This document shows, one piece after another, positions 1 to 64,000 of a DNA stretch of 64,000 nucleotides; position 1 is the first letter of the stretch; the number at the start of each line of letters is the position of its first letter. The DNA comes from Thermoguttaceae bacterium. Lineage in GTDB: Bacteria > Planctomycetota > Planctomycetia > Pirellulales > Thermoguttaceae. The position numbers and the translations under genes were made by a program. Below the pieces are notes generated by a model that was not told the origin of the DNA, did no database searches, and was given only the letters and a program-made list of their open reading frames with translations. The DNA lies in contig JARKPK010000086.1 in the NCBI GenBank assembly GCA_029975295.1, forward strand, positions 1 to 64,000. Direction: 5' to 3'.

Positions 1-2
1 CC

Positions 3-164
3 ATCGAACGGGTGTGGTGGCATCTCCACGAAACAATCACTCGCAACCACCGCTGCCGCACGCTCGATGAACTGCTGAGGGAAATCTACCAGTGGGCCGC
101 CGCCCAACACACGTTCTACGAGCAAACTCACAGCTTTCGTACCATGTACAAACTCGCCAGCTAG
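3..164 (+). mobile_element. IS630-type transposase, C-terminal fragment (cut by window edge)
   Basis: The frame is open from the window edge to the TAG at 162-164 and encodes the last 53 residues of a transposase. The stretch IERVWWHLHETITRNHRC, followed by a helical LDELLREIYQW segment, matches the C-terminal end of IS630-family DDE transposases, just after the catalytic Glu region (family knowledge). The rest lies outside the window, so I cannot tell whether the element is intact. No terminal inverted repeat or target duplication can be assigned, although an imperfect hairpin lies 200 bases downstream and a tRNA gene 340 bases downstream. Confidence 0.8.
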
Positions 165-573
<409 letters not shown>

Positions 574-760
574 AACGGCCTATTATCCCGCTGTCGGCGG
601 CGCTGTTTGAATGGCAACCGCGACGCTTGCACGTTGATGAATAGGCTCGCGTTTACTAGACATAGGATAAGATGCCGTCGCCTGTTTTGCAATGCCCTGC
701 CGATGCCGACAATTACCTTGCGTTTCGGAGGTGGGGCGGCATTATCGTGCGGCCGTTGCC

Positions 761-848
761 GTGTTGCCGGCACAAGTCGGGTATCGTGGTTCCAGCAAGT
801 GTCAGGTATCGTGTTGACGCCACAAAAAAAGGTACTGTGTTGCCGGCA
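761..848. repeat. Degenerate ~25-bp tandem repeat, about 3.5 copies
   Basis: Consecutive units begin at 761, 786, 811 and 837. Each starts with GTG(T/G)TG/TC followed by CCGGCA-like sequence, and the first three end in GGTA(T/C). Units 1 and 2 are 25 bases, unit 3 is 26 bases and unit 4 is a partial GTGTTGCCGGCA. Units 1 and 4 share their first 12 bases exactly. Function unknown. Confidence 0.55.
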
Positions 849-1220
849 TGAGCCAACAGCGGCCCAAGAGCAAGATTTCGGCGAATCGGGGGCCGCAGCG
901 GTCGCCACGGCGCCCGTCGAACGCGGTTGGCGCCCTGGGGGCCATCGGTCTCTTTGATCCGCCGCGCAGTGTTCTTCTCAGAGCTTGGCCGAACTCGGTT
1001 GGCGCTCGGGCGGTCGTCTTCTCGCGCGAAGCGACGTCGGATTTCGCTTCGCCTCTCCCGGAAGATGGTGGGCAATTCATTGGCAGCAAGCCGCTTTGGC
1101 CCGGTCGAACCATCCCGCGTGCTGCCGCGTCGCAAACGGGCGGGGCGAAGACTGCCCGATGGCCGACGGCAGATGCGAGTCGGCGTTGAAGGACGCCGAA
1201 GCGATCGCTGACCCTAGGCC

Positions 1221-1314
1221 GCCCGTTGAAAAACAAAATGCTTGCACAAGCCCTTGTGGGCAAAATAGTCTGCAACCGGTACCAAGTGTGCTTGCAAATA
1301 CTATTTCAACGGGC
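1221..1314. repeat. 94-bp element with 11-bp terminal inverted repeats
   Basis: Bases 1221-1231 (GCCCGTTGAAA) are the exact reverse complement of 1304-1314 (TTTCAACGGGC). Further inside, CTTGCAC (left) and GTGCTTGCA (right) add weaker symmetry, and an internal CACAAGCCCTTGTG hairpin is present. This is the shape of a miniature non-autonomous element or structured intergenic repeat, but no flanking target duplication is visible. Confidence 0.45.
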
Positions 1315-1449
1315 TGCTCGGGAAAGAATCGCAGGGGTGTGTCGCCGGGTGTTGATCGAAACCGGCGCGCTCTGGCGTAGATTATCCGCTTGTCTTGCTT
1401 GAAGGTGGCCGGCTCAGTCCGTCTTTCGTGCGAAGGGACAACCGGGGCG

Positions 1450-2778
1450 TTACTCGGCCCTGCGGATGACAGCGGCGCTGGACAAGCCTTGCGGGGTGAC
1501 ATTGATGTTGATGAAGCAATCGCCCGGTGGAACCCCTTCGTCCACAACCGGATGGACCGGGCAATTGGGGTCGGGCGTTTGATAGTTAAGCACTCGGAAC
1601 AACCGGTTGTTCTTCAGGGCTAGCAGGCTAGCAACGATCTCCACCAAACCGCCGGCCGCGCCCAAACTGCCGCAGTAGCTTTTCACGGCGACGACGGGAA
1701 CATCTCGGTTTGCGGCCGAAAAAACGCCATTGATGGCTTGGGCTTCCTCTTGATCGCAAAGCTGGGTGCCCAGGCCGTGTGCGTTGACGTGCCCGATCGC
1801 CGCGGGTGTCAGTTGGCAGCGTTGAAGGGCCAAGGCCATCGCGTTTTGCAGGCCTTTGCGCCGGTCGGCCCGCATTTGCGCGCCGGTGGACGCCACCACG
1901 GCCCCGCCGAGCAGTTCGCCGTAGATCACAGCGCCCCGCTTCCGGGCGATTTCCTCGTCTTCGAGCACGACGGCAGCGGCGCCCTCGCCCAGCACGGTTC
2001 CGCGACGGTTCAGATCGAAGGGGCGGATCGACTCGGCCGGCGAGTCGTTCAGGTCGGAGAGTTGCTCTTGCTGAATCGAGTGAACGAACTGAAGGGGGTT
2101 GAGTCGGCTGCCCGTGGCTCCGACCACCATTGCGTCGGCAGCGCCGCGTTGGATGACATGGAACGCTTCGACCAAGGCCGCGTTGCCGCCGGCTTCGCGA
2201 AGGGTCAGCGAGTTGTTGGGGCCGCGCAGGTCGTTGTATATCGCCAGATGCGCGGCAGGCATGTTGGGCAGGTAGCGAAGGAGCCACAGAGGGTTCATCC
2301 GCGGCATTCCGTCGGCGGCCCAGCGATCGAAGACGAATCGGCCCGACTCGTCGAGGCAGGCGGCGATCGAGTCGGTGAAGTCGTCGGGCATGGTGATCAT
2401 GAAATCGGCGTTGTACTCGACGCCGATTCGCTCGGGAGCAACCGCTTGCGCATCGAGTCTGGCGTCGCCGAGGGCCAACTGCCCGGCCGCCAAACCCATT
2501 TGACATTCGCGGCTCATCATCTTGAGAGCCTTGCGAATCGCCTTTTTTCGGTCTTTTTCCAGGGGGCCGAAACTGTCGATGTCGTCGGTGGCGAATTGAC
2601 GGGCTTCGGCGGCAATCCGAATCGGCAGGCCGTCAACCGGGACCGACCGGATGGTGTCGATCGCCGACCTTCCGTTTGCGAGCGCATCCCACACGTCGGC
2701 CGTTGAATTGCCCAACGGCGAAACCACGCCGACTCCCGTGATCACCACGCGCCGCTTTGGCAGTTGCCCTATCGCCAT
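1450..2778 (-). CDS. Beta-ketoacyl-ACP synthase-like protein lacking the catalytic Cys (KAS/chain-length-factor type)
   Basis: A 442-residue thiolase-fold protein of the FabF/KAS II family: N-terminal RRVVITGVGVVSPLGN, central RPFDLNRRGTVLGEGAAAVVLED and C-terminal NITPQG-like tail. Start chosen at the ATG giving MAIGQLPKRR, 20 codons inside the longest frame, because the family begins there. In active KAS II the nucleophile sits in a SIATACTSG-type motif; here the aligned stretch SLTLREAGG has Glu (about residue 195). The first active His is kept (VNAHGLGT, His334). The second, in KSxxGH, is missing (KSYCGSLGAAGG). Two of three catalytic residues are therefore gone, as in chain-length factors, where the Cys is usually Gln. 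It is probably a non-condensing partner or regulatory subunit; that role is inference. It lies downstream of alaS on the same strand. Confidence 0.85.
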   Translation of the reverse strand: MAIGQLPKRRVVITGVGVVSPLGNSTADVWDALANGRSAIDTIRSVPVDGLPIRIAAEARQFATDDIDSFGPLEKDRKKAIRKALKMMSRECQMGLAAGQLALGDARLDAQAVAPERIGVEYNADFMITMPDDFTDSIAACLDESGRFVFDRWAADGMPRMNPLWLLRYLPNMPAAHLAIYNDLRGPNNSLTLREAGGNAALVEAFHVIQRGAADAMVVGATGSRLNPLQFVHSIQQEQLSDLNDSPAESIRPFDLNRRGTVLGEGAAAVVLEDEEIARKRGAVIYGELLGGAVVASTGAQMRADRRKGLQNAMALALQRCQLTPAAIGHVNAHGLGTQLCDQEEAQAINGVFSAANRDVPVVAVKSYCGSLGAAGGLVEIVASLLALKNNRLFRVLNYQTPDPNCPVHPVVDEGVPPGDCFININVTPQGLSSAAVIRRAE

Positions 2779-3089
2779 ATCACTCGTTCTCGTCCAACGA
2801 ATCGGGGTGCGGGCTGCGAAGAACATGCCCGTTTGCAATCACCCCAAAATTCCCGTATCCCCTTCGGTTGAACTCGTTCTCTGTGCGTAGCGTTCCATCG
2901 AACATTACGGTGCCATCGCGACGCAAGATACGAACTGATTCATTGTAATTCCGCCGCGCGGCGCCGTCGATAGTCGGCCGAAGGCCTCACAGCGATCGCA
3001 CTCAAGACGGACGGAGGCTTGGTCGTCTCTATCAAATTAGTCGGCAGGTTTGTTCCGCTTACAGTGGCTTTGCGTATTGCGTGAACCTG
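2779..3089. other. 311-bp gap between the KAS-like gene and alaS
   Basis: No coding sequence, RNA or terminator recognised. Both flanking genes are on the minus strand, so this is the spacer of a possible alaS-KAS transcription unit. Confidence 0.4.
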
Positions 3090-5711
3090 TCAGGATTCGA
3101 GGCTTTTCCGAATGGCGCTGCGAGCAACGTCGAGGGCCTCGCCGAGTTTCTCCGGCGTCTTGCCGCCGGCCTGGGCCATGTCGGGCCGCCCACCGCCACT
3201 GCCGCCCACCACGGCTGCGGCCGACTTGACCCAATCCACCGCACTGAGTTTCATCGCGGTCAATTCGTCGCTCAGTCCGGCCAGCAGCGTCAGTTTTGTT
3301 CCCTCTTCGTCGCGGCAGGCGAGCATGGCTGCCAGCGGCGGCGATTTTCGCCGCAATTGGTCGATCAATTGCCGCAATTCAGCCGGGCCGGTTGGCGGAA
3401 GTTCGGCCACAACAACGTTTACGCCACCGATCTTTTCCGCGCCGGCCAGCAGCGACTCAACGCTCACCGACGATACCTTGCCGCCGGCAGCCGCCTGCTT
3501 TTTCAATAGGCGAAGCTCCTTCTGAAGCCCCTCGATTCGCGCGGCGGCTTCGTCAACGGGCGAACGGAGCAACGCGGCAATCTCGGACAAAACAGAATGC
3601 TCGCGGCGCGCCTGGCGGACGGCGGCCAAGCCGGTCAGGGCCGTGATCCGGCGGGTGCCGGCTGCAACGCTTTCCTCGGCGACGATCTTGAAGCAACCGA
3701 CCTCGGCCGTGTTGTTCAAGTGGGTGCCGCCGCACAGTTCTTTGCTGTATTCCCCCATCGTGACTAGGCGGACGGTGTCGGGGTACTTCTCTCCGAAGAG
3801 CATCATCGCGCCGCAGCGGCGGGCGTCGGCAAGCGGCATATTGGCCCAGGTGACCGCATCGCCCGAAAGGATCAACGCGTTGACCTCTTCTTCGATCCTC
3901 GCCAGTTGCTCGGGGGTGAGCGCCGCATTGTGCGCGAAATCGAAACGAAGCCAGTCGTCGTCCACCTTCGAACCTTGTTGGACGGCGTGTTCGCCCAGAT
4001 GCTTTCTCAGTGCGTAATGGAGCAAATGCGTGGCCGAATGCGCGCGGCGGATGCCCTGCCGCCGAGCGCGATTGACCTGGGCCGTGACCGTCTCTTCGAG
4101 CGTAATTTTGCCTGCGCGCAGATGGCCGCGATGCAAAACGAGGTCGCCGTCGATTTGCGTGTCGATCACTTCGAACCGCATGTCGCCATCGACCAGCGCG
4201 CCGGTGTCGCCGACTTGGCCGCCCTTTTCGCCATAGAACGGCGTTTTGTCGAGCACGACGACCACCGGCTGATCTTGGCCGATCTCTTCCAGTTGATCGC
4301 ACAGGCGGTTCTTGGCGACAATGCCGACCACGCGAGCGCCTTCGAGGTCCGTGGCGTCGTACCCGACGAATTGGGTGGCATGAACGACGCGCTTGAGCGA
4401 TTCGATCGGGCCGGTCTTGAAGACATCGACCACCTGGCCGGCGCCCGACTCTTTGGCATGCCGCGCCATCTCGTCGTGGAAGCCGGTCCAGTCGAACGTG
4501 AGGTTGTGTTCGGCGGCAATGCTTTCGAACAGTTCGGGCGGGAAACCGTAGGTCTGGTACATATCGGCGGCTTCCGCCCCGGAAATCACTCCGCGGTGCT
4601 GGCGCTTCATTTCGGCGAAAAGCGACTCGATTCGATTCAACCCCAAGTCGAGATTTCCGAGGAAGTGCTCTTCTTCCGATTTGACGACCTCTTGCACGCG
4701 CGCCACCGTTTCTTGCAGTTCCGGGTAGGGCGTTTTCATCAGGTCGGCAACGATCGGGACAAGCTGAAACAGCGCCGGACGGCGCACGCCCATTTGATGT
4801 CCATCAAGCACGGCGCGGCGCAATAAGCGGCGGATGACGTAGCCTTGTTTTTTCGGTCCGGGCCGAACGTCCTCGTGAATGGCCAGCGTGCAGGCGCGAA
4901 TGTGGTCGGCAATGCGGCGCATGCGGCGTCCGTTTTCATCGCCCGGGTTATAGCGAATGCCGCACGCTTCGCCGGCGGCCTCGACCAGCGGCCGGAGGAT
5001 ATCGATATGGAAGTTCGAATCGACGCCTTGCAACGCCGCCGCGGTGCGCTCTAAACCCATGCCCGTGTCGATATTCTTGCTGGGCAACGGCCGCAGATTG
5101 TTCGGCGGCGCGCCGACGCGATTGAACTGAGTGAAGACCAAGTTCCAAATTTCGACCGATCCGAAATCGGTGTGGTAGTAGATTTCGCTGCACGGGCCGC
5201 AAACGCCGTCGGGCCCTTGCGAGGGCGCGCTGGCCGGCCAGAAGTTTTCGTCTTCGCCGAGGCGCTGGATTTTTTCGGGCGGAAGCTTGATATCGCGTTG
5301 CCAGATGTCGGCCGCCTCGTCGTCGTCGAGGTAAACGGTAACGGAAAGCCGCTGGGGATCGAGCCCGAGCCATTTCTTGCTGGTAAGAAATTCCCAGGCC
5401 CAGTTGATCGCTTCGCGTTTGAAATAGTCGCCGAAACTGAAATTGCCGAGCATTTCGAAGAACGTATGATGATACGCGGTTCGGCCGACGTTCTCGATGT
5501 CGCCCGTGCGGAGGCATTTCTGGCAGGTGGTTGCCCGGGTGAACTCCAGCTTGCATCGACCGAGAAAATGGTCCTTAAACTGGTTCATGCCCGCTGGCGT
5601 GAAAAGAACCGAGGGATCCCAGCGGGGCACCAACACATCGCTGGGCCGGCGCACACACCCTTTTTGCTCGAAGAACGCCAGGTATTTTTCGCGCAGTTCA
5701 TCCGTTTTCAT
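3090..5711 (-). CDS. alaS: Alanyl-tRNA synthetase
   Basis: Charges tRNA-Ala with alanine in the cytoplasm. At 873 residues it has the normal bacterial length. The class II catalytic core opens with LREKYLAFFEQKGC and contains FTPAGMNQFKDHFLG (motif 1/2 region). The editing domain has the zinc/hydrolysis signature HSATHLLHYAL with the later CGGTHLNNTAEVG. A coiled region near residues 715-750 precedes the C-Ala domain, which carries the Gly-rich VVGGSGGGRPDMAQAGG near the C-terminus. The ATG at 5711 gives the usual family N-terminus. No T-box-like leader was recognised upstream. The KAS-like gene follows on the same strand. Confidence 0.98.
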   Translation of the reverse strand: MKTDELREKYLAFFEQKGCVRRPSDVLVPRWDPSVLFTPAGMNQFKDHFLGRCKLEFTRATTCQKCLRTGDIENVGRTAYHHTFFEMLGNFSFGDYFKREAINWAWEFLTSKKWLGLDPQRLSVTVYLDDDEAADIWQRDIKLPPEKIQRLGEDENFWPASAPSQGPDGVCGPCSEIYYHTDFGSVEIWNLVFTQFNRVGAPPNNLRPLPSKNIDTGMGLERTAAALQGVDSNFHIDILRPLVEAAGEACGIRYNPGDENGRRMRRIADHIRACTLAIHEDVRPGPKKQGYVIRRLLRRAVLDGHQMGVRRPALFQLVPIVADLMKTPYPELQETVARVQEVVKSEEEHFLGNLDLGLNRIESLFAEMKRQHRGVISGAEAADMYQTYGFPPELFESIAAEHNLTFDWTGFHDEMARHAKESGAGQVVDVFKTGPIESLKRVVHATQFVGYDATDLEGARVVGIVAKNRLCDQLEEIGQDQPVVVVLDKTPFYGEKGGQVGDTGALVDGDMRFEVIDTQIDGDLVLHRGHLRAGKITLEETVTAQVNRARRQGIRRAHSATHLLHYALRKHLGEHAVQQGSKVDDDWLRFDFAHNAALTPEQLARIEEEVNALILSGDAVTWANMPLADARRCGAMMLFGEKYPDTVRLVTMGEYSKELCGGTHLNNTAEVGCFKIVAEESVAAGTRRITALTGLAAVRQARREHSVLSEIAALLRSPVDEAAARIEGLQKELRLLKKQAAAGGKVSSVSVESLLAGAEKIGGVNVVVAELPPTGPAELRQLIDQLRRKSPPLAAMLACRDEEGTKLTLLAGLSDELTAMKLSAVDWVKSAAAVVGGSGGGRPDMAQAGGKTPEKLGEALDVARSAIRKSLES

Positions 5712-6393
5712 GGGGGAGCACGATCCGTTGCGTAAGTATTATTGGGCAAACATCTTAGCGGCATTCGCGGCAAGTCGCTGCCCGCCGGCTGCCGCAGTCC
5801 GCCGGGGCATAGCCGCCAGGGCATGGCCGGTTCGGTTCGCAGGGCCGATCCGCATCCGCACAGAAGCGGTAAGACCCTATAGGATAACGCCTTTCCCGAG
5901 TTGGGAAAAGGCGGGCGGCCGCGGCCGCGCGAGATCGCCAATTTGCCAAGCTTGACGATTCCCGCGGGTTCGTCCCAAGGGCTAGTTCGGCGTGGGGGCT
6001 GGCGCGTTGCCAAGCGAGATCACCAGTTCGCTCCGTTTTTTGCCGCGGCATCGCACCCGGGGCATGCTGCTTGCGGGGCAGGTCGGCAGGTGCCGTTTGG
6101 CGGTGGCTTGGCGCGGAATCAGGCAGCGCGCGGCCGCCGACCGGCGGGGTGGCTATCGGTGGAGCAATCGACAAGATCAAGCTGAGATGTCCGCGGCAAG
6201 TGCCGCTTGGAACCCGAGTGCGGGCAGACGCAGACTGCCGTGGGCCGACCGAATTCGCTCTTGTGTGTTGGGTTGCGTTGGCTCGCCTGCGCGGGGGCGC
6301 TCGGCCGTGAGCTGGCCAATTACGTGCCGGCCGAAGCCGTGCGATAATTCGGTTTGTCCCTCCGGCCTTTGAGACTTGGTTTGGGCTGCGTCA
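5712..6393. other. Divergent intergenic region alaS / radical SAM gene
   Basis: About 680 bases with no convincing gene. A bulged hairpin (CGCCTTTCCC ... GGGAAAAGGCG, about 5888-5912) is present without a T-run. I searched by eye for a short precursor peptide for the downstream maturase and found no frame with a recognisable leader. Confidence 0.4.
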
Positions 6394-8271
6394 ATGAGTC
6401 GCTCGGGCAAGACTTTGCTGGTTAACATGCCGTTCGGTCAGGTGCGCTGGCCGAATTTGGGCTTGAGCCTGCTGAAGGCCCAGTTGGTGCGGCGGTCGGT
6501 GTCGTGCGAGATTGCGTATCTGAACTTCGACTTCGCCGAGGCCGTTGGGCTGGATCTCTACACATGGGTGGCCGACCGTTTCGCCTTCGTGCTCGGCGGC
6601 GAACGCTTGTTCGCCCGGAGTCTGTTCGGGCAACAGTTGCCTTCGGACGACCGCTACTGGCACGACGTGCTGCTTCCGGGCGATCGGCAGCTCACCGAGG
6701 CGGATCGCCGCGATTTCGAGGGGATGGGCCAGTTCGTTGAGCCATTCTTGAACCGCTGCATGGCAGCCTACGACTGGGCACAGTATGCCGTTGTGGGATT
6801 CGCCACGAACTTTCAACAAACCCTGGCCTCGCTGTGCTTGGCTCGGTGGATCAAGATGGCCAGCCCGGGCACGACCATCGTCTTTGGCGGCGCGGCGTGC
6901 GAAGGGCCGATGGGCGTAGAACTCTTGCGCCGTTTTCCGTGGCTCGACTACGTCTTTCTCGGCGAGGCCGACGAGTCGTTTCCGCAGTTCGTCGATGACT
7001 TGCTTGCGGACCGCGTTCCGCAAGGCGGCGCCGGGCTGCTGGGCCGGGCCTCGTTGCCGCCCGAGGGGGCGCCGTGCGCGAACTCCACGGCGTTGTCTTG
7101 CGTCGCGGCCGGCCGCTTTGTGGATCTCAATGCGTTGCCCGATCCGGATTTCGACGACTATTTCGCCCGGTGGAGCCGCAGTCCCGCAAAAGCGGCCATT
7201 GAGCCGCTGCTCTATTTCGAGACCTCGCGGGGATGTTGGTGGGGCCAGAAACGGCATTGCGCGTTTTGCGGGCTCAACGGCAGCCGTTTAGCGTTCCGCA
7301 GCAAAGAGCCGCAACGGGCGTTCGACGAGCTCCGGCGGTTGGTGCAGCGCTACGGAGTCAGTCGCGCGTGTTCGGCCGACAACAACTTCGATCCGCGCTA
7401 CTACGACACCTTGCTGCCCTTGCTGGCCGAGGCCGACTTTCCCGTGGCCTTCGTGTACGAGATGAAAACCCATTTGCGACGGGAGCAGGCGGACGCTTTG
7501 CTTCGGGCGGGTTTAGGCGCGGCGCAACTGGGCATTGAAACCTTCAGCACCCCGATCCTCAAGCTGATCGGCAAAGGAGCGACGGCCGTTCACAATGTTC
7601 AGGCGCTGAAGTGGTTTACGGAGGCCGGGATCGAGGTGAAATGGAATCTCCTCTACGGCTTCCCGCTGGAGCCGCCCGAGGAGTACGCCGCCCTGGCGAG
7701 ATTGCTGCCGGCCCTGTTCCACTTGGCGCCGCCGCTGGCCGTGGGCCGGGTGCGGATGGACCGTTTCTCGCCTTATCATGAGCGCCCGGCCGATTTCGGC
7801 TTGGTGCGCCCGCGACCGCACCGAGCCTTCGGCTACGTGTACCCCTTCGATGCCCGATCGCTGGCTGAACTGGCTTACTATCACGAGTTTGATTTTGCCG
7901 ACGGGCGCGATCCGTGGCAGTATGCCGCGCCCGTCGTGAAGCTGGTTGAGCAATGGCAAGAGAATGCGGGGCAGACGACGTTGAACTACTTCGATCGGTC
8001 GGACGGCGTGTTGATTCTGACAGACACGCGGCCGGTTGCCCGCCAGTTCCAGTCGCGCATGACGGGCGCAGAACGCGACCTGTATCTTTTTGCAGACACG
8101 GGCCGAAGCTTCGAGGAATTGACGCATCGAGCTCGGCAATGTCCCGACGCCTCGTTGACCCAAGCCGATCGACTGGCCGCCGCGTTGGAGCGATGGACCG
8201 AGAACCAATGGGCGGTTCGCCTCGACGATCGTTGGCTCAGCTTGGCCACCCGCGCCGCGGCTAGCGAGTGA
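6394..8271 (+). CDS. B12-binding-like radical SAM protein, RiPP-maturation C-methyltransferase family
   Basis: A 625-residue protein. The N-terminal ~200 residues (LLVNMPFGQVRWPNLGLSLL, then a GGAACEGPMG and FLGEADESFP region) form a cobalamin-binding-like domain. The radical SAM core follows, with the cluster motif GCWWGQKRHCAFCGLNG: Cys at about 281, 289 and 292, spaced CX7CX2C. That spacing, the LDLY segment and the FARSLFG segment after it are typical of the family named for RiPP maturation (TIGR03975, known as rSAM_ocin_1). Start chosen at the ATG giving MSRSGKTLLV; a TTG 18 bases upstream is possible. The predicted reaction is cobalamin-dependent radical methylation of a peptide substrate. 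No precursor peptide, protease or exporter lies beside it. Family assignment is firm; substrate unknown. Confidence 0.85.
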   Translation: MSRSGKTLLVNMPFGQVRWPNLGLSLLKAQLVRRSVSCEIAYLNFDFAEAVGLDLYTWVADRFAFVLGGERLFARSLFGQQLPSDDRYWHDVLLPGDRQLTEADRRDFEGMGQFVEPFLNRCMAAYDWAQYAVVGFATNFQQTLASLCLARWIKMASPGTTIVFGGAACEGPMGVELLRRFPWLDYVFLGEADESFPQFVDDLLADRVPQGGAGLLGRASLPPEGAPCANSTALSCVAAGRFVDLNALPDPDFDDYFARWSRSPAKAAIEPLLYFETSRGCWWGQKRHCAFCGLNGSRLAFRSKEPQRAFDELRRLVQRYGVSRACSADNNFDPRYYDTLLPLLAEADFPVAFVYEMKTHLRREQADALLRAGLGAAQLGIETFSTPILKLIGKGATAVHNVQALKWFTEAGIEVKWNLLYGFPLEPPEEYAALARLLPALFHLAPPLAVGRVRMDRFSPYHERPADFGLVRPRPHRAFGYVYPFDARSLAELAYYHEFDFADGRDPWQYAAPVVKLVEQWQENAGQTTLNYFDRSDGVLILTDTRPVARQFQSRMTGAERDLYLFADTGRSFEELTHRARQCPDASLTQADRLAAALERWTENQWAVRLDDRWLSLATRAAASE

Positions 8272-8545
8272 TGGGCCGAAGCATAACGCACTGCGCGACA
8301 CGCCCGCCGACTTCAGGCCGGTCCATGCAATGCGAAGACGAGCGAGCGGTTGCCTCCGCTTGCCCGACGATCAAGTCTTGGCGGGCGATTCCCGACGAGC
8401 ACAGCCGGACGATCAATGCTTAGCGAAAAATGCTTGCGATTACGATTGCGCCTCGGAACGGCAATGTTGCACGGCCGACCCACGGGCGGCGGGGTCTTTT
8501 CGGCCCAGGGGAACCCTGCCGGCGTCGCCGGGCGCGCCAATGGCG

Positions 8546-9919
8546 TCAGAACAGCCAGAAGTGCGCGATCGAGAAGTAGATCACGATGCCGGTGACATCG
8601 ACGAATGTGGCCACAAATGGGCTCGAAGCGAAGCCCGGATCGAATCCCAAGCGGTGAAACACCAGCGGCAGCATCGAGCCGATCAACGTGCCCCATAGGC
8701 AGATCATGGCCACGGACTGCGAAATGGTGATGGCCAACAACCAACGGCTGGTGTCGTCGCCCAAGATGTGTTGCGGGGTGAGCGCGGCGCGAACGAATGC
8801 GATGGCGCCCAGCGTTGCTCCGAGGGCGAGCCCCATAAGGATTTCGTGTTTGAGAACTCTCCACCAGTCGTGGCGCGTAACTTGGCCCAGCGCAATAGCC
8901 CGAGTGATGAGGGTGGCCGCTTGCGAGCCTGAGTTTCCGCCGGTGGAGATGCACAGGGGGACGAAAAGAGCCAAGGCCACGATGGCGGCGATGGCGTGCT
9001 CGAATCGGGCCAAGGCAGTGAACGTGAATAGCTCGGCCAAGAACAGCAACGCCAGCCAGCCGGCCCGTTTTCGCCAAAGCGTGAGGAATGGGCTTTCCAA
9101 GTAGCTGTCGACCAGCGGCGCGACACCGCCCATGCGGTGGATGTCTTCGGTCGCTTCGTCAACGACCATGTCGATCACGTCGTCGTGCGTGATGATTCCG
9201 ACGAGCCGCTGTTGATCGTCCACCACGGGAATGGCCAGCAGGTTGTAACGCGCCACCTTTTGCGCCACGCTGGTGATCGGCTCGTTGACATGCACTGTGA
9301 CGAGGTCGCGTTCCATCAACTCGGCCACCGGCGTATCCGGCCGGCCAATCGACGAAACCAACTGCCGGGCCGAAACCAGCCCGCGCAGATGGTCCTCGTC
9401 ATCCACCACATACAAGTAATAGATCGTTTCCAGATTCTCTGCCTGCTTGGCGATTTCCGTCAGCGCCTGGCTCACAGTCAGGGTTTCGCCGAGTCGGGCG
9501 AATTCGGTGGTCATCTCTGCGCCGGCCGTTCCTTCGGCGTAGGCGCTGAGCCGCTGAATGTCGCGGCGTTCGGCCGTGGGCACCAAGGGCAGAATCTCAG
9601 CGACGATTCGATCGTCCACCTCGTTGAGGAAGTCCACGCGATCGTCCGAAGGCAGTGCACCAATCAGCTCGGCGATTTCGTTGCGCGGGGCCGTTTCGAT
9701 AATCTCGATTTGCTTCGAGGCATCGAAGTAGCGGAAGATCTCGGCTCGCACCGGCAATTCGGCGTGCCGGAGCACAGCCCAAGCCTCCGCCGGCGTCAGG
9801 CCCTCCATAAACTCCGCCGCGCGCGCCGGGTGGATGGCCGTGCAGAACTCTTGCAGCTCGGCCGAATTGTTTTCGGCCAGCATTTCGCGCAGTTCGGGCA
9901 GATAGAGCGTATTGGTCAT
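8546..9919 (-). CDS. mgtE: Magnesium transporter MgtE
   Basis: A 457-residue Mg2+ channel of the inner membrane. Domain order is that of the family: a cytoplasmic N domain of superhelical repeats (about 1-135: ELREMLAENNSAELQEF ... IIETAPRNEIAELIGALPSDD), two CBS domains (about 140-260: MERDLVTVHVNEPI, HDDVIDMVVDEATED) that gate the pore in response to Mg2+, then five membrane helices from about residue 285 (LTLWRKRAGWLALLFLAELF onward). The membrane part has the conserved GGNSGSQAATLITRAIALG that lines the pore. The ATG at 9919 fits the family start. No M-box-like riboswitch was recognised in the 400 bases upstream. The gene converges with the radical SAM gene. Confidence 0.96.
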   Translation of the reverse strand: MTNTLYLPELREMLAENNSAELQEFCTAIHPARAAEFMEGLTPAEAWAVLRHAELPVRAEIFRYFDASKQIEIIETAPRNEIAELIGALPSDDRVDFLNEVDDRIVAEILPLVPTAERRDIQRLSAYAEGTAGAEMTTEFARLGETLTVSQALTEIAKQAENLETIYYLYVVDDEDHLRGLVSARQLVSSIGRPDTPVAELMERDLVTVHVNEPITSVAQKVARYNLLAIPVVDDQQRLVGIITHDDVIDMVVDEATEDIHRMGGVAPLVDSYLESPFLTLWRKRAGWLALLFLAELFTFTALARFEHAIAAIVALALFVPLCISTGGNSGSQAATLITRAIALGQVTRHDWWRVLKHEILMGLALGATLGAIAFVRAALTPQHILGDDTSRWLLAITISQSVAMICLWGTLIGSMLPLVFHRLGFDPGFASSPFVATFVDVTGIVIYFSIAHFWLF

Positions 9920-10319
9920 TGTGGTCGCTCCGTATTTGCGACGAGTTGAGCGTTTTCCGACCAGAAGAGGGCGAAGCGCAACGCTTGCCCTTCGGTCCGA
10001 GTTGACCCGCGTAAGGCGGCTCGCCTCGCCGGCGGTTTTTGGATCGGACAGGCCATTTTAGCGTAACGGCCCGCCGCCGTGGCAGATGTCCCGAGCGACT
10101 TCGGGCTGTTGCTGCTGCGGCTGCCGCCGATTGCCGTCTGCCGCCGGCGGATGGGCGGCTGCTCTGTCGGCAAAACGTGCCGGCTGACGGGGGCCAAGTT
10201 CATCCTTGCCGAGTTGTTCCGTTCCACGGCGTGGTGCGTTGCCCTCCACTTCGTCGGCCAAGGGGCGGGCGGCGCGGCCACTTGTTCGTTGGCCGGGCTT
10301 GGGAGAGAATAGCGCGATC
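9920..10319. other. 400-bp divergent spacer mgtE / ABC permease
   Basis: No gene, RNA or clear promoter recognised. It must hold the promoters for mgtE (minus) and for the permease-ATPase pair (plus). Confidence 0.4.
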
Positions 10320-11444
10320 ATGCGATTGATTCATGTGGCATACAAGAACATGCAGCGGCGGCGCTTGCGATCGGCGCTGACGATTGCCGGCGTTTCTGTG
10401 GCGGTGGCCGCCGTGGTGGCGCTGGTCGGCGCGGTCGGGTCGTTCGAGCGGCAGTTGCTGGCGGTTTTCCAGAACCGGGGCATCGACTTGGTTGTGGCCG
10501 GCGCGACAACCGTGCAACGACTTCAAAGCAATCTCGAAGAAGATCTCGGACGCCGCATCGGCCGCTTGCCCGGCGTCAAACATGTGGCCTGCGCACTGAT
10601 CGAGAACTTCTCGTTTCCGGAACTCGATGTGTTGGGGGTCGTGGTTCGCGGACTGGAGCCGAACAGCTTCGTTCTCAACGAAGTCGCCCTGATCGAGGGA
10701 CGCAAACTCGAACCGGGCGACGGCGACGTGATGCTGATCGGCAAGGTTTTGGCCAACACGCTTTCGAAACGAGCCGGCGATCAATTCGAACTCGTCCCGG
10801 GCCGGAGCTTTCGGATTGTCGGCGTGTACGATTCGTACAATCTTCTCGAAAGCAACTCGCTCGTTGTGCCGTTGGATGCGTTGCAAGACCTGATGGACCG
10901 CCGCGGCAAGGCCACAGTGTTCATGGTCGTGGCCGCCGAGAGTTCGCAGGCCGCGGTCGAGTCGCTCGCGGCGCAGATCAAGCCGCTTGCGCCGAACATC
11001 GACGTTTTGCCGGCGCGACAGTACGTCGATTCGCTGATCGAAGTTCGCTTGGCGCGGGCGGTGGCTTGGTTCACGTCGACCTTGGCGCTGATCGTCGGCA
11101 CGATCGGCGTGGTGAACACGATGTTGACGGCCGTATTCGAGCGAACGCGGGAGTTGGCCGTGTTGCGGGCCGTGGGTTGGCGGCGGGCAACAATCGTGCG
11201 GATGATCCTCTTCGAGTCGGCGCTGCTGAGCATGTTGGGCGCCGTGGTCGGCTGTGCGATGGCGTGGTTTCTTACGCAAATGTTGCGACTGACTCCGACC
11301 GGCCGCTTGATCTCGGGCGAAATCGGCTGGTACGTCGTTGCGCAGGGTTGCGGCTTGGCTCTGCTCGTGGGGATTGCCGGAGGAGGCTACCCCGCTTGGC
11401 GCGCAGCGAAGCTGTTGCCCACGGAGGGGCTGCGCCATGAGTAA
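10320..11444 (+). CDS. FtsX/MacB-like ABC transporter permease
   Basis: A 374-residue membrane protein with the MacB/LolC layout: one N-terminal helix (LRSALTIAGVSVAVAAVVAL, about residues 16-37), a large extracytoplasmic domain (about 45-240), and three C-terminal helices forming the FtsX domain (from ARAVAWFTSTLALIVGTIGVV, with NTMLTAVFERTRELAVLRAVG at the coupling loop). The ATG at 10320 was chosen because it starts the amphipathic RLIHVAYKNMQRRRL segment typical of the family; longer in-frame starts lack this. Its stop overlaps the ATPase start by 8 bases (11437-11444), so the two are translationally coupled. Such pairs export lipoproteins, peptides or small molecules, or act mechanically; the cargo is unknown. 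Confidence 0.9.
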   Translation: MRLIHVAYKNMQRRRLRSALTIAGVSVAVAAVVALVGAVGSFERQLLAVFQNRGIDLVVAGATTVQRLQSNLEEDLGRRIGRLPGVKHVACALIENFSFPELDVLGVVVRGLEPNSFVLNEVALIEGRKLEPGDGDVMLIGKVLANTLSKRAGDQFELVPGRSFRIVGVYDSYNLLESNSLVVPLDALQDLMDRRGKATVFMVVAAESSQAAVESLAAQIKPLAPNIDVLPARQYVDSLIEVRLARAVAWFTSTLALIVGTIGVVNTMLTAVFERTRELAVLRAVGWRRATIVRMILFESALLSMLGAVVGCAMAWFLTQMLRLTPTGRLISGEIGWYVVAQGCGLALLVGIAGGGYPAWRAAKLLPTEGLRHE

Positions 11445-12180
11445 CGCCCGCACTGAAGCGACTCATCGAGGCGCAACAAGCGAATGCCTGCTTTGCGCGC
11501 AGGAACTGAGCAAGTTCTATCCGGACGGGCGCGTTCAGGCGCTCGACCGCGTTTCGTTTCACGTGAACCGCGGTGAGTACTTGGCGGTGATGGGCCCGAG
11601 CGGCAGCGGCAAATCGACGCTGTTGAACATGCTCGGCGCGTTGGACCGCCCGAGCAGCGGCGAGGTGTTCTTCGAAGGCAGGCCGCTGTCGGAGTTCTAC
11701 CCCTGGGACCGCTTCCGCTGCGAACAAGTGGGGTTCGTCTTCCAGTCGTTTCATCTGCTGCCCGCGCTAACCGCGCTGGAGAACGTGCAGATACCGATGC
11801 TCGAAACCCGCCGCAGCGCCGCGGAACGAGCGTCGGCGGCCGAGTCGCTGCTGGAACTGGTGGGCTTGGCATCGCGGCGGCATCATCTTCCGCAGACGCT
11901 TTCGGTGGGCGAGCGGCAGCGTGTGGCCGTCGCGCGGGCGCTGGCCAACAATCCGCCGCTTCTGCTGGCCGACGAGCCGACGGGCAATCTCGATTCGGCG
12001 GCAGCGGAGGCCGTTCTCGATCTCTTCGCGCGGTTGCACGGAGAACACCGGCTGACGCTGGTGGTGATCACGCACGATCCGGCGCTCAGCCGGCGAGCGC
12101 AACGCGTGCTGCGATTGAAAGACGGCCGATTGATCGCCGACGAGCCGGTTGAAGGCGCCGGCCCGGTTTCGGACCAATAG
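11437..12180 (+). CDS. ABC transporter ATP-binding protein (LolD/MacB type)
   Basis: A 247-residue ATPase partner of the preceding permease. Motifs in order: Walker A GPSGSGKST (about residue 55), Q-loop FVFQSFHLLPALTALENV, signature LSVGERQRVAVARAL, Walker B LLLADEPTGNLD and the switch His in VVITHD. The signature has Val for the usual Gly (LSVGE rather than LSGGE), which occurs in some members. ALTALENVQIP is typical of the LolD/MacB class. The start ATG lies inside the permease's last codons. It converges with the DUF155 gene downstream. Confidence 0.93.
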   Translation: MSNARTEATHRGATSECLLCAQELSKFYPDGRVQALDRVSFHVNRGEYLAVMGPSGSGKSTLLNMLGALDRPSSGEVFFEGRPLSEFYPWDRFRCEQVGFVFQSFHLLPALTALENVQIPMLETRRSAAERASAAESLLELVGLASRRHHLPQTLSVGERQRVAVARALANNPPLLLADEPTGNLDSAAAEAVLDLFARLHGEHRLTLVVITHDPALSRRAQRVLRLKDGRLIADEPVEGAGPVSDQ

Positions 12181-12290
12181 GGCGGCGCTGCGGCGAGGCC
12201 CGCGGCTGTGCGGCGACAATTTTGCAATAGCGGCGCACGGTCGCCTTGCTTCGGCGGTCTCTTCCCTCGCTGGTCGATTGAGGGGAGAGG

Positions 12291-13106
12291 TCAGAAGACG
12301 TACTTCTCCAGCAGCGAAAGGCAGATGTCGAAGAGGATGAGGATCACGATATACCACTCGACGCGCAACGAGTGGCGATTGTGAATGAGGCCCGAAACAG
12401 TCTGCGCGGTCCGCGCCAGCAGGTTCAGCTTGCGGTCGAGGCCGGCGTGGCGCTCGTTCAGTTCATACTCGTCGGCCAGTCGCTGATAGAGCCGTTCCAG
12501 GTCGGGGCGTTCCCAAAGCAGCTCGGGTTTGTCGCCGATCTCCACACGCCCGACCATCGTATGCTCGCTAAGAAGGGCTCTTCCGATAGAGCGAAGCAGC
12601 GAACGCATGTCGGCCGAGGTCCGACCGCGACGGCTCAACTCAGCGGCAAACGGTTCAACGAGGTCGAAATCGCGGGCCACTAAGGCCTCGTATCGGGCCA
12701 GCACAACGCTTTGGGCCAGCACGTCGGCAACGATCTGAAGCCGCTCGATGGTCGCGTCTTGAAGCGCAAGCACGTTGCCTTCCGCACCCTCGATTCCTTC
12801 GAGGCCCGAGGGCACGATCCGCACGTCGATCGACTCGCGTTCCGGCTCGCTATGGGGTTGAGTCACCCGCGGAGCAAGCCAATCGAGGAAGGCTTTCTTG
12901 GTGTCGGGAGCAGCGCCGAAAAAGATCACCGCGCCGAATCGAAACAGAACGGCCACACCGCCGCCTTCCAGCGACATTGTCAGCGGGCCGGCCGCAAGCC
13001 GTTCGCCGCCGGCCAGCCCGCGCAGGTCCAGCCGGTCGCCAATCAGGATCGCCTCGACGGAGAACGTGTCTTTGCCGGCCAGCGCATTGGGCGATGAAGT
13101 CCCCAT
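12291..13106 (-). CDS. RMD1/YagE (DUF155) family protein
   Basis: A 271-residue protein with the DUF155 pattern. It has an N-terminal beta-rich segment (IGDRLDLRGLAGGERL ... VAVLFRFGAVIFFG), a long helical middle with LARYEALVARDFD, a region YELNERHAGLDRKLNLLARTAQTVSGLIHN, and one C-terminal membrane helix (EWYIVILILFDICLSLLEKYVF). Eukaryotic relatives act in mitochondria (RMD1/RMND1); the bacterial role is not established. I chose the ATG at 13106; a TTG at 13169 would add 21 residues not typical of the family. The gene is on the same strand as cphA and 161 bases after it, so it may be co-transcribed. Confidence 0.85.
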   Translation of the reverse strand: MGTSSPNALAGKDTFSVEAILIGDRLDLRGLAGGERLAAGPLTMSLEGGGVAVLFRFGAVIFFGAAPDTKKAFLDWLAPRVTQPHSEPERESIDVRIVPSGLEGIEGAEGNVLALQDATIERLQIVADVLAQSVVLARYEALVARDFDLVEPFAAELSRRGRTSADMRSLLRSIGRALLSEHTMVGRVEIGDKPELLWERPDLERLYQRLADEYELNERHAGLDRKLNLLARTAQTVSGLIHNRHSLRVEWYIVILILFDICLSLLEKYVF

Positions 13107-13267
13107 GATGCCGCTTGCCCTCAACTGCGGTGGATCAAGGTTGAAGGCTGCGTCGTGCCATCGACGCAACCGGTGCGCCGTGGTCGGCGCCTCGCCATCG
13201 CGGGCGCCAGGCGGTTTCGTCCAATTGGTTCTTTTGCCTGGCCGAAATCACCTCGACGTTGTTCCGA

Positions 13268-16009
13268 TCACTTCACCTTTAGCGACGCCTTGGCGGTTGT
13301 CGCCGAGGGCTTCACCGGCGCCGCGGCTTCGTCGGCCGGCGCGGAAGCCTGCGCGGCCACTTTGGCGGCGATCTGTTCCACCTCGGCCGCTTGCTGAGGC
13401 ACGGCCAAAGCGTCGAGATAGCGCCGCACGCAATCAACCGTTTCGTCGATGGCGTCGGCCTGGATGAGCATCAATTCGCCCGGCTGAGCCGTGTTCAGCG
13501 CGTGCTCGACCGACGCAACCGCGCCGCGAATCTCCTCGATCGACTGAACGCGCGTGGCGTTGGCGGCCAATCCCTGGCGAAAGAGTCCGATGATCTCGCC
13601 ATCGGCCCGACCGCGCGTGTAATGGTCTTCGTACAGAATCACGCGATCGAAGGCGCCGCCCAGCAGCTCGCCCATCCGCACGATGTCGCAGTCGCGGCGA
13701 TCGCCGGCGGTCGAGTAAACAGCGGTGCGGCGTTGATGCGGGAAGGTGTTCAGCGCGTCGATCATCGCCTGCAAAGCATGCGCGTTGTGTCCGTAATCGA
13801 TCACGCAGGTGGCCCCGTTGATTTCGAGGATGTTGAATCTTCCGGGCACCTTGCTCATGTCGGCGGCGAACGATTCCGCTCGGGCGGCGATAATCTCGGT
13901 GGGAACCTGCAAGGCCAACGCCGCGCCGACGGCAGCCAGCGTGTTTTCCACCTCGAAACGGATCGTTCCGCCGTGGGTCAAAGGAACGCGCTCGAGGGCC
14001 AGCACGGGCTCTTCTCGATCGCCCTGCGCGAAGACGACGATTCCATCGCGGACGAAGACGGCTCGCCCGCCATCGGCGCGGTGTTGCGCTAGAACCGGAT
14101 TCTGCCCGTCAACGGCGAAGAACACGACGCTGCCCGGGCAGTAGGGGGCCATAGCGGCCGTCAGCGGGTCTTCGGCGTTGAGCACGCCCGCGCCGGTCGG
14201 CGCGACGACGTCGATGATGCAGCGCTTCACTTTGGCCAAATCTTCGACGGTGTGGATTTCGCTCAGGCCGAGGTGGTCGCCGTCGCCGATGTTGGTCACC
14301 ACGGCCACGTCGCATTGGTCGAACGCCAAACCGGCCCGGAGAATGCCGCCGCGCGCTGTTTCGAACACGGCCGCATCAACGGTCGGATTCATGAGAATGT
14401 TGCGCGCGCTCTGCGGACCGCTGCAATCGCCGGTGTCGATGCGGCGGTCGTCCACGTAGATTCCGTCGGTGCAGGTCATTCCGACCCGCTTGCCCGTGCC
14501 CTTGAGGATGTGTGCGATGAAGCGGGTGACCGTCGTCTTGCCGTTCACTCCGGTCACAGCGGCAATGGGTATGCGGCCGTTGTCGCCGGGCTCGAACATC
14601 ATGTCGATGATCGCTTGCCCGACCGGCCGAGAGATTCCCACGGAAGGCTCCAAATGCATGCGCAACCCCGGCGCTGCGTTGACCTCGACAACGATGCCGC
14701 CCTGCTCCTCCAACGGGATGCTGATGTCTTGTGCGATGATGTCGATTCCGGCAATGTCGAGACCGATGGCGCGGGCGGCGTCGATCGCCCGAGCCGCCAC
14801 GGCCGGATGGACTCGCTCGGTCACGTCGATGGCCGTTCCGCCCGTGCTCAGGTTGGCGTTGCGGCGGATGAAGACGACTTTGCCTGCCGGTGGCACCGAT
14901 TCGGGCGAGAGGCCCTGTTCGGCCAACACGGCCAGCGCGATCACGTCGAGCTTGATTTTGCTAAGCACTGTGGCGTGATGCTCTCCGCGGCGCGGATCGG
15001 CATTGACGATTTCGACCAGTTCCGCCACGGTGCGAACGCCATCGCCGATGACCTGAGCCGGTTCGCGCCGCGCGGCGGCCACCACCTTGCCGCCCACCAC
15101 CAAAACCCGATAATCGTGTCCGGGAGCGTACTTCTCGACAAGCACGGAGTCGCTGATCTCGGACGCGGCTTGGTACGCTTGCAGAACCTGTTCGCGCGTG
15201 CTGATGTTGGCCGCTACGCCTCGCCCTTGGTTGCCGTCGCGCGGTTTGACGACGACCGCGCCGCCGATCTCCTGGGCGGCTTCCCAAGCGTCTTCGGCGC
15301 TGACGACCGGCCGTCCTTCGGCGCACGGCACACCGACCGAACGAAGGAACATCCGAGTCAATTCTTTGTCTTGAGCGATCGACTCGGCGATGGCCGAGGT
15401 GCGGTCGGTCTCGGCCGCCTGAATCCGACGTTGTTTCGAGCCATAGCCGAATTGCACCAAGCTGGCCGTATTCATCCGCATGTGCGGGATGTTCCGCGCA
15501 CGGGCCGCCTCGACAATCGCGTTGGTGCTCGGGCCGAGCAGAACGCGGGCGCCCAAGTCGCGCAGGCGATTGATCGTGGCCGCCACGTCGAAGGGGCGAT
15601 CGTAAATGGCCGCCAGCAACAGATCGCGCGCCGCCTCAAGGCACGCCCTGCCCAACGATTCTTCGCGATACCGGAAGATGACGCGGTAAACGCCCTCTTC
15701 CGAGGTTTCCCGGGCCTTGCCGAACCCCACGTCGGCGCCTGCCAACGATTGCAGCTCTAACGTAACATGCTCGAGAATGTGCGCCGGATAGGTGCCCCGA
15801 CGCAGTCGCTCGAAGAAACCGCCGCGTTCGCCGATCGAACAGCGGTGTTCGATCATCGAAGGCAGCCAAGCCATCAAACGCTCGTTGAACCCGGGGATGG
15901 CGTTCGACGCGGAGTCTTTCAACTCGCCCAGGTCCACCCAAGCCTCAATGACCGGAAAATTGGCCCAGATGTTGGGTCCTCGCAATGCCAGAACCTTGCG
16001 GAATTCCAT
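13268..16009 (-). CDS. cphA: Cyanophycin synthetase
   Basis: Polymerises Asp and Arg into cyanophycin (multi-L-arginyl-poly-L-aspartate), a cytoplasmic nitrogen and carbon reserve, using ATP. At 913 residues it is slightly longer than the usual 870-900. Order: N-terminal domain (about 1-160, VLALRGPNIWANFPVIEAWVD), an ATP-grasp domain (about 215-480, with VVVKPRDGNQGRGVAANIS and VEVNAAPGLRMHLEPS) that adds Asp, and a Mur-ligase-like domain (from about 485, P-loop AVTGVNGKTTVTRF; later FETARGGILRAGLAFDQCDVAVVTNIGDGDHLG) that adds Arg. The C-terminal ~25 residues are an Ala/Pro/Lys-rich tail. No cyanophycinase is in the window. The divergent ABC exporter and DUF1854 gene 1 kb away belong to the same functional locus. 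Confidence 0.97.
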   Translation of the reverse strand: MEFRKVLALRGPNIWANFPVIEAWVDLGELKDSASNAIPGFNERLMAWLPSMIEHRCSIGERGGFFERLRRGTYPAHILEHVTLELQSLAGADVGFGKARETSEEGVYRVIFRYREESLGRACLEAARDLLLAAIYDRPFDVAATINRLRDLGARVLLGPSTNAIVEAARARNIPHMRMNTASLVQFGYGSKQRRIQAAETDRTSAIAESIAQDKELTRMFLRSVGVPCAEGRPVVSAEDAWEAAQEIGGAVVVKPRDGNQGRGVAANISTREQVLQAYQAASEISDSVLVEKYAPGHDYRVLVVGGKVVAAARREPAQVIGDGVRTVAELVEIVNADPRRGEHHATVLSKIKLDVIALAVLAEQGLSPESVPPAGKVVFIRRNANLSTGGTAIDVTERVHPAVAARAIDAARAIGLDIAGIDIIAQDISIPLEEQGGIVVEVNAAPGLRMHLEPSVGISRPVGQAIIDMMFEPGDNGRIPIAAVTGVNGKTTVTRFIAHILKGTGKRVGMTCTDGIYVDDRRIDTGDCSGPQSARNILMNPTVDAAVFETARGGILRAGLAFDQCDVAVVTNIGDGDHLGLSEIHTVEDLAKVKRCIIDVVAPTGAGVLNAEDPLTAAMAPYCPGSVVFFAVDGQNPVLAQHRADGGRAVFVRDGIVVFAQGDREEPVLALERVPLTHGGTIRFEVENTLAAVGAALALQVPTEIIAARAESFAADMSKVPGRFNILEINGATCVIDYGHNAHALQAMIDALNTFPHQRRTAVYSTAGDRRDCDIVRMGELLGGAFDRVILYEDHYTRGRADGEIIGLFRQGLAANATRVQSIEEIRGAVASVEHALNTAQPGELMLIQADAIDETVDCVRRYLDALAVPQQAAEVEQIAAKVAAQASAPADEAAAPVKPSATTAKASLKVK

Positions 16010-17020
16010 GTAAGTCTCTCAAAGAGCGCACCGGCTTGGCCCGCCGTAGGGCGTGATCGAGCAACTAATCATTATGTTGTACGGTCTCGGCCGTCAATCA
16101 GTTTTCTTCGAAAGTTCGATTTTCGAATCTTTCATCAATCGTCGTACGCCGCTGCCCACCCAACGATCGTTCGGTTCGGCGGGAGCGAAACGCTTCAAAC
16201 TCGGTTTGGCTGTCTTTCTTTCTCGCTTTTCGCAGAGGGAATGCAGCGTCGAGCCAAAACGCAACCGAGCCGTGCAAAGGAGGTTTGATTTCTAGGAAGT
16301 ACGCACGCCCTCGAATGCACTGGCTGTCTGATCATCAAAAAATCCTGGAAACGTAACGCAAACCGGGGCTCGATCGGCCTTTTGCGCGCTCCAGCTTAGT
16401 AATTTGTTTGATATTGCTGCTTGCTGTGCCGCACGTAAAGGCAATCGGCGCGGAATGGTACACTGAGGTCTTGGCTTGGGGGGCAAGTCGCGGAAGTGCG
16501 CGCACATCAACCGCAAATCGACGCGGTGCGACGCAACTCTGCGAACGATCCACCAGCAGGGCGAATCAGGGATGACCGGCGACAGTCAGAAGCGAGACGG
16601 CCTTTTGTTTCCTCGTTTACCGCAAGCACATCGCCACGGCTTATCAAAGCCGCGGGCTCGGGAAGCCGATGCGGGCGCTTCGGTCATCGCCGTCCTGGCA
16701 GGTCATCGATGAATGTCCTCGTAAAGTGGACACTTTGATTGAACTATACAAATTGGGTCAACGCAATAGTCTTCTTTCTCGATTTCTTGCCCTCGTAACC
16801 TGATCGATATTTATGATACAATTCGGAGGGTTCACCGATAGACTTGAATTGCCGAGCGGAAACGCGGTTCTGCCCGAGCCGTTGCAGATGGGCGGAGCGT
16901 TGGCTGAACCTAAAGTAACGATTCTGTGGAAAATGCCCCTCTTGCGGGTGGAAGGCGGCGGCCTTTCTCTGCCGGAAGGTTGAGTTCCTGCACCTCACGA
17001 GGGGGTTCTGGCCCCTTGAA
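16010..17020. other. 1-kb divergent regulatory interval of the cyanophycin locus
   Basis: No credible gene. It separates cphA (minus) from the ABC exporter (plus) and must contain both promoters. AT-richer islands stand out at about 16050-16150 and 16735-16830; the latter includes TATTTATGATACAAT, a plausible but unproven -10 region. AAGGAGGT at 16275-16282 is followed only by a three-codon frame, so it marks no gene. Confidence 0.4.
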
Positions 17021-19312
17021 ATGCCTACTTGTTCCTTCGATTCCCTGCCGACCCGCCTCCGCGAGTTGGCAGGCCCCCACCTTCTGCCCGACGAAACACC
17101 GTTGGCATGGTTTGAGCCCGACTTGAATCGGGATCTATGCTATGCGGACAGTTTGGTCCTTCTAACGGATCGGCGGGTCCTGAGTTTCGAGCCGGGCAAT
17201 GGTTCGCCGCTTCAGGGCGAAGCCTGCTCGTTGGTCTTGGCCGAGTCGCACCCGTTGGGCCCCGACAGCCGTTTTGAGGCTCGGGAGTTCGGCGGCATTG
17301 GACGGCTTGATTTGGCCGATGGCGAACGCCGTTTGGCGTCGTGGCGCTATACGGCGGCTCGTTCGCCGGGCGCTCGGCGCGTGCTCGACCGCCTTTTGCT
17401 GCTGCACCAGGGAGTTGAACCTGAGCCCGATGTTCCCGCGGGAGTTGGGGCCATTGAATGCTCGATGTGCGGGGCGACCTTCACCAGCGATCTGGCCGCT
17501 TGCCCGGCCTGCGGCGTGTCGTTGACGAAACCGCCGGCCCAGTCGCTCGTTCGCCTGCTGAAGTATTTCAAGTCACGATTGCCCATGGCCTTGTTGGGGG
17601 TGGTGTTGAGCCTCTTGGCCACCGGGACGGGCCTGATTCCTCCCTATCTGACGCGCCCGCTGGTGGACAACGTGCTGATTCCTTTTCAGGAGCACGGGCG
17701 CGAGAACTTTGGGGCGGTCAAGTGGTACTTGCTTGGGCTTTTCGGGGCGTGGACGGCCGCGTGGCTCTTCGGTTGGGGACGCACCTACGTCTTGGCGTGG
17801 GTCAGCGAACGCGTGGCCGCCGACTTGCGCAATAAGACCTATCAGCACTTGCAGCGGCTTTCGCTCGAGTATTTCGGCGGAAAGCGAACCGGAGATCTTA
17901 TCGCCCGAGTCAGCACCGACACAGATCGCATTTGCTATTTCCTCTCGGTGCATCTTCTCGATTTTTTCAACGACGTGCTGATGTTCGTGATGACCGCGGC
18001 GATTTTGCTGACGATGGATTTGCGATTGGCCGTCGTTACGTTGGCGCCGCTGCCGCTGATCGCCTATTTGGTTCATCTGGTGCGAAGCCGGTTGCGCCGC
18101 GGGTTTTCGTTGGGCAGCCGCGCGTGGGCAGAAATGACCAGCGTTTTGGCCGACACGATTCCGGGGATTCGCGTCGTCAAGGCGTTTGCACAAGAGAGCC
18201 GCGAGATCGAGCGATTCGCGCGGGCCAACGACCGAGTCTTGGGGGCCAACGACCGCGTGAATCGGCTTTGGGCGTTTTTCGGACCGATGGTCACTTATCT
18301 GACCGATTTGGGTGTTTTGGTCATCTGGGTGTTCGGGGTGTGGCTGGTCTTCCGCAGCGGCACAACCGTCGGCACGCTAACGGCCTTCGTATTCTTCATC
18401 AGCCGCTTCTACGCCAGGCTCGATTCGATGAGCCGAATGGTTTCGGCCACACAGAGGGCGGGCGCCAGCGCGCAGCGGGTGTTCGCGATTTTAGACCGAG
18501 TTCCGAGCGTGAAAGAACCAAGTCAGCCGGTTCCCGTCCCTGCCCTGCGGGGAGCGATTGAGTTTCGTCACGTCGGCTTCCGCTACGGTACCCGCCAAGT
18601 GTTGGAGGGAATCGACCTTCAAATCGCGCCGGGTGAAATGATCGGGCTGGTTGGTCCGAGCGGCGCGGGCAAAACGACGTTTATCAATCTTGTCTGCCGA
18701 TTTTACGATGTCGTCGAAGGCGCGATTCTGGTGGACGGGGTCGATATCCGACAATACGCGATCGAGCAGTATCGCCGCCACATCGGGATCGTCTTGCAGG
18801 AACCGTTCCTGTTTTACGGCACGATCGCGGAGAACATCGCTTATGGCCGGCCCAACGCCACGCGCGAGGAGATTATCACCGCAGCTCGGGCGGCCCGGGC
18901 CCACGAGTTCATCTTGCGTCTGCCCAACGGATACGATTCGCTGTGCGGCGAACGAGGGCAGTTTCTTTCCGGCGGAGAGAGGCAGCGCATCAGCATTGCC
19001 CGTGCGCTTTTGATCGATCCGCGGATTCTTATTCTCGACGAAGCCACTTCGTCGGTCGATACCGAGACGGAGCGCGAGATCCAAGAGGCACTGGAGAATT
19101 TGATCCGAGGGCGGACGACCATCGCAATCGCTCACCGTTTGAGCACCCTGCACCGCGCCGACCGTCTGGTTGTAGTCGAACGGGGACGGATCACCGAGGT
19201 AGGCCCGCATGCCGAGTTGATCAAGCGGAGCGGCACCTACGCGCGGCTCTATAACGCCCAATTGGAAATGAGCCGCCGCCAGCCGCCGGTTGTCGAAGAG
19301 GGCGAGGAATGA
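17021..19312 (+). CDS. ABC exporter, cyanophycin-locus type, with N-terminal PH-like and zinc-ribbon extension
   Basis: A 763-residue half-transporter with an unusual front end. Residues 1-130 form a beta-rich segment (ESLVLLTDRRVLSF-like pattern, seen as DSLVLLTDRRVLSFEPG) resembling bacterial PH-like domains. A zinc ribbon follows, with Cys pairs at about 147/150 and 161/164. Six membrane helices start near residue 187 (MALLGVVLSLLATGTGLIPPYL). The ATPase has Walker A GPSGAGKTT (about 545), signature LSGGERQRISIARALL (about 650), Walker B ILILDEATSSVD and the switch His in IAHRLSTL. It lies divergent from cphA and 107 bases before a DUF1854 gene, the arrangement known for cyanophycin-metabolism-associated transporters. 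The substrate is unknown; a role in moving Arg/Asp compounds is inference. Confidence 0.88.
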   Translation: MPTCSFDSLPTRLRELAGPHLLPDETPLAWFEPDLNRDLCYADSLVLLTDRRVLSFEPGNGSPLQGEACSLVLAESHPLGPDSRFEAREFGGIGRLDLADGERRLASWRYTAARSPGARRVLDRLLLLHQGVEPEPDVPAGVGAIECSMCGATFTSDLAACPACGVSLTKPPAQSLVRLLKYFKSRLPMALLGVVLSLLATGTGLIPPYLTRPLVDNVLIPFQEHGRENFGAVKWYLLGLFGAWTAAWLFGWGRTYVLAWVSERVAADLRNKTYQHLQRLSLEYFGGKRTGDLIARVSTDTDRICYFLSVHLLDFFNDVLMFVMTAAILLTMDLRLAVVTLAPLPLIAYLVHLVRSRLRRGFSLGSRAWAEMTSVLADTIPGIRVVKAFAQESREIERFARANDRVLGANDRVNRLWAFFGPMVTYLTDLGVLVIWVFGVWLVFRSGTTVGTLTAFVFFISRFYARLDSMSRMVSATQRAGASAQRVFAILDRVPSVKEPSQPVPVPALRGAIEFRHVGFRYGTRQVLEGIDLQIAPGEMIGLVGPSGAGKTTFINLVCRFYDVVEGAILVDGVDIRQYAIEQYRRHIGIVLQEPFLFYGTIAENIAYGRPNATREEIITAARAARAHEFILRLPNGYDSLCGERGQFLSGGERQRISIARALLIDPRILILDEATSSVDTETEREIQEALENLIRGRTTIAIAHRLSTLHRADRLVVVERGRITEVGPHAELIKRSGTYARLYNAQLEMSRRQPPVVEEGEE

Positions 19313-19419
19313 CCCATGGGCCCTGTTCGCGGCTGTGCAGGGGGACGCCGGCGATGAGCGTTTCATGCCGTTGGAGTCTCGGTGGTTGTTGACGCGCTGC
19401 GAGGAAAGAGCGTGAATCC

Positions 19420-19959
19420 ATGACTGTTTCGAATCGAACGCCCGATGAATCTCGAACGCCCGATGAATCGTCGCCGCCGGGCCGCCGGGCCGCACCTCTA
19501 GCATTTTCTCTCACTCGGGACGAATGGGAGCGGCTTGTGCTGACGTTGGACGACGGAACGAAGCATTCGGGCGTGCAGGTTGTCCGCGGGTTTCCGCTAT
19601 CCGATCCCGATCGCTCGATTTCCGTGCTCGATGCAGCGGGAAAAGAACTGCTGTACTTCGATTCGCTGCGAGAGCTTCCCGATTCGTGCCAAGCGGTAGT
19701 GCGCGAGGAGTTGGCGCGACGGGAATTCCTGCCGGTCATTACTCGCGTGTTGAACGATCCGCCCGACAGCGAGCCGACCGAGTGGGTTGTGGAAACCGAC
19801 CGTGGGCGAACAACCTTCGTGTTGGAAAGCGAGGACGACGTTCACCGGAACGATCGCAACCAAGTGACGATCGTCGATTCGAACGGCATCCGTTACCTGA
19901 TTCCCGATCCGCGACGGCTCGACCGGGCAAGCCGCCGTGTTCTGGATCGCTTCTTGTAG
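19420..19959 (+). CDS. DUF1854 family protein, cyanophycin-metabolism-associated
   Basis: A 179-residue soluble protein; no signal peptide or membrane helix. After a Pro/Ser-rich first 30 residues, it shows the DUF1854 pattern: GVQVVRGFPLSDPDRSISVLD, AGKELLYFDSLRELP, VREELARREFLPVITRV, WVVETDRGRTTFVLESEDDVHR and the C-terminal GIRYLIPDPRRLDRASRRVLDRFL. Its start is 107 bases after the ABC exporter's stop on the same strand, so they are likely one operon. Proteins of this family recur next to cyanophycin synthetase genes (family knowledge), but their biochemical role is unknown. It may regulate or assist the exporter. Confidence 0.85.
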   Translation: MTVSNRTPDESRTPDESSPPGRRAAPLAFSLTRDEWERLVLTLDDGTKHSGVQVVRGFPLSDPDRSISVLDAAGKELLYFDSLRELPDSCQAVVREELARREFLPVITRVLNDPPDSEPTEWVVETDRGRTTFVLESEDDVHRNDRNQVTIVDSNGIRYLIPDPRRLDRASRRVLDRFL

Positions 19960-20404
19960 TCTTGACGGACTCGGTGAGCAGTCTCTCGGTTTTGTGCTCC
20001 CCATCCAGTGGATGCGCCCAGTGCCGCGCGACGGGTTTATCCGCGGCGGGAAGCGGAAAGGGGCTCGTCGCCGGACTGATGCGGAGGCTCGCGGCGCATC
20101 CTTCATGGAGTTGGTGCAGCGCGTGGCTTTTGTCGCCGAGCGATTCCGACTGCGAAATTCGAATGCATCGCCAGGCTGGCCCGCTACTGTCGAAGAGAAG
20201 CAAGGCCCAGAGGCCGGCCAACGGGTGGCCGGGTTTCGCCGGCAACCGGAACGACTTGAGCCGCACTCAACCTTCCCGATCAGATCAACATTACCGATTC
20301 GAGGATCAATAAGGAGGATGCGAAAAGTGCGGCAATTTGCGCGGCGGCGCCGCTTGCGTCTGATCCGTGAGAATCGGTCGCGCGGTTCGTTGGCAACGCG
20401 GTCG
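19960..20404. other. Interval downstream of DUF1854
   Basis: No firm gene and no clear terminator. The only oddity is a short Arg-rich frame at 20318-20410 preceded by AAGGAGG (listed separately). Confidence 0.4.
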
Positions 20405-20410
20405 TTGTGA
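20318..20410 (+). other. Possible Arg-rich short peptide (30 codons)
   Basis: AAGGAGG at 20311-20317 is 9 bases before a GTG at 20327; an ATG at 20318 in the same frame is too close to it. From the GTG the frame runs 27 codons to the TGA at 20408-20410, and 10 of the 27 residues are Arg, including FARRRRLRL. The stop overlaps the -35 of the following promoter. GC-rich DNA gives Arg runs by chance, so this may be nothing. Confidence 0.2.
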
Positions 20411-20433
20411 ACGGGCGGCCGATTGGCTATAAT
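20405..20433 (+). promoter_or_regulatory. Sigma70-type promoter upstream of the purF leader
   Basis: TTGTGA (20405-20410) and a perfect TATAAT (20428-20433) are separated by exactly 17 bases. Transcription would start near 20440, at the foot of a foldable sequence, leaving a leader of about 400 bases before purF. It is the best -35/-10 match I found in the window. Confidence 0.6.
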
Positions 20434-20438
20434 GCATG

Positions 20439-20559
20439 GGTTCGGCCGGGCATCTGATTCTGTGTTCGCGTTGAAACAGCGATCTGCCGTGCGTTCTGCG
20501 CCCCTTGGGAAACCACGCTGGTTTTGGGTAAGAGAGCGACCTGTTTCAGCATGCGAACC
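20439..20559 (+). ncRNA. Candidate structured leader or small RNA
   Basis: GGTTCG (20439-20444) pairs with CGAACC (20554-20559). Inside it, GTTGAAACAG (20470-20479) pairs with CTGTTTCAGC (20541-20550) over 10 bp with one G-U. A 60-base distal region holds a weaker hairpin (GAAACC/GGTTTT around ACGCT). Nested long-range stems starting exactly at a predicted transcription start suggest a real RNA about 120 bases long. The general shape (closing stem, asymmetric loop, second stem, distal bubble) recalls 6S RNA, but length and sequence do not let me name it. A cis-acting purF leader is the alternative. Confidence 0.35.
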
Positions 20560-20839
20560 GGATGATTGATCTAAGCCAATCGAGAAAAGGCGATCCTGCC
20601 GTGTTTTCGTGCGATAGCGCGCCGTGCGACTGGTTGAAGATCAATCGGTCGTCGCGGCTGCGTCTTGCGGGTGCGGCGTGATCTTTGTCCGGTCGGCGTT
20701 CTCGGCACTTGGGGCGGTTGAGCGTTAAGCACGTTCTTTTCGTAGGTCTTGGGGACGCTCGCAAGAAGCAGCCCTCGGTGTTGCGGGCCGCGACTTGCGC
20801 GGCTTGGGCCGGCGGATGCGTGAGGCGGGCGACACACGA

Positions 20840-22417
20840 ATGAGCGACGAACTGCGCGAGGAATGCGGCATTGCCGCGGTTTATCATCTCCCGGGCCGGG
20901 GATTCAGCCCCTTGTGCCCGGAGCAGGGCCCCGACGAGATTTCGCGGTTGATGCCGCGAATGCTGCTCGACGTGCAGAACCGCGGTCAGCTTGCCGCCGG
21001 AATGACCACGTTTAATCCGCGGCGGCGACAGCTTATCGACACCCACAAGGAAGTGGGCACGGTCGCCGAGGTTTTTCGCATGAATCACCGCGCTCAATAC
21101 GAGACGGTGATGAAAGAGTACGCGGGCGTGGCGGCCATAGGCCACGTGCGCTATGCCACCTGCGGGGCAGACGACCGAAGTTACGCTCAGCCGTTTGAGC
21201 GGCATCACATCAAGAAGCACAAGTGGTTCAGTTTCGCCTTTAACGGCCAATTGGCCAACTACCTCGACCTGCGCGAGGAGCTGCTGAGCGACAACGACAA
21301 TTACCTGGCCCGCGAAACCGACACGGAAGTGTTCATGCATTGGATCAGCTCTGCCTTGTCGGTGGAGCAGCCGGTGCCGTTGGTCGAGGTGTGCCGCGAG
21401 TTGTCGCGGAAGTTCGACGGGGCGTACAGCATCGTCTTTCTCGACGCCCTGGGGAACATGCTCGTCGCTCGCGATCCTTTGGGCATCAAGCCGTTGAGCT
21501 ACGCGTGCGAAGGGCCGTTGTTCGCGGCCGCCAGCGAGAGCGTGGCTCTGCTGAATCTCGGTTTTGCGGCCGAGAACATTCATTCGCTTCCTCCCGGGCA
21601 CGCGGCCGTGATCAGCAATGGTCGCTTGTCGATCGAGCGGTTCTCCGATTCCCGCCGATCGGCTCATTGCTTCTTCGAGTGGGTCTATTTCGCCAACGTC
21701 GCCAGTTCGCTCGACGGCCGAAGCGTTTACCTGGCGCGCAAGGCGTTGGGCGAGGAGCTGGCCCGCTTGGAAACTGTTCCGAAGGATGACGATCTGATCG
21801 TCGTTCCCGTGCCCGACACAAGCAAGGCGGCTGCCGACTCGATGGCCTATTCCCTGGGGGTACCCTGCTTGGAAGGGCTGATCCGCAACCGTTACACCGG
21901 ACGAACCTTCATCGAGGGAACGGGCAGCCGGCGCCGGAAAGCGGAAACGAAATACACGCCGCTCCGCGAGGTGCTTGAGGGAAAACGAGTGTTGTTGGTT
22001 GAGGATTCGATTGTCCGATCGACGACGATGAAGGTGTTGCTCGATCGGATTCGGCGATTGGGGCATGCCCGCGAAATTCATGTTCGAGTGGCGTGTCCGC
22101 CGATCGTCTCGCCTTGTTTTTACGGGATTGACATGTCGACGGTGGGCGAGCTGTTCGCGCCGCAGTTCCTTCGCGGCGCCCCGCTGACCGAAGAAGTCGA
22201 AGCCCGCATGGCCGAGCAGTTGGGGGCCGATTCGCTGCGGTATCTTCCCGTCGATGCGATCGAACGCGCCATCGGCATTCCCGCGCGGGGGCTCTGTCGC
22301 GCGTGCATTACCGGACAATATCCCACCCCGTGCGGGCAACAACTGGCCGAAATCGCCCATCAAAACTTCCGCAACAACGTGTCTGGCCGAACGTACGACG
22401 CGGCGCCGGCCCGGTGA
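20840..22417 (+). CDS. purF: Amidophosphoribosyltransferase
   Basis: First committed step of purine synthesis: PRPP plus glutamine gives phosphoribosylamine. The 525-residue product has an N-terminal glutaminase (Ntn) domain. The start gives [16 protein letters not shown], so the nucleophile Cys is at position 9 behind a short propeptide that must be cleaved, as in the Bacillus-type enzymes. The phosphoribosyltransferase domain carries the PRPP loop [17 protein letters not shown] (about residue 390). [14 protein letters not shown] near the C-terminus fits the Fe-S-cluster class. Longer in-frame starts upstream lack family sequence. A long leader with a candidate structured RNA precedes it. 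Confidence 0.93.
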
Positions 22418-22739
22418 TTCGCCCCGGCGACTCCGGGCGCGGAGCGGTGATTCCAACCTCCGTTGCCGAGAAGGCGGGGCATGGCCGACCGCTTTTGCCG
22501 GATGCGCGGAAGGCGCGCTCGACTTCTCATCGGATCAGGGGGCGTGCCATCGAGCTTGGTTCGGCGCCGCGCATGTTCGCATGGGCGCGGACGTATTTTG
22601 GGCCTCTGGATCAACCGGCATCGTTCGTGGTAAGCTCTGGGCTTCGCGGCATGCGTGGTTTGCGGCGAGCCAACATTCCAGTATTTGACGCCGTCGTGTC
22701 GCGGCCGATCGTTTCAAGCGATAGTCGGAGGGCATGGTG
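22418..22739. other. 322-bp spacer purF / yceH-like gene
   Basis: No gene recognised. A small perfect hairpin (CCCGG-CGACT-CCGGG) lies just after purF but has no T-run, so a terminator call is not supported. Confidence 0.35.
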
Positions 22740-23537
22740 ATGACTGAAGAAGCCAGCGGATCGGGCGGACCGCAGTGGCAGCCGCTCAGCGCCATCCAGC
22801 GCCGCGTTGTCGGAGTGCTGGCCGAAAAGGCCAAGACGACGCCGGAGAGCTACCCGATGTCGCTCAATGCGATTGTTGTCGGTTGCAATCAGAAGACCAA
22901 TCGCTATCCCGTCTCGGCCTACGAGGCGGACGCGGTGGAAGAAACGCTCGACGAACTGCGCGAAATGCGCGCCGTGGCGATGATCGAGGGCCTGGGCCGA
23001 GTACCCAAATATCGGCACTTGCTCTGCCAATGGTTGGGAGTGGAGAAGGTCGAGTTGGCCGTGATGACCGAATTGCTGCTTCGCGGCGCGCAAACCGAGG
23101 GCGAGCTTCGCAGCCGGGCGGCTCGGATGGAACCGATTACCGATTTGGCGGCGTTGCGGCCCGTGCTCGAGTCGCTCAAACGCAAGGGGCTTATCGTCTC
23201 GCTGACCTCGGAGGGCCGGGGTCACGTGCTTACGCACAACTTGTACAAGCCGCGCGAACTGGAGCAATTGCGGGCGCAATACGCGGCAGTCGGGGGCGGC
23301 GCGGGGTTGCCGGCAGTGTCTGGTGAAGAAGATTCGGCCGGAAGCCCCGCTGCCGGCCCGGTTTGCCACGGTGTCGCAGATTCCGGATCTGCGGCAGGCC
23401 GCGAGGTGGCGGCCACGATTGATGCTTTGCGGGCCGACGTCGAGCGATTGCGGGCGGAGTCGGCCGCGCTGAGCGAGCGGCAAGTGCGGCTTGAAGCGGA
23501 ATTGCAACGTCTGCGCAGCGAGTTGGGCTGCACGTAG
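22740..23537 (+). CDS. YceH (DUF480) family protein
   Basis: A 265-residue protein with tandem winged-helix-like domains: PLSAIQRRVVGVLAEKAKTTPESYPMSLNAIV, then GCNQKTNRYPVSAYEADAVEETLDELRE, and a second repeat VMTELLLRGAQTEGELRSRAARMEPI with a conserved GRGHVLTHNLY-type end. Residues about 215-265 are a coiled coil (EVAATIDALRADVERLRAES) added to the usual ~200-residue family length. The ATG at 22740 is preferred over 22734 because GGAGGG ends 7 bases before it. Function in bacteria is not settled; the fold suggests DNA or protein binding. It converges with the PP2C gene, 39 bases between stops. Confidence 0.88.
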   Translation: MTEEASGSGGPQWQPLSAIQRRVVGVLAEKAKTTPESYPMSLNAIVVGCNQKTNRYPVSAYEADAVEETLDELREMRAVAMIEGLGRVPKYRHLLCQWLGVEKVELAVMTELLLRGAQTEGELRSRAARMEPITDLAALRPVLESLKRKGLIVSLTSEGRGHVLTHNLYKPRELEQLRAQYAAVGGGAGLPAVSGEEDSAGSPAAGPVCHGVADSGSAAGREVAATIDALRADVERLRAESAALSERQVRLEAELQRLRSELGCT

Positions 23538-23576
23538 CGACTGGGCCGCCTCGACGCATCAACGTGCGGAGGGGTG

Positions 23577-24872
23577 CTACGGCCCAAAGATGCTGCTGTC
23601 GCCGGCGCGCCGCTGCTGCTTCAGCTCATCCATCAAGACGCAAACGCCCCTAAGGTACTCGGCGGCTGCCTGTTGCGCGTCGCCTTTGGCGGCGCACCGC
23701 CGCGCTTCTTCTACTCGGGCGTCTAGTCGCGAGAAGTCCATTTCCCACCGCTCCGAGATCGCGGTCTGCCGAAGCTCGTCGATGATCTTCGCCAGCCGGT
23801 CGAGCAATTCGGCCGTCGCCCCGCAATCGACGGCGATGTACGGCCCGCGCCCCAACGGCCGCCCGTCGTATGGAATGCCTCCGGCGGAACCGGCATTGTA
23901 CTGAGCCAGCGCGACGATGCCGGCCGCCGCCGCAGCGCCCAATGCGATGATCGCGGGCAGCCATTGAGCAAGCACTCCCAGCAGTGCCGCTGCCGCCAAG
24001 CCGACCCACAGCCAAAGCCAAACCCATGGGGCCACCCGTCCATGACGAACCGGGGCCGGCGCGGGCGGAGCCGAAACGCCGGCCTCGGAGCACACCTGCG
24101 GACCGAGCACCTTGACGACGATTACCGTAATGTTGTCTGGCCCGCCGCGCAAATTGGCCAAGTTGACCAAAGCGGCAACTGCCTCCTTCGGCGGCAGGCA
24201 CGAAGCCGTCAGTCCGATTTCTTCATCCTTTACCGGTCCGGAAAGCCCGTCGCTGCACAAAACAAACGTGTCGCCGGGCAGCAGAGGCAGGGGGCCTTCC
24301 AGATCGACGCGCACCACCGGGTTCGGTCCGAGGGATCGGGTGATGATGTTCTTGCCCACCAGTTCGGCGGCGCCGGCGGGCAGCTTGGCCTGGTTGTAGT
24401 TCATTTCCCAGACCAAACTGTGATCGAAGGTGATTTGTTCGAGCCGGCCTTGGCGGATGCGATAGACTCGGCTGTCACCCACATGGGCCACGAGGGCGCC
24501 CAACGGCAAAAGGCTGAGCACGCTGCATGTCGTGCCCATGCCCTTGAAATCTTCGCTTGCTTGCCCGCGGGCATGAATCTGTTTGTTCGCATCCCAAATG
24601 GCGTTGACCAGCGCCTCGGGCGGCGATAGCGAGGACAGCTTGTGATAGGTCAGCGGGATGACGTCGGCGGCGATCTTGCTGGCCAGCTCGCCGGCCGCGT
24701 GCGCGCCCATGCCGTCGGCCACCAGAAACAGATGTCCCCGATTCTGCCAGGCGGCCTGATCCGCGGCCAACGCCACATTGAACGAATCCTGGTTGTTCGC
24801 GCGGCGCAACCCCACGTCGCTTGCGGTTGCGTATTGCAGGCATTCTGCCCAAAGATCGGCATTCTGATGCAT
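23577..24872 (-). CDS. PP2C-family Ser/Thr protein phosphatase with membrane anchor
   Basis: A 431-residue protein. The PP2C catalytic domain (about 1-250) has the metal-binding motifs in order: DVGLRRANNQDSF, LVADGMGAHAAGE, GTTCSVL, HVGDSRVYRIR, LCSDGLSG and GGPDNITVIVV. Two hydrophobic segments follow (about 280-330: WVWLWLWVGLAAAALLGVLA and LPAIIALGAAAAAGIVALAQ), then a cytoplasmic helical tail of about 90 residues. The start at MHQNADLWAE was chosen because everything upstream in frame lacks family features. Such phosphatases usually counter Hanks-type Ser/Thr kinases, which are abundant in planctomycetes; none is in this window. Confidence 0.92.
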   Translation of the reverse strand: MHQNADLWAECLQYATASDVGLRRANNQDSFNVALAADQAAWQNRGHLFLVADGMGAHAAGELASKIAADVIPLTYHKLSSLSPPEALVNAIWDANKQIHARGQASEDFKGMGTTCSVLSLLPLGALVAHVGDSRVYRIRQGRLEQITFDHSLVWEMNYNQAKLPAGAAELVGKNIITRSLGPNPVVRVDLEGPLPLLPGDTFVLCSDGLSGPVKDEEIGLTASCLPPKEAVAALVNLANLRGGPDNITVIVVKVLGPQVCSEAGVSAPPAPAPVRHGRVAPWVWLWLWVGLAAAALLGVLAQWLPAIIALGAAAAAGIVALAQYNAGSAGGIPYDGRPLGRGPYIAVDCGATAELLDRLAKIIDELRQTAISERWEMDFSRLDARVEEARRCAAKGDAQQAAAEYLRGVCVLMDELKQQRRAGDSSIFGP

Positions 24873-25455
24873 AACTGGTCGATTCACTCGGTTGCGAAAC
24901 GGGAAGGGCAACCCGGTCGTGGCGCCGGCTTGGAACCGTGGCACGTGCCTCTGACCAACGAACCGAACGCGGCGCGGGCGTCGCCGTTCGACAATCGGTT
25001 GCCATGAGCGTAACCCAAAGGGCCTTTCGTTGGCAAGAGCGGCAACAAGCGATCTTTGTTGCTCATGGGGCCTTGGCGAGACGCTCGGCGCGTTGCCGAA
25101 CAGCCCGGCGAATCGGTCGAGCCGAACCACGAATTGCGCCTGGGGCGACGGCGCGGTGGGTGCCTGGCCGGCCAGCCGGCGCATCGGTGGGAAGCCCCAC
25201 GGCGTTCACTCTGCTCGCCCCCTTTGACGTTGCGCGCCCATTTTGCTAACTTAGCGCTAGGTCGGGCTTGTGCGGCGATTCGGTCAGCGGCCGTCGTTGC
25301 GTTGCGGCTGTTCTTGTTTTTCGACCGGCGCATTTTCGAGGGGATGCCATCTTGTGGTCCGCCGATGCGCCGTTCAAGGTTTTTCGGGTTCGGCGATTCT
25401 GGGTTGAGGGTGTTGCCCGCGGTGGGCTCGTTCCGTATCGGGAGATTATCGAAAC
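24873..25455. other. 583-bp divergent spacer PP2C / lipoprotein
   Basis: No credible gene. It holds a candidate plus-strand promoter at 25224-25252. Confidence 0.4.
25224..25252 (+). promoter_or_regulatory. Candidate promoter for the lipoprotein gene
   Basis: TTGACG (25224-25229) and TAACTT (25247-25252) are 17 bases apart. The -35 matches 5 of 6 consensus bases; the -10 is weak. It lies about 200 bases before the lipoprotein start, on the correct strand. Confidence 0.3.
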
Positions 25456-26073
25456 ATGGGTCGCTTCATCGCATTGAGCGGGATCGTGGTGTCGGTGGCA
25501 ATCGTTTCGGCGGGTTGTTGGGGGCGCGGTCCGTCGCGCGTCGTGGCGCCCGAAATCAACCCCAGCGCGGCGGCTGCCGCAGCTATGGATCAGTACGACA
25601 CGAATAAGGACGGCAAGATTCAAGGGCCGGAGCTGGATGCGGCGCCCGGACTGAAGGCGGCCTTGTCGCGGATCAATCCCGGCGGCAACTCGGTCGATGC
25701 CTCTCAGATTGCCGCGCGGATTCAGAAGTGGAAGGACTCGCGCGTTGGGCGAACGAGCGTCGCCTGCACGATCACGCGCAAGGGCCGTCCCTTGGCTGGC
25801 GCAAAGGTAACGCTTGTCCCCGAGAAGTTCCTCGGCCAGAACCTGCCGGTTTGCACCGGAGTTACCGACGAGAGCGGTTCGTGCAGCGTAAGTGCCCCGA
25901 CGAGCGGTCCGACGGATCCGCCGGGCGTTCCGCCGGGGATCTACTTGGTGCAAATCACCAAGGATGGCGACAACATTCCCGAACGCTACAACACCAAGAC
26001 AACGTTGGGGATCGAAGTCGCGCTTGATGCCGAAGGAATGGAAGCGGGCTACCGGTTCGATTTGAACTACTAA
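25456..26073 (+). CDS. Lipoprotein with EF-hand-like motif and carboxypeptidase-regulatory-like domain
   Basis: A 205-residue exported protein. The signal peptide ends in a lipobox (VSAGC, Cys about 21), so it should be lipid-anchored. Residues about 44-60 read DQYDTNKDGKIQGPELD, an EF-hand-like Ca2+ loop of dockerin/EF type. Residues about 98-200 resemble the transthyretin-like carboxypeptidase regulatory domains common in planctomycete surface proteins (CTITRKGRPLAGAKVTLVPE, then PPGIYLVQI). Its binding partner is unknown. A shared hairpin terminator lies 90 bases beyond its stop. Confidence 0.8.
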   Translation: MGRFIALSGIVVSVAIVSAGCWGRGPSRVVAPEINPSAAAAAAMDQYDTNKDGKIQGPELDAAPGLKAALSRINPGGNSVDASQIAARIQKWKDSRVGRTSVACTITRKGRPLAGAKVTLVPEKFLGQNLPVCTGVTDESGSCSVSAPTSGPTDPPGVPPGIYLVQITKDGDNIPERYNTKTTLGIEVALDAEGMEAGYRFDLNY

Positions 26074-26163
26074 TCGGGCCCGATCGGAATTGCCGGCATG
26101 GCCTCGCTGCCAAAGCCTGCCAGAGCAAGGCCGCGCAGAGCGGACTAGTTGAGAAAACACAGA

Positions 26164-26195
26164 AGCGGTCTTCGGGCAAGCGCCCGGAGACCGCT
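26164..26195. terminator. Bidirectional hairpin terminator between convergent lipoprotein genes
   Basis: AGCGGTCTTCGGGC (26164-26177) pairs with GCCCGGAGACCGCT (26182-26195) over 14 positions with one G-U, around an AAGC loop. On the minus strand it is followed by a loose T-rich run (TCTGTGTTTTC). It sits between the convergent ends at 26073 and 26221. Confidence 0.75.
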
Positions 26196-26220
26196 TTGCG
26201 CTGATTCGAGATGCAGGGGC

Positions 26221-26889
26221 TTACCGGTAGGTTGTCCGCGTGCCAGCGGCCCGCCAGCCATCGCGGTCGACACGCTGCGAGGCAGCGGTGGCTTCGGCCG
26301 GTGCGACGGGCATGGCCGGAGTCGATGCTTGGTCGATCCGCTTTGGGGCAACGACTTCGTCGGTTTCGTACAAGATTCTGGGTTTGCCCACGTACTGCGC
26401 GACCGGCGGCGACGGGGTGACGCTGACCTTCGGCGGCGGGGCGGGTTTCACCGGGGGCGACGGGCGTCGGCCTTCGTGAATTACTTCGCCTTCGACCACC
26501 GAAGGCGGCGATCCGATCGGGGCGGCCGACCCGCACCGACAACCCGAGCCGATGTAGTTGCCGTCGTGGTCGCAGCCTTCGCAGCCGATGCGGGCGCCTT
26601 GAATCCGCGGCCAGTAAGTCTCACCGCAGCCGTCACAGGGATAGCAGTTCCAGTTGAACAGCCCCAAGACGAAGTCGAGCGGGCCAAGCCGCCGTTCGCA
26701 GCAGCAATCGTTGCCGCAGCGCGGGCCGGCCGCGCTGCAATCCACTGCGTTGGCCACCGGATTGCATCCGATGCCGCAGTCGCCAACACCGCAACCGCGG
26801 GAACCGCAATGGCCGCCCAAAACACAGCAGCCGGCGTTGACGGCGGCCAACACGGCGGCCAAACCGATGACGACAAGATTTTTCGACAT
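26221..26889 (-). CDS. Very Cys-rich lipoprotein of planctomycete type, function unknown
   Basis: A 222-residue exported protein. The start ATG at 26889 has AGAGGTGG at good spacing, and a hydrophobic signal (NLVVIGLAAVLAAVNAGCC) ends at a lipobox Cys. The first half of the mature protein carries 18 Cys, many as CxxC, CC or CCC (HCGSRGCGVGDCGIGC, NDCCCERR, NCYPCDGCGETYW), suggesting dense disulfides or metal binding. LGPLDFVLGLFNWNCYPCDGCGETYW resembles a recurrent segment in planctomycete lipoproteins. The second half is Pro-rich and probably disordered. I do not recognise a characterised family. Confidence 0.75.
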   Translation of the reverse strand: MSKNLVVIGLAAVLAAVNAGCCVLGGHCGSRGCGVGDCGIGCNPVANAVDCSAAGPRCGNDCCCERRLGPLDFVLGLFNWNCYPCDGCGETYWPRIQGARIGCEGCDHDGNYIGSGCRCGSAAPIGSPPSVVEGEVIHEGRRPSPPVKPAPPPKVSVTPSPPVAQYVGKPRILYETDEVVAPKRIDQASTPAMPVAPAEATAASQRVDRDGWRAAGTRTTYR

Positions 26890-27441
26890 TTCATCCACCT
26901 CTGCGTTGGGCGGCCCAACGAGTTAGGGCGTCGGTTTCTCCTAGATGGAGATGCGCTTTGTTGAACTGCCCGCCCACCCTATCGAACGGCCGGATTCGTC
27001 GCGGGCGATCATGTTGGCAGACCGATCAGCGATTGCGATAGCGTCTGCCGAGGTCGATTCGTCCCGCATCGGCCAGATGGCAACCCAAAGACTGGGCTGC
27101 CCATCTGGCCGTCCATAGGGCTCTATCGGACAAAAAATCGCTACAATCGAGAAAATCGCTCGAATTGCGAAAGTTTGTCCAGTTGATCCAAGTTCACGAT
27201 TTTCGGCGGATCTGCTGTCGGCCGCAGTTGGAACCAAGCCGACAAGGCTTGGAAGCCAATGGAACTGAACGAACTAGTGAACAAATGGCAGGAGCGGGCG
27301 AGCGGGGGCCGGGCGAGCGGTCCGGGTGCGTGGCGGCGGCCCGGGCTTGTGCGGCGTCATGGGATTTCTGAGAATACTGTTCGTGGGAGAACCCAAAGCT
27401 GCTGTCACAACGCCGTCGACCTTGTTCTTAGGGAGTGGGCC
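26890..27441. other. 552-bp divergent spacer
   Basis: No credible gene. Around 27125-27170 the AT-richer sequence repeats AATCGCT-containing units (AAAAATCGCTACAATCGAG, then AAAATCGCTCGAATTGCG), which could be operator-like. The open minus-strand frame in 26941-27237 has no family-like sequence. Confidence 0.35.
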
Positions 27442-27765
27442 ATGCTGGTTGCATGCGTTTACGTGCATGTTCTGCCCGAATACCGCGACGCTTTCCTGAC
27501 AGCAACGCTGGAAAACGCCCGGAATTCCATCAAGGAGCCCGGTTGCCTGCGATTCGATGTGAATCAAGGAGCGGACAATCCCGACTACTTCTTGCTTTAC
27601 GAAGTCTATCGCGACGAGCAGGCTGCCACTGCGCACAAGTCAACGCCCCATTACCTGCAATGGCGCGATGCAGTGGCCAATTGGATGGCCGAGCCTCGTC
27701 AGGCGGTACGCCACGTCGGCCGTTTTCCCGAGTCGGAGGAGCAGTGGCTTACCCGAGGGGGCTGA
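27442..27765 (+). CDS. Antibiotic biosynthesis monooxygenase (ABM) domain protein
   Basis: A 107-residue ferredoxin-like-fold protein. The pattern VACVYVHVLPEYRDAFLTATLENARNS, EPGCLRFDVNQ, YFLLYEVYRDEQAATAHKSTPHY and LQWRDAVANWM is that of small ABM/LsrG-like proteins, which work as dimers on quinones, AI-2 derivatives or similar ligands. The start ATG at 27442 gives the standard N-terminus; upstream in-frame sequence is not family-like. No pathway neighbour reveals its substrate. Its stop codon lies inside the first of two 30-bp direct repeats. Confidence 0.85.
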   Translation: MLVACVYVHVLPEYRDAFLTATLENARNSIKEPGCLRFDVNQGADNPDYFLLYEVYRDEQAATAHKSTPHYLQWRDAVANWMAEPRQAVRHVGRFPESEEQWLTRGG

Positions 27766-27855
27766 AGTCGGGCCGGTGCTCCGGGCAACATCATTCCTTC
27801 AACTTGCTGTTGTGATTCGACGAGACTGAAGCGAGGCCGCTGCTCCAGGCAACAT
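27762..27855. repeat. Two 30-bp degenerate direct repeats
   Basis: Positions 27762-27791 and 27826-27855 match at 25 of 30 bases, both beginning CTGAAG and ending GGCAACAT. The first copy overlaps the ABM gene's stop codon. Function unknown. Confidence 0.5.
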
Positions 27856-28288
27856 TGTCGGTTGCAGCCGGCACGGAGATGGGCCCGGCAGTTTCGCGGT
27901 TTCGGTCTCCCGCATTTGGCCCCCCATGTGCCGACGGGCTGCCGGCTCTTGCAAGATCGGGAACTCGCGTCCGGCCGGGCCGTTTCCTAAAGTTCACTCC
28001 ATGTGAACTGCTTGGTTCTTGGCGGAGAGCCTCAGTCGGCTGTCCGTCGGAAGCGCGGCCGACTGCCAAATTGGCACGTTGCTCGGAGCGTTCGCCGGTC
28101 CCCTCCCGCCCCGGCCGAAAGGCTCAGTTCCGTAAAGCATTGTGTGCCAAATATTTGCGGAATTATTTGCTCGTATTGGCGCGCTAGTTGCGTTTTGTTG
28201 GGCGCAAAACGGATCAGGCTGCCACTATTGGCCTGTGGAAGTCCCATACACAACGATTGTTTCCAGCCCGCAACAGGAGGAATCCGCT
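27856..28288. promoter_or_regulatory. groEL1 upstream region with palindromic ATTGGC/GCCAAT-type elements
   Basis: There is no CIRCE element. Instead TGCCAAATTGGCA (28064-28076) is a perfect palindrome. Related half-sites recur as GCCAAATA (about 28146), GTATTGGC (about 28173) and CTATTGGC (about 28225), which could be operators for heat-shock control (inference). CAGGAGG at 28274-28280 is the groEL1 ribosome site. Confidence 0.3.
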
Positions 28289-29947
28289 GTGGCAAAACAA
28301 CTGGTCTTTGAAGACGCGGCGCGGCAGCCGTTGGCCGCCGGGGTCGGGAAATTGGCCCGAGCGGTCGTGAGCACCTTGGGGCCGCGCGGTCGCAACGCCG
28401 TTTTGGACAAAGGTTGGGGATCCCCGAAGATCACCAAAGACGGCGTCACGGTGGCGAAAGAGATCGATTTGGACGACCCGTACGAGAACCTCGGCGCACA
28501 GTTGGTCAAAGAGGCTGCCTCGAAGACCAACGATGTCGCGGGCGACGGGACGACCACGGCCACGTTGCTGGCCGAGGCGATTTTCCGCGAGGGGCTGAAG
28601 ATGGTGGCCGCCGGCGCCGACCCGATGTCGCTGTCGCGCGGGATCCACAAAGCCGTTGAGGCGGTGGTCGAGTCGATCAAGAAGATGGCCGTGAAGATCG
28701 ACGAGAAGAGCAAGAAAGAGATTGCACAAGTGGCGACCATCGCCGGCAACAATGATCCTTCGATCGGCAACATCTTGGCCGATGCGTTGCTGCGCGTGGG
28801 CCGAAACGGCGTGATTACGGTGGAGGAGGGCAAGTCGTCGGAAACGACCTTCGAGGTGGTCGAGGGGATGCAGTTCGACCGCGGCTATCTCTCACCGCAT
28901 TTTGTTACAAATCAAGAATCGCAGACAGTGGAATTCGAGAAGTGCCTCGTTCTTGTTCACGAAGACAAGATTTCGAGCGCGAAGAACCTGGTGCCGTTGC
29001 TTGAGGCGGTGAGCAAGGAAGGCCGCCCGCTGTTGATCATCGCCGAGGATGTGGAAGGCGAGGCGTTGGCGACTTTGGTGGTGAACAAGCTTCGCGGCAT
29101 TTTGCAGGTGTGCGCGGTTAAGGCGCCGGGCTACGGCGATCGTCGCAAGGCGATGTTGGGCGATATCGCCACGCTGACTGGGGCTCAGCCGATCTTCAAA
29201 GATTTGGGCGTTCAGCTCGACGGCGTGAAGCTGTCGGATCTGGGCGCGGCCAAGAAGGTGGTCATCACTTCCGAGGAAACGACGATGGTCGGCGGCGGCG
29301 GCGACAAGAAGGCGATCGAGGGCCGCGCCGAGCAGATTCGCAAGGAAATCGAAACGACCACCAGCGACTACGATCGCGAAAAGCTCCAGGAACGGTTGGC
29401 CAAGCTCGCCGGAGGGGTGGCGCAGATCAGCGTCGGGGCGGCGACGGAAACCGAAATGAAAGAGCGGAAGGCGTTGATGGAAGACGCTCATCACGCCACC
29501 AAGGCGGCCTTGGAAGAGGGAATTGTGCCCGGCGGCGGCGTCGCGCTATTGCGCAGCGCGAAGGCCCTGGAGAAGCTGGGGCTTGAAGGCGACGAGGCGC
29601 TGGGCGTGAAGATCGTTCAGCAGGTGCTCGACGCTCCGTTGCGGGCAATTGCCGAAAACGCCGGCAAAGACGGCGCGGTGGTCGTCAATCGGGTTCGGCA
29701 GATGAAGGGCAAGGGCGACGGTTACGATGCCGACAAGGACGAATACTGCGACCTGTTTGAAGCGGGCGTAGTCGATCCGGCGAAGGTCGTTCGCACTGCC
29801 CTGCAAAACGCGGCCAGCGTGGCCGGTTTGCTGTTGACGACTTCGTGTTGCATTACGGACCTGCCGAGCAAGGACGACAAGAAGCCGGGTCCGGGAGGCC
29901 CCGGGCACGATCACGACATGGGAGGCATGGGCGGCATGGGGTTCTAG
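28289..29947 (+). CDS. groEL1: Chaperonin GroEL, copy 1 (with GGM tail)
   Basis: The 60-kDa chaperonin subunit that folds proteins in the cytoplasm with GroES and ATP. At 552 residues it is full length. The start is GTG with AGGAGG 8 bases upstream. It keeps the ATP-site motif [11 protein letters not shown], the [13 protein letters not shown] and DGVTVAKEI segments, and the C-terminal Met/Gly tail ([11 protein letters not shown]). Odd points are GWGSPKITK in place of the usual SFGxPTITK and a CC pair near the end ([10 protein letters not shown]). It heads a groEL1-groES-groEL2 cluster but is 189 bases from groES, so it may also be transcribed alone. Confidence 0.96.
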
Positions 29948-30136
29948 GGACGCCAATTGCCGAAAAGGTCGGCTCCGGCGTCACGCGGCTCTCGGCTCTG
30001 TTTGGCGGCGAACGATGACGCCGGCCCGTGGGCCTGATCGGCCGCGTCGCCGCAGCGCGATTGAGTGGTTCTTGGTAGTGATCATTGTCTGATGAATAAC
30101 CAGCTTCGAGATACTCAGTCAATAAGGGATCGAGCA

Positions 30137-30439
30137 ATGAAGGAAATCAAACTGCGTCCGTTGGATGATCGAGTTGTGGTGGAGCCGATGGAGGCGGAAG
30201 AGACCACCGCCGGCGGGATCGTGCTGCCCGATACGGCTAAAGAGAAGCCGCAGCGGGGAACGGTGATTGCCGTTGGGCCGGGCAAGCTGCTCGACAACGG
30301 CAGCCGGGCCGAGGTAGCCGTGGCGCTTGGCGACGAGGTGATCTACGGCAAATACTCGGGGTCGGAGGTTGAAATCGACGGCCGCGAGGTGAAGATTCTT
30401 CGCGAAAGCGACATTTTGGCGAAGGTGGTCAAGTCGTAA
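30137..30439 (+). CDS. groES: Co-chaperonin GroES
   Basis: The 100-residue lid of the chaperonin. The pattern [38 protein letters not shown] contains the mobile loop that docks on Gro[33 protein letters not shown] is the standard C-terminal half. The start ATG follows AAGGGATCG. It lies 45 bases before groEL2, so these two are almost certainly co-transcribed. No CIRCE element precedes it. Confidence 0.97.
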
Positions 30440-30472
30440 CTTCCCGCTGCAACTCGGACCTTTTCTGATTGA

Positions 30473-32104
<1,632 letters not shown>

Positions 32105-32284
32105 AGCAAACCGCGGAGGAGTTCAGGCGGCCTGGGCGAGTGCGACGCGCAGTTGTCCGTGCGCCTTGCTTTCGGCCGTTTTCCTCGTTGTGCGAACCTG
32201 TTTCGTTGCCCGACGGTTCGGCCGGGCTTTGCTTGGCGCTGGGGCTGGGCAGGCGCAGTGTGGTGGAGAAGGTGATGCGACCCG

Positions 32285-32316
32285 CGGGCCACCTCGGCGG
32301 CGAGGTGGCCCGTTTT
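32285..32316 (+). terminator. Rho-independent terminator of the groES-groEL2 unit
   Basis: CGGGCCACCTCG (32285-32296) pairs perfectly with CGAGGTGGCCCG (32301-32312) around a GCGG loop, followed at once by TTTT. Confidence 0.9.
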
Positions 32317-32487
32317 CAATCTCGGGCGATTGGACGCAACGGCCGCTGCCCGGGATGCCCCGCTGCACCGATGCAGCCGACCGCTCAGAGCGGAGTTGCT
32401 CCGGCGGGGGCGCGCTGATCGCTTGCGGGAAAGAACCGAACGCCAGTTGCGCGAAAGCGTCGTTTTCGAATCGACCAACGGCGAGTT

Positions 32488-33606
32488 ATGCCAGTTATGG
32501 CGGCCAAACGCGACTACTACGAAGTGCTCGGGGTGAGCCGGTCCGCCACGGCGAAAGAGTTGGCGGAGGCCTATCGCAAGCTCGCGCTGAAATACCACCC
32601 CGACCGCAACCCCGGCGACGCCGAGGCCGTCGAGCGGTTCAAGGAGGCGGCGGAAGCCTTCGAGGTGCTCAACGATTCCCAGAAGCGCGAGCTGTATGAT
32701 CGCTACGGGCACGCCGGGTTGGAAAACGGCGGTTCGCCGCGGTTCCACGATGTCAACGACATTTTTTCCGCGTTCGGCGACATCTTCGGTTTCGGCGATA
32801 TCTTCGGGGGTGGCGGCAGCCGTTCGCGGCGCGGCGCCGATACCCAGTGCGAAGTGACGATCGATCTGATCGAGGCCTCGCGCGGGGTGACCAAGGAGAT
32901 TCAATTCCATCGCATGCAGCCGTGCGAAACATGCGGTGGAACCGGGGCACGGCCCGGCACACAGCCCGAACGATGTCGTTATTGCGGCGGGCGCGGTCGC
33001 GTGGTGCAATCGATGGGCATCTTCTCGATGCAAACAACGTGCCCTTCGTGCCGCGGCGAAGGATCGACGATCCGTGAAAAATGCGACGATTGCCGCGGCG
33101 AAGGATACCTGTCGCGCCGAGTTTCGCTCCGCGTGAACATCCCGGCCGGCGTCGACGATCAAGTTCAATTGCGCGTTCGTGGGGAAGGCCATCCCAGTCC
33201 GAGCGGCGGCCCGCCCGGCGATTGCATCGTGCTGGTTCACGTGCGCGAACACGAGCTTTTCCAGCGCAACGGGCATCATTTGGTGTGCCAGGTGCCGATC
33301 AGCTACAGTCAGGCCGCCTTGGGGGCGATGATCGACGTTCCCACACTCGACGGCCGACGGCAGCTTGAAGTGCCGCCGGGCACTCAATCGGGCGAAGTGT
33401 TTCCCCTAAAGGGCATGGGCATGCCCGATCCCCACTCGCGCCGGCGAGGCGACCTGCTGGTTCAAGTGCATATCGAGGTGCCGCGGAAGTTGTCGGCTGA
33501 TCACGAAAACCTGCTCCGCCGGTTGGCCGACATTGAAGAGCGCCAGGTGTCTCCGCGCCGCAAATCGTTTTTCGAGAAAATTAGGGCCTATTTCCAGTCG
33601 GAGTGA
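32488..33606 (+). CDS. dnaJ: Chaperone DnaJ
   Basis: Hsp70 co-chaperone that stimulates DnaK. Its 372 residues have the full layout: J domain with the HPD triad (YHPDRNPGD), a Gly/Phe-rich linker ([20 protein letters not shown]), four zinc repeats ([32 protein letters not shown]), and the C-terminal substrate-binding domains ([19 protein letters not shown] onward). An ATG 9 bases inside ([10 protein letters not shown]) is an equally possible start. dnaK is not in the window; grpE follows. Confidence 0.95.
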
Positions 33607-33735
33607 TGTGCGGCGGAGAAGTTGAGCCGCCGATGGACGCTGTGTGATTCGTCCGCACGATTGATTCACCCGATTCACCTGCGGACATCCGAAAGATGAG
33701 TGAAGTCCACCGGCCAAATAGCGAGGGCGACAACC

Positions 33736-34443
33736 GTGAGCAAACACGCGAAACATCACGAACACGAAGCGAAGCAAAATCTGCACGAACATTCGGCCGC
33801 CAAGGGCGCGGAACCGAAGGCGGACCCGGGGGCGACAGCGGAGCAAGCCGCCGCCAAAGGGGCGGAAGTTGGGCAGCCAGCGTCGGGCGAAGCCGAGTCG
33901 GCCCCGCCGCAGCATGCAGGCGAACTGCCGGCCGAAATTGCCGCACAATTGGCCGCTGCTCGCGACCGCGAACTGAGGCTGCTGGCCGAGTTGGACAACA
34001 CGCGGAAGCGCGCCGAGCGCGAGATTGCCGAAGAGCGCCGCTACGCCAATCTGCCGTTGATGCGCGACTTGTTGCCGGTGCTCGACAACGTGTTTCGGGC
34101 GATTGAGGCGGGGGAGAAGTCGCCGGGGGCCGAGCCGATCGTACAGGGGATGCGGTTGGTGGCCGAACAGTTGGAGAACGTGTTGCGGCGGCATCATTGC
34201 GTGCGAATCGAGGCCCAAGGCGCCGCGTTCGATCCGCACCAGCACGAGGCGATTGCGCAAATGGCGAGCAATGAAACGCCGGCGCAACACGTTTCGGCCG
34301 TGGCTCTGCAAGGTTTTCGCTTGCACGATCGCGTGGTGCGGCCGAGCCAAGTCGTGGTTTCTTCCGGGCCAGCGGGTGGAACGGCAACGGCGGGGGCCGA
34401 TGCGGGCCCAGCGGCCGACTCGGCGTCGTCAGCCGACAGTTAG
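33736..34443 (+). CDS. grpE: Nucleotide exchange factor GrpE
   Basis: Releases ADP from DnaK. Of 235 residues, the first ~75 are a low-complexity His/Ala/Glu-rich extension (KHAKHHEHEAKQNLHEHSAAKG), then the long coiled-coil helix (LAAARDRELRLLAELDNTRKRAERE) and the beta domain with LLPVLDNVFRAIEAG, CVRIEAQGAAFDPHQHEAIAQ and GFRLHDRVVRPSQVVVS. I chose the GTG at 33736 because GAGGG lies 8 bases upstream; a GTG at 33700 is possible. It lies 129 bases after dnaJ. Confidence 0.93.
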   Translation: MSKHAKHHEHEAKQNLHEHSAAKGAEPKADPGATAEQAAAKGAEVGQPASGEAESAPPQHAGELPAEIAAQLAAARDRELRLLAELDNTRKRAEREIAEERRYANLPLMRDLLPVLDNVFRAIEAGEKSPGAEPIVQGMRLVAEQLENVLRRHHCVRIEAQGAAFDPHQHEAIAQMASNETPAQHVSAVALQGFRLHDRVVRPSQVVVSSGPAGGTATAGADAGPAADSASSADS

Positions 34444-34728
34444 CAGGGCGTTGCGGCGGTGGCGGCGGATTGGGGCCGAGCCGCGCTTCGCACCCAGAAC
34501 ATTAGTATTGCCTCAACCGTGGCGAACTTTTTGGGGGCGAAGAACACCGCCGCCGTGCGGGCGAAGATTAGTGTGTACTCAGTTGTTTTGGCTTTGATGG
34601 ACTAAGTTGGGGTCTCAGCAGCGAATGCAGCGACGGCGGCGCGACGTTGCCGACAACTTCGGCCCGCCATCTGTTCGTCCGTTTGAATCGCTGGTCTGAG
34701 AGCCGTTTTTTCGCAAAGGTGATGCATC

Positions 34729-35022
34729 ATGCCGACTTACGACTACCTGTGCGAGGCTTGCCGCCACGAGTTCGAGGAATTCCAGTCGATCACGGCAGAG
34801 CCGTTGAAGAAATGCCCGGCCTGCGGGCGCAAGAAACTGCGGCGATTGATCGGCGGCGGGGCGGCAGTTGTGTTCAAAGGTTCGGGGTTCTATCAAACCG
34901 ACTATCGTAGTGAATCGTACAAGAAGGCCGCAGCCTCGGAATCGGGCGGCGGCAAGAGCACGTGCGGCAACGGGGCGTGCAAGGCCGAGAGCAAGTGCGC
35001 CGCGGCCCCGAGTAAAGAGTAG
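34729..35022 (+). CDS. FmdB-type zinc-ribbon protein
   Basis: A 97-residue small protein. MPTYDYLCEACRHEFEEFQSI and KKCPACGRKKLRRLIGGGAAVVFKGSGFYQTDYR give the FmdB/regulatory zinc-ribbon pattern with two CxxC pairs. A Ser/Gly/Lys tail with three more Cys (STCGNGACKAESKC) follows. It was first noted near formamidase genes, but the function is unknown in most bacteria; its position after grpE suggests a housekeeping role. Confidence 0.9.
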   Translation: MPTYDYLCEACRHEFEEFQSITAEPLKKCPACGRKKLRRLIGGGAAVVFKGSGFYQTDYRSESYKKAAASESGGGKSTCGNGACKAESKCAAAPSKE

Positions 35023-35283
35023 GGCAATCGAACCGCGACAGAGCCGCAGAGTGTGACGTGTTGTCTTTCGTGCTGCGGCGATCGACGGATTTCGATGCTC
35101 GGCCGAGGTCTGCATGGAGCAGTTTGCGAGGGGGCGCCTTCTCCGGATCGAAACGGCGGCATAAAGAGCGACTCATTATTGGGTTTCTCGCAGCCGACGG
35201 CCCGGTGATTCTCGCCGCCCATGTTGGTTCTGCGCCTTGTATGAATTCGCTCGGTCGCGTGAACGATCTGTCACCCAACGGCC

Positions 35284-35472
35284 ATGGCTCGCATTGAATG
35301 TCCGATCTGCCGCCGCGAGTTTGAAGCCGAGCGAAGCCCGGCGATGCCCTTTTGCTGCGAACGATGCCGGCTGATCGATTTGGGCCGATGGCTCGACGAA
35401 CGCTACCAGATTCCCATTGAGAGCCCGGATGAAGCGGATGAGAGCGAGCAACCGTCCGCGGACGATCCCTAG
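35284..35472 (+). CDS. yacG: DNA gyrase inhibitor YacG
   Basis: A 62-residue zinc protein. CPIC (Cys 6/9) and [19 protein letters not shown] match the YacG family, in which four Cys bind zinc; an extra Cys sits beside the third ligand. Escherichia coli YacG inhibits gyrase; the role in this lineage is by homology only. The acidic C-terminus is usual. It has no close operon partner. Confidence 0.9.
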
Positions 35473-35936
35473 GGAATCATCAAGGACACAGCCGTCGCTC
35501 GTCCGGCGGCGGATCATATCGTGGGCATCGGGCCGTTTCGTTTCCCGCCCCAAGGGCGATTTCTTTGCCCGCCCAAGGCCTCGCGATTGCGGCAAAACCG
35601 CCGGACGCAGCTCTGTTGAAGCACGAAGCACCGGCACTATTTTTCCGGGCGACACTTGCGTTGCCCGACGGCGCCGATCACAATCGTTCGCGTCAGCTTG
35701 CGCCCCGTGAGATTAGGCCGGCGGAAGGCGGAGCCTGCGAGTCCGCGCGTCAACGGCGCGGCAACCGGCGTTCCGCGGAAGCCGGACGTTGGTTGTCTCT
35801 CGCGAATCGCTATCAAGCAGGTCGGCCGTTGTCGGGCGATCAAGCGTCTTCTGGTTTCATGAATACCCTTGGGAGGCCGCGCAGACCGTGCTTCCTGGTT
35901 TCGGAGCGAGCGGTCGGGCGTCGGCAGGAGGCAGCC
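35473..35936. other. 464-bp spacer yacG / beta-helix gene
   Basis: No gene, RNA or terminator recognised. The last bases contain AGGAGG, the ribosome site of the next gene. Confidence 0.4.
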
Positions 35937-37319
35937 ATGCGGGTTGCAGCAGATTTCGGGCGGTGGTTCTGGCGGCAGATGCGACCGATCGCGGCTCTTC
36001 TGCCGGCACTGGCAGCGGCCGGCGCGATTGCCGCTGCCTCGGCGCAGGCCGAGCAGTGGGATGTTGGGCCGGGCAAGCAATTCAAGCGGATCGAAGACGC
36101 CGTGGCCCGCGCAGCCGACGGCGATGTGATTCGCGTCTTCCCGCAGGAAGGCGGTCGTCCGTACGAGCAGACTGCTGTCTTCGTCCGGCAGAAGCGGCTG
36201 ACAATTTGCGGCATGCCGGCTCAGCCCGGGCAGCGCGTGGCGATCGACGGCAAGGGCTTCGATTACAGCGGCCGCGGCAGCACTCCGCGAGCCATCTTCC
36301 AATTCAACGCCGGAACGGACGATTGCGTGCTGGAAAACTTCGAACTCTTCGGCGCCAAGAACCAAAGCCACAACGGGGCCGGCGTGCGGATCAACCAGGC
36401 CAATAATGTCGTTATCCGCAACTGCTCGATCCACGACAACGACATGGGAATCATGTCGAACGGCGATGGCTCGCTCGAACGCGGCCGGAATCAATTGATC
36501 GAGTACTGCGAAATCTTCCGCAACGGCGCGACTGCCGATCCGGGCAGGAACCACAACCTGTATCTGGGAGGAACCAGCGTCGTTGTTCGGTTCTGTCATA
36601 TTCACGGCAGCACAACAGGGCACAACGTCAAGAGCCGCGCCCATTACAACCGGGTTGAGTACTGCTACATCCATAGCTCGGCCAATCGCGAGTTCGACCT
36701 GGTCGATGCCGCGGAGACGGCCCAGCCGGGCAGTCACACGTTGCTTCTGGCTAACGTGATCGTTAAGGATCCGAATTGCTCCGGCAATCGCGCGGTCGTG
36801 CATTTCGGACAGGATGGCGGACGGGAGCATGACGGAACGTTGCATCTGTGCTTCAACACCATTGTCACGCCGTTTATTGCGCCGGTGGTGGAGCTTTCTT
36901 CGCCCCAGGCGTCGGCGGCGTTGGTGGGCAACTTGGTCGTCGACCGCGGGGGACGGCAGGCGGGACAAGTGCTTGCCTGGGCCCGCGCGGGGGCCAAGAT
37001 CGACCGGGTCACCGGGGCGCACAACGGTTTTGCGGGCAGCTTTTCCGCGCCCGGCGCTGCGATTGACGTTGAGTCGCAGCGTCTGACGCCTCCGGCCGGC
37101 GGATGGTTCGTTGCGCCTGATCGGCATGATTTTCGCTTGACGGCCGAGGCCGCCCGGGTCGCCCTTTTCCGCGGCGATTTCGATGCTCGGAAACTGCCGC
37201 TTGGTGCGGGCGAGGCGGCGCCGTCCGAACCGCTCCTGAAATGGCGCTACGCGCATCCGGCTCGGCGCGAGGCGCGGCCGGTTGAGACGCAGCGGCTGCT
37301 CGGCGCGATGGCTCGGTAG
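35937..37319 (+). CDS. Secreted right-handed parallel beta-helix protein
   Basis: A 460-residue exported protein. The ATG at 35937 follows AGGAGG by 5 bases and starts a signal peptide (FWRQMRPIAALLPALAAAGA, cleavage after ASAQA near residue 38). The mature protein opens with QFKRIEDAVARAADGDVIRVFPQ, the typical start of pectate-lyase-like beta-helices. Repeating rungs follow (NNVVIRNCSIHDNDMGI, NQLIEYCEIFRNG, VVRFCHIHGSTTGHNVKSR, NRVEYCYIHSSANREFD). These folds act on or bind polysaccharides, but no catalytic residues can be assigned. The DUF1080 group 9 kb away also suggests sugar use. Confidence 0.82.
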   Translation: MRVAADFGRWFWRQMRPIAALLPALAAAGAIAAASAQAEQWDVGPGKQFKRIEDAVARAADGDVIRVFPQEGGRPYEQTAVFVRQKRLTICGMPAQPGQRVAIDGKGFDYSGRGSTPRAIFQFNAGTDDCVLENFELFGAKNQSHNGAGVRINQANNVVIRNCSIHDNDMGIMSNGDGSLERGRNQLIEYCEIFRNGATADPGRNHNLYLGGTSVVVRFCHIHGSTTGHNVKSRAHYNRVEYCYIHSSANREFDLVDAAETAQPGSHTLLLANVIVKDPNCSGNRAVVHFGQDGGREHDGTLHLCFNTIVTPFIAPVVELSSPQASAALVGNLVVDRGGRQAGQVLAWARAGAKIDRVTGAHNGFAGSFSAPGAAIDVESQRLTPPAGGWFVAPDRHDFRLTAEAARVALFRGDFDARKLPLGAGEAAPSEPLLKWRYAHPARREARPVETQRLLGAMAR

Positions 37320-37419
37320 GTTGCGCGGGGCCGCGCCGCGAGCCGTCTGGCATTTGCGTGGCTGGAACAACGAACGGCAGGCCGACTGTCGGCCTGTACT
37401 GGGAGCGACAATCGCGGCG

Positions 37420-38319
37420 ATGGTTGAAAACGCACCGAATGGCGATTCCTTGGCGGCGTCGATCTGTTCGCAAACGTTCGTCCGAACATGCGAGTTCTGG
37501 GAACAGCTTGCATCGACGAACGACCGCGCGGCCGCGTTGGCGGACGTGGAACCCGAGCGGCTTCCGCTGCTCGTCTGGGCCGAGCGCCAGACGGCCGGAC
37601 GCGGACGGGGCGGTCATCATTGGTGGTCGGCCGAGGGCGCGTTGACCATCAGTCTTCTCATGGAAGGCAAAGACTGTTCCGGCCGCTTCCTGACAGCGCC
37701 TGATGGATTGGGCGGCGCTGTTTCGGCCCGCCCTTGGGACGCCGAAGCGTTGAAGGGGCAATCAGATTGGCAACGGCCGCAGCGTCCGTCCGTTTCGCGT
37801 TCTGCGCTGGTGTCGCTTGCTGCCGCGTTGGCTGTGATCGACGCAGTCCGGCCGCTCGTTGATGTCGAGGTTGGGCTGCATTGGCCCAACGATGTGTTTG
37901 CGTCGGGGCGAAAGCTGTCGGGGGTGTTGATCGAGGTGCTGCCCAACGGCCGACACATTCTTGGCGTGGGCGTCAATGCGAACAACTCGTCGGCCGCAGC
38001 GCCCGATGGGCTGCGCCGGCGATTGATTAGCCTGGCTGAGCTGTGTTCACAGCCCGTCGATCGGGCGGCGTTGGTCGTGGCTTTTTGCGAGGGCCTGCGG
38101 CGTTGGCTGGAGCAGTTGAGGGAAGACGCCCATGCCGTAGCCGAGGCGGCCGATCGCGCATGTTTGCAGCGGGGATGGACGTTGACGATTCGCGACGGGC
38201 AAACCGAGGCCACCGGCCGGTGCGAGGGTATCGATCGTTGGGGCCGACTTTGCCTGCTTGTTCCTCCGGCGGGAATGCGTTGCTTCGCCAGCGGCATGCT
38301 GATGCACGGGACCGATTGA
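37420..38319 (+). CDS. birA: Biotin--[acetyl-CoA-carboxylase] ligase, catalytic type without HTH
   Basis: Activates biotin and attaches it to the carboxyl carrier protein. The 299-residue product has no N-terminal repressor HTH. Motifs: ASTNDRA, the biotinyl-AMP loop GRGRGGHHW, HWPNDVFASGRKLSGVLIEV with the catalytic Lys in GRKLSG, and GVGVNANN. The common KWPND has His in place of Lys here. About 30 extra residues separate SLLM from SALVSLAAALAV. The ATG at 37420 starts the family-like part, 100 bases after the beta-helix gene. It converges with tsaD. Confidence 0.9.
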   Translation: MVENAPNGDSLAASICSQTFVRTCEFWEQLASTNDRAAALADVEPERLPLLVWAERQTAGRGRGGHHWWSAEGALTISLLMEGKDCSGRFLTAPDGLGGAVSARPWDAEALKGQSDWQRPQRPSVSRSALVSLAAALAVIDAVRPLVDVEVGLHWPNDVFASGRKLSGVLIEVLPNGRHILGVGVNANNSSAAAPDGLRRRLISLAELCSQPVDRAALVVAFCEGLRRWLEQLREDAHAVAEAADRACLQRGWTLTIRDGQTEATGRCEGIDRWGRLCLLVPPAGMRCFASGMLMHGTD

Positions 38320-38434
38320 TCGAATCGAACGGCGCAATCGATTTCCGGCGAAGCGATGTCGGGCCGATTCATACGTGTTCTCAATCGCCTGTCGCCTGCC
38401 ATGCGGCCGCATGCCCACGCTTGTTCGCGGGAGG

Positions 38435-39481
38435 CTAAGCTTTTTTCGCAGTCGCATGTTTCGGCCGGATCAGGCCTGGAAAGGCGTCGAGGTCCAGCGT
38501 TTCAATCAATCCGGCGCGAAGGCGTTCCAGGGCGATGGCGCCCATCACCGCGTTGTCGGTGCAGAGCTTCAAGGGGGCAATCACCAGACTGATGCCTCGG
38601 CGTTCGGCCTCGAACTGGAGCCGCTCTCGGAATCGCGCGTTGGCCGCCACACCGCCGCCGACACAAAGCGTCGAAAGCCCCGATGCCCGCAACGCCTGCA
38701 TGGCTTTGGCCACGAGGCAATCGACCACGGCCTCTTGAAAGCTGGCCGCGATGTCCGCCACGAATTGCGGCGGCAGATTCAACGACGAAAAATCCGGCTT
38801 GCCCGGCCCGACCAGTTGGTAACGCACTGCGGTTTTCAGTCCGCTAAAACTGAAATCGAGCCGAGGTTCGTCGATCAACGCTCGCGGAAACGCGAACGCC
38901 CGGGGGTTGCCGCTGGCGGCGGCCTTCTGGATCGATGGGCCGCCCGGGAAAGGCAGGCCGAGCATTTGCGCAACCTTGTCGAACGCCTCTCCAGCGGCAT
39001 CGTCGATCGTGCCGCCGAGATATTCGAATTCCAGCGGGCTGGAACAGCGAAAGAGGCTGGTGTGTCCGCCGCTGACGATCAGACCGACACACGGGAAGAC
39101 CTCGCGGCCGGCCGCAATGCGGCAGGCGTAGATGTGGGCCTGAAGATGATTGATGGCGATCAAAGGCTTTCCGGCGGCGGCACAGAGCGTTTTGGCGGCC
39201 ACCAAGCCCACCAGCAACGAGCCGGCCAGGCCGGGCGTATTCGCCACGGCCACTGCGTCGATTTGGTCGAGCGTCAATTGCGCGCGGCGGAGCGCCTCGT
39301 CAATTACCGGAAGAATTCGCTCCAGATGGGCGCGCGAGGCGATCTCCGGCACCACGCCGCCGAATCGTTGATGCAGCGCGTCTTGCGACGCCACCACTTC
39401 GCCGAGAACCGTCGGACCATCGCCGACGACAGCCGCCGCCGTCTCGTCGCACGTTGTTTCAATGCAGAGGATTCGTGCCAT
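38435..39481 (-). CDS. tsaD: tRNA N6-adenosine threonylcarbamoyltransferase
   Basis: Transfers threonylcarbamoyl to A37 of ANN-decoding tRNAs with TsaB and TsaE. The 348-residue product has the ASKHA-fold motifs ILCIETTCDETAAAVV, PGLAGSLLVGLVAAKTL, the metal-binding INHLQAHIYA (family NHLxGH), IVSGGHTSL, DDAAGEAFDKVA and GGVAANARFRERL. It is the last gene of a minus-strand run starting with the pseudouridine synthase; pyrK ends 75 bases upstream of it. Confidence 0.97.
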   Translation of the reverse strand: MARILCIETTCDETAAAVVGDGPTVLGEVVASQDALHQRFGGVVPEIASRAHLERILPVIDEALRRAQLTLDQIDAVAVANTPGLAGSLLVGLVAAKTLCAAAGKPLIAINHLQAHIYACRIAAGREVFPCVGLIVSGGHTSLFRCSSPLEFEYLGGTIDDAAGEAFDKVAQMLGLPFPGGPSIQKAAASGNPRAFAFPRALIDEPRLDFSFSGLKTAVRYQLVGPGKPDFSSLNLPPQFVADIAASFQEAVVDCLVAKAMQALRASGLSTLCVGGGVAANARFRERLQFEAERRGISLVIAPLKLCTDNAVMGAIALERLRAGLIETLDLDAFPGLIRPKHATAKKA

Positions 39482-39556
39482 GTTTCGTTCACTGCTTCAG
39501 AGAACCAGCGGCCTTGCCGCACCCGTGGCGGGCGTCAGAGACCCCGGCGACGACGG

Positions 39557-40453
39557 CTACGGCTCCAAATCAACGTCGTCGGCGTTGAAAACCGGCCCAT
39601 CGATGCACGTGCGGCGATAATCCCAATTTCCCGAGGCGTCGCGAATCTTCGCGACGCAACTGAAACAGATGCCGATGCCGCAGGCCATGGGCGATTCGAG
39701 TGAAAGCCGGCAGGGAATCTGCAAACGGCGCGCCTCGGCGGCCGCGGCGGCCATCATCTTTTCCGGGCCGCAGCAGACCATCAGGCAGCGACCAGGGCCA
39801 TCGCCGGCGGCCGGGGCGATCAGTTCGGTCACCAGCCCGCGATGTCCCGCGGAGCCGTCGTCCGTGCTGACCCGAACATCGACGCCGATGCGGCGAAAAT
39901 CCTCGACGCCAGCCAAGTACTCGGCCGTTCGGGCCCCGTAGCAAAGCGTGGCCTTGGCGACCCGGTTCGGGCTGCGGGGCGGATCGCCGAACTCCATTTG
40001 GCCCAAGGCCTCGCGCGCCAGCGCCATGAACGGTGTTTGCCCGATTCCGCCAGCGGCCATCAAGAGATGATCGGTTGCCTCAACGGCGAAGCCGTTGCCC
40101 AACGGCCCCCAAGCCTCCAGTCGCGACTGCGCGCCCAATTCGGCCACCTTCCGCGTGAACTTGCCGACGGCCAGATACACAACATCGAACGCCTCGCGGC
40201 GCCCGGCGCCGTCGCACGCCACGTCGTACAAGGCCAAGGGCCGGCCCAGCAACGGGTCGTTGCAGCCGGTCAGCCGAAGCATGACGAATTGGCCCGGCGT
40301 GATCTGCCGCGCGATCGGCGGGCAAAGGAGCCGCAGGCGATACGTATCGCGAGCCAGCGGCACATGCTCGACAACCTCGACCGGGCCGTGCCACGCCCGA
40401 TCGGCGTAGCAGGCGGTTCGTTCCATCGGCATCGGTGTACTCTCTTTGGGCAT
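39557..40453 (-). CDS. pyrK: Dihydroorotate dehydrogenase electron transfer subunit (PyrK type)
   Basis: A 298-residue flavin/iron-sulfur protein that passes electrons from dihydroorotate dehydrogenase to NAD. The FAD domain has PGQFVMLRL and GRPLALYDV, the NAD domain AAGGIGQTPFMALARE, and the C-terminus the [2Fe-2S] site (ESPMACGIGICFSCVAKI, then YRRTCIDGPVF). CGxGxCxxC followed by the distant Cys is the PyrK pattern. pyrD is not adjacent, so pairing cannot be shown. It lies 47 bases after the pseudouridine synthase gene on the same strand. Confidence 0.92.
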   Translation of the reverse strand: MPKESTPMPMERTACYADRAWHGPVEVVEHVPLARDTYRLRLLCPPIARQITPGQFVMLRLTGCNDPLLGRPLALYDVACDGAGRREAFDVVYLAVGKFTRKVAELGAQSRLEAWGPLGNGFAVEATDHLLMAAGGIGQTPFMALAREALGQMEFGDPPRSPNRVAKATLCYGARTAEYLAGVEDFRRIGVDVRVSTDDGSAGHRGLVTELIAPAAGDGPGRCLMVCCGPEKMMAAAAAEARRLQIPCRLSLESPMACGIGICFSCVAKIRDASGNWDYRRTCIDGPVFNADDVDLEP

Positions 40454-40500
40454 GGATTCCGCTTGAAGATGTCAGATGGGCAAGGCGTTGCTTTCGGCAG

Positions 40501-41493
40501 TTACGAGCGGAGACCGGCGGCGCGCCGCAGTTGCGCGACCTCGTCGCGAGTCAGCGCTCGGGCCGCGCCCAAAGGCAGCGAGCCAAGCCGAACCGGGCCC
40601 ACGGCCAGCCGGGTCAGACGCATCACCTTATGACCGACACGCGCCAGAACGCGGCGGACCTCGCGGTTCTTTCCTTCGCGAAGAACCAGCTCGAGCATCG
40701 TGCTGTCTTTTTGATGCGAACGAACGCGAATCTGCTCGACGCGGGCCATTCCCTCGGCCAAATGCACTCCGCGTTTCAAACGCGCGAGCACTTCGGGCGA
40801 AGGGCGGCCGGCAACTAATACGCGATAGGCCTTGGCAACCTCGTAACGAGGGTGGGTAAGCCGTTGGGTTAGCTCTCCGTCGTTGGTCAACAGGATCAGG
40901 CCCTCGCTGTTGAGATCGAGCCGGCCCACGGAGAACAGCCGGCTGTCGCCCGACGGCGCCAAATCAATCACTCGGGGCCGACCGGCTGGATCGCGATTGG
41001 TGCAAACCACACCGGCCGGCTTGTTGACCGCGTAATAGACCAGACGAGCCGGTTTCAACAAATCGCCATCGACGGTGATTCGACTTTTTTGCGGATCGAC
41101 GCGGACGCCGAGCTGTGTTACGGGCTTGCCGTCAACCTCGACGCGGCCCGTGACAATCAGTTCTTCGCACTGCCGCCGACTGCCGAATCCGGCAGCCGCC
41201 AGAACCTTCTGCAATCGTGATTCGCCAGAGGGCTCGGGCGGTGAAGCCGCCGATGCGTTTCGCTGAACCGGACGAATGCGGCGATCGCCGCGCCGCGATT
41301 TGGCGCGGTCGTCTGCCGGACGACGATTTCGGGCCGGGCCTTGCGATTCGGCGGCCGTTGCTCTTTTCCTTCGAGAGGGCTTGCCCATGCCCTGTGACTG
41401 AGCGCCGCGAGGCAGCGACCGGCCGGACCGGCCTTGATTTGGGCCCCGATTCTCCGCCCGATCTCTGTTTCTCTTGTCCGACACCCGCTTCAT
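40501..41493 (-). CDS. rRNA pseudouridine synthase, RluB/RsuA family
   Basis: A 330-residue enzyme making pseudouridine in rRNA. After a highly basic, low-complexity N-terminal extension (~90 residues, Arg/Lys/Gly-rich) comes an S4 RNA-binding domain (RLQKVLAAAGFGSRRQCEELIVTGRVEVDG). The catalytic domain has the Asp motif GRLDLNSEGLILLTNDGEL, preceded by NKPAGVVCT, and ends with EGKNREVRRVLARVGHKVMRLTRLAVG. RluB-like (23S, near 2605) is the best guess; RsuA/RluE-like specificity cannot be excluded. First gene of the run to pyrK and tsaD. Confidence 0.92.
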   Translation of the reverse strand: MKRVSDKRNRDRAENRGPNQGRSGRSLPRGAQSQGMGKPSRRKRATAAESQGPARNRRPADDRAKSRRGDRRIRPVQRNASAASPPEPSGESRLQKVLAAAGFGSRRQCEELIVTGRVEVDGKPVTQLGVRVDPQKSRITVDGDLLKPARLVYYAVNKPAGVVCTNRDPAGRPRVIDLAPSGDSRLFSVGRLDLNSEGLILLTNDGELTQRLTHPRYEVAKAYRVLVAGRPSPEVLARLKRGVHLAEGMARVEQIRVRSHQKDSTMLELVLREGKNREVRRVLARVGHKVMRLTRLAVGPVRLGSLPLGAARALTRDEVAQLRRAAGLRS

Positions 41494-42316
41494 GGAACGA
41501 CCGCCCTTTCTGCCCGCAGACGCAGGCAGTACGCTTTCTAGCCTTCGTTGAGAATTACCGGCAGCGAACGAAAAGCCAAACTATGCACGGAATGGGCCGG
41601 CGATTTCCGCCGGGATTGCGCGTTCGGAAAGCTGTTGATGCGAGCAAACGCTGTTTTGTCGCTAAAGACCACAGCCACGATGGCTTTCGAATGTCTTGGC
41701 GGCTTTAGCGATGAGTTGCATGACCGTTCGGCCGAATACCAGACATCATATCGCTTTGGTTGGCGCGTCGGAAGTGGTTTGCCTTGCGGTGCAGACATCG
41801 GTTGCTCGCCCGAACTGGCGTCGCAACAGCGGCACGATCCATCGATGCGGCAGAGGGTTGCGTCTGTGGGCCCTTGTTTGCCGCGGCGGCCGGACCTCGG
41901 AGAGCAATGCGGACAAACTGTCCGGCAATCATAAAAAACCGGATGGAAAACGCGTCGTCCCGAGCCTGCCGAGAACATCCGCAGCCGGGCGTTCCGCAGT
42001 TCGTCCCGATGGCATGGGTTGTACGATAGTCCGGCGCATTGCGAGCACGGGGATCGGACAGTATCATAAAAGTCTATCAACTTTTGGTTGGGATTCGTGT
42101 TGGGTGGCGACGGGCCCGGTTGGCATGGTGAGTCCCAGTCGTGCCCGGCGGCTGGTGTTGGCGTTAGGGCAGTTTTCTCTCCGGCCATGATCCCGACGGC
42201 TCATCGCGGTCGTCCGCCCACGGCGCGGACGCACGCAGTGAACGGACTGCCTCGCCTGCTCCGCGACGGGCGGCAAGGCCGAGGCAACAGGTTTCGGTTT
42301 CTACGGTGCGAGGTTT
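41494..42316. other. 823-bp divergent spacer pseudouridine synthase / tatC
   Basis: No credible gene on either strand. It contains a candidate plus-strand promoter (42039-42067). Confidence 0.4.
42039..42067 (+). promoter_or_regulatory. Candidate promoter for tatC
   Basis: TTGCGA (42039-42044) and TATCAT (42062-42067) have a 17-base spacer and match consensus at 4 and 5 of 6 bases. It is 250 bases before tatC, on its strand. Confidence 0.4.
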
Positions 42317-43375
42317 ATGGCATTGTTGCGACGCAAATCGGACGAAGACCTGTTTCGCGAAAGCACGATGACCTTCGGGCAGCACCTGGCCGAGTTGCGG
42401 GTGTGCCTGTTTCGCGCCGTGATGGGATTGGCCCTGGGCACGCTCGTCGGCTTGGCCGTCGGGCGCTACGTGGTCGGATTGATCGTTGCTCCGCTTGAGG
42501 CCGCCCTGACGCGTTATTACGAGAATCGCGCGGTCGAATTCGCCCGGCAATCCGTCGAGTCGCTGAAGAAGGGCGGTTACGCCTTCGCCGACGACCCGGC
42601 CAAAGTGCAGCAGTTCATTCTGGAAACGGGCATGATCGTCGAGGAGGTGTACGTCAACCCGCGCGAGCTGGCGTCGATGTTGGATCGGGGGGCCGAGTAC
42701 GATGCGCCGGCGGTGGTTCTGCCTTCGGGAGGCGATCAGACCGGGCTGATTCCGATTTTCCTGTGGCGAAAAGCCGCCGACGATCCGCGGACCCGCATCA
42801 AAACCCTGAACGCCCAAGAAGGCTTTATGGTATGGATGAAGGCGTCGCTGGTCGTGGGCTTGGTGCTGTCGAGCCCGTGGGTCTTCTTTCAACTTTGGAC
42901 GTTCGTAGCGGCGGGCCTCTACCGGCATGAACGGCGTTACGTTTACGTTTTCCTGCCGTTCAGCATCGGGCTGTTCCTTGCCGGCGTGGGGTTGGCGTGC
43001 ATCGTCTTTCGCCCGGTGCTCGACTTCCTATTCGGGATCAATGCGTGGGTGGGAATCGATCCCGACCCCCGCATCAGCGAGTGGCTTGGGTTCGTGCTGT
43101 TCATGCCCTTGGGTTTCGGCATCAGTTTCCAGTTGCCCTTGGTGATGCTCTTTCTGGAACGGATCGGCGTGTTCACCGTCAGCGGCTATTTAGCCTATTG
43201 GAAAGTGGCGGTGTTCGGCGTGTTCGTGGCCGCGATGTTGTTTACGCCCAGCGGCGATCCGTACAGCATGATGCTCTTGGCCGGTCCGCTCACCGGTTTG
43301 TATTTCGGCGGCGTTCTTCTGTGCCGATTGATGCCGCGATTGGGCAGCCGCGCTCAAGACTACGCCGCGGCGTGA
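42317..43375 (+). CDS. tatC: Sec-independent protein translocase TatC with enlarged periplasmic loop
   Basis: Core receptor of the Tat export pathway in the inner membrane. Recognised by TFGQHLAELRVCLFRAVMG at the N-terminus, EGFMVWMKASLVVGLVLSSPWVFFQLWTFVAAGLYRHERRY in the middle, the FLLPLGFGISFQLPLV-like helix and LFTPSGDPYSM near the end. At 352 residues it is about 90 longer than the usual ~260. The surplus lies between the first and second helices (about residues 60-165), rich in charged helices and containing a PAVVLPSGG segment. tatA/B are not adjacent. The Tat-signal oxidoreductase at 47 kb is a likely client. Confidence 0.95.
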   Translation: MALLRRKSDEDLFRESTMTFGQHLAELRVCLFRAVMGLALGTLVGLAVGRYVVGLIVAPLEAALTRYYENRAVEFARQSVESLKKGGYAFADDPAKVQQFILETGMIVEEVYVNPRELASMLDRGAEYDAPAVVLPSGGDQTGLIPIFLWRKAADDPRTRIKTLNAQEGFMVWMKASLVVGLVLSSPWVFFQLWTFVAAGLYRHERRYVYVFLPFSIGLFLAGVGLACIVFRPVLDFLFGINAWVGIDPDPRISEWLGFVLFMPLGFGISFQLPLVMLFLERIGVFTVSGYLAYWKVAVFGVFVAAMLFTPSGDPYSMMLLAGPLTGLYFGGVLLCRLMPRLGSRAQDYAAA

Positions 43376-43537
43376 CCGCCGGCGGCTAGCAGGCAACCGT
43401 GCCGAACGACGGCCGGGCAAACCGATCGGCCCTCTGGGCCGCGACGCCATCACAAGCTCCTGCCGGCGCGTTGCTTTCGTGCGTTGCAAGAAGCCGCGTT
43501 CTCGCGGGCGTTTTGAGCGGCCCGCAGCCCCTCGGGC

Positions 43538-43885
43538 TCAGATCGCTTCTCCTCCCCGTTCGCCGGTGCGAATTCGAATGCACTCTTCCAGCGGCAGAAC
43601 GAAGATCTTGCCGTCGCCGATCTCGCCGCTCGTCCCGGTTCGACCGCCGCGGACGAGCGCGTCGATCGTCGGTTGAAGGGAGTCGTCGTTGACGGCGATC
43701 AACAATTGAACCTTGCGGACGAGATTGACTGAGAACTCCCGACCGCGAAACGCTTCCGACTGCCCTCGCTGGCGTCCGAAACCCTGCACGTCCATCACCG
43801 TCAGTCGGAACACCTCGACTTCCGCCAACGCTTGTTTGACTGCTTCGAGTCGGTGCGGCTGAATGATGGCGATGATCAATTTCAT
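43538..43885 (-). CDS. glnB: Nitrogen regulatory protein PII, T-loop Tyr replaced by Phe
   Basis: A 115-residue PII signal protein that senses 2-oxoglutarate, ATP and ADP. MKLIIAIIQPHRLEAVKQAL, VQGFGRQRGQSE, the B-loop GEIGDGKIFVLPLEE and C-terminal RIRTGERG are canonical. The T-loop reads GQSEAFRGREFSVNL: positions 46 and 51 are both Phe, so the Tyr51 uridylylated by GlnD in proteobacteria is absent, and the Ser49 phosphorylated in cyanobacteria is Arg here. The ATG at 43885 is the family start. No amtB or glnA lies nearby. Signalling must rely on ligand binding alone or another modification (inference). Confidence 0.92.
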   Translation of the reverse strand: MKLIIAIIQPHRLEAVKQALAEVEVFRLTVMDVQGFGRQRGQSEAFRGREFSVNLVRKVQLLIAVNDDSLQPTIDALVRGGRTGTSGEIGDGKIFVLPLEECIRIRTGERGGEAI

Positions 43886-44025
43886 GGGAACGTCTCTCCA
43901 AGACGGCCAACCGCCCCCGATCCAACGCCCAGCCAACGCTCGCCAACGGCCAAATGGTTCAAAGCGGGGCTTCGACCTCGTTTCTGCGGGCGGCGGCGCA
44001 GCCGGACGGGGGCCGGTCAGAACCC

Positions 44026-45312
44026 TCAGCGGTCTTCCATCGGGACGTAAGGCGACTCGGCCGGACCGGTGTAAACCTGGCGGGGCCGCAGAATGCGCGT
44101 GCTGGCGTCAACATGCTGTTCCCGCCATTGAGCGATCCATCCGGGCAACCGGCCGATGGCGAAACAAACGGTGAACATATTCGTGGGAATCCCCATCGCT
44201 CGCAAGAGAATGCCGCTGTAGAAATCGACGTTCGGATACAATTTGCGTTCGACGAAGTAGGGATCGTTCAGCGCCGCCTCTTCCAGCTTGCGCGCGATGT
44301 CGAGCAGAGGGTCTTGTCGGCGCAGTTTTGCGAGCACTTTGTCGCACGAGGCCTTCAGCAGCTTCGCCCGCGGATCGTAGTTCTTGTAAACCCGATGCCC
44401 GAAACCGAACAGGCGGAACGGATTCGATTTGTCTTTGGCGGCGCGGATGCAATCTTCGGGCGACATGCCGCCTTGGTGGATTCGCTCGAGCATGTCGATC
44501 ACCTCCACGTTGGCCCCGCCGTGCAGCGGCCCCCACAGCGCGCAAACGCCCGCGGCGCACGAGGCGAACAGATTCGCTCGAGCCGAACCGACGGTGCGGA
44601 CGGTCGAGGTGCTGCAATTCTGTTCGTGATCGGCATGGAGAACGAACACCAAGTTCAATGCGTCTTCGATTTCCGGCGTAACGATGTATTGCTGGAACGG
44701 AATCGAAAACATCATGTGCAGAAAGTTCGCGCAGTACCGCAGGTTCGGGTCGGGATAGATGAACGGCAGGCCCAACGACCGCCGGTAGGAGAACGCGGCG
44801 ATGGTCCGCACCTTGCTGATCAACCGCGCGGCAGCCAGTTCGAACGACTCTTCGTCTTGCGGCGACAGGAACTGTTCGTGATAGAACGAAAGATTATTGA
44901 GCGTGGCCGAAAGAATCGCCATCGGCGGCGCGTCGGGCGGAATGTGGTCGAATTGGTGCTTCAGACCTTCGTGCAGCAGTTCGTTGGCGGTAAGCAAGCT
45001 GCTGAAGCGGGCCAACTCGTCGGGCTTGGGCAGCCGGCCGAAGATCAGCATCCACGCCACCTCGACGAAATTGGGATGGTCGGCGAATTGCTCGATCGGA
45101 ATGCCCCGGTAGCGGAGAATCCCTTTCTCTCCGTCGATGAAGGTGATTTCGCTACGGCAAACGCCCGTGTTGCCCAGCGAAGGATCGTACGTGATCATTC
45201 CCGTTTGATCGCGAAGCTTGGTAATGTCGATCGCGCGTTCGCCTTCAGTGCCGACAATCACCGGGAGCTCAATGGTTTGGTCGCCCACGATCAATTTAAC
45301 CGTTTCTTGCAC
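44026..45312 (-). CDS. gltA: Citrate synthase (type II)
   Basis: Condenses oxaloacetate and acetyl-CoA in the TCA cycle. The 428-residue product is of the hexameric bacterial type: TYDPSLGNTGVCRSEITFIDGEKGILRYRGIPIEQ at the N-terminus, active His in NLVFVLHADHEQN and GPLHGGANVEV, GFGHRVYKNYDPRAK with the active Arg/His, and the catalytic Asp in YPNVDFYSGILLRAMGIP. It lies 140 bases upstream of glnB on the same strand, a possible link of carbon and nitrogen sensing, but shared transcription is unproven. Confidence 0.97.
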   Translation of the reverse strand: MQETVKLIVGDQTIELPVIVGTEGERAIDITKLRDQTGMITYDPSLGNTGVCRSEITFIDGEKGILRYRGIPIEQFADHPNFVEVAWMLIFGRLPKPDELARFSSLLTANELLHEGLKHQFDHIPPDAPPMAILSATLNNLSFYHEQFLSPQDEESFELAAARLISKVRTIAAFSYRRSLGLPFIYPDPNLRYCANFLHMMFSIPFQQYIVTPEIEDALNLVFVLHADHEQNCSTSTVRTVGSARANLFASCAAGVCALWGPLHGGANVEVIDMLERIHQGGMSPEDCIRAAKDKSNPFRLFGFGHRVYKNYDPRAKLLKASCDKVLAKLRRQDPLLDIARKLEEAALNDPYFVERKLYPNVDFYSGILLRAMGIPTNMFTVCFAIGRLPGWIAQWREQHVDASTRILRPRQVYTGPAESPYVPMEDR

Positions 45313-46130
45313 GTCCCCGTCTCCTGATACTCGTCAGTCAGTGAAGCTGCGGCAGCCAACGAATAAGCCAACTAATACTTGCTAATCACAGTCTCCGGCA
45401 GCGCAACGCGGGCTGCCGCCGCGGCCGAGAAATGGGCCCTCGCGATCAACGCGCCGCACTCCCGGGCGGGCCCGTGCGGCTGCGCCCCCGTTCGACGCCG
45501 CCCCCCGGCCGATTGCATGGCGTTTCGGCCGCCCGCGGCGTGTTGCAGGTCGTTATCTGGCAAAGTTATAGTGTAGGAACAACGTGCGCGAAAAGATAGG
45601 GGGCTCGCGGTTGCGGGCCGCCGCGGTTGGCGGCGGTTCTCGGGCGTCGATGGGCGGCGTCCGAGTGTTGTCAAGCGGCACTGGTTGGATTACGCTGTGG
45701 TGAGCCGAATCGGGCGCCGCCTGGGCTGCGTGATCGCCCCGGGCATCGACGGTCGTGGGACGATTTTCGCCGTTTGCGCCTTTCGCCGTTGACGCCCGGT
45801 GTCGAGGTTGCTCGACGCCGGCGTAAAGATGAGTTGCCGCCGCCCGCCCCCGCCGTCGGCAATGGCCGCCTCCCCGCCGAACCATACCCCGAGAACCATA
45901 CCCCGAGAGACGCTTCCCCAAAGTGCCGATTGACCCTGGCTCAAAGGGCGACTGCGCCTCGGCGGCTGCCGATCGCAAGCCCATCGGCCGAACAACGCAA
46001 GACGGTCGACCGGCAGCAAGCCTGTTGACCAGAGAGAGTCGCATCGGCCGTTCCGTCGAATGATCGGAACGTCGGTTCTTTCACGCTGTCCTTTGCAACT
46101 GTTTCCCCCATTTGTCTTGGAGAGAATGTC
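45313..46130. other. 818-bp divergent spacer gltA / DUF1080 gene
   Basis: No credible gene. A 14-base unit (AACCATACCCCGAG) is repeated in perfect tandem at 45880-45893 and 45894-45907. No terminator was recognised. Confidence 0.4.
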
Positions 46131-46811
46131 ATGGCGACGAGAGTTGTCAGTGCGGTTCTGTTGATTGCCGCGAGCATGGGTTTCGGGTATGCCGGCGTTG
46201 CCACGGCCGCCGAAACGTCCGGCAAACAGAGCGGATGGATCGTGTTGTTCGACGGCACGGACTTGAACGCTTGGCAGGAACCCAGCGCCAAGCGATGGAA
46301 GATTGTCGACGGCGTTCTGACTTGGGACAAAGGATGCGGAAACCTTTGGACCAAAGAGCAGTATGGCGACTTCATTCTCGAACTCGAGGCGAAATGTGCG
46401 AAGGACACCAACAGCGGCGTGTTTCTCCGGTCGCCACAGGGCGAGAAGAACTGGTTGCAGGGGTCGATCGAGATTCAGGTTCTCGGCTCGTTCGGCAAGC
46501 AGAAGCCGGGCAAACACGACATGGGATCGATCTACGACTGCTTGGCGCCGAGCGTCGCTGCCGAAAAGCCCCTGGGCGAATGGAATGCGATGCAAATCGA
46601 CTTCCGCGGCAATAAGCTGAAAATCACCCTGAACGGTCAACTGATTATCGACGCCGACCTCGACCAATGGACCACCGCGGGCAAGAATCCGGACGGCACG
46701 CCCAACAAGTTCACCACGGCCTACAAAGATATGGCCAAACGAGGTCATTTGGGGCTGCAAGATCACGGGCAGCCGGTATGGTATCGAAATATTCGAGTGA
46801 AGCCGTTGTGA
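46131..46811 (+). CDS. Exported DUF1080 protein (3-keto-disaccharide hydrolase fold)
   Basis: A 226-residue secreted protein. Signal peptide AVLLIAASMGFGYAGVATAA (cleavage near residue 27). The body is a concanavalin-like beta-sandwich of the DUF1080 family: GWIVLFDGTDLNAWQ, WKIVDGVLTWDKGCGNLWT, YGDFILELEAKC, NSGVFLRSP, GSIEIQVLGS and GHLGLQDHGQPVWYRNIRV. Members hydrolyse 3-keto-sugars or bind polysaccharides. The Gfo/Idh/MocA oxidoreductase 182 bases downstream could produce or use 3-keto-sugars, which makes a pair in one pathway plausible. Confidence 0.9.
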   Translation: MATRVVSAVLLIAASMGFGYAGVATAAETSGKQSGWIVLFDGTDLNAWQEPSAKRWKIVDGVLTWDKGCGNLWTKEQYGDFILELEAKCAKDTNSGVFLRSPQGEKNWLQGSIEIQVLGSFGKQKPGKHDMGSIYDCLAPSVAAEKPLGEWNAMQIDFRGNKLKITLNGQLIIDADLDQWTTAGKNPDGTPNKFTTAYKDMAKRGHLGLQDHGQPVWYRNIRVKPL

Positions 46812-46993
46812 TGCCGTAGCCTGCATGGCCCGAACGGCCGCGCGCTGCCCAATCGAAAAATCCTGCTGGTTGGGGCAATCGATTGCGGTTTTTCGATGGG
46901 TGAACCGCTTCAGCAATCGAAGTCCGTTCGAAGGCCGTGGGCTGATCGATCCGACTCTTTTTCGACACTGCCAAAAAACTGGGAGATGGCGCA

Positions 46994-48238
46994 ATGACCA
47001 TGAACAATGGGCTGACCCGACGACAGTTCGTGCAGGCGGCCGGCGCCGCGGCGAGCTTGTCGATCGTTCCCCGCAACGTGTTGGGCGGCGAGGGGATTGC
47101 CCCGCCGAGCGAAACGCTGGGCGCCGCCCTGATCGGTTGCGGGGGCCGCAGCGGCGGCACCTATAACGACATGATCACGCGGCTGCGGGCCGTCGGCATC
47201 GAGGTGAAACTCTTGGCTCGGTGCGACGTGAAGTTCGCCGATCGGGCCGACAACAAGGAGACCTACACCGACTATCGCCGGGTGCTGGAACGGCGCGACG
47301 TTGATTTTGTGGCCATCGCCACCCATCCCGGCTGGCACGCGCTGATCTCGATTGCCGCCATGGAAGCCGGCAAAGACGTGATGTGCGAGAAGCCGATGAC
47401 GCGGTTCATTGCCGAAGGCCGCGCCGTGGTTGAGGCGGAAAAACGTTACAACCGCGTTTTCCAGCTTTGTACGTTCGGGCGATTCGGGGCTTCGCGCGAT
47501 CCCGGACGCCGCCAAATCCACAAGATGATGGCCAGCGGCTTGTTGAAGAAGTGCCCCGTCGTCCACATCAAGAAAGGCGGGCTGAAGGTGCGCGAGTGGA
47601 GCGGCCGCGTGGTGTACCAGCCGGCGAAGGCCCCGCCCTCGCTCGATTGGGACATGTATTGCGGGCCTGCGCCGCTGCGGCCGTATCAACCGCACCGCGT
47701 CGGCGGCACGCACCGCGGCTACTGGGATTACGAAGGCGGCGGTTTGGCCGACATGGGGCAACACCATTTCGACCCGGTGCAGTGGACCTATGCGAAGGAC
47801 CACACGAGCCCGGTGGAGATCGAGGCCTATGCCCCGCCGGCGCACCCCGAGGCTTGCGGGATGTGGGGCTGGGTCGAGCTGAAATACGAAGACGGTTGCA
47901 CCTTCGTTTTCGAAAGCGCTGAGTGGGGCGAACCTTACGAGCGGGCCAAACCGCGCGAGTTGAGCATCAACGACCTCGACGAACAGGCGAGGCGGCAACT
48001 GGCGGAAATGCCCGATCCCGATCCCTTGCTCGAGTTCGGCGAAGCGGTCAAGCAGCGGAAGAAGTCGGGCGGACACGCCGAAGCGGCGCATCGCTCGTCC
48101 ACCTTGCTGCATCTGGCGAATATCGCCATTCGCATGGGACGCAAGATTCGCTACGACCCGGTGAAGGAAGAGATCGTCGGCGACGAAGAAGCGAATCGAC
48201 TGGTGCGGCAGCCGATGCGGGCTCCCTGGCGCGTGTGA
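46994..48238 (+). CDS. Tat-exported Gfo/Idh/MocA family oxidoreductase
   Basis: A 414-residue NAD(P)-dependent sugar dehydrogenase-like enzyme. The N-terminus NNGLTRRQFVQAAGAAASLSIVP is a twin-arginine signal. The Rossmann fold follows (GAALIGCGGRSGGTYNDMI), with ATHPGWHALISIAAMEAGKDVMCEKPM, where Glu-Lys-Pro is the family motif, and the C-terminal domain with HRGYWDYEGGGLADMGQHHFDPVQW. Planctomycetes carry many such enzymes. Export suggests action in the periplasm, with the cofactor bound in the cytoplasm before export. GGGAGATGG precedes the ATG. Confidence 0.92.
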   Translation: MTMNNGLTRRQFVQAAGAAASLSIVPRNVLGGEGIAPPSETLGAALIGCGGRSGGTYNDMITRLRAVGIEVKLLARCDVKFADRADNKETYTDYRRVLERRDVDFVAIATHPGWHALISIAAMEAGKDVMCEKPMTRFIAEGRAVVEAEKRYNRVFQLCTFGRFGASRDPGRRQIHKMMASGLLKKCPVVHIKKGGLKVREWSGRVVYQPAKAPPSLDWDMYCGPAPLRPYQPHRVGGTHRGYWDYEGGGLADMGQHHFDPVQWTYAKDHTSPVEIEAYAPPAHPEACGMWGWVELKYEDGCTFVFESAEWGEPYERAKPRELSINDLDEQARRQLAEMPDPDPLLEFGEAVKQRKKSGGHAEAAHRSSTLLHLANIAIRMGRKIRYDPVKEEIVGDEEANRLVRQPMRAPWRV

Positions 48239-48315
48239 TCCGTTCTGAGAACCGATTGGGTGAGTCGGTCGTGTCGGAATTCGTGTTTCATCGAGAACTC
48301 AGGGGAGAACCCATC

Positions 48316-49152
48316 ATGGCAACCGTGGACGAAGTGAAGGGCTTGGTGGCCCAAATGCCCGATCCCGACCAACGCGGGATGTATTGCGAGAATATCGACA
48401 AGGCCAAGATCGATGCGGCCATCGAGGCGTTGCGCCGCGGCGGGCCGGAGCACTGGCGCGCGCTGGCCGATCTAATTGTTCCGCCGGGCGAGGGCGACGA
48501 CGTGAAGGCTCGCTACGCCCTGCACGCTCTGGCAGTTGCAGTGTGCAAGCCCGAGGGACGCGAGTCGCGTCGGGCGTTTGGCGAAACGCTGGCCGCCTTG
48601 CTGGGGGCCGATCGCCCGAAGGCCGTCAAAACCTACCTCTGCCAGCAATTGCAGACTGCCGGCGGCGCCGAGGCGTTGGCGGCGCTGGCAGAGCTTCTGA
48701 CCGACGCTGAACTGTGCGAACCGGCGGCCATGGCGATGACGGCCATCGGGAAATCGGCGGGCCCGCTGTTCCTCGCCGCTTGGCCGAAAGCGGGCGGGGC
48801 CTGCCGCCTGACGATCTTGCAGAACTTGGCCGTGTTGGTGGTTGCCGAAGCGAAGCCGATCATGCTGGCCGCGCTGGCCGATGCCGATCGCGAGATCCGC
48901 TTGGCGGCAGGATATGGTTTGATGAAACTTGCCGACGCCGAGGCGGTGGAACCGCTGCTCAAGTCGGCCGAAACGGAGGGCTGGGAACGCATTCAAGCGA
49001 CGAAGCATTGTCTGATTCTGGCCGAAAAATTGGCGGCGGCGGGCAACAAACCGCCGGCGCGGCGGATTTACGAACACCTAAAAGCGACTCGGACCGATCC
49101 GAAAGACGCCTACATCCGCCAGGCCGCCGAAGCCGGACTGGCTGCTTTGTAG
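48316..49152 (+). CDS. HEAT-repeat-like protein
   Basis: A 278-residue all-helical protein without signal peptide. Alternating Ala/Leu-rich helices (YALHALAVAVC, LLGADRPKAVKTYLCQQL, GGAEALAALAELLTDAELC, AALADADREIRLAAGYGLMKLADAEAVEPLL) are typical of HEAT or armadillo repeats, which scaffold other proteins. The ATG at 48316 has AGGGGAG upstream; in-frame sequence before that belongs to the overlap with the oxidoreductase gene. Planctomycete HEAT proteins often accompany sugar-oxidation genes, but its partner is not known. Confidence 0.78.
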   Translation: MATVDEVKGLVAQMPDPDQRGMYCENIDKAKIDAAIEALRRGGPEHWRALADLIVPPGEGDDVKARYALHALAVAVCKPEGRESRRAFGETLAALLGADRPKAVKTYLCQQLQTAGGAEALAALAELLTDAELCEPAAMAMTAIGKSAGPLFLAAWPKAGGACRLTILQNLAVLVVAEAKPIMLAALADADREIRLAAGYGLMKLADAEAVEPLLKSAETEGWERIQATKHCLILAEKLAAAGNKPPARRIYEHLKATRTDPKDAYIRQAAEAGLAAL

Positions 49153-49486
49153 CGGCCTTGCGGCGGCTTAATCGCCTTACGGCGGCATGGGAGAACACTC
49201 GAAGCGGAATGGGCGGTTTGATTGACCGTTTCCCCGAGGATGAATACACTAAATGAGGTTTGTTCTCCCTCGTAGGGGCGGATGCCGGCGCAATAGCTCG
49301 GGCGTTTTTCCGACGTTATTGCGGCGGCGCTGAAGGCCGCTGGGTGCTTGCAGGCCGCTCGGGTCGAAGATCGTCGTATGGCGATTCGGCGGCCAAGCCG
49401 CGCCGGGCGGCCAGGGTGGGTGACTCGGGCCATCTTGGTCAGTCGCCCTCGGCGAATTGGGCAGCCGAGGGCCGGAGGCCGATGCA
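49153..49486. other. 334-bp spacer HEAT / FHA gene
   Basis: No gene or terminator recognised. Confidence 0.35.
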
Positions 49487-49972
49487 ATGTATGGGGAATT
49501 GATTCCGGTGGGCGGTGGAGATCCGATCCCGTTGTTGAAGCGGAGTCTCCTGGTCGGTCGTCGCGAAAGTTGCGACATTGTTCTGCGATTTTCGAACGTC
49601 TCGGCCCACCACTGCCAGCTGACCGTGGTGGGCGGGTACTGGTATGTCCGCGATCTGAAGAGCCGCAACGGTTGCAAGATCAATGGAGTGCGGGTGCCCG
49701 AGAGCGTCGAGCGGCGGCTTGATCCGGGCGACACGTTGTCGGTTGCCAAGCATCAATATGAGGTGCGGTATTCGCCCATCGAGTTGGGGGCCGTCGGTCC
49801 GCCGCCGCCCGACAAGCCCGATGACAACATCTTCGGAAAGTCGTTGCTGGAGCGCGCCGGTCTTGATCGCGGCAAGGCCGCGCGTTACCAGCAGGCGGCC
49901 GACTACGAGGAGCCGCCGACGTTCGACCCGTCAAAGGATGCCCCGGGCCAGCTTCGGTTCAAGCAGCGTTGA
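49487..49972 (+). CDS. FHA-domain protein
   Basis: A 161-residue cytoplasmic protein. Residues about 5-95 are a forkhead-associated domain that binds phosphothreonine: LLVGRRESCDIVLRF, NVSAHHCQLTVVGGYWYVRDLKSRNGCKINGV with the key GR, S-H and N-G residues. The tail is charged and has no known domain. Its TGA overlaps the rsgA ATG by 1 base (TGATG at 49970-49974), so the genes are translationally coupled and the FHA protein may connect Ser/Thr kinase signalling to ribosome assembly (inference). Confidence 0.9.
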   Translation: MYGELIPVGGGDPIPLLKRSLLVGRRESCDIVLRFSNVSAHHCQLTVVGGYWYVRDLKSRNGCKINGVRVPESVERRLDPGDTLSVAKHQYEVRYSPIELGAVGPPPPDKPDDNIFGKSLLERAGLDRGKAARYQQAADYEEPPTFDPSKDAPGQLRFKQR

Positions 49973-51108
49973 TGAGCGAACCACGGAAACGATTGCGAGC
50001 CGAGTTTCGCAAGAACCGCAGCCAGCGTCGGCGCCGCAAGGATTGGAGCGACGCGATCGCCGCCGACGAGGGCGACGAACTCCTTTCGTCGCAGCGAGTC
50101 GGCAAGGATGAATTGAGCCGCAAGCGGACCGTACACGGCGAGATGATCGCCGACGCCGCCGGCGAGAAGATCGTCTTGGATGTCGATCCGCGAGCATGCC
50201 TGCGCGGGCGGGTGCTCTCGATCCACGGAATCGCCCATTTCGTGGCGGCCGAAGACGGCGTGGTGTATCGCAGCGCCGTTCGGCGCATTCTCAAGACGCT
50301 GCAAGGCGATCAGCGGCACGCGGTGGCGGTGGGCGACCATGTTTTGCTTCGGCCGGCTCCGGGGTCGGATCCGCCTGAGGCGTTCATCGAGCGGGTCGAG
50401 CCGCGGCACGGCTGCATTTGCCGCGAAATCCGCGGAAGGCAGCAGGTGCTCGTCGCCAACGTCGATCAGGTGGCCGTGGTGGCCAGCGCCGACGAGCCCC
50501 CGCTGAAGCCGAACCTGATAGATCGGCTCTTGGTGTCGGCCGAGAAAGGGCGCGTTCGCCCGTTCGTCTGCATCAACAAGATCGACTTGGTTGATCCGGC
50601 GGAACTGATGCCGTTGATCGGGGTTTACGCGCGAATGGGCTGCGAGGCGATCGCTTGCAGCGCCACCACCGGCGCGGGGCTGGCACGGCTCCGTGCGCTG
50701 CTGACCGGACGCGAAACGGTGATGGCCGGCCAGAGCGGCGTGGGCAAGTCGTCGTTGATCAATGCGATCGATCCGTCGTTGAGCCTCAAGACCGGCGCAG
50801 TGGTGCGCGACACGCTCAAAGGGCGTCATACGACCACGGCCGCGCGGTTATTGCCCTTGTCGGGCGGAGGGTTCGTCGTCGATACTCCCGGCATTCGCCA
50901 GTTCCAGCTTTGGGATTTCGTGCCGATGGAGGTTTGCGCGCTGTTCCGCGACTTGCGGCCCTATGTGAGCCTGTGCCGGTTTCCCGATTGCACCCATACG
51001 CATGAGGAAGCGTGCGCGGTGAAAGGCGCCGTGGCGGACGGCCGGCTGGACCAGCGGCGCTACGAAAGCTATTGTCATATGATTGCGGAGGAAGAAGAGC
51101 CATCGTGA
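49972..51108 (+). CDS. rsgA: Ribosome small subunit-dependent GTPase RsgA
   Basis: Assists late maturation of the 30S subunit. The 378-residue product has a basic N-terminal extension (~60 residues, RAEFRKNRSQRRRRKDW), an OB-fold and a circularly permuted GTPase in the order G4 (CINKIDL), G5 (CSATTGAGL), G1 (GQSGVGKSSL), G2 (GRHTTT) and G3 (DTPGIRQF). The zinc site CRFPDCTHTHEEACAVK follows. It is coupled to the FHA gene upstream (1-base overlap) and to hflX downstream (overlap at GTGA, 51105-51108). Confidence 0.97.
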   Translation: MSEPRKRLRAEFRKNRSQRRRRKDWSDAIAADEGDELLSSQRVGKDELSRKRTVHGEMIADAAGEKIVLDVDPRACLRGRVLSIHGIAHFVAAEDGVVYRSAVRRILKTLQGDQRHAVAVGDHVLLRPAPGSDPPEAFIERVEPRHGCICREIRGRQQVLVANVDQVAVVASADEPPLKPNLIDRLLVSAEKGRVRPFVCINKIDLVDPAELMPLIGVYARMGCEAIACSATTGAGLARLRALLTGRETVMAGQSGVGKSSLINAIDPSLSLKTGAVVRDTLKGRHTTTAARLLPLSGGGFVVDTPGIRQFQLWDFVPMEVCALFRDLRPYVSLCRFPDCTHTHEEACAVKGAVADGRLDQRRYESYCHMIAEEEEPS

Positions 51109-52412
51109 AAGAGATCCGTCGCATCAACGGCGCGGTGAGCGAGGCGGCTGTGCTCGTCGGTCTGATCGCCGCCGATCGCAAGTCGCAAGAGGCGCCGCTG
51201 GACGAGTTGGCCGGATTGGCCGAGGCGGCCGGGGTGCGCGTCGTCGGACGCTTGACCCAGCGAAGGGAATCGCCCGACGCGGCGACGTACATCGGCCCGG
51301 GCAAGGTGGAAGAACTGGTGCTTTTGGCCCGAAGGACCGACGCCGATGTCGTGATCTTCGACAACGACCTGAGCCCCGGGCAAACTCGGAACCTCGAAAA
51401 GGCGACAAAGCTGAAGGTGATCGACCGGACCGAATTGATCCTCGACATCTTTGCCGGCCGGGCGCGAACGGTCGAAGCGCGGCTGGCCGTCGAACTAGCT
51501 CAACTCGAATACTCGATGCCGCGGCTGAAGCGGATGTGGACCCACCTTTCGCGTCAGAAGAAGGGCGTGGGCCTTCGCGGGCCGGGCGAAACGCAGCTCG
51601 AAGAAGACCGTCGGCTCGTCGAGCATCGCATCAAGGATCTTCGCCGCGACCTGCGGGCGATCGAACGCCGCAAAGAGCGCGAGGTGGCCGCCCGCCGCGA
51701 CTTTCTCACCGTTTCGTTGGTCGGCTACACGAACGCCGGCAAGAGCACCTTGATGAACGCTCTGACCGACGCAGGCGTGTTCACACAAGACGCATTGTTC
51801 GCCACGCTCGACACGCGCACGCGCCGTTGGGACTTGCCCGGCTGGGGACCGGTGTTGCTGAGCGACACGGTCGGTTTTATTCGCGACTTGCCCCATCATC
51901 TGATCGCCAGCTTCAAAGCCACGTTGGAAGAGGCCCGACAGGCCGACCTGCTGTTGCACGTTGCCGACGGCGGAAATCCGGCGATGGCCGAACAGATCGC
52001 CTCCGCCTACCGCGTTCTCGAACAGATCGGCATTCAGCGGAAGGACACCTTGCTGGTGATCAACAAAGTCGATCGCATCGAAGAGCGCGCCCGCGTCGAA
52101 TCGCTGTTGGCCAAGTATCCGCATTCGATCGGGATCAGCGCGAAAACCGGCGAGGGGATCAGGCAGCTTGCTTCGGCGGTGGCCGAAGCGCTGAGCCGCG
52201 CCTATGTCGATGTCGATGTCGAGATGGGCGTGGAGAATGGCCGGACTTTGGCGCTTCTGGCGGCCCACGGCGAAATCCTTTCGCGGCAATATCTCGACGG
52301 ACGCGTCCGGGTGCATTGCCGAATCGCCAAGGCGTTCCTGGGGCGCGTGTACGATGAAGGGGTGTCGATCGCGCCGCGCCGGCCCGACGACGCCGTTGCC
52401 GCGGTCGATTGA
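51105..52412 (+). CDS. hflX: GTPase HflX
   Basis: A ribosome-splitting GTPase that rescues stalled ribosomes after stress. Of 435 residues, the N-terminal HflX domain has DELAGLAEAAGVRVVGRLTQRR, TYIGPGKVEEL, DNDLSPGQTRNLE and VGLRGPGETQLEEDRRL. The G domain has G1 VGYTNAGKSTL, G3 DTVGFIRDLPHHLIASFK and G4 VINKVDR. The start is GTG overlapping the rsgA stop, with GGAGGAAGAAGAG upstream. Together with rsgA it forms a ribosome-GTPase operon behind an FHA gene. Confidence 0.96.
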   Translation: MKEIRRINGAVSEAAVLVGLIAADRKSQEAPLDELAGLAEAAGVRVVGRLTQRRESPDAATYIGPGKVEELVLLARRTDADVVIFDNDLSPGQTRNLEKATKLKVIDRTELILDIFAGRARTVEARLAVELAQLEYSMPRLKRMWTHLSRQKKGVGLRGPGETQLEEDRRLVEHRIKDLRRDLRAIERRKEREVAARRDFLTVSLVGYTNAGKSTLMNALTDAGVFTQDALFATLDTRTRRWDLPGWGPVLLSDTVGFIRDLPHHLIASFKATLEEARQADLLLHVADGGNPAMAEQIASAYRVLEQIGIQRKDTLLVINKVDRIEERARVESLLAKYPHSIGISAKTGEGIRQLASAVAEALSRAYVDVDVEMGVENGRTLALLAAHGEILSRQYLDGRVRVHCRIAKAFLGRVYDEGVSIAPRRPDDAVAAVD

Positions 52413-52624
52413 CGTTCTCCGTTGCCGCGGCAGCAACGGCAGTGTCGATTGTTGCGTCGCGGAAAAGATCGTTGTGAGTCCGGCCAGCCGGAGGCAGGGC
52501 TCAAAAGGATCAACGTCAGTCGCACTAGGCGTTGCCGCTTTGAAGACGGCAAGCTCGGCTTCGTCGCCGGTGCAGGCATGTTGATCGGCCGGGGGTGCGA
52601 GAAGATTCGCAGGGAGAACCGACG

Positions 52625-53755
52625 GTGCCTTCGGAAAAGTTTGCACGAATTTTGGCCGTGGAAGACAGCGCAACCGAACTGCGTTTGCTGACCGACATTC
52701 TCGAAGAGGATGGTTTTCAGGTGATTGGCTGCACGTCGGCGACCGAGGCGCTTCGGCAGCTTGAACCGGGCCGCTTCGGCGTGGGCGTGGTGGATTTGTT
52801 GCTGCCCGATCTCAACGGGATCTCGCTGCTGCAAGAGATTCTGAAGATCGACCCCGACGTTCGGGTGATTATCTATACGGGCGCCTCATCGTTCGATTCG
52901 GTGAAGGAGGCGCTCAATGCGGGGGCGTTCGGATATATCGAGAAGCTGAGCGACCCGGGCGAATTGCTTCGGCACGTTCATCGGGCCGCCCGAGCACGGG
53001 TGGGGCGTTATGCCGCCGACTTGGAGGCGGCTGTCGCCAAACGTACGGAGGAATTGGCTCGATCGAACCAAGAGCTTCAGGCTTTCGCGTCTGTCGTGGC
53101 GCACGACCTCCGCTCGCCGCTTCTGACGATCTCGGGCTACTGCGAGATTTTGGTCGAGGAATTCGGCTCGCAGCTGCCGCAAGGCGCCAAAGAGTATCTC
53201 AACCATATCACGATGGCTGCCGGTCGGATGGGGCGATTGATCGACGATCTGCTCGACTACAGCCGCGTGGGGCGCGGCCGCGACCCGATGCGCGCCGTAG
53301 ATTTGAATGCAGTGGTCGATCAGGTGCGGGCCAATCTCGACGCGGCCATTCGCGATGCCGACGCGAAGATCGAAGTCGAGCGACTTCCGGCGGTGCGGGG
53401 CGACCAAACGCAGTTGATTCAGCTCTTCCAGAATCTGGTCGGCAATGCCGTCAAGTTTCGCGATGCGCGCCCGGTGGTTGTGCGGATTCGTTGCGAGGCC
53501 GAAGGAACGATGCACCGATTTTCGGTTGCCGATAATGGCATCGGCATCGACCCGAAAGATTACGAACGCGTCTTTCGGGTGTTCCAGCGATTGCACGGCA
53601 AGGAATACCCGGGCACCGGCATCGGCCTGGCGCTTTGCCAAAAGATCGTCGAGCGCCACGGCGGACGCATCTGGATCGAATCGAAACCGGGCCAGGGATC
53701 GACGTTCTATTTCACCTTGCCTGCCGCCGATCTTTGCCCGGCCTCGGGCGGCTGA
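52625..53755 (+). CDS. Response regulator fused to histidine kinase
   Basis: A 376-residue cytoplasmic protein with receiver first and kinase second. The receiver (about 5-125) has the acidic pair in LAVEDSAT, the phospho-Asp in [11 protein letters not shown], the switch Thr in IIYTGAS and the Lys in [11 protein letters not shown] coiled linker ([21 protein letters not shown]) leads to the H-box [17 protein letters not shown]. The ATPase has N-box [37 protein letters not shown] and [18 protein letters not shown]. There is no membrane segment or PAS domain. GTG at 52625 chosen for AGGGAGA at 8 bases; a GTG at 52595 is possible. Confidence 0.92.
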
Positions 53756-54720
53756 AGACGCGGCAGCGCCGCGCTCTTTGAAGTGCCGGGCGATCGTTTC
53801 GCCGTGCTCGCTGCGTTGCTGCTGCCGGCAGCATTTCGTCGCCGAGCGGCCGATCGACAAGCCCGAAAAAAACAGCCGGTGTCGGCATAAAGCGGTTGGC
53901 GGTTGCCCTCGATCGACCGCTGCGTCTGCTCAGGCTGTAATAACTCGATAGTGCTTATCTGAAATGGCTTCGGTCAAATCGCCGACGTGTTCTGCTTTCC
54001 TCAGTTTAGCTCGTGGCTCGATGCCCGAAACGCCTGAATCGTCCCGCAAAAAAACGCTAGCACAAAGCTCAACAGCGGACCATCAACGGCTAATGCCCGC
54101 GCAGAGAATAGTTCTCATTCGAAGCTTGGCGGATCGGACGGCGCGTGTCGCGCAATCCTAACGCCGGGACGAAGGCGAAGAGCGGAAGCTGTTGAGGTAC
54201 GGCGGCGCGAATCCGGACGAGCACGTTCCCGTCGATTCCGGAAACTCCTCGGTCTCGATCCTCGGGCGGTGTTCAACAGCTTCTACGCACGCAGTTCGCA
54301 GAAGGTTCGACGCTTTCCGTCGAAATCGCGTGGAAACGCGAGAAGGCTTTCCGGCGAACCGCGATGAACTGCTCTGACGGGCGCTTCGACCGCTCAACGG
54401 TCGCCGGGCTTCGACACGTTGCTTGTTGTTCGGGGGAGATGGTCTGAGGCGTTACGGGCAATCGCTTGGCCGCTGCCGACCGTGCTGCCGCGTAGGGCTT
54501 TTGCCCCGGCCGTCGGTTTGGCCCCGGTGCGAAGTTGCTCGCAAGGCCGCGGCAGGTTCGTCGTTGGGGTGTCGTGTTCGTTGCCGTGCGCGGCGGTCTG
54601 TGGTTGAACCGCGCGCCCGAACGAACAGGCCCGCGACCTTCTGCCGCAAGGACTGGAACTGGTGGGTTCTCCCGGCCCGTATGCGGTGGTCGAACTGTTT
54701 CTTTTTTTTGGAGAGATGGT
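53756..54720. other. 965-bp spacer before the pseudopilin gene
   Basis: No credible gene on either strand. The end has a run of Ts followed by GGAGAG, the ribosome site of the next gene. I see no clear promoter or RNA. Confidence 0.4.
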
Positions 54721-55977
54721 ATGAAGAAGAAGGGTTTTACTCTGGTTGAGATGTTGGTGGTGATCACCATCATCGCGATTCTCATTGCGTTGTTGCTGCC
54801 GGCCCTCAGCGCGGCCCGCGAAGCCGCCCGCAGCGCGAACTGCAAGGCGAACCTGCGTCAGATCGGTATCGGCCTGTTGATGCACGCCGATCGCGATCCG
54901 GCCGGCAAGTACTGCTCGGGCGCCTACGACTGGCGCCGCGACGGTTGCCCGGATAGCTGGGGCTGGGTGGCCGACCTGGTCAACGCCGAAATCTGCCGCC
55001 CGATCGACCTGATGTGCCCGAGCAACAAGCTCCGCGGCAGCGAGAAGCACAACGACCTGTTGGGCATCAGCACGATCAGCGCGAAAGACGGTCTTCCCGA
55101 TGCCGCGCGTTTGGAGCACGGGGCGTGCAAGGGAAAGACGGCGACCGGCTTCACCGCTGCTGAATTGGAAGCCAATCTGTTCAACAAAGGCTATTCTTCG
55201 AACTATGCGGCGGGCTGGTTCCTTGTGCGCGGTTCGATGAAGCAGACGGGGTCGTCCACCCAAGCCGGTGGCAAGCTTGCTACGGTGACCATTGAGGCTT
55301 CGGGCGGCACTTACAACTTCAAAGGATTGGGTGGTACCACCGGCCCGTTGACCCGCAACCAGACCGACCGCGCCTATGTGCCTTCGAGCACGATTGGGCT
55401 GTTGGGCGACGCGGCCCCGGGCGACCCGAACGAAGCGTTCGCGATCCAGGCAGTGAACTACCAAGGCAAGCCGCTCTTCAACGCCGGCGACCGGCTGTGC
55501 GAGTCGTTCAACGACGGCCCTTCGTACTTTGACGAAACGACCGGAAAAGTGGGTATTGTGAAAGCATACTCTGGTGGTGGACACAAGTTGGTTGCATTCT
55601 CGGGAATTGATCTGAACACTGCGACGCCGACCTATAGTGGCGTTGCTGTCGAAGAGTACCGGAACGGCCAAGGCGTGAAGATTGATCTTACCACCGGTGC
55701 GGTCGACCCTGCCGGAGTAGTGGTTTTGCAAGACACCCGCGACTGGATGGCCGTCCACGGCAACGAGTGCAACATTCTCATGGCCGATGGCAGCGTGCAG
55801 TCGTTTGGTGACAGCAACGGCGACAAGTACCTGAACCCGGGCTTCCCGGTCACCGGCGCTGCTGTGAGCGAGGCGACTGGCTACCGCAGCAATGCGGTGG
55901 AAGTGGAGCAGGGCCGCATGTTCAACGGTCTGTTCCTCAACAACCCGATGCAGCACAAACAGTTGAACTTCGAGTAG
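54721..55977 (+). CDS. DUF1559 prepilin-type protein (pseudopilin-like)
   Basis: A 418-residue exported protein. The N-terminus [20 protein letters not shown] is a class III prepilin signal, cut after Gly5, with a long hydrophobic helix as in type II pseudopilins. The helix runs on as [21 protein letters not shown], typical of DUF1559. Near the C-terminus [13 protein letters not shown] fits the H-X9-DG motif of this family, which is hugely expanded in planctomycetes. It would be processed by a prepilin peptidase and inserted in the inner membrane or a pseudopilus; the exact role is unknown. GGAGAG lies 6 bases before the ATG. Confidence 0.95.
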
Positions 55978-56481
55978 TCGGCCTTCGGGTGCGGCTGCGG
56001 GCAAGCGGTTGGCCGGTATGACGCGGCATCTTTGACGGATTGTTCGGCCAATCTGCTGAAATCAACCTTGGGCGAGTGGTCTTTTGCAGGCTGCTCGCCC
56101 AAGGCCGTTTCTTGCACGCGCGGCAACGTCGCGACGTGTGCTGGGGCTTTGGTTCTGCTGCCCAGTGTTGCCAAAGTGCGCTGCACGGCGTGTTCCTCGC
56201 TTTTCTCGCCGTGGGAATCCCACCTGGCCGCTTTTGGCGCATTGGCAACGCAGCGAAAATCGGGTACCATTTGCGGATCGTACTCCGACCAGACGGACGA
56301 GAGCGGCGGTCCTCTCGAAAACGGCGGTGTTTTCTACAGGCCAAGCTGTTGTTATGTGCCGTTCACCATTTTGGCGTGCGGCACTGGGCGTCGGATGAGG
56401 CAAGTGCCGGCCAGGTGGTGGCGCGGGTCGGGCGGCGCTTATCAACCAATAGGGCATCGATCAGTAGTGGGTGGCGAGCTC
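55978..56481. other. 504-bp spacer pseudopilin / V-ATPase operon
   Basis: No gene. It holds an 11-bp perfect inverted repeat at 56066-56104 and must carry the V-ATPase promoter, which I could not pinpoint. Confidence 0.4.
56066..56104. terminator. 11-bp perfect inverted repeat, possible terminator of the pseudopilin gene
   Basis: CCTTGGGCGAG (56066-56076) and CTCGCCCAAGG (56094-56104) pair fully around a 17-base loop, 89 bases after the pseudopilin stop. Only a weak T-run (CCGTTTCTTG) follows and the loop is large, so an operator or a non-canonical terminator are both possible. Confidence 0.45.
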
Positions 56482-57114
56482 ATGGTGCAGACAATCGAGG
56501 AATTCGTGAAGACCCTCCAGGAAGAGGGGGTTGAGGCCGGCCGCCGCGGCGCGGAAAAGCTGTTGGCCGAGGCCAAAGTGCAGGCCGAGAAGATCGTCGA
56601 GCAGGCACGGCAACAGGCGGCTGAGATCGTCGAAGAGGCCCGCCAAGAGGCCCAGCGGACGCGTGTTCGGGGCGAAACGGAGCTGCGGTTGGCTGCCCGC
56701 GACACGATCACGCGGCTTCAAGATGCGTTGAATTCCGCGCTTCGGGCCGTACTGTTCCCGGCCGTGCGCCGGACGTTGATGGATCCGCAATTCCTCTCCG
56801 AGTTGATTCGCGATGTGGTTCTGCGTTATGCGGAGAACGACGCGATCGATCGCAACTCACCGGCCGTTCGTGTGTCGAAGGAGATTTCGGACGAGCAACG
56901 GCAGCGATTGGCTGCGCTATTGCTCGAATCGCTTGCACAGCGGGGCGGGCAGCTTGCCTCGATCGATCTGGACGCGGTGTTGGGCGAAGCGGGCTTCGAA
57001 TTGGTGCTGCGCGACGGCGCCGTGGAGGTTACCACTGAGGCCGTGGTCGATTCGCTGGCGGAACTGGTCGGGCCTGAGGTGAGGAAATTGATCTCCGATG
57101 CGGCGGGGTCATGA
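56482..57114 (+). CDS. V-type ATPase subunit E
   Basis: Peripheral-stalk subunit linking the catalytic head to the membrane part. Of 210 residues, the first ~80 are a long charged helix (EAGRRGAEKLLAEAKVQAEKIVEQARQQ), then a globular end with RTLMDPQFLSELIRDVVLRYA. The start ATG at 56482 precedes VQTIEEFVKTLQEEG, the usual beginning. First gene of an overlapping seven-gene operon; its TGA overlaps the next ATG by 4 bases (57111-57114). Confidence 0.88.
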   Translation: MVQTIEEFVKTLQEEGVEAGRRGAEKLLAEAKVQAEKIVEQARQQAAEIVEEARQEAQRTRVRGETELRLAARDTITRLQDALNSALRAVLFPAVRRTLMDPQFLSELIRDVVLRYAENDAIDRNSPAVRVSKEISDEQRQRLAALLLESLAQRGGQLASIDLDAVLGEAGFELVLRDGAVEVTTEAVVDSLAELVGPEVRKLISDAAGS

Positions 57115-57797
57115 TGCTTGATCGGTATTTCATCACCTCGCTGCCTGCGCTCGGTGATTTGGGCACGTTGCCGCCGATGGGCTTCGCCGAGCTTTGGGAG
57201 TTGATCGCCGACCACCGTCGGATCCGAGAGTTGGCCGGTGCGTTGCTGCTGATGGACGATCTTCGGCAGCGCGAGTCGTATTTGGCCGGCGAGATCGATT
57301 ATCTTGAACCGACCGTGCTCAGTCTTTCGCAGACGCTCGGGCGGAGCCCCTTGCCGGCTTATCTTGTGCCCGAGCCGGACGAGGCCGCGGGTTCGGCCCG
57401 ACGCATTGCCGGCGACCAGCTTTGGGAGACGTATTTCCGTTACACGGCCCAGTTGGCCGCGGCGCGAAAAAGCCCTTTTTCGGAAGCGTGGGTCGGCCAC
57501 GAAGTCGCGTTGCGCAATGCGTTGGCCGCCGCGCGGGCCGAGCGCTTGGGGCTTGAGCCGGCCGGCTACCTTGTGGCGCCCGAGTTGGCGCAAAGCGACG
57601 ACGACTTCGGCAGCTTGCTCAGCGAATGGGCCGCTGCGACAAGCCCTTTGATTGGGCAGCAGAGATTGTTGCGGGCGAGATGGACTTGGATTGAGGCCCA
57701 TGACCCGCATTTCACGTTCGACGACGACGAACTGCTCGTGTACACCGCGAGGCTGATCTTGCTGCGGCAATGGCAGCGGATTGCGGGCAACGAATGA
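57111..57797 (+). CDS. DUF2764 family protein, V-ATPase subunit C-like
   Basis: A 228-residue helical protein. YFITSLPALGDLGTLPPMGFAELWELI, AEIDYLEP-like segments (GEIDYLEPTVLSL) and WVGHEVALRNALAAARAERLG resemble DUF2764 proteins, which occupy this place in the V-ATPase operons of chlamydiae and Bacteroidetes. They are thought to replace the canonical subunit C that couples head and ring. ATGA overlaps tie it to both neighbours. Identification rests on position as much as sequence. Confidence 0.8.
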   Translation: MMLDRYFITSLPALGDLGTLPPMGFAELWELIADHRRIRELAGALLLMDDLRQRESYLAGEIDYLEPTVLSLSQTLGRSPLPAYLVPEPDEAAGSARRIAGDQLWETYFRYTAQLAAARKSPFSEAWVGHEVALRNALAAARAERLGLEPAGYLVAPELAQSDDDFGSLLSEWAAATSPLIGQQRLLRARWTWIEAHDPHFTFDDDELLVYTARLILLRQWQRIAGNE

Positions 57798-59539
57798 AGA
57801 GCGATGGGATGAAAGGTAAGATTGTATCCGTTTTCGGCAGTTTGGTGATCGCGGAGATGGAGGGCCGAGTGGTGCAGAACTCGGTCGGGCACTGCGTGCG
57901 CTCCGACGGCACCCGGCTGCTGAGCGAAGTGATTCGCGTGCGCGGCCAATTGGCCGACCTGCAAGTGTTTGAAGAAACACGCGGGTTGCGAGCCGGCGAC
58001 GACGTCGAGTTCGGCTCGGAGATGCTCTCGGTGGTGCTTGGGCCGGGGCTGCTCGGCCAGATTTACGACGGGCTGCAAAACCCGCTTCCGCAACTAGCCG
58101 AACAGGTCGGTTACTTCCTCAAGCCGGGGCTGTACATTCACGGGCTGCCCACCACGATCCAATGGGAATTCACTCCGACGGCGCGGCCGGGCGACATCGT
58201 TTCCGCCGGCGACACGCTGGGCACCGTGCCCGAAGGAATCTTCACGCATCGCATCATGGCGCCGTTTCGGCATCGCGAGAAGCTGACGGTGGAGAAAGTG
58301 GTTCCGGCCGGCCGCTACACGGTGGAAGACGAGATTGCCGTGTTGGCCGACGCAGCCGGACGGAATGTCAGCGTTTCCATGCAGCAGACTTGGCCGGTGA
58401 AGCTGGCGCTGAACGTGTCGCGCCGACGCCTCATGCCGACCGATCCGTTGGTAACGCGCGTGCGCATCATCGACTCGGTGTTCCCGATTGTCCGCGGCGG
58501 CACGTACTGCATTCCCGGGCCGTTCGGGGCGGGCAAGACGGTGTTGCAGCAAATCATCTCGCGCTATGCCGAGATTGATGTCGTGGTGATCGCCGCCTGC
58601 GGCGAGCGCGCGGGCGAGGTCGTGGAAACGCTCCGCGATTTCCCGAAGATCATCGATCCTCGCACCGGGCGGAGCCTGATGGAGCGGACGATCATCGTGT
58701 GCAACACCTCTGCGATGCCCGTGGCCGCGCGCGAGGCCTCGGTGTACACCGGGGCGACCATGGCCGAATACTATCGGCAGATGGGCCTCGACGTGTTGCT
58801 GCTGGCCGATTCGACTTCGCGGTGGGCGCAGGCGATGCGCGAGCTTTCCGGCCGGCTGGAGGAGATTCCCGGCGAGGAGGCGTTTCCGGCCTATCTCGAA
58901 AGCCGGATTGCGGCGTTTTACGAGCGGGCCGGAACGATCGAACTGGCCGACGGCCGCCGCGGTTCGCTGACCATCGGCGGCACGGTCAGCCCGGCCGGTG
59001 GGAACTTCGAGGAGCCGGTCACGCAGGGAACGCTGAAGGTGGTTGGCGCGTTTTTGGGGCTTTCGCGGGGGCGGAGCGACGCGCGCCGCTTCCCGGCGAT
59101 CGACCCGCTCGACTCGTGGAGCAAGTATCGGGGAATCATCGACCCGGACAAAGTCGCCCGCATGCGGCGCCTCTTGGCCCAAGGCAACGACGTGCGCCAG
59201 ATGATGACGGTGGTGGGCGAGGAAGGCACCTCGGCCGAAGACTTCGTCGTGGCGTTGAAGGCCGAGTTCTTCGATCAATGCATTTTGCAGCAGAACGCCT
59301 TCGACGATGTTGACGGCGCCACGCCCGCCGAGCGGCAGCGGTTCATGTTCGAAAAGGCCTGTCAGATCATCGATTTGGAACTGGGCCAATTGGACAAGAG
59401 CCACCTGCGCGAATTGATGGTTCGCGCCGCCGATCTGTTCCGCAACTGGAATTATGCCGCGGAGGGAACGGAGGAGTACGATCGCTGGCTGCAAGAGATT
59501 GACCGGTTCATTGCCGACCGAGGACGACCAAGACCATGA
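57794..59539 (+). CDS. V-type ATPase subunit A (catalytic)
   Basis: Catalytic head subunit of 581 residues. It has the N-terminal beta-barrel ([26 protein letters not shown]), the non-homologous insert ([22 protein letters not shown]) typical of A subunits, Walker [13 protein letters not shown] (about residue 245), the catalytic Glu in [10 protein letters not shown] and [17 protein letters not shown]. The ATG lies in ATGA shared with the DUF2764 stop. The direction of action (ATP synthesis or ion pumping) cannot be read from sequence. Confidence 0.97.
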
Positions 59540-60834
59540 GAAAGTATTTTGATTCGATTCAGCGAATCGCCGGCAATGTGGTGACGGTGCGCGCCCCAGA
59601 TGTTGGCTACGACGAATTGGCGATCATCAGCACCTCGCGCGGCGACTCGTTGGCGCAAGTCATCGGGATCGAGAGGCAAGAAGTCAGTTTGCAGGTGTTT
59701 GCCGGCTCGCAAGGCGTTTCCAACAACGACCGCGTGCGCTTTCTGCACCGGCCGATGCAGGTTCCCTTTTCCGAAGCGTTGTTCGGGCGCGTGTTCGACG
59801 GCTCGGCGCGGCCCCGAGACGGCCGTGGTCCGGTCGAGGGCACTCCGCTCGACATCGGTTCCCCGGTGATCAATCCCGTTCGCCGCCGCATGCCCGATCG
59901 GATGATCGCCACGGGCATCCCGATGATCGACGTGTTCAACACGCTGGTGGAATCGCAGAAGTTGCCGATTTTCTCGGTGGCCGGCGAGCCGTACAACGAG
60001 CTCTTGGCCCGCATCGGACTCCAGGCCGACGCCGACATCATCATTCTCGGCGGCATGGGGCTGCGGCACGACGACTACTTGAAGTTTCGCAACGCCTTCG
60101 AGGAGGGCGGGGTGCTGGGCCGCGCCATCCTTTTCATTCACACGGCCGCCGATCCCGTGGTCGAGTGTTTGATGGTGCCCGACTTGTGTTTGGCCGTCGG
60201 CGAGCAACTGGCGTTGCAGGGCAAACGCGTGCTGGTGTTGCTGACCGACATGACGGCCTTCGCCGACGCGCTGAAAGAGATCGCTATTACGATGGAGCAG
60301 ATTCCCTCGAATCGGGGCTACCCGGGCGATCTCTACACTCAGTTGGCCAAGCGCTACGAGAAGGCCGTCGATTTCGACGAGGCCGGCTCGATGACCGTAT
60401 TGGCCTGCGTCACTATGCCTGGCGACGATGTGACCCATCCGGTGCCCGACAACACGGGCTACATCACCGAGGGGCAGTTCTACCTGCGCAACGGGCGGAT
60501 CGAGCCGTTCGGCTCGCTGTCGCGGTTGAAGCAGCAGGTGAACGGCAAAACTCGCGACGACCATCGCGCCATTATGGACGCTTGCATTCAGTTGTACGCG
60601 CTGTGCCGCGAGAGCCGCGAGAAACGCGACATGGGCTTCGAGATGTCGGATTGGGATCGGAAGTTGCTCAAGTACGGAATGCTTTTCGAGCGGAAGATCA
60701 TGGATTTGTCGATCAACATTCCGTTGTTCGACGCCCTCGATCGCTGTTGGCGGATTTTGGCCGACTGCTTCGACCCGGCGGAAACCGGCATTCGCCGAGC
60801 GATTTCGGAACGTCACTGGCCAAAGGGTGCGTGA
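59536..60834 (+). CDS. V-type ATPase subunit B (regulatory)
   Basis: Non-catalytic head subunit of 432 residues. It has the N-terminal barrel ([28 protein letters not shown]), [45 protein letters not shown], no P-loop where subunit A has one ([14 protein letters not shown]), and [43 protein letters not shown], the usual B signature. The start overlaps the subunit A stop by 4 bases. Confidence 0.97.
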
Positions 60835-60847
60835 GGTACGTTGGCCC

Positions 60848-61525
60848 ATGGCTGCGAAAATCAAGTTGACCCGCCCGGAACTGAAGCGCTATCGGGATCG
60901 GCTTGTGCGATTTCAGCGTTACTTGCCGATGCTGAAGCTCAAACAGCAGCAGCTTCAAGTGACGTTGCGCGAAATTGCCGATCGGCGCCGCGAGGCGGAG
61001 AAAGCGGCTGACGAGGCGGCCGAACAGGTCGAACGGTATTCGTCCGTGCTTCGCGACTTGCCGGGCATGCCGATGCAAAAGCTGGCCGCGGCCGAAGAGG
61101 TGCGCACGTCGGTGCGCAATATCGCCGGGGTGGAGATTCCCGTCTTGGAAGAGGTGGTTTTTCCCGTGGCGGAGTACAGCCTGTTCGCCACTCCGGCATG
61201 GGTGGACCAGGCGTTGGCGGACTTGCGCGAGAAGGCGCGGCGCAAGGCCGCCGTCGAGGTGCTGTGCCAAGAAGAGGCCGTGTTGCATCGCGAGTTGTCG
61301 CGCACCATTCAGCGAGTCAACCTTTTCGAGAAGATCGTCATTCCGCAGTGCCGCGAGGCCATTCGCCGCATCCGCATCAAGCTGGGGGATGAAATGACCG
61401 CCGGCGTGGGACGGGCCAAGATCGCCAAGGGCAAGCTTGCCGAGGCCTTTGTCAATGCGCCGGACGACGCAATTGCGCTGGCCGAGCAGTCGGCCGCGGG
61501 CGAGACGGAAGGGGCTCAGTCATGA
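60848..61525 (+). CDS. V-type ATPase subunit D
   Basis: Central-shaft subunit of 225 residues, a long antiparallel coiled coil. KIKLTRPELKRYRDRLVRFQRYLPMLKLKQQQLQ at the N-terminus and RRIQRVNLFEKIVIP-like ARTIQRVNLFEKIVIPQC (seen as SRTIQRVNLFEKIVIPQC) at the C-terminal half are diagnostic. The ATG at 60848, 13 bases after the B stop, starts the family-like part; a GTG at 60827 would overlap B. The stop overlaps subunit I by ATGA. Confidence 0.94.
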   Translation: MAAKIKLTRPELKRYRDRLVRFQRYLPMLKLKQQQLQVTLREIADRRREAEKAADEAAEQVERYSSVLRDLPGMPMQKLAAAEEVRTSVRNIAGVEIPVLEEVVFPVAEYSLFATPAWVDQALADLREKARRKAAVEVLCQEEAVLHRELSRTIQRVNLFEKIVIPQCREAIRRIRIKLGDEMTAGVGRAKIAKGKLAEAFVNAPDDAIALAEQSAAGETEGAQS

Positions 61526-63366
61526 TCGTCGCCATGCGCAAGGTCTTTGTCGTGGGTCGGCTCCGCGACCAAGAACGACTGCTGGAAACGATTCGGGACG
61601 AGGGCGTGGTTCACCTCGTTGCCGACGATCCCTCGCGCGCCGTTGCCGATGATCAAACGCGCGATCGCGTGCGCACGCTGCAACGGGCGCTTCAAGTGCT
61701 CCACGGCATCCAGCCGCAAGGCGCGCCGCCCGAGCTTCCGCCCGTCGAAGCCGCCTATCGCGTGTTGGAAATCGAACACCGCAGCGCCGAGTGCAACAAC
61801 CGGCTGGCGGCCTTGAGCCATCAATTGGCTCAGCTCGATCTATGGGGCGACATGCGGCTGGAATGGATCGAGTCGCTCCGCGAGGCGGGCATCGACGTGC
61901 AGTTCTTCGCCCTGTCGGCGGCCGACGCGTCGGCGATCGACGCACCGTGCCGGGCGATTGTCGGCGAGTTGTCCGATGGCCGGCTGGTCGCGGCCGTGGC
62001 TTTGCGGCGCGCCGCCGAAACAGCGCGCGCCGAGCCGGTGCAAGACGTGTCGGATCGAGAATCTGCGGCGACAACGGCCGGCGCAAGCGACGCGTGCCGG
62101 TTGCCCGAGGGCGCGACGCCGATTCCCTTGCCGCCGCGCGACGCTCCTTCGATCCGGGCCGAGGCGGCGCGGATCGAGGCGGCCCTGCGCGAAGATGCCG
62201 CGGAATTGGCTCGGTTGGCTCATCTGGCCGCCGCCATGCAAGAAGAACTGCATCAGCAGGAGCAGAAGGCCGAGTTCACCGCGGCGCTCCGCGGCGGGCT
62301 CGAGCGCGACGAACTGTTTGCCGTGCAAGGCTGGTGCCCCGCCGACAGGACGGCGGCGCTGGCCCAGGCGTTGCAGTCGGCGGGCATCGCCGCAGCCGTT
62401 CAGTGGTTTGAGCCGGCCGAAGACGAACAACCGCCCACGCTCATTCAGGTGCCCTTCTGGGCTCGCCCCATTCAAGGGTTATTCAAGATTCTCGGCACGG
62501 TCGCCGGCTACCGGGAATTCGACGTTTCGATCCCGTTCCTCATTGCGTTGCCGATCTTTGCGGCGATGCTGATTGGCGACGGCGGCTACGGCGCGCTGTT
62601 GCTGCTGGCGTTGATCCTCGGGTATCGCCGCGCGTCGAACATTCTGGGGCCGCAGTTTACGCAATTGATGATTATCGTTTCGAGCGTCACTTTGGTTTGG
62701 GGCCTGGTGTGCGCCACGTTTTTTGGCGTCACCTTGTACGAGCCGTTGATAACGGTCGATCTGAGTGAAGCTTCGCGCAATTTCATGATGCGACTGAGTT
62801 TCGTGATGGGAGCGATCCACCTGAGCATCGCGCAGCTTTGGCAAGCGACGTGCCTGTTCCCCAGTCTTCGTTTTCTCAGCAAGGTGGGCTGGGCGTCTTT
62901 CATCTGGGGAATGTTGGGCGTGGTGCAGTTCTTCGTGCTCAAGTCGCCCCTGGATTGGTCGACGCCCTGGCCGTATTTCCTGGCAGTCGGGGCCGCCCTG
63001 GCGATTCTGTTCCACTACCCTTGCCGGAATCCGCTGAAGATGATCGGCTTCGGACTGGGTGCCTTCCCGCTTTCCATGCTATCTGCCTTTTCGGACGTGA
63101 TCAGCTATGTCCGCCTGATGGCTGTGGGATTGGCCAGCAGCGTGTTGGGCGTCAGTTTCAACCAGATGGCGGTTGGGTTGGACAATTGGCTGCTGACCAT
63201 TCCGATTTTATTGTTCGGCCACGGATTGAACATCGCCCTGGCGATGATCGCCATGTTCGCTCATGGCGTCCGCTTGAATATGCTGGAGTTTTGCAGTCAC
63301 CTCGGCATGCAATGGACGGGGTATGCATTCAGTCCCTTTTCCAAACGAATGATTCGGGAGCAATGA
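61522..63366 (+). CDS. V-type ATPase subunit I (membrane stator)
   Basis: The 614-residue membrane subunit that forms the ion half-channels beside the K ring. The N-terminal half (about 1-320) is cytoplasmic with coiled regions (VEAAYRVLEIEHRSAECNNRL, EAARIEAALREDAAELARL). From about 335 there are six to seven membrane helices (FDVSIPFLIALPIFAAMLIGDGGYGALLLL, VTLVWGLVCATFFG, FVMGAIHLSIAQLWQ, SDVISYVRLMAVGLASSVLG with the essential Arg). DGGYG and ISYVRLMAVGL are family signatures. It overlaps D and K by 4 bases each. Confidence 0.95.
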   Translation: MIVAMRKVFVVGRLRDQERLLETIRDEGVVHLVADDPSRAVADDQTRDRVRTLQRALQVLHGIQPQGAPPELPPVEAAYRVLEIEHRSAECNNRLAALSHQLAQLDLWGDMRLEWIESLREAGIDVQFFALSAADASAIDAPCRAIVGELSDGRLVAAVALRRAAETARAEPVQDVSDRESAATTAGASDACRLPEGATPIPLPPRDAPSIRAEAARIEAALREDAAELARLAHLAAAMQEELHQQEQKAEFTAALRGGLERDELFAVQGWCPADRTAALAQALQSAGIAAAVQWFEPAEDEQPPTLIQVPFWARPIQGLFKILGTVAGYREFDVSIPFLIALPIFAAMLIGDGGYGALLLLALILGYRRASNILGPQFTQLMIIVSSVTLVWGLVCATFFGVTLYEPLITVDLSEASRNFMMRLSFVMGAIHLSIAQLWQATCLFPSLRFLSKVGWASFIWGMLGVVQFFVLKSPLDWSTPWPYFLAVGAALAILFHYPCRNPLKMIGFGLGAFPLSMLSAFSDVISYVRLMAVGLASSVLGVSFNQMAVGLDNWLLTIPILLFGHGLNIALAMIAMFAHGVRLNMLEFCSHLGMQWTGYAFSPFSKRMIREQ

Positions 63367-63902
63367 GTATGGCGACGACGGTGATTCTCGGTGGGCTCTT
63401 CGCGGCGGCTCTGCCGCTGGCCTCGGCGACCACGGACGGGTTCTGGCGGTTCCTGGCCGAATTCGGGGATGTGATCGCGCTGGGGCTCGGCGCAACGGGC
63501 AGCGCGCTCGGAATCGGGCTGGCCGGTCAGGCGGCTGCCGGCGCTTGGGCGAAAGAAGCCCGAGCCGGACGCTCGCTGAGCTTCACCTATGTGATCTTGG
63601 TGGGCATGCCGATGAGCCAAACCCTCTACGCCCTGATCGTGATGAACAACATCCGCTCCGTTCTGAGCAACGAAGCGCTCACCATCAGCCATGCCGGTTT
63701 GCTGCTCGGAATCGGGCTGACCACCGGGCTGGGCGAAATGTTCTCCGCTTGGATGCAGGGAATGATCGGCGCAGCGGGCATTCGCGCCCTGAGCGACGGC
63801 GGCGGCAAGGGGTTCGCCTTTATCATCATCGCCATGGGCGTGGTGGAGACCGTCGGCATCTTCACGATGGTGTTCATGCTCGGCATGATTCCCACGGTTT
63901 GA
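63363..63902 (+). CDS. V-type ATPase subunit K (proteolipid ring), Na+-site pattern
   Basis: A 179-residue tandem-hairpin proteolipid with four helices (about 5-25, 36-60 / 75-100, 110-135, 150-176). Aligning it with the sodium-binding NtpK of Enterococcus hirae from memory, the ligands are kept: Ser85-Gln86 for Thr64-Gln65 (MPMSQTLYAL), Gln132 for Gln110 (MQGMIGAAGI) and Glu162 for Glu139 (GVVETVGIF). This suggests a sodium-coupled ring, by inference. The start overlaps the subunit I stop. It is the last gene of the operon in the window; no F or G subunit gene is seen. Confidence 0.93.
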   Translation: MSMATTVILGGLFAAALPLASATTDGFWRFLAEFGDVIALGLGATGSALGIGLAGQAAAGAWAKEARAGRSLSFTYVILVGMPMSQTLYALIVMNNIRSVLSNEALTISHAGLLLGIGLTTGLGEMFSAWMQGMIGAAGIRALSDGGGKGFAFIIIAMGVVETVGIFTMVFMLGMIPTV

Positions 63903-64000
63903 CGGCGGGCGATTTTGCGCGCCGCCTCCGGGGCTGCCTGCCGATGGCGCCGGGCGGGGCCGGCGCGGGGCGAATCCGGCCTTCCCCAGGGGCGGCGGAG
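63903..64000. other. Window edge after the V-ATPase operon
   Basis: 98 bases, very GC-rich, with no gene or terminator recognised. The operon could continue beyond the window. Confidence 0.4.

Follow-up and report, generated by a model that had tools for sequence, protein, structure and literature searches.

What does a RiPP maturation enzyme act on when no precursor peptide is encoded beside it? The question is raised by an open reading frame at positions 6394-8271 (+) of a 64,000-nucleotide stretch of DNA from a Thermoguttaceae bacterium (contig JARKPK010000086.1), which we refer to in its entirety as the window. This ORF is a real gene. It begins with ATG and encodes a protein of 625 amino acids (an alternative TTG start 18 bases 5′ of the ATG adds six residues), and it lies between alaS, a divergent neighbor encoding alanine-tRNA ligase (3090-5711, -; TIGR00344, 824.8 bits), and mgtE, a convergent neighbor encoding a magnesium transporter (8546-9919, -; TIGR00400, 343.7 bits), the same flanks that were named in a preliminary description of this DNA. 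We propose, with a probability of roughly 60%, that its product is a functional, cobalamin-dependent (class B) radical SAM C-methyltransferase of the PoyB/PoyC-bottromycin kind, one that has no gene cluster and modifies in trans a peptide or protein whose gene lies elsewhere. The data described below directly support its family, its cluster motif, its predicted fold, its place in a single orphan clade, the absence of the linked hallmarks that were sought, and purifying selection.

The TIGR03975 model (rSAM_ocin_1, RiPP maturation radical SAM C-methyltransferase; cut-off 281.85) matches the protein with 590.2 bits in an alignment that spans positions 2-606 of the 606-position profile and residues 8-619 of the protein, and the second-best NCBIfam family reaches 37 bits. 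Six models describe cobalamin radical SAM families that have non-peptide substrates, and all score far under their cut-offs (BchE 33.7, HpnJ 15.7, HpnR 11.8, PhpK 29.2, KedN5 25.9 and BzaD 27 bits). Together with rSAM_ladder_B12, these models yield 12-37 bits versus 590 for TIGR03975. The model for MgmA, TIGR04014, gives 25.1 bits against a cut-off of 360, and so the protein is not a member of that family. Membership in the RiPP C-methyltransferase group, as the preliminary description had proposed, is supported by the HMM score, the CX7CX2C motif and the predicted fold, which all agree; by HMM score the protein does not fall among families with non-peptide substrates, a placement that the same description had held would speak against the proposal. 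A sequence search against solved structures returned just weak Elp3 matches (E 0.04-0.7). The genome itself, which is 99.99% complete, contains one match above the TIGR03975 cut-off and two weak radical SAM matches. This kind of enzyme is already known; it is the clade to which this protein belongs that is an unusual orphan.

The radical SAM core (residues 277-438; 7222-7707, +; PF04055, 54.6 bits) contains the sequence GCWWGQKRHCAFCG (7234-7269, +), in which Cys281, Cys289 and Cys292 have the C-x7-C-x2-C spacing first noted from the sequence. All three cysteines are invariant in 39 of 39 counted alignment rows (41 were aligned, and the partial rows L021 and L034 were omitted from all residue counts). 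The cobalamin-binding-like front that was also suggested earlier fares differently by sequence and by structure. Pfam B12-binding (PF02310) matches the N-terminus with an E value of 0.11, which is under the cut-off. An AlphaFold model (m114a847896dd; mean pLDDT 84, pTM 0.85, with poor confidence in the cluster loop at residues 281-299) nevertheless supports the prediction of an N-terminal Rossmann-type cobalamin-binding domain covering approximately residues 1-205 (6394-7008, +; boundary estimated). The best 15 chains found by Foldseek all belong to TokK, TsrM, OxsB, CysS or MgmA, and a second structure aligner gave Z scores of 21.9 for OxsB, 20.3 for AprD4, 20.2 for TokK, 20.1 each for TsrM and CysS, and 18.9 for MgmA. 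OxsB, TokK and TsrM align to the model from residues 1-4 onward, such that the suggested domain stands as a predicted fold, with Pfam remaining weak. The fold alone is no proof of methyl transfer, because OxsB, which is not known to be a methylase, and AprD4, a dehydratase according to its entry title, also rank high.

One answer to our question would be a short precursor peptide that is encoded, but unannotated, in the gaps on either side of the gene (5712-6393 and 8272-8545), as had been suggested in the preliminary description. The upstream gap to alaS is indeed long (682 bp) and has several ORFs inside it. However, 18 ORFs of at least 25 codons in and around both gaps score from -0.28 to +0.15 log-odds per codon and lack the codon signal of the neighboring genes, relative to 0.27-0.34 for three real genes that also served as the training set. 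Moreover, small-ORF matches among clade loci, outside two syntenic pairs, are kinase genes and a few weak or short matches, and in one clade locus (L029) the methylase gene directly follows a gene for OMP decarboxylase. A precursor in these gaps is therefore disfavored, and we consider it very unlikely. The accompanying claim that the gene has neither a precursor nor a protease or dedicated exporter alongside it is borne out by the gap ORFs and by the clade loci described below, and our inspection of the surroundings of the gene found no precursor, protease or partner enzyme. An ABC permease and ATPase pair beyond mgtE (10206-12180, +) is LolC/MacB-like and LolD-like, with no shown match above cut-off; it is generic and is not counted as a dedicated exporter. 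Rfam searches at gathering level, covering the window and five loci, identified three tRNAs and one RNase P, with nothing beside the methylase gene or in its upstream gap. Further along, the window encodes a cyanophycin synthetase (13268-16009, -; TIGR02068, 1107 bits).

Is this lone setting peculiar to one genome? Among 60 genomes around the window, 13 (its own included) carry the gene at E 1e-20 or better, corresponding to 13 of 37 genomes of Thermoguttaceae versus none of the 23 genomes that represent the rest of the order. Phylum-wide, 16 of 392 genomes match at 1e-30. A tree of 41 sequences, built without the fragments L035 and L040 and without L019 (from the same contig as L038), unites 14 near homologues in a single clade with support of 100/100. 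Twelve of these come from the family of the window. The other two are from MAGs, namely a Thermogutta MAG and one that is labeled Blastopirellula marina (L018; Pirellulaceae in NCBI taxonomy), the sequence of which groups next to that from genome G018. The nearest group comprises three sequences from other Planctomycetota (L066, L067 and L068; joint group 98/94 with a midpoint root), the methylases of which are 35-41% identical. A search for further members of this sister group among 75 genomes of the class of G415 matched two genomes, both already in the set. A relative from Paracoccus, which is outside the tree, is 41% identical and thus approximately as close as the sister group.

We compared loci inside and outside the clade for five RiPP hallmarks: a SPASM or other radical SAM enzyme, a Cys-repeat precursor, an S8 protease, a CAAX protease, and a second copy of the methylase. 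With a list compiled after inspection of the outside loci, and with some clade loci short-flanked (in L032 and L034, one flank is nearly missing), none of 12 clade loci has a hallmark, whereas 11 of the 23 loci outside the clade have at least one (Fisher p 0.005, without correction for relatedness); the other 12 outside loci likewise have none. The clade set omits L003, L021, L035 and L040, the comparison treats L069 and L070 as one locus, and two sub-cut-off matches in outside loci (NHLP-clan, 22 bits, in L082; HExxH, 23.5 bits, in L074) do not contribute to the 11. The neighbors vary among the clade genomes, and in the ten loci that were scanned they include OMP decarboxylase, an oxidoreductase, a cation efflux protein, an AAA protein, leucine-rich and ankyrin repeat proteins and DUF362, along with three proteins without a match. 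Likewise, we compared small ORFs (stop-to-stop, at least 20 amino acids) lying no more than 2.5 kb from 16 clade loci, several of which have truncated flanks, and found no shared precursor; apart from the syntenic pairs L021/L037 and L018/L038, the matches correspond to the kinase genes that adjoin the methylase in L031, L039 and L040 and to a few weak or short cases. Kinases are common in this phylum, and thus the kinase type shared by L031 (8237-9547, +) and L039 (6031-7404, -), which is 55% identical over 453 amino acids and differently arranged beside the methylase, may be there by chance. Because the lone setting is common to the clade loci examined, it is no accident of this genome.

The sister group and more distant relatives present a different picture. 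In L066 (7898-9658, -) and L067 (8000-9844, -), a subtilase gene directly 5′ of the methylase gene encodes a C-terminal tail rich in Pro-Ile-Lys/Arg. These tails contain 12 and 5 copies, respectively, of a motif defined after viewing them, compared to shuffle means of 0.2 and 0.3, and the tail itself could be a candidate methylation target. L068 encodes a 318-amino-acid protein (3883-4839, +) in which five TPEEQAYYQGMADYEA repeats occur together with an extended array of VPPVRPP repeats. Nearby genes encode a subtilase, a TIGR03975 methylase and a SPASM radical SAM enzyme, making this locus a candidate RiPP-like system. We also retrieved four relatives that reside on plasmids. Rhizobium pRL10 carries an annotated Nif11-like precursor, an epimerase and the methylase consecutively, and in Ruegeria an annotated Os1348 NHLP-clan peptide directly precedes the methylase. 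The Paracoccus and Nonomuraea plasmids are unannotated, and ORFs were read in Paracoccus alone. There, in Paracoccus denitrificans, an unannotated 130-amino-acid ORF (L124:7574-7966, +) lies directly 5′ of the TIGR03975-like methylase gene; its product has a charged front and a C-terminal Cys-Val-Ile ladder, CVIQQCVRPCVISQC, and has no NCBIfam match. Two further planctomycete proteins have Cys-rich tails (L083:2654-4200, -). Their cyanobacterial relatives in L022 and L024 are of the Cys-every-fifth (CefA) type, and the CefA model matches the planctomycete pair under its cut-off.

Since the enzyme stands alone in its genome, its target is probably encoded elsewhere. Models for Nif11 (TIGR03798) and NHLP (TIGR03793) leaders, applied at E 0.001, had no match in any of the 37 family genomes. 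Divergent leaders would escape this search, given that the annotated precursor of pRL10 reaches just 16.5 bits (E 0.007) with the Nif11 model, although the NHLP model does detect the Ruegeria Os1348 peptide (26.5 bits). Nor does the absence of leaders in the family exclude a RiPP, because each of the two leaders is likewise missing from 13 of 14 carriers elsewhere in the phylum, several of which have clusters. Candidates modeled on the sister group were set aside. The L067 subtilase was unmatched at E 1e-15 in 60 relatives, a set without a known-positive genome, and a DNA pattern for Pro-Ile/Val-Lys/Arg repeats occurred in six of 60 genomes, none among the 13 carriers, relative to two of 60 (one a carrier) for the backward control. 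Regex scans of the clade loci found no Pro repeat. Similar scans of the window and clade loci gave six Cys-ladder ORFs. The one in the window, a Cys-rich ORF of 225 amino acids (26221-26898, -), was inspected more closely; it has a lipoprotein-like start and was set aside. The leader, repeat and subtilase searches thus yielded no substrate for the enzyme.

A gene with a patchy distribution and no cluster might be the degenerating remnant of a RiPP cluster that has been lost. The ORF is full-length, however, and the cluster cysteines are present in every counted clade row. Furthermore, three closer pairs, including a partial one, have dN/dS values of 0.17-0.21, and the value is 0.25 between the window and L038, a pair near saturation. 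Judged by these ratios, which are about 0.2, the closer pairs show purifying selection, and we regard a relic as the most improbable of the explanations considered.

A gene maintained by selection and found in a single copy could instead serve the cell in a general way. MgmA and Mmp10, for example, C-methylate methyl-coenzyme M reductase, and the enzyme described here might similarly modify a residue in a large, conserved protein of the cell. This would be a sub-case of an enzyme acting in trans and shares the probability that we assign to it. The single match above the TIGR03975 cut-off in the genome that carries it (apart from the two weak radical SAM matches), the purifying selection, the absence of hallmarks from 12 of 12 clade loci, the failure to detect Nif11 or NHLP leaders in 37 family genomes, and the presence of MgmA among the top fold matches are all consistent with such a role. 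In contrast, 24 of 37 family genomes, including some incomplete assemblies, have no match, and most housekeeping modifications would be more evenly distributed; the TIGR04014 score (25 bits against 360) also argues against it. On an alaS tree that covers 26 of these 37 genomes, the presence label changes eight times versus 9.1 in shuffles, and 154 of 500 shuffles are as low. Enzyme and alaS distances across 12 genomes exhibit no significant correlation (r 0.23, Mantel p 0.17), and therefore do not establish vertical descent or a uniform role in housekeeping. Together with the patchiness, this lack of correlation speaks against a uniform housekeeping role. A tblastn search with mgtE for evidence of insertion between alaS and mgtE had no match in 26 alaS loci, which says little because the flanks are at most 1.5 kb and the mgtE gene of the window lies farther away. 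Taken together, we entertain modification of a conserved cellular protein only tentatively, and slightly more tentatively still the idea that the clade represents a stand-alone bacterial protein C-methylase, a counterpart of the archaeal MCR methylases that derived from a natural-product enzyme after cluster loss.

Another possibility is that a TIGR03975 enzyme has drifted in specificity and now methylates a small molecule or a carrier-bound intermediate. The clade carries a distinctive AAQLGIETF segment (residues 376-384; 7519-7545, +), where outside rows mostly read I/V-Q-P-G-I-E-S-L from residue 377. Leu379, beside the GIE motif, is shared by all 12 clade rows, as are Thr383 and Phe384. At these three positions, the rows outside the clade have Pro (26 of 27), Ser (23 of 27) and Leu (24 of 27), respectively. 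Ala377, Arg71 and Phe479 are also specific to the clade, such that the changes lie near the SAM site and elsewhere. These residues would allow a change of substrate, perhaps to a non-peptide, and some of the top fold matches, namely TokK, CysS and AprD4, have entries that mention small or carrier-bound substrates. But the fold is common to the entire superfamily, the HMM score places the protein well within the peptide-maturase family, and no neighbor recurs in the clade loci except for the kinases and the two syntenic pairs. A small-molecule substrate is thus possible, although less likely than a peptide or protein, and we judge drifted specificity to be unlikely.

If the enzyme does act in trans on a peptide or protein, its cofactors, its chemistry and the peptidic nature of its substrate would presumably resemble those of characterized relatives in the literature. 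The N-terminal Rossmann domain would hold methylcobalamin as the methyl donor, and a [4Fe-4S] cluster on Cys281, Cys289 and Cys292 would cleave SAM. The resulting 5′-deoxyadenosyl radical may then abstract a hydrogen from an unactivated carbon, most likely the C-beta of Val, Ile, Pro or a similar residue, and the radical-bearing carbon would accept the methyl group. In this clade, the gene cluster would have been lost or never present.

C-methylation of unactivated carbons in proteins is rare, and a lineage that has retained the enzyme without a cluster is a place to seek it outside of natural products, or to seek a RiPP with an unlinked precursor. Membership in TIGR03975 by itself does not mark a gene cluster. 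Matches without a true cluster have already been noted in passing, in that a sponge-microbiome survey discarded antiSMASH calls for TIGR03975 as likely false positives (PMC9426513). In the literature collection searched, no title or abstract shown dealt with this clade, no paper combined Thermogutta and radical SAM, TIGR03975 occurred in two papers, and the string rSAM_ocin_1 occurred in none.

How, then, does this enzyme compare with known systems? It resembles the TIGR03975 family in its score of 590 bits over residues 8-619, its CX7CX2C motif and its cobalamin-radical-SAM fold, and differs in setting, since 11 of 23 loci of relatives outside the clade include a RiPP hallmark, in contrast to 0 of 12 within it. 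The sister group is nearest in the tree, with 35-41% identity, yet its methylases adjoin S8 subtilases, two of which have Pro-Ile-Lys/Arg-rich tails, and one locus adds the VPPVRPP repeat protein and the SPASM enzyme. MgmA, the methyl-coenzyme M reductase glutamine C-methyltransferase (PDB title), shares the cobalamin radical SAM fold (Z 18.9) and modifies a large protein, but the 625-amino-acid enzyme barely registers with its model. A further parallel is provided by the C-methylases of polytheonamide (PoyB/PoyC) and bottromycin clusters. As these are described in reviews, they share the CX7CX2C motif and class B architecture, they are proposed to act on C-beta atoms, and PoyC methylates C-beta on Val and Ile (PMC5682303, PMC11285071). 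PoyB, PoyC and the bottromycin enzymes reside in biosynthetic clusters together with their precursors, whereas the enzyme at 6394-8271 has no precursor found beside it and probably reaches its target in trans.
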